23,645 nt of DNA, from positions 1-23,645 of the IMG/VR virus record IMGVR_UViG_3300020198_001172, one strand, 5' to 3'. Below are positions 1-23,645 of the stretch, one piece after another. The DNA is from a virus. The notes beneath the pieces are model-generated. The model saw only the letters and a list, made by a program, of their open reading frames with translations, was not told where the DNA came from and made no database searches. How positions within the stretch are numbered: the first letter of the stretch is position 1; every line of letters begins with the position of its first letter. A program made the position numbers and the translations under genes.

Positions 1-303
<303 letters not shown>

Positions 304-310
304 GACGGGC

Positions 311-568
311 CTACTCTGCGGCTTGGAGGTGAGGGGAAGGCGCGCGGGATCGGCGCTCGGCCTCTTCCCGGCATTCGAGATCCTGGCAGGCCCACACGCC
401 GCGCTGCGACCGCGAGCAGCCGAAGCCAAAGCAGCCCCGCTCGACGAGACCGCAGATGTCGCAGTTCTCTTGGCGCGCACGATGCGCCTCGGCTGCGGGC
501 GGCCGGACAAGCAAGGGGTCGATCTGATCGGGGTCGCCGACGAGTTTCGGGCGCGGGCCGTACCTCAT
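311..568 (-). CDS. Small cysteine-rich (putative zinc-binding) phage protein
   Basis: An 85-residue protein beginning MRYGPRPKLVGDPDQ. Its start codon overlaps the stop of the upstream gene by 4 bp (ATGA), the usual sign of translational coupling, and I chose this start for that reason over a longer in-frame version. The middle and C-terminal half carries CDICG, CFGFGC and WACQDLEC, enough cysteines for one or two zinc sites. A zinc-ribbon or zinc-finger-like small protein is the natural reading. I do not recognise the family. Its place in the operon with the clamp and RusA suggests a DNA-metabolism accessory, which is inference only. Confidence 0.7.
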   Translation of the reverse strand: MRYGPRPKLVGDPDQIDPLLVRPPAAEAHRARQENCDICGLVERGCFGFGCSRSQRGVWACQDLECREEAERRSRAPSPHLQAAE

Positions 569-858
569 GGCTGGCTCGGCGCTGCGACGAAGCTCTGCGC
601 GTTGCCGTCGCTGAAGAGGCCGGCATCCTGGGGCGTCAGGTATCCTTTTGCGATCGCCTGCATCGCCGAGATGGCGGGCGCCGGCAGACCGCTGGGCTCG
701 AACCAATAGGCCAGGACGCTCGCGTCATCGCCAACCGTCCGCGGGCGATAGCTGCGGCAGAGAACCTGCCCGCGGCGGCACCGCTCAACTACCGTGCGGA
801 CGCGCTTCGGCAGCCTCTCGAACTCGGACCGCGTGTCCTCTTTCTTCTTCCTGGGCAT
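565..858 (-). CDS. Hypothetical phage early protein, 97 aa
   Basis: The protein begins MPRKKKEDTRSEFERLPKRV. I chose this start because GAGGAG lies nine bases upstream, just after the stop of the sliding-clamp gene; longer in-frame starts would run back through that gene. The first 40 residues are very basic with two cysteines (ERCRRGQVLCRS). The rest is neutral, with a segment (SGLPAPAISAMQAIAKGYLTP) that may form a helix pair. No family is recognised. It overlaps the next gene by 4 bp, so it is part of the coupled early operon. A DNA- or clamp-associated role is possible only from the neighbourhood. Confidence 0.75.
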   Translation of the reverse strand: MPRKKKEDTRSEFERLPKRVRTVVERCRRGQVLCRSYRPRTVGDDASVLAYWFEPSGLPAPAISAMQAIAKGYLTPQDAGLFSDGNAQSFVAAPSQP

Positions 859-869
859 AGCAGCACTCC

Positions 870-2012
870 TCACACGCGCATCGGCATCAGGACGGAGACA
901 GCGCCGACGATCGCGGCGTCGGGGACGATCCGCACGGGAGCGTCGGGGGCAGTGATCTGCAGGCGCAGGTGCTTCGACCCGATGCGCGCGGCGGCCCGCG
1001 CTAAGCCCGCCAGAAACTCGGCGTTCATGCCGATGCTCGGCACTTCGATTGAGCCCTGACAGGCCAACCGGGTCGCAGTCGTGCCGAAGTCGGGATTGTT
1101 GGTGCTGAGCCTGACGCCGCCCTCGCACGGCTCGAACTTGACCGCTCGGGCGCGGCCGCTCACCGCGGCCTTGGCGAGCTGCAGGGCGCGAGCGAGTTCT
1201 GGCAGCGCGACCTCGATCTCGGCGCCACCCTCGGCCGGCACGACGCGTCGCCAATCCGGGAATTTGCCGTCGACCAGCCTCGTGCGGATGCGGATACCGT
1301 TGGAGACGATCTCCAGCTTGTTCGGCCCGTCGCTGGCGCCGTAGGCGGTGATCTGAGCCTCGCCCGTACCCACCAGCGGCAAAGCCATCCTGACGGCATG
1401 GCGTGGGATGATGATCGGCGCGCGGTCGCTGTTCTGGCCGGCGAGGTTCGTCGTGCGAGAAACGAGGCGGTGGCCGTCGGTCGCCACGGCGATGGCCTGT
1501 CCCTCGCGGACCTCCAGGCAGACGCCGTTGAGGTAGTAGCGCGTCTCCTCCGTCGACATGACGTCGGCCGCGCCCCCGATGAGGTAGGCGAACACGCCGT
1601 CGGGCAGCACGAGGCTCCAGACGAGGCTGTCGATCGCGAGGGGCGGCAGATCGGCCGCGGGCAGAACGCCGAATGTCGCCTCTGTGTCGCCGGCACGAAG
1701 GGTCAGCCTGCCATCATCGCCGCCCTTGAACGCGACGGTCTCGCTCGCGATCGCACGCAACATGTCGCGCAGGCGGTGTGCCGGCACGCAGATGGCGCCT
1801 TCACCCCTGGCCTCGACCTCGACCCGCACCTCGTGGTCGAGGTTGGTGCCGGTAACAGCCAGCGTGCCGAAGCCCATCGCGAGGCTGGCATAGGAGAGGA
1901 TCGGGACGCCGCTCCGCTGGTCAATGGCCGAACCGACCCATGACAGCGCCTGCAGCAGGTCGGCGCGCTTGACCTCGACGGCGAACGGTGCCGCTTCCTT
2001 CTTCCGGCTCAT
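870..2012 (-). CDS. dnaN: DNA polymerase III beta subunit (sliding clamp), phage-encoded
   Basis: A 380-residue protein, full length for a bacterial beta clamp (about 365-390). Features typical of the three-domain clamp are visible: an N-terminal domain with a VPILSYASL-type segment, a central RYYLNGVCLEV followed by ATDGHRLV, then FPDWRRVVP, and the classic C-terminal end VLMPMRV. The homodimer ring encircles DNA and tethers polymerase and other clamp-binding proteins. The chosen ATG (2012) has GGAG eight bases upstream and overlaps the preceding stop by 4 bp; a longer frame to 2150 would cover the upstream gene. A temperate phage carrying its own complete clamp is unusual and points to self-sufficient or host-redirecting replication. 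The function call is firm; whether it replaces or competes with the host clamp is inference. Confidence 0.93.
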   Translation of the reverse strand: MSRKKEAAPFAVEVKRADLLQALSWVGSAIDQRSGVPILSYASLAMGFGTLAVTGTNLDHEVRVEVEARGEGAICVPAHRLRDMLRAIASETVAFKGGDDGRLTLRAGDTEATFGVLPAADLPPLAIDSLVWSLVLPDGVFAYLIGGAADVMSTEETRYYLNGVCLEVREGQAIAVATDGHRLVSRTTNLAGQNSDRAPIIIPRHAVRMALPLVGTGEAQITAYGASDGPNKLEIVSNGIRIRTRLVDGKFPDWRRVVPAEGGAEIEVALPELARALQLAKAAVSGRARAVKFEPCEGGVRLSTNNPDFGTTATRLACQGSIEVPSIGMNAEFLAGLARAAARIGSKHLRLQITAPDAPVRIVPDAAIVGAVSVLMPMRV

Positions 2013-2218
2013 GGGCAAGCTCCAGTGGTGAGAGAGGCGGCGCTCGCGGCGCGGCGCTCGTCCTGCAGGCGCGCGAGGATCCGGCAGACCTCGTGCTCGG
2101 GCAGGAGGGTCGTCTTCGCGATGTCGGCGCTGTCGAGCCGCCGAGCCCAAAGCTCTGCGACCCAGCGGCGATTGAAGGCGGCAATGGTCGGAGACGACTC
2201 GAACAGCGCCTTGCTCAT
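2009..2218 (-). CDS. Small putative helix-turn-helix protein, 69 aa
   Basis: A short acidic/basic protein, MSKALFESSPTIAAFNRRWV..., with a central LDSADIAKTTLLPEHEVCRILARLQDER. That segment reads as a compact helix-turn-helix (helix, turn around LLPE, recognition-like helix EVCRILARLQ). GGAG lies eight bases upstream of the ATG. The gene starts on the last base of the RusA stop (TGATG) and overlaps the clamp start by 4 bp, so all three are probably translated as a coupled unit. The family is not recognised. It could be a small regulator or a structural helper of replication. Longer alternative frames here are shadows of RusA. Confidence 0.72.
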   Translation of the reverse strand: MSKALFESSPTIAAFNRRWVAELWARRLDSADIAKTTLLPEHEVCRILARLQDERRAASAASLTTGACP

Positions 2219-2769
2219 CAGCCGATCTCCGCCAGCACGGTGAGCACCTGGCCCTCGTTCAAGCCAAGGGCGACGGCGATGTAGGCGGCGCTTTGGCCCT
2301 CGGCCGCGCGCACCTCGATCTCGGCCCGGTCTTGATCCTCCACGGGCAGGCCGGTGAGGACCATGCGGACCTCGGTGGCGGCGCGGTCGAACTCGACCTG
2401 GGTGCGGCGCACGTAGCGCTGGCCGTCGTCGGCGATGATGCCGGCGGCGACCGCCACATCGAGGCAGGGCTTCACGCGGTTGTCGATGTCGCCGCGGAAG
2501 GGCGGGAGGTAGATCGCCACATCGCAGGGGCCGGCCATCCGGCCGGGCCGCTGCACGTCGATCAGGAGCACCGCCTGCTGGCGCCACGCCCGGTACTTCG
2601 GCGTCTTCCGACGGCCGCCGGCGACGTTGTAGAACAGGCTGTTCGTGCTCGGCGGGAGCGGAAAACGGATCTCGACCGAGGGCACGATCCGGCGCTGAGC
2701 GTAGACCGGGCGCTCCTCGGGCTTGAGGCGCGCGCCCAGCTTTGCAGATGAGAGGGAGGACGCGCGCAT
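2218..2769 (-). CDS. rusA: RusA-family Holliday junction resolvase
   Basis: A 183-residue protein with the RusA hallmarks: a substrate-binding PPSTNSLFYN near residue 40, then GDIDNRVKPCLDVAVAAG (about 93-110) with acidic metal-binding positions D94 and D96, the nearby lysine K100, and a further aspartate pair at IIADDGQ (114-115). RusA enzymes cut four-way DNA junctions, here likely resolving recombination or replication intermediates before packaging. E. coli RusA is about 120 residues. The extra C-terminal 40 residues (RAAEGQSAAYIAVALGLNEG...) look like a small helix-turn-helix, an unusual addition. The first 30 residues may not be translated, since the ribosome site at 2769 is weak. The neighbouring clamp and GapR genes support a replication/recombination module. 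Confidence 0.88.
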   Translation of the reverse strand: MRASSLSSAKLGARLKPEERPVYAQRRIVPSVEIRFPLPPSTNSLFYNVAGGRRKTPKYRAWRQQAVLLIDVQRPGRMAGPCDVAIYLPPFRGDIDNRVKPCLDVAVAAGIIADDGQRYVRRTQVEFDRAATEVRMVLTGLPVEDQDRAEIEVRAAEGQSAAYIAVALGLNEGQVLTVLAEIG

Positions 2770-2774
2770 GTCGG

Positions 2775-3020
2775 CTACGCCATCCCGAGCGCCTGGAGGT
2801 ACAACTCCAGGATCGCCTCTTCCTCGGTGCGCTCGTCGTGGTCCTTCTTGCGGAGGCGGATGATCTGCCGAAGCACCTTCACGTCGAAGCCGTTGGCCTT
2901 CGCCTCGGCGTAGACCTCCTTGATGTCGCCCTTCAGCGCATCGACTTCCTCAAGCAATCGCTCAAGCCTCGCGATGATGCTCTTCAGCTGATCGGCGGCA
3001 ACGTCTGTCGTTTCTGTCAT
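2775..3020 (-). CDS. gapR: GapR/DUF2312 (UPF0335) DNA-binding protein
   Basis: An 81-residue protein with the family pattern: AADQLKSIIARLERLLEEVDALKGDIKEVYAEAKANGFD, then a basic LRQIIRLRKKDHDERTEEEAILELYLQALG. The first helix pair forms the coiled-coil dimer and the basic stretch contacts DNA. In Caulobacter the chromosomal homologue (about 89 residues) is a nucleoid-associated protein that clamps overtwisted DNA ahead of forks. Phage copies are common in Alphaproteobacteria, which supports the host assignment. The start at 3020 has AGGAG seven bases upstream and overlaps the preceding stop by 4 bp. A role in keeping phage DNA topology favourable during replication is likely but inferred. 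Confidence 0.9.
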   Translation of the reverse strand: MTETTDVAADQLKSIIARLERLLEEVDALKGDIKEVYAEAKANGFDVKVLRQIIRLRKKDHDERTEEEAILELYLQALGMA

Positions 3021-3619
3021 GCCCTTGCTCCTGCATTGGCGGAGACGGGCCAAGCCGCTCCACGTGCTTGCTTCCAGATACGGTTCTTCTTGATGAGGTG
3101 GATCGTGTGGATCGACACGCCGTAGTCGGCGCCGATGTCGCGGTAGCGTTCGCCCGCCGCGATGCGCTGGCGGATCACCGGGATCTGCGCTTCTTTAAGC
3201 TTGGCGCCGAAGACGCGACTGCCATGGCAGTGGGTGTTGTGCCGGGCGCGGTCGTGCTGGTTCTCGCGAGCGCTGGCCCAGCGCAGGTTGGACGCCTTCG
3301 CATTCGATGTGTCGCCATCGTTGTGGGCCACGATGGCCCCCTCGAACGGCGGCGGACCTAAGAAGGCAGCGGCCACTAGATGGTGGATGCGGGCAGACTT
3401 CCTCTTCTGTCTGCAGGACAGGGTGATGAACGGGTATTTCGCGACCGATGCGGGGCGTAGCACCCGATTGCGCCGGCGGACCTTCCCCCAAGAGCTGACC
3501 TCGTATCCCGGCCAATCGGGAATGGTCCGCCAAAGCTCGATCTCATCGAAGCGGGCGATGAGATCCGCTACGGAAAACGAGGTCTCACTACCTTGAATGC
3601 TTGCGGCATCCGTGGTCAT
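3017..3619 (-). CDS. NUMOD4-HNH homing-type endonuclease with C-terminal HTH
   Basis: A 200-residue protein with three parts. NUMOD4 (about 29-75): ELWRTIPDWPGYEVSSWGKV. HNH (about 79-125): HHLVAAAFLG, then AHNDGDTSNAKASNLRWASA with the conserved His/Asn and the NLRW tail. A C-terminal HTH-like region (about 138-182): AKLKEAQIPVIRQRIAAG and DIGADYGVSIHTIHLIKK. Free-standing enzymes of this design nick or cut specific DNA and often spread as homing genes. AGGAAGG precedes the ATG. A strong hairpin lies just upstream, at the junction with the previous operon gene, and the stop overlaps gapR by 4 bp, so it may be an insertion tailored to keep the operon coupled. No intron or intein is visible next to it. 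Confidence 0.88.
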   Translation of the reverse strand: MTTDAASIQGSETSFSVADLIARFDEIELWRTIPDWPGYEVSSWGKVRRRNRVLRPASVAKYPFITLSCRQKRKSARIHHLVAAAFLGPPPFEGAIVAHNDGDTSNAKASNLRWASARENQHDRARHNTHCHGSRVFGAKLKEAQIPVIRQRIAAGERYRDIGADYGVSIHTIHLIKKNRIWKQARGAAWPVSANAGARA

Positions 3620-3655
3620 CTATCGGCCTTCCTGCCAGGGAATGTTCTGGTCTCA

Positions 3656-3702
3656 CCGCTCGGTGCCCCGCTTCGCGGATGGGGCCCGAGCGGTTTGCTT
3701 TT
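3656..3702 (+). terminator. Strong hairpin with T-tract between two minus-strand genes
   Basis: A 13-bp stem (3656-3669 with 3681-3693, one bulged T) closes an 11-base loop and is followed on the plus strand by TTTGCTTTT (3694-3702). This is a textbook Rho-independent terminator for plus-strand transcription, but no plus-strand gene precedes it. On minus the hairpin follows the stop at 3707 without a T-tract, so it may instead stabilise or attenuate the minus mRNA before the HNH gene, or stop antisense transcription. Confidence 0.6.
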
Positions 3703-3706
3703 GCGA

Positions 3707-4117
3707 TCAGCGGTGCTGCGTCAGTCGCTGCACGCCCTGATCCACCACCGCAGCCACCACGGCAGAGGCTTGCCGGCCTCCCGCAGCGCCCGCGCCTTCT
3801 TCCATTTCCAGGCGCGCGCACGTGCCCTGATCCATTGCATCGTCTCCCCCTCCGAGCGCGAAGAACGCGGCCCGATCTTCGTCCGCCTGGGCGTCCCAGC
3901 GGTCACAGTTGGCTTGGTAGGTCGCGCGGATGCGCAGGAAGGTGTCGGCGTCGAGCCGGACCGGCTGGTTGCCCACGAACTTGCGCACCCACGATGCGGT
4001 GGTGCCGATCGTGCGGCCCACGGCCTCGTAGGCCAGCATCCGCGAGCCGGTGCGGCGCTCGGCGTGGCGCACCAGAGCATCGACCAGCGGATTGGCGAGG
4101 TTAGCAGCGGTCTGCAT
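3707..4117 (-). CDS. Putative HTH DNA-binding early protein, 136 aa
   Basis: Begins MQTAANLANPLVDALVRHAE. The centre (about 28-75), LAYEAVGRTIGTTASWVRKFVGNQ and then DADTFLRIRATYQANCDRWD, has the spacing of a lambda-repressor-like helix-turn-helix (GTTASWVRKF as recognition helix). The C-terminal 45 residues are Gly/Ala/Gln-rich and overlap a second, well-initiated small frame, so the functional end may be near the ALGGGDD segment. This is the first gene of the main minus-strand block; upstream lie two copies of a CGGACAAT element, one overlapping the start codon, which could be an autoregulatory operator. The family is not identified. A regulator of early genes is the best guess. Confidence 0.72.
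   Translation of the reverse strand: MQTAANLANPLVDALVRHAERRTGSRMLAYEAVGRTIGTTASWVRKFVGNQPVRLDADTFLRIRATYQANCDRWDAQADEDRAAFFALGGGDDAMDQGTCARLEMEEGAGAAGGRQASAVVAAVVDQGVQRLTQHR
3721..3840 (-). CDS. Nested 39-aa Trp/Arg-rich small protein (out of frame)
   Basis: Inside the 3' end of the preceding gene, in another frame, an ATG at 3840 follows a very strong ribosome site (GGAGGGGGAGACG). It encodes 39 residues starting MQWIRARARAWKWKKARALR and ending in a tryptophan-rich PLPWWLRWWIRACSD. The composition (seven Trp, strongly basic) would suit a membrane- or nucleic-acid-binding micro-protein. GC at third codon positions is high in this frame, at least as high as in the host frame. It is too short for standard ORF calls. 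The reality of translation is uncertain. Confidence 0.42.
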   Translation of the reverse strand: MQWIRARARAWKWKKARALREAGKPLPWWLRWWIRACSD

Positions 4118-4144
4118 TGTCCGTTTCCGGGCAAAAATTGTCCG
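4116..4144. repeat. Two direct CGGACAAT elements, 21 bp apart
   Basis: ATTGTCCG occurs at 4116-4123 and again at 4137-4144, exactly 21 bp apart (two helical turns). The first copy overlaps the ATG of the minus-strand gene ending at 3707. The arrangement suits a protein binding one face of the DNA at a promoter or start site. No convincing -35/-10 pair is visible beside it. Confidence 0.4.
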
Positions 4145-4287
4145 CATCTGAGCACTCCGACATGCTGAATTGCATCTCGTGGAGGCCAGCGGCCGGACGA
4201 AGACTTGAAGCGGAGGACGCAACACTGAGGGCAACAGCGCGACCGCCACGGGCTTGGCGGCAGGAGGCGGACGCGCGCGAAGAAAGA

Positions 4288-4368
4288 TCCGGGGCACGAA
4301 GGCCCCGGAAGTCAGGGAGGAGCCCCTGAGGGGCGACGAACGCGCAGAGGCGCGAAACGGAGAACGAG
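4288..4368 (+). promoter_or_regulatory. Three-hairpin GC-rich leader before an 82-aa gene
   Basis: Three perfect hairpins stand in series just before the start of the next plus-strand gene: TCCGGGGC/GCCCCGGA (4288-4295 with 4302-4309), GCCCC-TGA-GGGGC (4322-4334) and CGCGC-AGAG-GCGCG (4341-4354). They are followed by a GGAGA ribosome site at 4359-4363 and the ATG at 4369. None has a T-tract, so simple termination is unlikely. A structured 5' leader, protein-binding RNA or small RNA is possible. Confidence 0.45.
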
Positions 4369-4617
4369 ATGAACGAGCACACACCCGAGACGGACGGCGC
4401 CGCGACAATCCTGGCGATGCACGCCATGGTGACGTGGTTGGTGAAGCGGGAAGTCGAGCGGGGCGAGGACGGGGGCGCGTCGCTGTCCCGGCACATGGTC
4501 GAGGCGATGCTCGGCGTGGTGCAGGTGGATCCGGCGCTCGCCGAAGCGGCGCACGAGGCGAGCAACGTCGTCGCCCGTGTCATCGACACCCGGCCGATGC
4601 TGGCGGTGCTGAACTGA
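4369..4617 (+). CDS. Hypothetical 82-aa protein inside the immunity region
   Basis: Begins MNEHTPETDGAATILAMHAM and is mostly helical with a mixed acid/base surface (VTWLVKREVERGEDGG, then LSRHMVEAMLGVVQVDPALAEAAHEASNVV). Codon use is strongly GC at third positions, and GGAGA precedes the ATG, so it is very likely real although it lies on the opposite strand to its flanking genes. The minus-strand frame across the same bases is Ser/Thr-rich and looks like a shadow. Its isolation between the Cro-side genes and the early operon, with its own structured leader, suggests a separately controlled function such as a superinfection or immunity accessory. That is speculation; no family is recognised. 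Confidence 0.7.
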   Translation: MNEHTPETDGAATILAMHAMVTWLVKREVERGEDGGASLSRHMVEAMLGVVQVDPALAEAAHEASNVVARVIDTRPMLAVLN

Positions 4618-4720
4618 GGTGCGCCCGATCCTGACGCAGTGGGAACAGAAACGAGGACCGGGCGCGTTCCGGCAGCGGACAGGCCGTGTCGCTGCAGGAA
4701 GGGGGAGCGAAGCGCGGCGC

Positions 4721-4870
4721 TCATCGGGCCGGGCTCCAAGTGAGGGTGATGAGGTCGCCGCGGCTGGCCGCCTGCTTCAGGCTGGCGCCGACGAGGATCG
4801 CTGCGTAGAGCGTGGCCGCGATGCCGATGGTGCCAAGGATGGCGCAGAGACGGAGGGAGCGATGGCTCAT
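4721..4870 (-). CDS. Small single-pass membrane protein, 49 aa
   Basis: A 49-residue protein, MSHRSLRLCAILGTIGIAAT..., with a short basic N-terminus, one hydrophobic helix (about residues 9-30, LCAILGTIGIAATLYAAILVGA) and a short polar tail ending in LTWSPAR. Its ATG overlaps the stop of the Cro-like gene by 4 bp, so it is translated with Cro and would be made early in the lytic switch. Small membrane proteins at this position in temperate phages can act in superinfection exclusion or host-membrane signalling, but nothing here proves that. The gene is below usual length cut-offs and easily missed. Confidence 0.72.
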   Translation of the reverse strand: MSHRSLRLCAILGTIGIAATLYAAILVGASLKQAASRGDLITLTWSPAR

Positions 4871-5106
4871 GCCGCGGCCTCGCTATCGACCGGCAGAAAG
4901 TCGGCTGCCGTCAGCGGCACGCACTTCTGTCGCGCGAGGTTGAGAACTGCCACGTGATGGCGCTGCGGAATGAGGCCGCCAGTGCCGCCGCGCTGACGCG
5001 ACCACGTCCACTTGCGCACCTGCGAGTAGCTGACGCCTAGCCCCTTTGAGAGTTCGGCGGCACCTCCGAGGCTATCTATAATCGACATGGCGGGCTGCAG
5101 GCTCAT
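4867..5106 (-). CDS. Cro-like (CI/Cro superfamily) transcriptional regulator
   Basis: A 79-residue protein, MSLQPAMSIIDSLGGAAELS..., with a helix-turn-helix in residues 12-35 (LGGAAELSKGLGVSYSQVRKWTW) and a second segment GLIPQRHHVAVLNLARQ that continues the five-helix fold of small phage Cro/YdaS-like proteins. It is divergent from the S24 repressor, the standard Cro position, and would bind the operators between them to turn off the repressor and commit to lysis. A -35/-10 pair places the transcript start at or next to the ATG, so the mRNA may be leaderless. An alternative start at the second Met (5088) has no ribosome site either. Confidence 0.82.
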   Translation of the reverse strand: MSLQPAMSIIDSLGGAAELSKGLGVSYSQVRKWTWSRQRGGTGGLIPQRHHVAVLNLARQKCVPLTAADFLPVDSEAAA

Positions 5107-5112
5107 GCCTGT

Positions 5113-5140
5113 ACCATATCGATATTCGACACGCGGTCAA
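5113..5140 (-). promoter_or_regulatory. Leftward early promoter (Cro promoter)
   Basis: On the minus strand TTGACC (5140-5135) and TATGGT (5118-5113) are separated by 16 bp. The expected start point lies about seven bases beyond the -10, at the Cro ATG (5106), giving little or no leader. The same CTTGACCGCGT block, with the same 16-bp spacing, recurs in the rightward promoter at 5902-5929. Confidence 0.65.
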
Positions 5141-5156
5141 GCGGCGGCGTGTCGAA
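5125..5156. promoter_or_regulatory. Inverted-repeat operator pair in the repressor-Cro interval
   Basis: TTCGACACGC (5125-5134) and its exact reverse complement GCGTGTCGAA (5147-5156) flank the leftward -35 with centres 22 bp apart, about two helical turns. A third copy, TTCGACACG, lies at 5194-5202 within the 5' end of the repressor frame, and a fourth at 5888-5896 before the rightward promoter. This distribution is what one expects for repressor/Cro operators. Confidence 0.65.
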
Positions 5157-5183
5157 GTCCTCTAGCGACGGCAGAGGTGCTCA

Positions 5184-5876
5184 ATGCGACAAGTTCGACA
5201 CGAACCGGATGGCGCCTGGGCTGAGATGCAAAAGGAAGAAGTGGCCGAGTGGGTCACGAAGACCCTTAAAGAGGCCGGCATCTCATTCGCGAAAGCGTCG
5301 CGCGCTCTCGGCCTGCCGCCGGACGCCATCAGCAAAGTCGCGCGCGGCGCAAGAGACCTTTCCGCTACCGAAATGGCGCAGATCGCCGATCTCGCCGGTG
5401 GAGAACTGCCGGCCATAGCCCTAGAAAGTGGGCCGCGTCCACGTTATGTTCCTGTGGTCGGCGAAGTCGCCGCAGGATTGTGGCGGGACGTGAACGACTT
5501 TGTTGACATAAGTCATAGTATTTTGTCCGCCGTTGACGCGCGCTGGCCTGCTCACAGCGTTTGCGCCTATAAGGTCGTCGGCGAAAGCATCAATCTTAAA
5601 GCGGGCGACGGCGATCACGTTATTGTGCTTTCTCACGATCAGGCCCCGCGTTGCTTGAGGAGTGGTGACTGGGTCGTCGTTGAGCGCACCCGGCACGACC
5701 TGCGCGAGCGGACGGTGAAACTCGCTAAGCAGGGCCCGAGCGGCGAGTGGGAACTGTGGCCGCATTCGACAGACCCTCGATACAAAGAGCCTGTCATCCT
5801 CGGCGCCCACGACGGCGAGGTGATAGAGCTTGTAGGGTTCGTTCTCGAATTCGTGTCCAAGGGCGTTCAGTTCTGA
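5184..5876 (+). CDS. cI: CI/LexA-type phage repressor (HTH + S24 self-cleaving peptidase)
   Basis: A 230-residue protein. The N-terminal HTH (about 25-75) contains LKEAGISFAKASRALGLPPD and AISKVARGARDLSATEMAQIADL. The linker holds a probable autocleavage site VVGEVAAGLW (Ala97-Gly98). The S24 core has the catalytic Ser135 in VVGESINLKAGD and Lys179 in RTVKLAK. On DNA damage RecA would promote self-cleavage and induction, as known for the family. Two starts are possible: ATG 5184 (AGAGG seven bases upstream) and ATG 5226 (MQKEEVAEW); the HTH is complete in both. An operator copy lies between the two starts. Codon use is slightly less GC-rich in the 3' half, suggesting mosaic origin. It sits between two promoters that share its operators. 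Confidence 0.9.
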   Translation: MRQVRHEPDGAWAEMQKEEVAEWVTKTLKEAGISFAKASRALGLPPDAISKVARGARDLSATEMAQIADLAGGELPAIALESGPRPRYVPVVGEVAAGLWRDVNDFVDISHSILSAVDARWPAHSVCAYKVVGESINLKAGDGDHVIVLSHDQAPRCLRSGDWVVVERTRHDLRERTVKLAKQGPSGEWELWPHSTDPRYKEPVILGAHDGEVIELVGFVLEFVSKGVQF

Positions 5877-5887
5877 TCGTATCTTTT

Positions 5888-5929
5888 TTCGACACGAACG
5901 CTTGACCGCGTAGCGATATTCGATAGGCT
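5888..5929 (+). promoter_or_regulatory. Rightward early promoter with operator
   Basis: TTGACC (5902-5907) and TAGGCT (5924-5929) are separated by 16 bp. Upstream is the operator element TTCGACACG (5888-5896), and CGATATTCGA (5914-5923) fills the spacer next to the -10; both elements also occur at the leftward promoter. The unit would drive the plus-strand accessory operon from 5965. A T-rich stretch (5884-5889) just after the repressor stop could help end repressor transcription, but no hairpin accompanies it. Confidence 0.65.
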
Positions 5930-5964
5930 AGCCACATCGCCACCCCGCGATGGAGTTGCCGCCG

Positions 5965-6426
5965 ATGTCCAACAAGCCACCCTTGCACTGGGGCCGTGAG
6001 AAGGAGCGGATGCGCGGCCAGCGCGCGGCTCTCGCGGCGATCTGTGAGGCGCAGCGCCTGAGCCGGGTCGAGGATCCGAAGGCGCCCGGCGGCTTCCGCT
6101 TCCTCAACGCGGCCTGGCGCGGCCTGTCCGCTCACCGGCACATCTTCTCGGTCGATCAGCTCGACGCCGAAGCCCTGGCGCATGCCGGTCCGTGCGTAGC
6201 CCTGGCCGTTGCTCGCGACGCCGTCGGCGCGGCCCGCATCCTCGATATTCGCGCCGACCTCCATCCCTCCGAGATCTCGGGCTGGGTCGAGCGCATGGCC
6301 GACAGCGGCGCGACCGAGCTTCATCGCTGCACCCTCGGCAAGGCCGGCCCCCTAACCGCCCGCGAACGCCTCGCCGTCGCGCTCGACCTTACGGCTGAAG
6401 AGCCGGCGCCCGCCCGCGCCGCCTGA
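5965..6426 (+). CDS. Hypothetical protein, first gene of the rightward operon
   Basis: A 153-residue protein beginning MSNKPPLHWGREKERMRGQR. I chose ATG 5965 because GGAG lies nine bases upstream; an in-frame ATG at 5950 lacks a ribosome site. The N-terminus is basic (REKERMRGQRAALAAICEAQRL). The middle (WRGLSAHRHIFSVDQLDAEA) and C-terminal half (ISGWVERMADSGATELHRCTLG) look like a compact globular domain, with no motif I can name. Being first under the repressor-controlled rightward promoter, it would be expressed immediately on induction, where antirepressors or delayed-early regulators often lie. That role is not shown by the sequence. Confidence 0.75.
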   Translation: MSNKPPLHWGREKERMRGQRAALAAICEAQRLSRVEDPKAPGGFRFLNAAWRGLSAHRHIFSVDQLDAEALAHAGPCVALAVARDAVGAARILDIRADLHPSEISGWVERMADSGATELHRCTLGKAGPLTARERLAVALDLTAEEPAPARAA

Positions 6427-6508
6427 TTTCCTTCCCGGCCGTTTTGGCGCGCAAGTCGCTGTCAGGCCAAGACTTTTCAGTGATTTCCTCTAGTCGACGA
6501 GGCCACCC

Positions 6509-6880
6509 ATGTGCGCGCCGTTCAGTCCGGACGATCATCTCGTTTCGTCTCTCGACCTGCAGGAAGCCGCGGAGGCCGCGTGCAAGGCCATCATGCAGAT
6601 GGCGAAGCTGGCCGATGACGTCGGCATCCGCGGCGTGACCAGCGAGGCCTTCGGCGATCGCCGGCTGTACGCCGCCGAGGCGATCCGCATCCGGCACGAG
6701 GAGATGCTGATCGAGTTCCGCGCTGCCTGCGTCGGGGCGCTCAAGGGCACGCAGGCCCCGCGATACGCCAGCGAGACCGATCTGGCCGAGGCACTGCCCG
6801 CCCGTCTCCGGCGCAATCGGACCGCCGCAGATGCCCGCGCCGCTCACGAGCGCAGCTTCCACTCTCCCGCCGCGGCCTGA
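6509..6880 (+). CDS. Hypothetical mostly helical phage protein, 123 aa
   Basis: Starts MCAPFSPDDHLVSSLDLQEA with GAGG six bases upstream, after an 82-bp gap that holds no clear promoter. The protein is mainly amphipathic helix (AAEAACKAIMQMAKLADDVG, then RRLYAAEAIRIRHEEMLIEF) with a basic tail. It looks like a small oligomeric helical protein. No catalytic motif is visible and no family is recognised. Codon bias matches the neighbours, supporting real coding. It belongs to the plus-strand accessory block. Confidence 0.75.
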   Translation: MCAPFSPDDHLVSSLDLQEAAEAACKAIMQMAKLADDVGIRGVTSEAFGDRRLYAAEAIRIRHEEMLIEFRAACVGALKGTQAPRYASETDLAEALPARLRRNRTAADARAAHERSFHSPAAA

Positions 6881-6886
6881 GCCCCC

Positions 6887-7165
6887 ATGCTCGCCCTGGC
6901 CCAGGACTTCCTCGCGGCCGGGATCGCACTGGCCGTCTACGCCGCCGGCGTCCTGCTGATCCTCGGCCGGTGCCAGCGCCTCGCGCCACCGGCGCAGCCT
7001 CTCCCCTCATCCTCCAGCAACACCAGGCACGCCATGCGCACGCAGCAGCCGGCCCGCGAGCCGCTCGACATCAACGCCATCTCGATCGCCGTCGGCATGG
7101 CCGTGCTGCTGCTCGGCAGCGGCGTGAGCCTCGTGGCCTGCCTGCGCTTGAACGGCTGGCTTTGA
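6887..7165 (+). CDS. Small protein with two predicted membrane segments, 92 aa
   Basis: MLALAQDFLAAGIALAVYAA opens a first hydrophobic helix (about 4-27). A polar Pro/Ser-rich loop (residues 33-60) follows, then a second helix (about 66-85, SIAVGMAVLLLGSGVSLVACL). The gene begins six bases after the previous stop. An internal ATG (MRTQQPAREPLDIN, 7034) could start a shorter one-helix version, so two products are conceivable. A membrane-located accessory protein is clear from hydrophobicity; its job is unknown. This lies far from the late lysis genes, so a holin is less likely than an early membrane effector. Confidence 0.65.
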   Translation: MLALAQDFLAAGIALAVYAAGVLLILGRCQRLAPPAQPLPSSSSNTRHAMRTQQPAREPLDINAISIAVGMAVLLLGSGVSLVACLRLNGWL

Positions 7166-7166
7166 C

Positions 7167-7460
7167 ATGGTCGCCTTCAGGCACCTCCCGCTGCCGGCTG
7201 CGTTCGGGGAACGCCCCGACGGCACGACGTGGCTCAGCTTCGGCGACGCCCCCAACGGCCGGCACATGCAGTTCGACGGCCCGCCGTGCGCGAGGGCCGC
7301 CGCCGAGATCGCCCGCACGATCAACGCAGCGCCGGCCGCCATCGACGCGCTGAAGGCCGTCCTCACCAGCCTGCGCGACCCTGACGCCAACAACGTCCTT
7401 CCGAACGCTGTGGCTGAGAAGGTTGTGGCTGCCCTTGCTGCGATGGGGGAGCGGTCGTGA
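7167..7460 (+). CDS. Hypothetical phage protein, 97 aa
   Basis: Begins MVAFRHLPLPAAFGERPDGT one base after the preceding stop codon, and its own stop overlaps the next gene's GTG (GTGA), so it lies within a translationally coupled chain. A beta-rich first half (TTWLSFGDAPNGRHMQFDGP) precedes two helices (AAEIARTINAAPAAIDALKA and VAEKVVAALAAMG). No motif is recognised. Third-position GC is very high, like its neighbours. It could be a small adaptor or decoy protein, but nothing supports any specific role. Confidence 0.72.
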   Translation: MVAFRHLPLPAAFGERPDGTTWLSFGDAPNGRHMQFDGPPCARAAAEIARTINAAPAAIDALKAVLTSLRDPDANNVLPNAVAEKVVAALAAMGERS

Positions 7461-7795
7461 TCGCGCACATCCTCGTCACGCCGTCGAACGCCCGGCCATT
7501 CTGGGCGACGCACGAGCGGTTCTCAACCGCCGCCGGCATCAAGGTCTGGACCGACTGCTGCGCCTGCAAGGTGCCTGCGGAGGATACGGTCAGCCGGGTC
7601 ATCACGAGTTGGGACTGCCCGCTCGGCGGCTTCGGCTCCTACGAACCGCCTTACGCCCAGGACGCCGATCTCCCGACCGGCGCCTATTACGACGCGCGCA
7701 TCGAGACTGTGTGCGCAGAGGGATGCGGCTGCGTCGCCAACCCTCGCAAGCGCCGCGGCATGGCCCTACGCGCCTGGATGAGGGACGGCGCATGA
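7457..7795 (+). CDS. Cysteine-rich hypothetical protein, 112 aa
   Basis: GTG start in a GTGA overlap with the previous stop. The sequence opens MIAHILVTPSNARPFWATHE and has cysteine pairs DCCACK (about 33-38) and a later CAEGCGC (about 86-92), suggesting one zinc site or a disulfide-linked fold. Between them is an aromatic/Gly-rich part (SWDCPLGGFGSYEPPYAQD). The basic tail (PRKRRGMALRAWMRD) may bind nucleic acid. The stop overlaps the HNH gene start by 4 bp, so the two are probably made together and could function together, which is inference. No family is recognised. Confidence 0.72.
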   Translation: MIAHILVTPSNARPFWATHERFSTAAGIKVWTDCCACKVPAEDTVSRVITSWDCPLGGFGSYEPPYAQDADLPTGAYYDARIETVCAEGCGCVANPRKRRGMALRAWMRDGA

Positions 7796-8226
7796 TCCGC
7801 TGCGACGCCCCCGCCTTCGAGGACGTCGGCACCACGCCGCGGAAGCCGCTCACGGCGAGGCAGAGGCTCGACCTCTACGAGTTGCAGAAGGGGATCTGCC
7901 CGCTGTGCGGCAAGCCCATCCTGCCGGGCCAGAAGACCACCGACGAGCATCTGCGCGCCCTCGGCCTTGGTGGCTCGAATGCCTTCGGGAACCGGGCCAT
8001 CGTCCACACGAAGCCTTGCGCCTTCAGCAAGACCAATGGGCCCGACGGCGACCTCGCCCGTATCGCCAAGGCCAAGGCGCAGAAGCGCGCTTCCCTCGGC
8101 TTCAAGACGCAGAAGGGCCGGCAGCTCCAGGGCGCGCCGTTCCCGAAGGCCGAGCCCCAGCGCCGGGCCTCCAAGCCGCTCAACAAGCCCCGCCTTCCTC
8201 CCCGCCAACTCTACGTGGAGCGCTGA
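7792..8226 (+). CDS. HNH endonuclease, phage type, 144 aa
   Basis: Begins MIRCDAPAFEDVGTTPRKPL. The core (about 28-85) has the zinc pair CPLCGKPI, the catalytic TTDEHLRALGLGGSN (His in DEH), the Asn of GNRAIVHTKP, and the final CAFSKTNGP, the usual arrangement of small phage HNH nucleases. The C-terminal 50 residues are basic and Pro/Lys/Arg-rich, suited to DNA contact. Such enzymes nick DNA in packaging, recombination or defence. This one is not beside a terminase, so a packaging role is less likely. ATGA overlap with the previous gene supports the start. Confidence 0.85.
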   Translation: MIRCDAPAFEDVGTTPRKPLTARQRLDLYELQKGICPLCGKPILPGQKTTDEHLRALGLGGSNAFGNRAIVHTKPCAFSKTNGPDGDLARIAKAKAQKRASLGFKTQKGRQLQGAPFPKAEPQRRASKPLNKPRLPPRQLYVER

Positions 8227-8229
8227 TCC

Positions 8230-8559
8230 GTGAAGTGGAAGCCTGTCACGACGACGGAGCGCGCCCGAATGCGCGATCTGCGCAAGCAGGGTTGGTCGCT
8301 CGATCGGATCGGCGCCGAGTTCGGGCGGCCTGGGCGCACTGTCCACTTTCACGTTGCCGACATCGACGTCCGCTGCCGGCCCGGCACCAAGGGGCTCGGC
8401 GCCGATGGATACGCCCGCCTCCTGAAGGCGGCAGAGGATGGCGTGTCGCGCGCCGAACTCGCGGCTCGCTTCGGCCTAAAGCAATCCAGCATTTCCCCGA
8501 CGCTCTCCCGGCTGCGCAGGGCGCGCCGGCAGACCGCGCAGGAGGCCCGCGCATGCTGA
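8230..8559 (+). CDS. Putative DNA-binding protein with two helix-turn-helix segments
   Basis: A 109-residue protein from a GTG start three bases after the HNH stop. The first HTH is about 9-40 (ERARMRDLRKQGWSLDRIGAEF then GRPGRTVHFHV). The second is about 66-92 (AEDGVSRAELAARFGLKQSS then ISPTLSRLRRA). Tandem motifs of this sort resemble resolvase- or GcrA/sigma-like DNA-binding modules. Its place inside the accessory operon suggests a regulator of phage or host genes. No operator is identifiable here. The exact family is uncertain but DNA binding is well supported. Confidence 0.75.
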   Translation: MKWKPVTTTERARMRDLRKQGWSLDRIGAEFGRPGRTVHFHVADIDVRCRPGTKGLGADGYARLLKAAEDGVSRAELAARFGLKQSSISPTLSRLRRARRQTAQEARAC

Positions 8560-8900
8560 GCCTCCCCGGCTTCGACGCCCCGCGGCTCGCGAGCCTGCGC
8601 GTCCGCATCCAAGACATGGCCGTCCGCCAGAACCGCTACCGCCGGGAGGCGCAGAGCATCGGCGTGCCTGCCGACTGCCCAGAGACGCATCGCCTCGTCG
8701 AGGCGGCTGAGCAGGACACCGCGGCGCTCGCGGATCTCGAGCGGCTGGTCTCGCTCGCGCTGCGCTTCGCCGCCGACGAGCAGAGCGGTCGGCCGGCGCC
8801 TGCGCCCGCGGCCGCCGATGCGCGCAGCCCCTCGGCTCAAGGACTCCTCGCCCGCGCCCTTGCTGCGCTTGCAACCTCACGTCCCGGGAGCGCCGCCTGA
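8553..8900 (+). CDS. Hypothetical helical protein, 115 aa
   Basis: ATG at 8553 overlaps the preceding gene by 7 bp, and the stop shares a base with the methyltransferase ATG (TGATG). The protein, MLSLPGFDAPRLASLRVRIQ..., is a long helical pair (DMAVRQNRYRREAQSIGVP and THRLVEAAEQDTAALADLERLVSLAL) with a Pro/Ala-rich linker and a final helix. It resembles short coiled-coil phage proteins, but no named family is evident. Tight coupling to the methyltransferase suggests co-expression; a functional link is not shown. Confidence 0.7.
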   Translation: MLSLPGFDAPRLASLRVRIQDMAVRQNRYRREAQSIGVPADCPETHRLVEAAEQDTAALADLERLVSLALRFAADEQSGRPAPAPAAADARSPSAQGLLARALAALATSRPGSAA

Positions 8901-9961
8901 TGCTCACCCCCTCCGAGACACGAGCGCGTGAGGCGCGGGCCTACTACAACGAGTGTGATCCCTATGCCGCAGAGTGGTTGCGCAACCTCATCGCGGCCGG
9001 GCTCATCACGGCCGGCGACGTCGACGAGCGCTCAATTGTCGATGTTCGACCTTCCGACCTGGACGGGTACGAGCGCTGCCACTTCTTCGCCGGCATCGGC
9101 GTCTGGGACTACGCGCTCAACCTTGCCGGATGGCCTGCGGGTCGCCGCGTCTGGACCGGCTCTTGCCCCTGCCAGCCGTTCAGTGCCGCCGGCCGGCAAG
9201 CCGGTTTCGCCGACGAGCGACACCTGTGGCCAGCATGGTTCGATCGCATCCGCGAGTGCCGCCCTGACGACATCCTTGGCGAGCAGGTTGAAGCTGCGGT
9301 GCGGCTCGGATGGCTCGACGCTGTTTTCGCAGACTTGGAAGGAGAAGGTTACGCCTGCGGGACGGTCGTTCTGGGCGCACACAGCGTCGGTGCTCCGCAC
9401 GTCCGCCTCCGGTCGTGGTTCATGGCCAACGCCGGTGGGGAACGACGCGACGGGCAGCCCGCACGCTTACGGCGGGCCAGCACGGGCGGATGGATCGCGG
9501 CCGATCACGCTGAAGCTGCCTGGCGCGGCGAAGTTGGCAACGTGGCCGACGCCGCGCGCGAACGACAGCACGGGGAGCAAGCCCGCGCCAAATGCGGAAG
9601 GATCGCCGGGCCTCAAGACGGTGGCCAGTTGGGCAACGCCATCGGCTCGGGACTTCCGGTCGGATCGCTCTGTGATGTCGAGCGAGGAACTGTACGGGTC
9701 GAAGGGGCAGCCCCTGGCTCGGCAAGCTCTCTACGCGGTTTCTGGAGCGGAGCGCAGTGGATCGAGTGCAGCGACGGAAGGCGGCGGGCTATTGAACCCG
9801 GCTCATTCCCGCTGGCTCATGGGGCTCCCGCCCGCGTGGGACGCCTGCGCGCCTACGGCAACGCGATCAACGCGGAAGCGGCAGCCGCCTTCATCGGCGC
9901 GGTGATCGACACCCTTTCCCCCACCCCGACCCCTGGCGGTCTCGCTGAAGGGGAGCGGTGA
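8900..9961 (+). CDS. dcm: C5 cytosine-specific DNA methyltransferase (Dcm type), orphan
   Basis: A 353-residue enzyme that transfers methyl from S-adenosylmethionine to C5 of cytosine in a specific site. Visible motifs in order: [15 protein letters not shown] (60-73); [14 protein letters not shown] with catalytic Cys91; VI, DILGEQV (125-130, Glu128); [13 protein letters not shown] (165-173); [19 protein letters not shown] near the C-terminus. The region between VIII and X, where the target-recognition segment should lie, is Arg/Gly/Ala-rich and of low complexity, consistent with overlap by another frame. No restriction partner is adjacent, so it is probably a solitary phage methyltransferase protecting phage DNA from host enzymes. 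The site is not predictable from sequence. Confidence 0.9.
9042..9905 (+). CDS. Overlapping-frame protein with WPTP repeats inside the methyltransferase gene
   Basis: In the +1-shifted frame a 287-residue protein runs from ATG 9042 ([20 protein letters not shown]) to 9905 with no stop. It is not random: it has [20 protein letters not shown], three spaced repeats [18 protein letters not shown] and SWATPSARD, and an ending [20 protein letters not shown]. From memory, phage proteins with the same TWK-x-TPAGR, WPTP-x-D and NPxxSRWLMG order are frequent and usually overlap a Dcm methyltransferase. That suggests true dual coding, or that the family is a recurrent mis-called shadow of a constrained gene. 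The frame is open further upstream to 8928 (GTG). No ribosome site stands out. Function unknown. Confidence 0.5.
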
Positions 9962-10302
9962 TGGGCCCGGAGCAGCGCAGGCTTGCCCGGCACGCACTCG
10001 GCCTGCCGAACCGCTACCGCCGGTCCTATCGCAACCGGTTTCTTTCCGGCGGCGAGTGCTCGGACTGGCGGGCCATGGAAGCCGCTGGCCACGCCGAGAG
10101 CGGCAAGCCCGATGAGCATGGCCGCATCTGGTTCTGGCTCACTCGGGCCGGCGCCGAAGCCGCCCTTGATCCCGGCGAGCGCCTTTGCCGCGAGGACTTC
10201 CCGCCCCTGCCACGCGCTCGCGGCGCGGACGGCCGCTTCGCCAAATCGCCGGCAGCTTTCCTCTCCCCCGATCCCGTCAAACCTCACGCGAAGGAGGCAT
10301 AG
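9961..10302 (+). CDS. Conserved-looking small phage protein, 113 aa
   Basis: Starts [20 protein letters not shown] with GGGGAG just upstream; the ATG shares a base with the methyltransferase stop (TGATG). The pattern LGLPNRYRRSYRNRFLSGG, then AMEAAGHAE, then GRIWFWLTRAGAEAALDPGE and EDFPP resembles a small winged-helix-like family seen in many phage accessory regions, in which a WFxLTRAGAEAAL helix is the constant part. A DNA-associated role is possible but not shown. The basic first 40 residues fit nucleic-acid contact. Confidence 0.75.
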   Translation: MGPEQRRLARHALGLPNRYRRSYRNRFLSGGECSDWRAMEAAGHAESGKPDEHGRIWFWLTRAGAEAALDPGERLCREDFPPLPRARGADGRFAKSPAAFLSPDPVKPHAKEA

Positions 10303-10304
10303 CC

Positions 10305-10532
10305 ATGGCTGCATGGTCTGCTGGCGTCCTTCGCCTCGGCTTCACGTGCCCATTCTGCGGCGGGCGCCGTGCATTCTTCCATCTGCGCAACGAGCGCCCA
10401 GCGTGGCGAGACTGCCGCGCCTGCGATGGCCAGGGATCTCCGGCCGTCTGCGCCCCTGCTGAGATGCGCATAGGCGCCGCTCAGGGCCGCTTCCTCAAGC
10501 CCTATCCCGAAGCCCTCACCCCCGGAGCCTAA
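10305..10532 (+). CDS. Zinc-finger small protein, 75 aa
   Basis: A perfect AAGGAGG ribosome site precedes the ATG. The protein, MAAWSAGVLRLGFTCPFCGG..., has a CPFCGG knuckle (about 15-20) and a second CRACDGQG (about 37-44), the DnaJ/zinc-ribbon-like spacing for one zinc ion, plus a C-terminal tail. Small single-zinc proteins like this are common in phage accessory clusters and often bind RNA, DNA or host proteins. The exact partner is unknown. Confidence 0.78.
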   Translation: MAAWSAGVLRLGFTCPFCGGRRAFFHLRNERPAWRDCRACDGQGSPAVCAPAEMRIGAAQGRFLKPYPEALTPGA

Positions 10533-10536
10533 CCCC

Positions 10537-12456
10537 ATGTCGAACCCAGCACAGGGCGCGGTAGGCGCCGGCAACACGGATGCAACCGCTTGGCTGGCGA
10601 AGCGGCTGAAGGCTGCGCGCAGCGACAGTGAGGCTCACCCGGAAGGGCATTCGAACCGAGCGTTCTACGACGGGCAGGCCATCGCCTACGAGAACGTGCT
10701 GAGCCTGCTCGAACACGAGAAGCCCGCCACTCCCCGCACGGACAGCGACGAGGGGAGGGCGGGGGCTATTCTGGCGGAAGCATGCAAGCCGTGGGAGCAC
10801 TACAGCGGCGAGCCGCCGGATGACGGAAGCCCGCTGAGCGGCGTCTTCGTGGCCGGCATGGTCTACACGGAACGGCTGCTCGCGAAGCTGCTGGACGTCA
10901 CCCACTACGAGGGCGGCGACGGCTCGGAGGACTTCGACAGCGACGCCACCCAGACGCTTCGCAACATCCTGACCGGCGCACGCCTCTGGGATGCGGATGA
11001 GAACCGCCCGATTTCAGCCTCCCCCGCCCAGCCGGCAGGGGCCGTGCCGGATAGCCTGCGGGCGGATCTGATGCACGCTTGCTACGGCGTTCACGATGAG
11101 CCGGACTTGAACAGGAAATCGGTCCGCATTTCATGTTTGAACGAAGACGGGGCACTGGCTGTCCGCAACTGGCTGCTCGATCTGCGGGATGGCATTTCCA
11201 CTCATCTGCCCGGCCGGAATGCGGAGACAGATGCACTAGTGGATCGGTTCGCAGTGGCCCTGAAGGTGAAGCTGCGGGCCGCCGAGGCCAAGTACGACTG
11301 GCAGAATGGTTGGATCAAAGACGATTGGAGGGTGGAGTGCCAGCGTGGCCTTCTACTCCACATCGGCAAGGGTGATCCGCTCGACGTAGCAGCCTACGCA
11401 GCCTTCTGCTGGCATCACGGCTGGTCCACCTCGTCGCAGCGCTCGACTGAATTCGTCACTGGTGCCGTAGAGCCTACCGCAGCGGCCATTGCGGCGTACG
11501 CGGCGCGGTATCCGGACGGCGCACTCTCGGAAACCAGCGACCACGCTATCGAATGCTGGAACCGTGTCGCCGTCGCCGCCTGCTTGGCCGGGCAGAGCAC
11601 CGGACAGGGGGCGGACCTACGGAAGACGCTGACCCTTATCCGAGAGTTTGCCGGATCTTCAATCCTCGTGCGCAACGACGCGCTTGATCACATCTACGTC
11701 GTGGCATCGAAGGCCCTCGACCCCAATAGCCCTATACCGGAGCCGGTAGGCAAGCCGGACAGCGCGTCTGATAGCCTGCGGTCGCTGAGTGAAGGCGACC
11801 GCGATCTTCTCAACTCCGTCTTGGACTGGCTTCGCGGCGTCTGCCCATGCGGGAATGCCGGCCCTGCGCAGTGCCCGGTCTGTGGTGCGCGCATCGATGA
11901 CGAAACCGGCTTCTGTGCGATAGACCATCGTTGCAAGATCCCGGCCCACCTGCTTGGCCGGATCGAAACAGCCCTCGGCATCGCCTCCCATCCGGCCGGG
12001 CAGAGCGCCGGGTCGGGGGAAACGATCGCGGTCCAGAAGCGCGATCTGGTCAAGATGGTGGATGCCGCTTTCGCAGTGGACCCCTCCGTCCCGACCGAGG
12101 CGCAGGGCGACAACCTGTTCGCAGCGGCGACGAAGCTGGCGAGCTACCTGCCTCTCGGCCTCGAATGCACGGGCTGCGGCTCGCGCGAGAGCATCGAGGC
12201 CATCCAGGCGCGCGGGTTCTCGTCGTGCTGCCCGGAGCGGAAGATGCAGCCCGCCCCCGACAGCACCCGCACGGGTCAGGGGGAGGATGCCGCTGATCTG
12301 ATCCGTCAGGTTGACGCGATCCTACGCAAGCCGCCCGAGCCCGTGTCACATCCGAGCGAGGCGTGGTGCGACGACTACGCGGATTGGCACGACGCCTATG
12401 TCGTCGCCCGGTCCAAGGCCCTCGCCGCCCGCCCGGCAGCCCCGGAGGCGAAGTGA
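10537..12456 (+). CDS. Large modular (Ea22-like mosaic) phage protein, 639 aa
   Basis: This is a chain of short domains joined by Pro/Ala/Gly/Gln hinges. Residues 17-62 and 70-125: helical modules. 172-222: RADLMHACYGVHDEPDL module. 231-300: FAVALKVKLRAAEAKYDWQN then AAYAAFCWHHGWST, a recurring phage domain. 310-350: a Lar-like ending HAIECWNRVA. 359-396: a helical module. 418-480: a cysteine module (CPCGN, CPVCG, DHRC). 500-570: a helix plus a Cys cluster (CTGCGSRE, CCPERKM). 584-632: a helical tail. Hinges at 350-359 and 487-495 share an 18-nt DNA repeat. Proteins of this type vary by module shuffling between phages, and their roles are mostly unknown. GGAG precedes the ATG. No enzyme active site is visible. 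Confidence 0.82.
   Translation: MSNPAQGAVGAGNTDATAWLAKRLKAARSDSEAHPEGHSNRAFYDGQAIAYENVLSLLEHEKPATPRTDSDEGRAGAILAEACKPWEHYSGEPPDDGSPLSGVFVAGMVYTERLLAKLLDVTHYEGGDGSEDFDSDATQTLRNILTGARLWDADENRPISASPAQPAGAVPDSLRADLMHACYGVHDEPDLNRKSVRISCLNEDGALAVRNWLLDLRDGISTHLPGRNAETDALVDRFAVALKVKLRAAEAKYDWQNGWIKDDWRVECQRGLLLHIGKGDPLDVAAYAAFCWHHGWSTSSQRSTEFVTGAVEPTAAAIAAYAARYPDGALSETSDHAIECWNRVAVAACLAGQSTGQGADLRKTLTLIREFAGSSILVRNDALDHIYVVASKALDPNSPIPEPVGKPDSASDSLRSLSEGDRDLLNSVLDWLRGVCPCGNAGPAQCPVCGARIDDETGFCAIDHRCKIPAHLLGRIETALGIASHPAGQSAGSGETIAVQKRDLVKMVDAAFAVDPSVPTEAQGDNLFAAATKLASYLPLGLECTGCGSRESIEAIQARGFSSCCPERKMQPAPDSTRTGQGEDAADLIRQVDAILRKPPEPVSHPSEAWCDDYADWHDAYVVARSKALAARPAAPEAK
11586..12011 (+). repeat. 18-nt hinge repeat within the mosaic protein gene
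   Basis: GGCCGGGCAGAGCACCGG at 11586-11603 recurs at 11994-12011 with one mismatch (G for A). Both copies encode the AGQS-x-G hinge between domains. Such repeats give sites for homologous module exchange. Confidence 0.6.
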
Positions 12457-12566
12457 TGCCCTGCGCGGCTTCGCCCTTGACTGCCCGGCGCTCGTCGGCG
12501 GGTGGGTTTTCATACGATCGACGGACACGCCTGAGCGCTCAGGCGCTCTTCATGGGAGGGCGCTGA
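12456..12566 (+). CDS. Possible 36-aa small protein ending in ALFMGGR
   Basis: The ATG (12456) shares a base with the stop of the mosaic gene (TGATG). The frame encodes MPCAASPLTARRSSAGGFSY..., then DRRTRLSAQALFMGGR and a stop two bases before the next gene. The end is tightly packed against that gene and includes its ribosome site. The peptide is basic and Ser/Ala-rich; a 16-bp perfect palindrome lies in its coding sequence. It may be a genuine micro-protein or simply a spacer, and the frame of the alternative reading is equally open. Confidence is modest. Confidence 0.42.
   Translation: MPCAASPLTARRSSAGGFSYDRRTRLSAQALFMGGR
12529..12544. repeat. Perfect 16-bp palindrome
   Basis: GCCTGAGCGCTCAGGC at 12529-12544 equals its own reverse complement. 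It lies 24 bp before the ATG of the next gene, near its ribosome site (GGGAGGG). It could be an operator or an RNA hairpin affecting translation. No second copy was noticed elsewhere. Confidence 0.5.
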
Positions 12567-12567
12567 G

Positions 12568-13119
12568 ATGAACACGCGTACCATTGAGCAGGTCGAGGCC
12601 GAAAACCGCGAGCTTCGCGCCTACCTAAAGGCGTTCTGCGCCGCGACGGTCGATCCCGATGAATGCGGGCGCGATGTCGGCGTCCACGAGGCCAACCCGT
12701 TCATCGAATGGGAATTCGGCCTCGTGGACGAGGGCACGAAGCCCGGCCGCGTCATCACGGGCGGGCAGGTTCGCCGAGCTATGGAACTCGTCGGCTACGA
12801 CAAGCTCAAGATCGAACCTGCCAGCCGAACTATCGCGGATGACCTGACCGAAGCGCGGGACCTGCGGCGAAAGGTCAAAGAGTTGCAGGTACTCTTCCGC
12901 TCGGCACTTGATCGCATTGCCGAACTGGAAGGTGCTCTTGAGCCGTTCGGGGCGATCCTGTCCGCTGGCGAGCCTGTCGGGCCGATCCCTCGTGGTCTTC
13001 TCGATAGCCGGATCACCCGAAACGATCTCCGCCGCGCGACCAAGCTGCTGGCCGCTGAGCCGCTGTACCCCGAACTTTCGACGCGTTCATCGGCGGCGCC
13101 AGCGCAGGGAGCGAACTGA
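12568..13119 (+). CDS. Coiled-coil modular phage protein, 183 aa
   Basis: Begins MNTRTIEQVEAENRELRAYL, an obvious helix. A compact middle (DECGRDVGVHEANPFIEWEF to KPGRVITGGQVRRAMELVG) follows, then a coiled coil (ADDLTEARDLRRKVKELQVL and SALDRIAELEGALEPFGAIL) and a C-terminal module NDLRRATKLLAAEP. The ELEGALEPF plus DLRRA pattern recurs in the 216-residue protein at 14136 (ALEGALAPF, DHLRAA), so the two share an Ea22-like module. A GGGAGGGCGCTGAG ribosome-site block precedes the ATG; nearly the same block precedes 13957. Function unknown. Confidence 0.75.
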   Translation: MNTRTIEQVEAENRELRAYLKAFCAATVDPDECGRDVGVHEANPFIEWEFGLVDEGTKPGRVITGGQVRRAMELVGYDKLKIEPASRTIADDLTEARDLRRKVKELQVLFRSALDRIAELEGALEPFGAILSAGEPVGPIPRGLLDSRITRNDLRRATKLLAAEPLYPELSTRSSAAPAQGAN

Positions 13120-13120
13120 G

Positions 13121-13747
13121 ATGGGCGGCCTTTGTCCAATCTGCGGCGAGACCGCACCAGAGCCATCTACCCTTTGCCTCCGCCGAGCGGCTGGCATCGC
13201 CGAGCAAGGGGTGCCCTGTGACTACAGTCAGGAAGGCGAAGCGCGGTTTGCCGACGAGATCGGCGCCGAGAAGGCAGCCCTCGTGATGGGCGCACTGGAT
13301 CAACCACCGACCGAACTCGACATTACCCAAGCCATGATCCAGGCGGGGCGCTACGCCGCGAACCTGAACGACGGCACACTCGCTCGCATCTACCTCGCGA
13401 TGCGAACCGTCGAGTGGGAGGAGGCTCAGGCTGGCGCCTCGGACCAACCGCCAGCCTCATCCGGCAAGGCCCTAACAGGTAAGGCGCAGGGGGCGTGGCA
13501 GGGCATCGAGACGGCCGAGAAGAAGAGCCGCCCGAGCATCATCGTTGAGACCGAGATCACGGCGCACGGCCGCACCGATAAGGTCGAGTTCATCGCGCAT
13601 TGGGCCGAGGATCTGAGCGGCGAGGAGCAGCCTCCCTTCCGCGGATGGTTCTACGCCACCGGCTACGGCTTCGCGCAGTTGCCCGGTACGCCCAAGCGGT
13701 GGCGCCCTCTGCCCGCCCCGCCGGCCTCCTCCGGTCAGGAGGGCTGA
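13121..13747 (+). CDS. Modular protein with N-terminal zinc knuckle and C-terminal DUF551-like domain
   Basis: A 208-residue protein. The start (MGGLCPICGETAPEPSTLCL) has CPIC plus a further Cys (and CDYSQEG), a likely zinc site. The middle (about 55-100) is a helical module (ITQAMIQAGRYAANLNDGTL then ARIYLAMRTVEWEEA). After a PPASSGKAL hinge, the C-terminal part AWQGIETAEKKSRPSIIVET... and WRPLPAPPASSG has the WQxIxTA...W-x-PLP frame of DUF551-like domains found in phage accessory proteins. GGGAG lies upstream of the ATG. The PPASSG hinge coding sequence is repeated at 13926. Function unknown. Confidence 0.76.
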   Translation: MGGLCPICGETAPEPSTLCLRRAAGIAEQGVPCDYSQEGEARFADEIGAEKAALVMGALDQPPTELDITQAMIQAGRYAANLNDGTLARIYLAMRTVEWEEAQAGASDQPPASSGKALTGKAQGAWQGIETAEKKSRPSIIVETEITAHGRTDKVEFIAHWAEDLSGEEQPPFRGWFYATGYGFAQLPGTPKRWRPLPAPPASSGQEG

Positions 13748-13944
13748 GACGATGGACGAGATCAGCATCAAAGCCCGCTGCGTGCTGGCTCGCATGCAGG
13801 TCAATCTGGATCGCGGCCTCGGCATCCGGCTCTCAAACGATGATCTGCGGCTACTGAGCATCGGCTTCCTTGGCGAGGTCATGGCTGGTGCCAAGGCGGA
13901 CATGACGCAGCCGGCGGGCAAGGTGCCGGCCTCCTCCGGTCAGG
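13721..13944 (+). repeat. 19-nt direct repeat at gene ends
   Basis: CCGGCCTCCTCCGGTCAGG occurs at 13721-13739 and 13926-13944, in both cases encoding PASSGQ at the C-terminus of a protein and followed by a purine-rich ribosome site for the next gene. A degenerate copy lies near 13451. These look like recombination joints between shuffled modules. Confidence 0.6.
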
Positions 13945-13955
13945 GAGGGCGCTGA
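13752..13955 (+). CDS. Small modular phage protein, 67 aa
   Basis: A 67-residue protein, MDEISIKARCVLARMQVNLD..., four bases after the previous stop, with GGAGGG upstream of its ATG. It is largely helical (NDDLRLLSIGFLGEVMAGAK) and ends in the repeated PASSGQGG hinge, as though a module had been cut from a longer mosaic protein. No family is recognised. The end shares DNA with the upstream gene's end through the 19-nt direct repeat, consistent with origin by duplication or recombination. Confidence 0.7.
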   Translation: MDEISIKARCVLARMQVNLDRGLGIRLSNDDLRLLSIGFLGEVMAGAKADMTQPAGKVPASSGQGGR

Positions 13956-13956
13956 G

Positions 13957-14139
13957 ATGGGCGACTTCATACCCGGCTTCCTGACGCGTGCGCAGGCGAA
14001 GCGCGCCGGCCAGATCTTTTTCACCCGCGCCAACGGCGTGCCCGGCAAAGAGGGCAAGCACTTCCACCTCGTCCAAAACGAGCACGGGCGCTGGCACTTC
14101 GAGGAGGGCCGCGCACCCAAGACGGGAGGCCGCCCATGA
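13957..14139 (+). CDS. Small basic hypothetical protein, 60 aa
   Basis: MGDFIPGFLTRAQAKRAGQI... is a short, basic, probably single-domain protein with an aromatic/His-rich middle (IFFTRANGVPGKEGKHFHLV). GGGAGGGCGCTGAG lies directly upstream of the ATG and the stop overlaps the next ATG by 4 bp. Its start block closely repeats that at 12555-12570, so the translation-initiation cassette itself may have been copied. Function unknown. Confidence 0.7.
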   Translation: MGDFIPGFLTRAQAKRAGQIFFTRANGVPGKEGKHFHLVQNEHGRWHFEEGRAPKTGGRP

Positions 14140-14786
14140 CCGGTCCCGTCACCACAGAGGCGCTGGTCGAAAAACTGGCGCGTGATCTGGCCCGCGAAGG
14201 CGGCTGGAATGACCCTGACGCTCCATGGACGGAGAACCAAGTCATCATCGCCCGCGGCGGTGCTGGCGAGCCCGTCTGGCGCGACTTCGTGGACAATGCC
14301 CGTTCACTGCTCGGCCGGGAGACGTTCACGACGCTCCTCGCCGCCCTTCAGCAGGTCACGGCCGAGAGGGACGAGGCGCGCGCAAAGATCGATGCGGCCC
14401 GCGTTGTCGCCGAGGGCTGGCCTGTCCTCAAGGGGCAGGAGACCCTCGCCGGGAAAATCATGACGCTCGCCGCTGCGGCTCGACAGGCACCCCTTGGCGA
14501 GCGAGGCACGCAGTTCGTCCTTCAGCACCTCATGCGCGCCCTAGACGCAGCAGACGCCACCACCTCCGAACTCGCCCAGCTCCGGGCCGAGGGAGAGGCG
14601 AAGGACAGGCGGATTGCGGCGCTGGAAGGAGCCCTGGCGCCCTTCGCGAAGGCTGGCGAGCTATTCGGCCCGCGGCTTTCCGACGACTACGACCAGTCCA
14701 TCTACGCCCCGGCGGCTGGGCCTGAGTTCGCAATCTCAGCCGACCATCTCCGAGCCGCCCACGCGGCCACGGCAAGGGAGGGGTAG
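14136..14786 (+). CDS. Ea22-like modular protein with coiled coil, 216 aa
   Basis: Begins MTGPVTTEALVEKLARDLAR with an ATGA overlap. The N-terminal module (about 1-50) contains WNDPDAPWTENQVIIARGG and WRDFVDNARSLL. The centre has a long coiled coil (AALQQVTAERDEARAKIDAA, then LRAEGEAKDRRIAALEGALA). The C-terminal module is LAPFAKAGELFGPRLSDDYD and ISADHLRAAHAAT. This architecture is common in phage proteins of unknown function and shares its final module with the protein at 12568. No enzymatic residues are evident. Confidence 0.76.
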   Translation: MTGPVTTEALVEKLARDLAREGGWNDPDAPWTENQVIIARGGAGEPVWRDFVDNARSLLGRETFTTLLAALQQVTAERDEARAKIDAARVVAEGWPVLKGQETLAGKIMTLAAAARQAPLGERGTQFVLQHLMRALDAADATTSELAQLRAEGEAKDRRIAALEGALAPFAKAGELFGPRLSDDYDQSIYAPAAGPEFAISADHLRAAHAATAREG

Positions 14787-14790
14787 AGCC

Positions 14791-15174
14791 ATGCGCGTCC
14801 TCGTCTGTGGCGGTCGCGACTACGCCGACCGCGCCGCCGTCGCCCGAGAGTTGGACGACTACCTTTACCGGGTCTCTCACCTCGTCATCATCCAGGGCGG
14901 CGCCTCCGGTGCCGACCAGCTCGCGCGCGATTGGTGCGTGCAGCGGTTCGTCAGCTACCAGCACTTCCCGGCCGACTGGCGCCGGCACGGCAAGGCCGCT
15001 GGCCCGATCCGCAATGCTCAGATGCTCGCCGATGGGCGACCCGATGTGGTCCTCGCCTTTCCTGGCGGGCGCGGCACAGCCGACATGATCCGCCAAGCCC
15101 GCGCGGCTGGCGTGCCGGTCCGAGAGATCCCCACCCCTGCCCTCAACCGTGAGGAGGCCGACCGTCATGGGTGA
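14791..15174 (+). CDS. SLOG-superfamily DUF2493/YspA-like protein
   Basis: A 127-residue Rossmann-like protein with the family's motifs in order: MRVLVCGGRDYADR, LVIIQGGASGADQLARDW, ADWRRHGKAAGPIRNAQMLA and LAFPGGRGTADMIRQA. The GG(R/A) and PGGRGT loops bind nucleotides or nucleotide-derived ligands in SLOG proteins, several of which sense signals or process nucleotides. DUF2493 members are frequent in phages and plasmids with an unsettled role, possibly nucleotide or signal-molecule salvage. The chosen ATG has GGGAGGGG nearby, five bases after the previous stop. The family call is strong, the function open. Confidence 0.88.
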   Translation: MRVLVCGGRDYADRAAVARELDDYLYRVSHLVIIQGGASGADQLARDWCVQRFVSYQHFPADWRRHGKAAGPIRNAQMLADGRPDVVLAFPGGRGTADMIRQARAAGVPVREIPTPALNREEADRHG

Positions 15175-15547
15175 CGCAACCAAGAGCCTCGCCGCCGAGA
15201 TCGAAGCGAGAGCAGTGAAGGCTCAGGCCGGCCTTGCCCGCGCCTACGAACTGATCGCTGACCAATACGGCACGTGGTCGCCGGAGAGCGGCACGCAGTT
15301 CTCCGACCGCGGAGCCGCCGAGGCTGTCGAAGGCATCCGCCTTGCCCGCGAACTGCTCGCCGAGATCGCCGCCCTCCAGAGCCGTGCCTTTGAGGACGGG
15401 GCGCGGTGGATGCGGGAGAAGGCGGCGGATCGCATCAAGGACCGGGCCTACCTCATGGAGCACGGCGAGGAACAGGCCGCCGTTCTGCGAGCCGTGAGCG
15501 ACCTCTCCGCCCTCCCTCTCCAGCCCGAAGGGGAGCGGAATGCGTAA
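15167..15547 (+). CDS. Hypothetical helical protein, 126 aa
   Basis: I chose ATG 15167 because GAGGAGG lies about eight bases upstream; it overlaps the SLOG gene by 8 bp. MGDATKSLAAEIEARAVKAQ... continues as long helices (GLARAYELIADQYG, then AAEAVEGIRLARELLAEIAA and EDGARWMREKAADRIKDR) with a short central loop (WSPESGTQFSDRG). The AFEDGARWMREKAADRI pattern is common in phage accessory proteins. No active site is seen. Tight overlap on both sides indicates co-translation. Confidence 0.73.
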   Translation: MGDATKSLAAEIEARAVKAQAGLARAYELIADQYGTWSPESGTQFSDRGAAEAVEGIRLARELLAEIAALQSRAFEDGARWMREKAADRIKDRAYLMEHGEEQAAVLRAVSDLSALPLQPEGERNA

Positions 15548-15977
15548 GCCTCTGACCAATTCGAAGTTCGCGCAGTTCTCGACCTCCATCGCATCCAGCG
15601 CGAGCCGATGGGCCAACGAGGCGCTGTCTATGGAGGAGCCCGACGAGGCTGTCGGAGATAGCGCGCTTCGCCGGTTCATCCTCGACATGCAGAGCCGCCT
15701 TGATCGGATGTGGACGTACGGCGTCGAGTGGAGCCCCGTGCCGGCCGCCGAAGGCGAGCCCGGCTGGGCCATGACGAACCCGCGTGTCAGCGCGCTCCAT
15801 CCCGGCCAGTACATGGGGCAGTGCTACGCCTGCCAAGCGTACATGGTCGCCGAGAAGCGCACGCCGCACTGCGACGCCTGCGAGACCGCGGCTCGGGAAG
15901 CCTTTGACGCTCGCCGCGCCGCCCTATCCCAACCCACCCCCACCACCGAAGACAAGGGGAGAGAGGATCGTGCCTAG
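15540..15977 (+). CDS. Zinc-ribbon-containing hypothetical protein, 145 aa
   Basis: ATG at 15540 overlaps the upstream gene by 8 bp and has GGGGAG before it. The first 60 residues (MRKPLTNSKFAQFSTSIASS...) look helical. The middle is loose. About residues 95-115 hold CYACQAYMVAEKRTPHCDAC, a clear CxxC...CxxC zinc ribbon. The C-terminus is Ala/Arg/Thr-rich. It is the last accessory gene before the excisionase-like gene. Small zinc-ribbon proteins can bind nucleic acid or proteins; the role here is unknown. Confidence 0.75.
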   Translation: MRKPLTNSKFAQFSTSIASSASRWANEALSMEEPDEAVGDSALRRFILDMQSRLDRMWTYGVEWSPVPAAEGEPGWAMTNPRVSALHPGQYMGQCYACQAYMVAEKRTPHCDACETAAREAFDARRAALSQPTPTTEDKGREDRA

Positions 15978-15993
15978 AGAGAGGGGAGGGACC

Positions 15994-16200
15994 ATGACGA
16001 TGCAGCAGGCCGACCCGTCGCGGTTCGTTGTCCGCTTCCCTGACGTAGCCCGGGAGCTGGGCGTTTCGCCGACGACGCTGCGCAAGCTCTGCAAGGAGGA
16101 GAGGGGGCCGCCCCTAATCCGCCTCAGCGAGCGCTGCTTCGGCGTCCGCCGGGGCGAGCTTGATGCTTGGATCGAGACCCGCAAGGTGGGCGGCCCATAG
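15994..16200 (+). CDS. xis: Excisionase-like MerR/AlpA-type HTH protein
   Basis: A 68-residue protein, MTMQQADPSRFVVRFPDVAR..., with a winged-helix pattern: PDVARELGVSPTTLRKLCKE, then the wing GPPLIRLSERCFGVRRGELD and AWIETRK. This is the layout of phage excisionases and AlpA-type regulators that bend DNA at att sites and direct Int toward excision. GAGGGGAGGG precedes the ATG. It sits at the end of the rightward operon, so it would be made after induction, as excision needs. Its last 87 bp overlap the 3' end of the convergent integrase gene, so the mRNAs are mutually antisense there. Confidence 0.78.
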   Translation: MTMQQADPSRFVVRFPDVARELGVSPTTLRKLCKEERGPPLIRLSERCFGVRRGELDAWIETRKVGGP

Positions 16201-17319
16201 GTCCAGGGCCGCCCGCTTCTCCGGATTGTAGAGGGCGTAATTGTAGACGCCCGCCACGCCCGCCTTCGTGCCTGAGATGTGGTTCAGCACGGCCTCGACG
16301 ACGTGCGGCAGTACGCCGAGGTTTCCCATTCCGGTGGCGGCGGTCCTGCGCAGATCGTGAAGCCGCCAGCCGGTGACGCCCGAGGCCCTGTCGAGCGCGG
16401 CCTTCGCCCGGGTGAACCCCTGGAAGCCGCCGACACCGCTTCCGAACACCAGCCCGCGCCCTTCGATCCGAGGCGCGTCGGCCAGGATCGACAGGGCGGC
16501 GTGCGACAGCGGCACGTCGTGCGGCAGTCCGTTCTTCGTCCGCTCGGCCGGCAGGTGCCAGATGCCGGCGGCGAAATCGATCTCAGGCCACGGGATCTCC
16601 GCCACCTCATCGCGCCGCTGCGCCGTCAGCAGCAGCAGCCGGACGATGCGCCCGAAGTCGCCTTCTGGCAGCGCCCGCAGGATGGCCGCGATCTCTTCCG
16701 GCCTCAGCACCCGCTGCCGGGGCTCCTCGCGGATCGGCTTGCGCGTCCCGACGACCGGGTTGGCCTCGGCCGCGCCCTCCGCGATCAGCCACGCATAGAA
16801 GGAGGAGAGGGTGGTGCGCGCTCGGTTCGCGGCGTGCGGGCCCGACCCCTTCGCGATCTCGCCCAGGCGCTCGGCCACCTGCGCTCGCGTCACGCCATCG
16901 ACCGGCGTCCTGTGCAGCGGCGCCCAGGCCTTCTGCATGTAGCGGGTCGACTCGCCGAGCCCCTTCACGCGCACTTGCGACGCCAACGCCTCGAGGTATG
17001 CCGGGATCTTCGAGCCCACGGTGACGGCGGCCCGCTTGCGCTCGGCCTCACGCTCCGCGCTCGGATCGGCGCCGAGGCGCACCCGGGCAAGCCGCTCGGC
17101 CGCCGCACGCCGGGCATCGGTCGCCGACAGCACGCCGACCTTGCCAAGGGTCTCGCGCTTCGTCTGGCCGGCAGCGTTCCGGTACTGGACGACCCACACC
17201 CGCGAGCCACCCGCATTCGCCCGCATCCCGAACCCGGCCAGATCGTCGTCGAAGACGATGACGTAGGCCTTGCCGTCTGGCACCTTCAGGGCCGCCGCGG
17301 ATTGGTTCGTGAGGCGCAT
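16114..17319 (-). CDS. int: P4-type tyrosine site-specific integrase
   Basis: A 401-residue recombinase. The N-terminal arm-binding domain (about 1-95; LKVPDGKAYVIVFDDDLAGF, GMRANAGGSRVWVVQY) is the P4-type fold. A core-binding SAM-like domain spans about 100-185. The catalytic domain has Arg235 (LTAQRRDEV), Lys262 (ERTKNGLP), His321-Arg324 (HDLRRT), His347 (LNHISG) and the probable nucleophile Tyr359 (GVYN). It would recombine attP with a tRNA gene, and a tRNA-Val fragment lies just upstream of its start. No good ribosome site precedes ATG 17319, and three GTAAGC arm-like sites lie 7-34 bp upstream, so Int may repress itself. The 3' end overlaps xis by 87 bp. Confidence 0.93.
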   Translation of the reverse strand: MRLTNQSAAALKVPDGKAYVIVFDDDLAGFGMRANAGGSRVWVVQYRNAAGQTKRETLGKVGVLSATDARRAAAERLARVRLGADPSAEREAERKRAAVTVGSKIPAYLEALASQVRVKGLGESTRYMQKAWAPLHRTPVDGVTRAQVAERLGEIAKGSGPHAANRARTTLSSFYAWLIAEGAAEANPVVGTRKPIREEPRQRVLRPEEIAAILRALPEGDFGRIVRLLLLTAQRRDEVAEIPWPEIDFAAGIWHLPAERTKNGLPHDVPLSHAALSILADAPRIEGRGLVFGSGVGGFQGFTRAKAALDRASGVTGWRLHDLRRTAATGMGNLGVLPHVVEAVLNHISGTKAGVAGVYNYALYNPEKRAALDLWAAHLAGLDPSIKLAPADAEAALAEAD

Positions 17320-17325
17320 CGGCTG

Positions 17326-17592
17326 GTAAGCGTCCGGTAAGCAGATAGTAAGCAGCCGGAGCGCCCGTCACGGTGCATCCTGCGCCTGACGGAGATGGTA
17401 TCAGCGAAAATGCGCACGTTCTCAAGGGATTTGGCGGGCTGGTAAGCGCGAGACTGCCCCCGATAATCTGCGGACATCTGATTTACACGGAGAGGGTCGG
17501 GGGTTCGAGTCCCTCACCGCCCACCATATACTTCAGGCACTTAGCTCACCTGCTGCTTACCGGCCACCCTGATTTGTAAGCACATAGTAAGC
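17326..17592. other. attP: attP region with GTAAGC arm-type repeats on both sides of the core
   Basis: GTAAGC occurs at 17326, 17337 and 17348 (exact 11-bp spacing) and at 17442 on the int side; inverted at 17555; and at 17576 and 17587 (11 bp apart) on the far side. CAGATAGTAAGC (17342-17353) and CACATAGTAAGC (17581-17592) match at 11 of 12 bases across the core. Helical-turn spacing on both sides of a tRNA-derived core is what P and P' integrase arm sites look like. The set is explained by no gene. Confidence 0.8.
17482..17526 (+). other. att core: 3' half of tRNA-Val (UAC anticodon)
   Basis: The bases fold as the 3' half of a tRNA: anticodon loop TTTACAC with TAC at 17484-17486, stem GGAGA, a variable region, T-arm GGGGG/TTCGAGT/CCCTC (17499-17515), acceptor ACCGCCC, discriminator A and CCA (17524-17526). 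No matching GGGCGGT 5' half exists upstream, and the 5' anticodon stem pairs only partly, so this is a fragment and not a gene. Identity with the host tRNA probably begins at the anticodon loop. Confidence 0.85.
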
Positions 17593-17604
17593 GCCGGGCT
17601 GAAA

Positions 17605-17874
17605 ATGGCCTCTCCAGACCCCACCGTCGCCGCCTGGATCGCCGAGGGCGAGAGCACCATCGCCCTGTTCTGCATCGCCAAGGGTTGCGGGCATCACGCT
17701 ACGGCCGACATCACCCGCCTTCCGCCGGAGACGAAGCGAAGCCAGATCATCCGGCGCGCCCGCTGCTCGGCCTGCGGATCGCGCGAGGTGCGGCTGATGC
17801 GGGACATGGATGCGCATTACGAGGCGATGGAGGCGCGCGGCTTCAACACGAAGTATCCGGGCGGCAGGCGCTGA
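17605..17874 (+). CDS. Zinc-ribbon-like hypothetical protein beside attP
   Basis: An 89-residue protein, MASPDPTVAAWIAEGESTIA..., with CIAKGCGHHATADI (about 23-36) and RARCSACGSREVRLMRD (about 52-68): two Cys/His clusters with zinc-ribbon spacing. It starts 12 bp after the last P'-arm repeat and is alone on the plus strand between attP and the late block, so after integration it would lie next to the intact host tRNA-Val. That is a common spot for cargo (lysogenic conversion) genes. Its promoter would overlap the P' arm. Similar small zinc proteins occur in alphaproteobacterial genomes. Function unknown. Confidence 0.75.
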   Translation: MASPDPTVAAWIAEGESTIALFCIAKGCGHHATADITRLPPETKRSQIIRRARCSACGSREVRLMRDMDAHYEAMEARGFNTKYPGGRR

Positions 17875-17875
17875 A

Positions 17876-17911
17876 ACGAAAAGCCCCGCCGCGGCTGGGC
17901 CGGGCGGGGCT
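17876..17911 (-). terminator. Rho-independent terminator of the late operon
   Basis: A 9-bp stem, AGCCCCGCC (17882-17890) with GGCGGGGCT (17903-17911), is followed on the minus strand by TTTTCGTTTC (17881 downward). It lies about 40 bp after the stop of the last minus-strand late gene (17952) and would end that transcript. On plus it follows the 17605 gene directly but without a T-run. Confidence 0.8.
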
Positions 17912-17951
17912 GGAATTGAGCGAGTTTATCGGGATCGGGCTATAGATCGGG

Positions 17952-18437
17952 CTAACGGCCGGTGAGCGAGTTCTTCGCCTGCTCCGGAGAGATGCGTCTC
18001 GTCTCCGGTCCGAACTCAAACTCGTCGGTCCAGGGCTCGGCGTACTGGACCGGGAACATCCATTCCCACGGGTTACACATCCGCACCGTGTAGCTGTAGA
18101 TCGTGGCCTTGCCGAACGGCGTCGAGGGCGGCGTGGGCACGCTGGCGATGTACTTGTCGCGACCGAGCTTGCCGAAGGCAGCGGGCTTGTCATCGGTCTG
18201 CACGCTACGCTCGCCGTCCGGCTTGTTGATGATCCGATACGTGGTCTGCGGGCAGCGCAGGACCCGGTAGTTGTCGAGCTCGATTTTCACGTCATCGCCC
18301 GGACGAACCACGGGCGTCAGCACCTTGCGGCTGAGGAACTGCACCGGATCCTGCTTGTTCGTAATCCAGCCGCCCAGGACCGCGCCACCTCCCGCCACGA
18401 GCAGGAGGCCGGCCCAACTCAGAACGCGCGTGATCAT
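17952..18437 (-). CDS. Membrane-anchored hypothetical protein at the end of the late block
   Basis: A 161-residue protein, MITRVLSWAGLLLVAGGGAV..., with one N-terminal membrane helix (about 4-25) and a beta-rich soluble part: VLTPVVRPGDDVKIELDNYR, a long polar segment, then GKATIYSYTVRMCNPWEWMF. The PGD-x-V-KIELDNYRVLRC stretch looks like an immunoglobulin-like or DUF-type exported domain. ATGA overlap with the preceding gene supports the start. It may be an inner-membrane-anchored periplasmic protein that helps lysis or blocks superinfection. No spanin motif is seen. Confidence 0.7.
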   Translation of the reverse strand: MITRVLSWAGLLLVAGGGAVLGGWITNKQDPVQFLSRKVLTPVVRPGDDVKIELDNYRVLRCPQTTYRIINKPDGERSVQTDDKPAAFGKLGRDKYIASVPTPPSTPFGKATIYSYTVRMCNPWEWMFPVQYAEPWTDEFEFGPETRRISPEQAKNSLTGR

Positions 18438-18793
18438 CCGCCGAAAAGCCCCCGGAGCGCGGAAAGAGTACCTGAGATCATCCCAGGCAGCTTTTGTAAG
18501 TTTTCGCCGATGGTCAGGGCGGCACCAAGCCCGGCCGTAAAGAACCAGAAGGCGCGCAGGGCCCACTTCACCCCCGAACGCACCCAGGAGCCGAGCTTCA
18601 CGGCGTACTGGACCGCTTCCACGTCCGCCTGATCCAGGCGGAGGAACCACTGCTGCGCGTGCGTGCCCGCGTGATAGAATTCCGCCCGGTCTGATCTCGT
18701 CCATGGCCCTAGCTCCCCCGACAGGCATGAGAAGCCGGGGGGAGGCTCGTTGCCCTCGGCCCCAGGGACTTGCCGTCCAAATGATCTCGCCAT
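18434..18793 (-). CDS. Membrane protein of the lysis region, 119 aa
   Basis: Begins MARSFGRQVPGAEGNEPPPG and has a polar, charged first half (DRAEFYHAGTHAQQWFLRLD then QADVEAVQYAVKLGSW), one clear membrane helix (about 79-98, ALRAFWFFTAGLGAALTIGE) and a short Gly-rich end. The N-terminal part resembles short accessory proteins that sit beside endolysin genes in alphaproteobacterial phages. It could be a holin-associated or antiholin-type protein, a cautious inference from place and topology. It is 4-bp coupled to the next gene. Confidence 0.68.
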   Translation of the reverse strand: MARSFGRQVPGAEGNEPPPGFSCLSGELGPWTRSDRAEFYHAGTHAQQWFLRLDQADVEAVQYAVKLGSWVRSGVKWALRAFWFFTAGLGAALTIGENLQKLPGMISGTLSALRGLFGG

Positions 18794-18836
18794 GTCACGT
18801 GCATTGCTCCGCCGGGGTTGCTTCCGCGGGTCAGGC

Positions 18837-19577
18837 TCAGCCGCGGCTCATCCGGTCCGCGTCGCGCAGCTCATCCGCGGTCACCGTGCCCGCGCCGATC
18901 TGCACCTGCGCCCGGACGAGCACGTTCTGCTCGCTGGCGTGGTCGTCGAGGTCGAGCTTGCGGAAGATCCGCGCTGCGATGCCGTCGGCGCCGCCGGCCG
19001 CCTTGATGACCGCAGGCGGGGCCGTGTCGATGACGTACTGCGTGCCCTTGGCGATGACCGGGACCGCGACGTTGACCGAGAGCGTCTTGCCCTTGGCCGC
19101 GCCGTTCACGGCGTTCAGGCCGTAGCCGACGGCGGCCTCCAGCATCATCTCGACCCGGCGCTGGCTGAGGAACAGGGCCGCCCACGGGTAGACCTTGCGG
19201 ATGGCCTGGATCGCGTAGCCCGCGATGATCGGGATGAGGATCGTCAGGATCGGCTCGCGCAAGGAAACAGCGAGCGCGACGAGCCAGTCGCCCCAGGGCA
19301 CGATCACGGCCTTATCGCCGACGGTGGCGACCTCGGCGGCGAGCGCACCTGATGCAGTCAGGACCGGCAGACCGACGCTCATGGCGAACAGTGCGGCACC
19401 AGTTGCTCGACCGGTCGGGATCAGCAGGGCGCCGATAGCGATCAGAGTGATTGTTGCCGGCATGAGAAGCGAGAACCCGAACGCGGGGCCGGGCTGCCCC
19501 GGGACTACGCCGAGGGCGATGGCGGGAGACGCGGCACAGGCGAGCGCCAGCGCCGCGAGCGGAAGCATGCGGGTCAT
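18837..19577 (-). CDS. Multi-pass membrane protein, possible holin, 246 aa
   Basis: Four hydrophobic stretches: a signal-like N-terminus (MTRMLPLAALALACAASPAI), about 36-55 (SLLMPATITLIAIGALL), about 60-80 and about 108-125 (EPILTILIPIIAGYAIQAI), followed by a soluble helical C-terminal half (RVEMMLEAAVGYGLNAVNGA to DELRDADRMSRG). The C-terminal half resembles LLH-type phage holin tails, so a holin or related membrane lysis protein is the best reading. No ribosome site precedes ATG 19577; an internal start is possible. It lies downstream of the endolysin in the late operon. Confidence 0.6.
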   Translation of the reverse strand: MTRMLPLAALALACAASPAIALGVVPGQPGPAFGFSLLMPATITLIAIGALLIPTGRATGAALFAMSVGLPVLTASGALAAEVATVGDKAVIVPWGDWLVALAVSLREPILTILIPIIAGYAIQAIRKVYPWAALFLSQRRVEMMLEAAVGYGLNAVNGAAKGKTLSVNVAVPVIAKGTQYVIDTAPPAVIKAAGGADGIAARIFRKLDLDDHASEQNVLVRAQVQIGAGTVTADELRDADRMSRG

Positions 19578-19693
19578 GGTGATGTCTCGATGTCAGGAGG
19601 TGCGCGGCGACCGGCCGGCTCGGGGTGTCTCTCGCGATGCCCCTTCCGTGAGGGACAAGCGCGGTAGGGTTTCACCGGTGAGGGGCTACGGGC

Positions 19694-19840
19694 TCAGCGC
19701 CGGGTGAGGCGGTCGAACAGCCAGCGGCCGAGGCGGGCCCAGGGCGAGGGGTTCGACGGGTAGCGGACCGGCGGCAGAGGCGGCGGGTCGCTCGCGCGGC
19801 GCGGGGCCGGCGGCCAGATGGGGCGCGGATCGTCGCTCAC
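19694..19840 (-). CDS. Small proline-rich protein coupled to the endolysin
   Basis: A GTG start at 19840 overlaps the endolysin stop by 4 bp (GTGA). The 48-residue product, VSDDPRPIWPPAPRRASDPP..., is very Pro/Arg-rich and ends in an amphipathic basic helix (WARLGRWLFDRLTRR). It has no lipobox, so an Rz1-type spanin is not supported. It could bind membrane or peptidoglycan through the basic helix. Two longer frames in the same region are shadows. The coupling makes the gene likely; its role is unknown. Confidence 0.6.
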   Translation of the reverse strand: MSDDPRPIWPPAPRRASDPPPLPPVRYPSNPSPWARLGRWLFDRLTRR

Positions 19841-20559
19841 AGCCGCGCCGCCTGGACGTGCATCCAGTCCATGTTGCTGTTGCGCCCAAGCGAGACCCAT
19901 CCCTCGGCCTCCCACGCCTTCCAGAACTCATCGGCGTCGGGCTGCGCGAGGCGGGCCCTATCGCGGCCCCACTTGAGCTGATTGCGCTCGGGATCGAAGT
20001 CGATCGCGATGCCCCACGAGTGCATCGAGTAGGACGAGCCGCCCCGCATCTTGCGGACGTTCAGCGAGCCGCCGAACAGGTCGAGCCCGAGCTTCTGCCG
20101 GGCCGCCTCGTCGTAGGCGGCTGCGATCCGCGCGAAGGCTCGCGCCGCGCTGTCGTGCACCTTCTCGTGCACGCTGATCCGGCTGACGATGACCTTCTTG
20201 TCCCAGGCCAGCTTCATCGGGAACGGGAGCACGAGCTGCTTCTGATGGAGGCCGACGCCGCCGTAGAAGGTCATGCAGTCGCGCTGGCGCGGCCAGACGG
20301 GTGCGTTGCCGGCGCCGCGAGGTGCATCCTTCGCGGAGGGCGGGAAAGTCGGCAGGCTGTCGGCCCGCACCGGCACCGTCGCCGGAAACAGCGCCGCCTC
20401 GGTCTGCGGCCCATACTGCCCGTCGGGCGTCAGGCCGTTGGCGACCTGAAAGGCCGTCAGCGCCTCGCGCGTCGCCGGACCGCTCTTCCCATCGGCTCCG
20501 CCCTTCCCGAGGTCATACCCGCGCGCGAGGAGAGCGCGCTGGATTTCCAGCGTCGTCAT
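19837..20559 (-). CDS. Endolysin: peptidoglycan-binding domain + M15 (VanY-like) peptidase
   Basis: A 240-residue lysis enzyme. An N-terminal PG_binding_1 repeat spans about 3-57 (LLARGYDLGKGGADGKSGPA, LTAFQVANGLTPDGQYGPQT). After a Pro-rich linker the C-terminal half is an M15 L-alanyl-D-glutamate-type peptidase, with zinc ligands His180 and Asp187 in SYSMHSWGIAIDFD and His234 in MDWMHVQ. It would cut the peptide stems of the wall. No signal peptide is present, so it needs a holin-like partner. GGAGA lies nine bases before the ATG. The domain order (binding then catalytic) is unusual for Gram-negative phage endolysins that lack a binding module, but known. Confidence 0.9.
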   Translation of the reverse strand: MTTLEIQRALLARGYDLGKGGADGKSGPATREALTAFQVANGLTPDGQYGPQTEAALFPATVPVRADSLPTFPPSAKDAPRGAGNAPVWPRQRDCMTFYGGVGLHQKQLVLPFPMKLAWDKKVIVSRISVHEKVHDSAARAFARIAAAYDEAARQKLGLDLFGGSLNVRKMRGGSSYSMHSWGIAIDFDPERNQLKWGRDRARLAQPDADEFWKAWEAEGWVSLGRNSNMDWMHVQAARL

Positions 20560-20629
20560 GGTGGTGTTCTCCGAGATGAAGGGGTCGTGTCGGGCTCGGG
20601 CCGGGTGGCGCGGCGAGCGGGTTGGCGCG

Positions 20630-23113
20630 TCAGAACGCGCGCGTCGCGATGACGGCGAAAGTCGCGTTCAGCGAGATCGCGTTCGGCCCCAGATTGATGA
20701 CGCGAATGCGCGTCCGACCGAGTTCGGCGGGGCTGTCGTCCGAAATGGTCTGCAAGACGAGGCCAACGGGCGCGTCGAGCAACGTCCCATGCCACATGCC
20801 GCGATAATTAAAGTCCTGCGACCACACGCTATAGAAGTAGAAATCTGTCACGGCGTTAGGCTGAAGATCGGCGTTCATCGTCCCGCGCAGGGTGACGTGC
20901 GTCCCCATCAACTCCGTGCCACCGTTGAAGTTGGCGAGGCCGGCCGTCTGCGAGATTGTGTATGGCACCGCGTTGATGCCTCGCGTCCTGATGCGAGTGC
21001 CGCGCAGGACGTTTGGCCCGAGGTTCGAAAGCCGCACCCCGTTCGCATCACAAAGGTCGATCAGTCCGTTTTCCCAAACTCCGGTCGCGAACTTGGCGCC
21101 GGCCGCCAGCCCCTCGCCTCCGAACCACGACCGCACTTCCAATGTGAAGCGTGGCACGGCGACCGAAAGGTCGTTCTGCAAGACGACGCCATTCGGGTAC
21201 TCCGGTGTCATGTCGATGGCTTCGCCCCGCAGGAAGAGCCCGTCGTTGAAGCAGTTGGCACCCTCGAACTTCACCGGGTTCGCCGTGTGGGTGATGAAGT
21301 TGTAGTTGACCCCGCAGCCCTGGATGACGCGGGCCGGATCGTCGCCCTTGAAGGACACCACCGTGCCGCATACGGAGGCGGCGTTGAGATCGACGATGCT
21401 GTCGAGCACCGCGTTGCCCTCGGACGCAAGGAACTGGACGCAGGTGCCGCAGCCGAGGATCTGCTCGACCTTCACCCGGGCGAGGTTACTGCGCACCGTC
21501 AGCGCAATCCCAGGGAAGTTCTGTAGGATCGGCAGCTCAATCTTGCCCTGAGCGTTGCCGGGGGCGAGCACGATGCCGTTGACCGCGCCCTTCGAGACGA
21601 TGACCGCGTCCGCCGCGGCCGTCTGGGGGATCTTGGCCGGGATCGTGATCGTGTCGTCGATCCCGTAAATGCCATCCCAATGGATAGCCCGGCCCGATGC
21701 CTGCGCCTCGGCGATCATCTCCCGGATCTCCGCCGTGCAGATGATGTCGCCGCGCTCGTGGCTGACGGCGCCGAAATCCTTGGGGCTCAGCGCCGACCGG
21801 CCGCGCCAGCGATCGAGATCGGATAGGAAGATGCCGAAGGCCGTCGGCCCGGCCAGGAGCGCGGCATAGCCCGCCGCCATGAAGGCGCTGGCGATGTCGG
21901 CCGCGGTGGTCTCGCGCACGAACACCGCGCCGCCGGAGGTGAAGCTGTCGGCATCGGGCCCAGGCGCGCCGGAAGTGCGGACGTAGCGCCCTGCGCCGCC
22001 GTCGCCGGCCTGATCGCGGCCGAGCAGTTCCACGACCTGAACGACAGCCGGGATCGAGCCGGCCACGGCGTCGCCCTTGGTCTTGAAGGTGACCTTCGCG
22101 GGGGTACTGGCCTCCTGCTCCAGGATCTCGACGCGCCCGCCGAAATCGCCGCTCTCGATGGCGGAGACGCGCGCTTCAAGGTCGGCCGCCGGCGGCGGGA
22201 GGAGGAACGCGCCCGTCACATCGTCATGGGACAGCGCCTCGACATCGCTGACGTGCCCCGCGCCGTAGAAGATGACGACGGGCACGGCGAAGCGGGCGGC
22301 GGGCGGGGCGATCACAGCGCCGCCCTGCCCCACCGTCCGCGAGAGAAGCGCCTCGCGCTCCTGCCGGCCCGCAGCCGTGGTGAGGGTGATGGTCTGCAGC
22401 GCCGCGTGCGGCTGAAGCACCCGAAGCGACTGGTCGAGATAGACCACGGCGAGCACCACGGCGTCGTTGAACGGGTCGGGCGAATTCGTGCGCCGCTGGA
22501 CCACGCAGCGGACCCGGTAGAGGCGACCGAGTTCGAGCGCGAAGGCGTTGCGGGCCGCGACGATCGCAGCGCCGCGCACACGCACCACCGGGCCGTTGTC
22601 GCTGTCTGCCAGGGCCGCCGTCGAAATTGCAGGCAGGAGATCCCGGCGCCCGCCGAGCTGCAGCAGGTCCGAAACGATCGTGAAGCGGCCAGGCGCCTCG
22701 CCTGGGCGGCCGGAGATGACTGTGCTCGTGATCTCGTCGGTGATCGCCTTGATGGCCGCAAGGGACGCCTTCAGCGCGGGCGTGTCGGCATCCCCCGCGA
22801 TGCGGGCGGCCGTCTCGCTGCTGATCCGGGCGGCGAGATCCTGGGCCGTCTTCACCAGATCGCTGTCGGTCTTCGATCTGTTGCCCGCTTCCTCGACGAG
22901 GCGCCGGGTCAGGTCCGCGACGGTGCTCGTGATGTTGGCATCCGTGCTTGCGCGGGTGTTGGCCTCGCCGACGAGGTTGGCGGCAACCTGCGCAAGCTGT
23001 GTGACCAGAACATCGATCGTCGTCCTCGCGGAGTCGATGTTGTCGAACGCGAAGTTGAAGCGGCGATAGTTTTCAGCCGGCAGCAAGCCGGGCGACACCT
23101 TGGGGAGCGCCAT
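20630..23113 (-). CDS. Tailspike / tail fibre with coiled-coil stalk and pectate-lyase-like beta-helix
   Basis: An 827-residue structural protein. The N-terminus (about 15-130) is a long trimeric coiled coil (RFNFAFDNIDSARTTIDVLV, then SKTDSDLVKTAQDLAARISS). It is followed by globular parts and a short coiled coil (DLEARVSAIESGDFG, about 311-325). The segment SPKDFGAVSHERGD (443-456) then AEIREMIAEAQASGRAIHWD and GIYGIDDTITIP starts a right-handed beta-helix typical of tailspike pectate-lyase-3 domains, which continues to about residue 700. The end is a small beta domain (RIRVINLGPNAISLNATFAV). It would bind and perhaps cleave host surface polysaccharide, setting host range. AAGGA lies seven bases before the ATG. 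Confidence 0.85.
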   Translation of the reverse strand: MALPKVSPGLLPAENYRRFNFAFDNIDSARTTIDVLVTQLAQVAANLVGEANTRASTDANITSTVADLTRRLVEEAGNRSKTDSDLVKTAQDLAARISSETAARIAGDADTPALKASLAAIKAITDEITSTVISGRPGEAPGRFTIVSDLLQLGGRRDLLPAISTAALADSDNGPVVRVRGAAIVAARNAFALELGRLYRVRCVVQRRTNSPDPFNDAVVLAVVYLDQSLRVLQPHAALQTITLTTAAGRQEREALLSRTVGQGGAVIAPPAARFAVPVVIFYGAGHVSDVEALSHDDVTGAFLLPPPAADLEARVSAIESGDFGGRVEILEQEASTPAKVTFKTKGDAVAGSIPAVVQVVELLGRDQAGDGGAGRYVRTSGAPGPDADSFTSGGAVFVRETTAADIASAFMAAGYAALLAGPTAFGIFLSDLDRWRGRSALSPKDFGAVSHERGDIICTAEIREMIAEAQASGRAIHWDGIYGIDDTITIPAKIPQTAAADAVIVSKGAVNGIVLAPGNAQGKIELPILQNFPGIALTVRSNLARVKVEQILGCGTCVQFLASEGNAVLDSIVDLNAASVCGTVVSFKGDDPARVIQGCGVNYNFITHTANPVKFEGANCFNDGLFLRGEAIDMTPEYPNGVVLQNDLSVAVPRFTLEVRSWFGGEGLAAGAKFATGVWENGLIDLCDANGVRLSNLGPNVLRGTRIRTRGINAVPYTISQTAGLANFNGGTELMGTHVTLRGTMNADLQPNAVTDFYFYSVWSQDFNYRGMWHGTLLDAPVGLVLQTISDDSPAELGRTRIRVINLGPNAISLNATFAVIATRAF

Positions 23114-23157
23114 CGGTCGTCCTTTTCTGGTCTCTGGGGTCGCGGAGAGAGGAGCGC

Positions 23158-23645
23158 CTAGAACGCCTCGTCGAAATCGACTGTCACCGTGCCGAAGCGC
23201 GAGAGCTGAAGCTCCATCGCGCCCGTGTCGTCGGAGGCGAGCCGCATCGTCGCGAGGGGCCGCCCGAACTCAATCGGCGTGTTCGCGGGATAGTCGGCAC
23301 GCAGCCAGGGGCGGAACTGGATGCCGATCTGACCGGCGACAGGAAGCCCCGTCGCGGGATCAACCGGATCGGCAGAGGTTAGCGCCGTGATGATGTGCAG
23401 ACGATCGCCGATCGAAAACATCATGCCGGGCGCAAGCCATCCGCCGCGATTGCGCTGGATCGTCATGGCCGTGGCATTCATCGGCACCGCGCCGGCCGTC
23501 CGGTAATCGAGCGTTGAGGACGTGTCGGGGTTGGTCTCGAATGCCGGGTCTTGCGCAGCATCCCGACGGCCGTAGCCGTATGTGATCTTGCCACCGAGCA
23601 GCGGATCGATGAACCACGGCGCGCGGGAGATCTCGAACGGACCGA
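23158..23645 (-). CDS. C-terminal part of a phage structural protein (runs off the window)
   Basis: The frame is open from the right edge to a stop at 23158, giving about 161 residues of the C-terminus. It starts within PFEISRAPWFIDPLLGGKIT, continues through GGWLAPGMMFSIGDRLHIIT and IQFRPWLRADYPANTPIEFG, and ends VTVDFDEAF. An internal GTG at 23487 is in frame but has no special reason to be the start. The mix of beta-rich text just upstream of the tailspike suggests a tail or baseplate component. The family cannot be named from this part. Confidence 0.7.
   Translation of the reverse strand, partial: GPFEISRAPWFIDPLLGGKITYGYGRRDAAQDPAFETNPDTSSTLDYRTAGAVPMNATAMTIQRNRGGWLAPGMMFSIGDRLHIITALTSADPVDPATGLPVAGQIGIQFRPWLRADYPANTPIEFGRPLATMRLASDDTGAMELQLSRFGTVTVDFDEAF

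Follow-up and report, generated by a model that had tools for sequence, protein, structure and literature searches.

In C5-methyltransferases, the target-recognition region (TRD) sits between motifs VIII and IX. M.EaeI is a two-polypeptide C5-methyltransferase like M.EcoHK31I, which recognizes YGGCCR and whose small-subunit gene lies, in a different frame, within the large-subunit gene. Naturally occurring two-polypeptide enzymes of this class include M.EcoHK31I and M.AquI (PMC3404938): the larger subunit of M.EcoHK31I carries motifs I–VIII and X together with the predicted TRD, the smaller subunit carrying motif IX, and in M.AquI the split falls between motifs VIII and IX (PMC3404938). The small domain of C5-methyltransferases contains the variable region and motif IX (PMC3404938).

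Layout of the alpha and beta frames

The locus studied here lies in the window, i.e. the whole 23,645-nucleotide stretch of viral DNA that was analyzed. It contains a methyltransferase frame of 353 residues, referred to below as alpha (PF00145, E = 1.6e-12; phrog_363, E = 4e-73, by profile searches), and a second gene, beta, which is nested entirely within alpha in the +1 frame (Table 1). The +1 frame is uninterrupted from 8901 to 9905 (334 codons); with its start set at the internal ATG by homologues, beta comprises 287 residues, and its 864 bases agree with the sequence-only reading, which had described both frames as open for about 860 bases. We put at about 0.86 the probability that the locus encodes, from a single piece of DNA, a two-subunit C5-cytosine methyltransferase: alpha would provide the AdoMet-binding and catalytic core (motifs I–VIII) together with motif X, and beta, translated from the internal +1 ATG, would contribute a helix–hairpin module, target recognition by WPTP repeats and motif IX. 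The two polypeptides would assemble into one enzyme, a heterodimer in which beta would supply sequence recognition and in which alpha, over the stretch that overlaps the recognition region, would form a flexible linker joining motif VIII to motif X.

Table 1. Coordinates in the window of the two overlapping genes and of their putative functional elements
Feature	Position	Strand	Basis
alpha, putative catalytic subunit (C5-cytosine methyltransferase motifs I–VIII and X)	8900..9961	+	PF00145, phrog_363
beta initiation region, GACGAG...ATG	9023..9044	+	conserved ATG and Shine–Dalgarno column in homologues
beta, embedded +1-frame gene (helix–hairpin module, WPTP repeats, motif IX)	9042..9905	+	phrog_1008, homologues, constraint tests
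alpha motif I (FFAGIGVW)	9083..9106	+	homologue alignment
alpha motif IV, catalytic Cys (PCQPFS)	9167..9184	+	invariant alignment columns
beta helix and beta-hairpin, residues 71–117	9252..9392	+	best modelled, together with residues 131–170; conservation far above shuffles
alpha motif VI (GEQV)	9278..9289	+	invariant alignment columns
alpha motif VIII (PHVRLR)	9395..9412	+	conserved alignment columns
beta WPTP box 1 (WPTPVGND)	9423..9446	+	sequence; W128, T130 and P131 invariant in the alignment
alpha predicted linker across the recognition segment, residues 185–279	9452..9736	+	low pLDDT, almost no alpha-frame conservation
beta WPTP box 2 (WPTPRAND)	9543..9566	+	sequence; low alpha third-position variability
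beta box 3, degenerate (WATPSARD)	9630..9653	+	sequence; low alpha third-position variability and shuffle excess
beta motif IX (putative)	9792..9839	+	third-position variability 0.11; in-frame counterpart in L262
alpha motif X (including LRAYGNAI)	9839..9868	+	alignment; helices 310–319 and 325–339 in the model

Motifs I, IV (PCQ), VI and VIII occur in alpha in canonical order and form invariant columns in alignments of 12 and of 62 homologues. The motifs assigned to this frame by the sequence-only reading (I, IV, VI, VIII and X) were all found, motif VI being GEQV and not ENV; motif IX is absent from alpha. Matches to the M.HhaI family in the PDB cover profile positions 71–168. In the AlphaFold2 model of alpha, pLDDT is mostly 87–97 at residues 11–160, mixed (65–90) at residues 161–180 and below 50 at residues 185–187 and 189–279, and motif X is modelled. 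Values this low are expected if the stretch is an out-of-frame linker, and both the model and the alignment indicate that residues 185–279 are really a fast-evolving, predicted-disordered linker and not the recognition region. It had been suggested that the TGGCC(A/G)ACGCC cassette falls in the recognition region of the methyltransferase frame. The analysis does not bear this out: alpha is barely conserved there and predicted to be disordered, and it is beta that holds the WPTP boxes and motif IX, which are homologous to the in-frame recognition region and motif IX of one-frame relatives.

The one-polypeptide layout of PF00145, in which the recognition region, motif IX and motif X stand together, is not found in the window, where alpha holds motif X but beta holds motif IX and the WPTP boxes. 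At the DNA level, the motif order is nevertheless the canonical VIII–TRD–IX–X, the TRD–IX portion being read in +1, and beta motif IX ends at the very position where alpha motif X starts (9839).

With the same motif split as M.EcoHK31I, the window locus belongs to the known two-polypeptide kind. Compared by description, the likeness lies in a large subunit with motifs I–VIII and X, a small subunit with motif IX, and a small-subunit gene nested within the large one in a different frame. However, the published prediction places the TRD of M.EcoHK31I in the larger subunit, whereas in the window the recognition region is assigned to the smaller subunit, TRD-like repeats being found in beta. Moreover, M.EcoHK31I is part of a restriction–modification system, whereas the window locus lies in a temperate phage, and the window proteins scanned include no recognisable restriction endonuclease partner. 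An arrangement like that of M.AquI is seen in three relatives (L308, L309 and L276), in which alpha carries motifs I–VIII and an overlapping beta carries the TRD, IX and X; in the window, by contrast, alpha carries motif X and the genes overlap over the entire length of beta. We also looked in plasmids for relatives of EcoHK31I/EaeI, but the best new alpha match (a Klebsiella aerogenes plasmid, 66% identity) turned out to be the decayed residue of a phage, split into three parts, and no restriction–modification locus.

Retention and constraint of the +1 frame

By tblastn, alpha has matches in 399 phage records and the +1 protein in 196. Frequent second-frame stops in homologues, which the sequence-only reading had set as a test of dual coding, were not seen downstream of the beta ATG: in 12 diverse phage loci, +1 stops either lie no further downstream than the window ATG or fall at the extreme end. 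Large sets of loci were gathered with beta as the query and, separately, with alpha alone. Beta is in +1 relative to alpha in all of the first 253 loci. In 109 dereplicated loci there is not one beta-frame stop, versus 2.8 expected per locus from within-gene synonymous codon shuffles; since a near-full beta was an entry requirement for this set, the unbiased check is provided by the 79 loci selected with alpha only. Full-length beta lies in one open frame in 78 of these, and full-length alpha is present in 77, i.e. beta is retained as well as alpha. With alpha as the sole query, a sample of 295 genomes from one bacterial family yielded 23 matching genomes, in which beta is in +1 at every alpha locus except a 51-residue fragment (L444). 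Note that two bacterial genomes carry damaged copies: a single stop in beta with alpha intact (L428), and an alpha broken by a stop with beta mostly open (L450).

The +1 frame could, in principle, be open merely through high GC content, the amino-acid constraint on the methyltransferase and the repeated cassette. The window is indeed GC-rich and, taken alone, would be expected to show 2.4 +1-frame stops on average from synonymous shuffles, with a probability of no stop (0.025) that is not negligible. Yet beta-frame stops are equally absent from loci below 45% GC (0 versus 5.1 expected each, n = 3), and in a Bacillota-type set of 23 diverse sequences there are none over alpha residues 76–270, with 75 upstream and 80 downstream. 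Across homologues, with no stop in the 109 dereplicated loci, chance openness of the +1 frame is excluded.

The pattern of synonymous variation argues in the same direction. Third positions of alpha codons have a variability of 0.4–0.6 over most of 8933–9250. This variability goes down to the first-position level at 9293–9382, is lower than that of first positions at two WPTP boxes (9518–9562 and 9608–9652), and reaches the minimum of the locus, 0.11, at 9788–9832, over beta motif IX; an artefact would not account for such a collapse over motif IX and the boxes. We compared beta-frame similarity with that of synonymous shuffles of alpha by a sum-of-pairs test on 158 sequences. The excess, in BLOSUM units per column, amounts to 2.9 at 9740–9850, 1.7 at 9241–9420 and 1.1 in the WPTP zone, versus 0.2 upstream of the beta start (control); because the z-values are inflated by shared ancestry, the evidence is the region-to-region contrast. 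The control excess of 0.2 indicates that, where alpha is conserved, some of the similarity in +1 arises as a by-product, as an artefact would have it. The single-ORF control for this test consists of just five dereplicated actinophage sequences and is not a clean negative because the beta N-module is in +1 there too.

Among alpha-synonymous changes in 59 independent close pairs, beta omega falls from 1.80 upstream of beta to 0.60 in the N part and 0.36 in the core; it is 0.67 over the recognition zone and 0.32 in the IX/X zone. Alpha itself is under little constraint over the recognition zone (omega 0.77, 59 close pairs). The beta values of 0.32–0.36 in the core and IX zones again speak against an artefact, which we regard as scarcely credible. 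Synonymous-site conservation in the methyltransferase frame, which had been put forward as a check, is strong where beta is conserved, by both the shuffle and the omega tests, and the repeat-driven artefact once offered as an alternative does not hold, as conservation reaches well beyond the repeats, to the helix–hairpin module and motif IX. The distribution of stops in homologues and the constraint on synonymous sites thus agree with the proposal of genuine dual coding: judged by comparison of homologous loci, the overlap of the +1 and methyltransferase frames is real, and both frames are conserved genes.

Beta also appears to have its own start. An ATG is present at the column of window position 9042 in 109 of 158 homologues, and GGAG or a stronger sequence stands at Shine–Dalgarno distance in about 74 of the 109 sequences with the ATG versus 3 of the 49 without (Fisher's test, about 2e-14, computed with 75); many homologues have AAGGAG or AGGAG at this site. 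The alpha Arg44 codon, which forms the Shine–Dalgarno sequence (within VDERSI), is enriched in AGG relative to the other alpha Arg codons (odds ratio 7, 5e-23). The Shine–Dalgarno sequence of the window's own beta is weak (GACGAG, 13 nt before the ATG), and the beta starts of actinophages and of the Bacillota type are located further downstream, several of them after AAGGA-like sequences.

These signals bear on a different reading, in which programmed ribosomal frameshifting joins alpha and beta into one fusion (I–VIII, TRD and IX). That beta is in +1 throughout would suit such a mechanism, as would four loci (L278, L295, L383 and L422) in which the N-terminal part of alpha continues into the beta frame as one ORF, owing to deletions or sequencing errors. 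However, part of the catalytic motifs is missing from several of these fused contigs, which resemble common indels or errors in sequencing, the internal ATG and its Shine–Dalgarno sequence are conserved, and the fusion would be devoid of motif X, which is conserved downstream in alpha. M.EcoHK31I, too, consists of two polypeptides (PMC3404938). We consider frameshifting very unlikely and retain the reading of two separately initiated subunits.

Identity of beta and its counterparts in relatives

Residues 46–314 of the +1 protein align with positions 13–287 (of 329) of phrog_1008 (E = 1.3e-24), and the protein also matches phrog_31772; both families are labelled 'DNA methyltransferase'. The beta family has no entry in Pfam or NCBIfam, and searches of the PDB gave no sequence match and no fold match at E <= 0.001. 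When the beta model was compared with a viral-structure library, only phage methyltransferase-like or uncharacterised relatives scored above threshold; these matches are explained by sequence similarity and do not constitute fold evidence. The AlphaFold2 model of beta is weak as a whole (mean pLDDT 60, pTM 0.30); it is locally confident at the helix–hairpin module and one repeat unit, and speaks neither for nor against the TRD assignment.

Members of the beta family have two to several W-P-T-P-x-x-x-D units between the helix–hairpin module and motif IX. The cassette positions given by the sequence-only reading (9423, 9543 and, for the degenerate copy, 9630) proved correct, and the ordered motifs that it quoted for the +1 protein are found in its sequence. 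Of its 'three WPTP-x-D repeats', the three spaced boxes stood but the formula did not: two are WPTP and one is WATP, and the spacing is WPTP-x3-D.

The function of these repeats is suggested by relatives in which the same segments occupy one frame. In Mycobacterium phage IrishSherpFalk (L262) and in viral contigs L307 and L315, motifs I–VIII, the LPTP/WPTP repeats, an LNP...LMG...GW block and motif X are found in one ORF; in L262, the in-frame counterpart of beta motif IX is LNPAFPEWMMGWPTGW, just before motif X. A profile of the C half of beta matches ORFs in which motifs IV and X are found as well (L262, 1e-8; L307, 3e-6), and phrog_1008, which was built independently, matches the C half of the main ORF of L262 (1e-57) and L307 (2e-16) as well as beta of Paenibacillus phage Genki (6e-72). 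As far as sequence comparison goes, these matches show that relatives have motif IX and the WPTP region, which alpha lacks and beta contains, in the frame of motifs IV and X, and that beta is homologous to the TRD/IX half of a methyltransferase. The conserved beta block fits motif IX of C5-methyltransferases, as identified through these relatives and, given that the TRD lies between motifs VIII and IX in this class of enzymes, beta would carry the TRD plus motif IX. The actinophage Dcm-type methylases (e.g. IrishSherpFalk gp71) share the motif order, with LPTP/WPTP-x-x-x-D repeats followed by LNP-x-F-x-EWMMG (IX); they differ in having the recognition repeats, IX and X together in the alpha frame, the +1 frame of actinophage genes being limited to the helix–hairpin module plus one to a few boxes (one in gp71).

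It could be argued that beta is a real, conserved protein that is simply overprinted on the methyltransferase and works independently of it, for instance in anti-restriction or regulation. Beta does have its own start signals and no Pfam match, and its helix–hairpin module is overprinted on alpha IV–VIII in nearly every locus found with it, whatever the type: alpha with motif IV is in the -1 frame in 60 of 68 such loci. As this N-module also occurs in +1 where relatives encode the TRD and IX in the alpha frame, it is by itself no proof that beta is the TRD subunit. The remainder of the protein argues otherwise, since its WPTP repeats and motif IX are homologous to the alpha-frame recognition region and motif IX of relatives, and alpha has no motif IX. 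Furthermore, beta is apart from alpha in only a few frame-broken or truncated contigs: no clear case of a stand-alone beta was found among the 68 N-module loci, the eight loci outside the 60 being frame-broken or truncated contigs or without the regex motif. An independent protein is thus improbable in our view, and a recognition subunit of the methyltransferase remains the preferred interpretation of beta.

Annotation, phage context and significance

The families phrog_363 and phrog_1008 match window alpha and beta, respectively, and bear the same label, 'DNA methyltransferase', but these labels are silent on their being two frames of one locus. Both frames are annotated in Escherichia phage K1ind1 ('putative C-specific methylase' and 'putative Mte8-like protein') and in Paenibacillus phage Genki (both as 'DNA cytosine methyltransferase' genes); in the other phage records checked, a single frame is annotated or the label is wrong. 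In Pseudomonas phage PMG1 (L009), a frameshift at about 1577–1600 breaks alpha near residue 46, and beta, which is intact, is itself the annotated 'DNA methyltransferase'. The entire alpha/beta locus of Salmonella phage SAP012 (L255, 1971–2793) is unannotated in the deposited record. In Klebsiella phage KpV2811 (L011, 1360–2721), the beta ORF runs stop-free into the annotated endonuclease VII gene (2263–2721), possibly forming a beta–EndoVII fusion.

The statement of the sequence-only reading that many phage proteins overlap Dcm genes in this way is borne out across the homologous loci. A literature search that had most subscription papers outside its reach found no published description of this overlap in phages; the breadth of the arrangement and the location of the recognition region in the small subunit may be new.

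The window is that of a temperate phage, as recognized by an integrase (16114–17319, minus strand) and an S24-type repressor (5184–5876, plus strand); it also encodes an excisionase-like protein, an endolysin and tail proteins. Several other ORFs were noted: a YAcAr family protein (YspA/cpYpsA-related SLOG; 14614–15174, plus strand, E = 4.5e-21), an HNH endonuclease (3017–3619, minus strand; phrog_59, 6e-37), a phage sliding-clamp-like protein (870–2150, minus strand; phrog_947, DNA polymerase processivity factor) that also matches phrog_3007, labelled RusA-like resolvase, and a separate RusA-like ORF (2218–2769, minus strand). In line with the general biology of temperate phages, and since no endonuclease partner was seen among the scanned proteins, the likely role of the window enzyme would be the modification of phage DNA against host restriction.

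Beyond the window, we think it fairly probable, with less confidence than for the two-subunit reading itself, that a large clade of C5-methyltransferases in phages and prophages (from Pseudomonadota, Bacillota and actinophages) has the two-frame overlap as its standard, long-established layout, that the canonical motif order is preserved on the DNA while the recognition, IX and X segments have moved between frames according to lineage with the TRD in the small subunit, and that the recognition half of many 'Dcm' genes lies in +1, unannotated. The relatives include apparent intermediates (TRD–IX–X in the alpha frame; alpha with an overlapping TRD–IX–X; alpha with X and an embedded TRD–IX), so that the evolution of the overlapping gene pair may be traceable stepwise. 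A single 'DNA cytosine methyltransferase' is the annotation given to many phage and prophage loci. If this is true, a gene so annotated would make the catalytic half only, and its apparent recognition region would be an out-of-frame linker, specificity being set by the overlapping gene. The prediction of methylation specificity would be affected, and so would cloning, as recoding the codons of the annotated ORF would destroy beta. Such an architecture would also bear on how two essential halves of a protein evolve on the same nucleotides.

Follow-up and report, generated by a model that had tools for sequence, protein, structure and literature searches.

The attachment sites used by the heterobivalent integrases of lambda, P22 and L5 are among the closest known counterparts of the locus described here. 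The locus resembles them in the arm sites that flank its core, in an integrase with an N-terminal arm-binding and a catalytic domain, in an IHF-like site between the core and the P' arms and in an HTH excisionase candidate. The locus differs from these systems in its arm-binding domain (PF13356), its arm word and its core, a tRNA anticodon stem-loop. The kind of site is well known, as anticodon-centred insertion into tRNA genes is common; in Islander, 2083 islands have anticodon-centred sites, and tandem arrays number 125 (PMC4383910). In KplE1, the integrase promoter overlaps the arm sites and the integrase represses itself (PMC2951348). For the mycobacteriophages of cluster K, it was reported that arm sequences vary between related integrases along with N-terminal residues of Int (PMC3203893).

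The window, i.e. the whole stretch of DNA analysed, is a virus record from IMG/VR, 23,645 bases long, which stands among viral records without proof of completeness. Its region 17326-17592 is considered, with a probability of roughly 87% and on the basis of sequence comparison, to be the complete attP of a temperate Methylobacterium phage, the halves of which are found apart at attR and attL of relatives.

Arm words, core and the halves in integrated relatives

The original prediction proved correct in structure and for the most part in interpretation. As it held, seven GTAAGC words are grouped around a tRNA core, four of them towards int and three on the opposite side, and their coordinates were confirmed. 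The P-arm words are located at 17326..17331, 17337..17342, 17348..17353 and 17442..17447 (-156, -145, -134 and -40 from the core start; the fourth 94 bp from the third). On the P' arm, the first word (17555..17560, +73) is inverted and lies on the minus strand, unlike the other six words, which are on the plus strand; it is followed by 17576..17581 (+94) and 17587..17592 (+105). From the resulting spacings (11, 11, 94, 113, 21 and 11 bp) it can be seen that the proposed 11-bp steps apply to 17326-17337-17348 and to 17576-17587, but not to the gaps of 94, 113 and 21 bp. The conserved part of the word is approximately GTAAGC plus a purine, while the 5 bp between the words vary, and the longer consensus put forward earlier (CAGATAGTAAGC and CACATAGTAAGC) is not conserved.

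The core (17482..17526, plus strand, 45 bp) corresponds to tRNA-Val(UAC) from position 32 to CCA. It starts at the anticodon loop TTTACAC (UAC), ends with CCA at 17526 and matched tRNA-Val genes when the region was subjected to BLAST, which bears out the tRNA-Val fragment originally described. A full tRNA is absent from the window, again as predicted, since the tRNA called by ARAGORN at 17432-17526 has no readable anticodon and extends into phage DNA. An intact tRNA-Val(UAC) with the same 3' half had been set as a test, and several genomes of the host family indeed possess intact tRNA-Val genes with identical 45-bp 3' halves.

Relatives of int with 77-92% identity were detected solely in Methylobacterium genomes and viral contigs; one further, distant match showed 38% identity over 65 residues. 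In the integrated relatives, the int end (attR) contains three (or two) GTAAGC words, another word 94 bp on, CATCTG[AT] and then the displaced tRNA 3' half. The other end (attL) consists of the complete tRNA-Val(UAC), followed by the inverted word and two direct words. Counted from the first T of TTTACAC, the words at -156/-145/-134/-40 are base-identical to the window at attR of G352, G006 and G001, and the arrangement +73(-)/+94/+105 recurs at attL of G352, G006, G001, G003, G002 and others, the attL positions of G361 being one base off. There is some variation in the P arm: G002 and G003 do not possess the outermost P word, the two most diverged relatives, J-076 and WL119, have two P words in the cluster, not three, and P-arm word 4 reads ATAAGC in the most diverged relative. 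In G352, a 5.7-Mb chromosomal contig, attL and attR are 56.7 kb apart. The 5' flank of the window core (CATCTG[AT]) matches attR only, and its right flank carries P' arms as does attL only. Since the window joins attR and attL halves that the relatives hold apart, it reads as an attP, and as for lambda-type sites the core equals the host target and lysogens harbor recombinant attL/attR (pairs L088/L087 and L056/L057).

The words are short hexamers, and one might ask whether they are chance repeats beside a fortuitous tRNA fragment. The window contains two further copies of GTAAGC outside the site, against a chance expectation of 3.6 in total. Moreover, 300 Markov-1 sequences with the composition of the window gave at most three copies per 267-bp stretch, compared to the seven observed, and chance clustering was rejected. 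As the spacing is also kept in independent genomes, a fortuitous origin is already refuted by conservation and its probability is negligible.

In Methylobacterium sp. J-076, a 13.1-kb element (L176 2501-15634, G002 C101) is bounded by GTAAGC-type attL and attR and carries this int, a family-61 glycosyltransferase, a tail-protein-like gene and a polynucleotide kinase-like gene; it is possibly a shrunken prophage or island. On the host side of the G352 attR (right flank, L057/L189), an IHF-like site and inverted GCACCC/GGGTGC words occur, perhaps as the remnant of another tandem element.

Free phage DNA or tandem lysogen

To the left of int, genes for a DNA polymerase III beta-like clamp, RusA, an S24-type repressor and a cytosine methylase are located, while small genes, an endolysin and a tail-spike-like protein follow to the right of the att site. 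The endolysin (19837..20559, minus strand; PG-binding and M15 peptidase by domain matches) is a late gene on the attL side, and its relatives are frequently located 1-3 kb from the end of a provirus. The left genes are early and the right genes late, in agreement with the earlier statement that int and the late genes are on different sides. In G006, early genes that are partly syntenic with the left side of the window reside at the int end. In G008, the attL end has DNA similar to window 18924-19624, including a homologue of the right-side gene 18837-19577, while the Int encoded at the opposite end is 86% identical. Of 12 records that were checked, none contained both the int of the window and a full-length endolysin match, and mosaicism is therefore high. 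A close relative was not found in annotated phage records, where the matches were cyanophage tRNA-Val genes only, nor were tail-spike relatives found in viral contigs. At window 1-76 there is a run of 76 G, which is probably a two-colour sequencing artefact; the poly-G/poly-P open reading frames there are not real.

The original prediction had assigned the sequence to a virion or circular form. This assignment is likely to be right; the P and P' halves are joined with no split between them. The proposed check for circularity, on the other hand, revealed neither direct terminal repeats nor self-overlap at the contig ends, and a tandem lysogen would look alike: two prophages with the same arm word, lying in tandem at the same tRNA-Val, would yield an identical junction, so that 17326-17592 would be a chromosomal attR/attL hybrid. 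That tandem junctions exist at this tRNA is indicated by L082 and L091, in which the end of another integrase is joined to a GTAAGC P' arm. However, both of these GTAAGC tandem junctions combine differing arm words and integrase types, whereas the window shows GTAAGC on either side. The early genes on the left and late genes on the right are what a single phage would give, and one relative has window-type right-side DNA at attL and this Int at its other end. A tandem junction is hence unlikely, and the window probably originates from virion, circular, concatemeric or packaged phage DNA. L082, L091 and L090 are tRNA-Val core junctions at which the end or arm region of a different integrase directly adjoins a P' arm of another type, which suggests tandem prophages at a tRNA-Val hotspot; the left flank of L082 matches that of L081.

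Strand exchange, integrase and accessory sites

Two T-arm alleles of tRNA-Val occur in the host family, GGCGG-TTCGAGC-CCGTC (C-type) and GGGGG-TTCGAGT-CCCTC (G-type), which are distinguished by the orientation of base pair 51-63 and by a single base in the loop. In the window, these variable positions are 17501, 17510 and 17513, and the allele present is the G-type. In three lysogens (G001, G003 and G006), the G-type of the phage is found at attL and the C-type of the host at attR. Therefore, the phage supplied its own T-arm and the exchange took place left of 17501. As phage and host sequences diverge left of 17482, the alleles confine strand exchange to 17482-17500, around the anticodon loop. 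Judging from the symmetric anticodon stem-loop, the 7-bp overlap is most likely the anticodon loop itself (17482-17488). By its T-arm alleles, the site belongs to the anticodon-loop subclass of tRNA-gene integration, in which crossover takes place in the anticodon region and the element restores the 3' half. The phage thereby swaps the T-arm of the host tRNA for its own allele.

The int gene (16114..17319, minus strand) encodes a tyrosine integrase of 401 amino acids. It belongs to the IntSXT/DUF4102 arm-binding integrases (PF13356, 47.3 bits, cut-off 27) and contains the Phage_integrase catalytic domain (PF00589, 48.5 bits, cut-off 27.1), the motifs RR, K, HxxR, H and Y of which are directly visible in the sequence. 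A small HTH_17/AlpA-like gene (15994..16200, plus strand; Pfam HTH_17 32.0 bits, Phage_AlpA 22.5 bits, each exceeding its cut-off) accompanies int in the relatives examined. By its domain and conserved position, the gene is a putative excisionase gene. The two genes lie tail-to-tail with a 3' overlap of 87 bp (window 16114-16200).

Five bases after CCA, an IHF-like site begins (CTTCAGGCACTTA, 17531..17543, plus strand) that is weak in the window, agreeing with the consensus at 6/9 positions. A site at the same offset is present in 19 of 23 phage-side flanks, belonging to several integrase types, and matches 9/9 in two relatives. The mean score was 6.7/9 in the 23 phage-side flanks versus 4.6/9 in 36 others, where the position was not fixed; since the phage-side flanks were picked by eye from their arm words, this comparison is indicative. 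IHF-like sites were also sought on the P side, but their positions were inconsistent. Between the P-arm words, a block (GGAGATGGTATCAGCGAAA, 17391..17409) is conserved in six relatives. It overlaps a weak candidate promoter of int on the minus strand (-10 GATACC 17402-17397, 17-bp spacer, -35 TTGAGA 17425-17420), which was recognized by eye and lies under the scan threshold; the scan itself returned neither a sigma-70 promoter nor a terminator near the att site.

From these elements we infer a lambda-style arm-binding (PF13356) tyrosine integrase that, aided by an IHF-like bend site, would insert the phage into tRNA-Val and restore the gene. The N-terminal domain of Int would bind GTAAGC, while its other domains would bind and cut the anticodon stem-loop core. 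Bending by IHF just right of the core may enable one Int to bridge core and arm. Recombination of attP with tRNA-Val(UAC) would then proceed by exchange in 17482-17500, most probably in the 7-bp anticodon loop, and tRNA-Val would stay functional, as the phage provides the 3' half. The HTH gene product may act in excision. Arm words are situated just upstream of the int start codon, and by analogy with KplE1 (PMC2951348) it is likely that Int represses its own gene.

Arm words, integrase lineages and known systems

The relation between arm word and integrase was assessed across 33 related integrases. For their seven arm-word classes, 6 changes suffice on the tree, which is the minimum, with no reversal, while the tRNA targets require 10 changes when traced over the arm-domain tree and 8 over that of the catalytic domain. 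Within the GTAAGC group, arm domains share 83-98% identity, compared with 33-46% across groups; the remainder of the integrase gives 75-91% and 50-55%. Integrases with approximately 50% identity to that of the window, several of them at the same tRNA-Val, have GGGAAGC or GGGGTGC words in a comparable arrangement, their P' words being displaced outward by 9-10 bp. Related PF13356 integrases with the seven arm-word classes (L190-L219, L184-L188) occupy several different tRNA genes, and GTAAGC integrases also target tRNA-Thr-like sites. Repeated words upstream of int were noted for 30 further Methylobacterium integrases, with a spacing of 11 bp in nearly all of them; these words were read from the DNA by eye.

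Because the arm word follows the integrase family while the tRNA target switches, GTAAGC is probably recognized by Int. Sites on both sides of the core together with this covariation are consistent with binding by the Int N-terminal domain, and the lineage data are independent supporting evidence for GTAAGC as the arm site. The words could instead be operators of another regulator, e.g. Xis or a repressor, that flank the core by chance. They sit immediately upstream of int, a position from which a regulator could act, and direct repeats spaced by one helical turn are also used by RDFs of other phages (PMC7498355). Operators of this kind are nevertheless very improbable: the words stand at fixed distances on both sides of the core, three of them stay with attL, far from int, and they change with the Int lineage, their divergence going with that of the Int N-terminal domain.

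We slightly favor the view that the arm words of Methylobacterium phages and islands (GTAAGC, GGGAAGC, GGGGTGC, CGGAAGCC, AGGAAGC, GGTNCTC and CGTAAGC) form a natural series that tracks the PF13356 lineage, with the 11-bp spacing mostly kept (10 bp in one) and freely switching tRNA targets. If this is true, the residue-to-word recognition code of the arm domain would be readable by comparison. The related integrases with differing arm words are a natural comparison set for DNA recognition by PF13356. In addition, a base-resolved attP and a candidate integrase/excisionase pair for Methylobacterium are at hand, which could become an integration vector at tRNA-Val(UAC).

On the whole, the attP of the window is a clean, ordinary example of a well-known kind of site. 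With KplE1 IntS and related tRNA-inserted prophages it has in common that int reads away from att and that arm sites overlap the upstream region of int, whereas the KplE1 arm motif contains TAAA, the target is argW and the RDF is TorI (PMC2951348). The IntS attP of ICEMlSym-R7A is likewise alphaproteobacterial, comprises 283 bp with several arm sites and adjoins int, but it belongs to an ICE and not to a phage, its arm consensus is TGKTGGTATC and it has five sites versus the seven of the window (PMC11963761). Cluster K mycobacteriophages also possess 11-bp arm repeats flanking the core; by contrast, they have another host, other target genes and four to six sites (PMC3203893).
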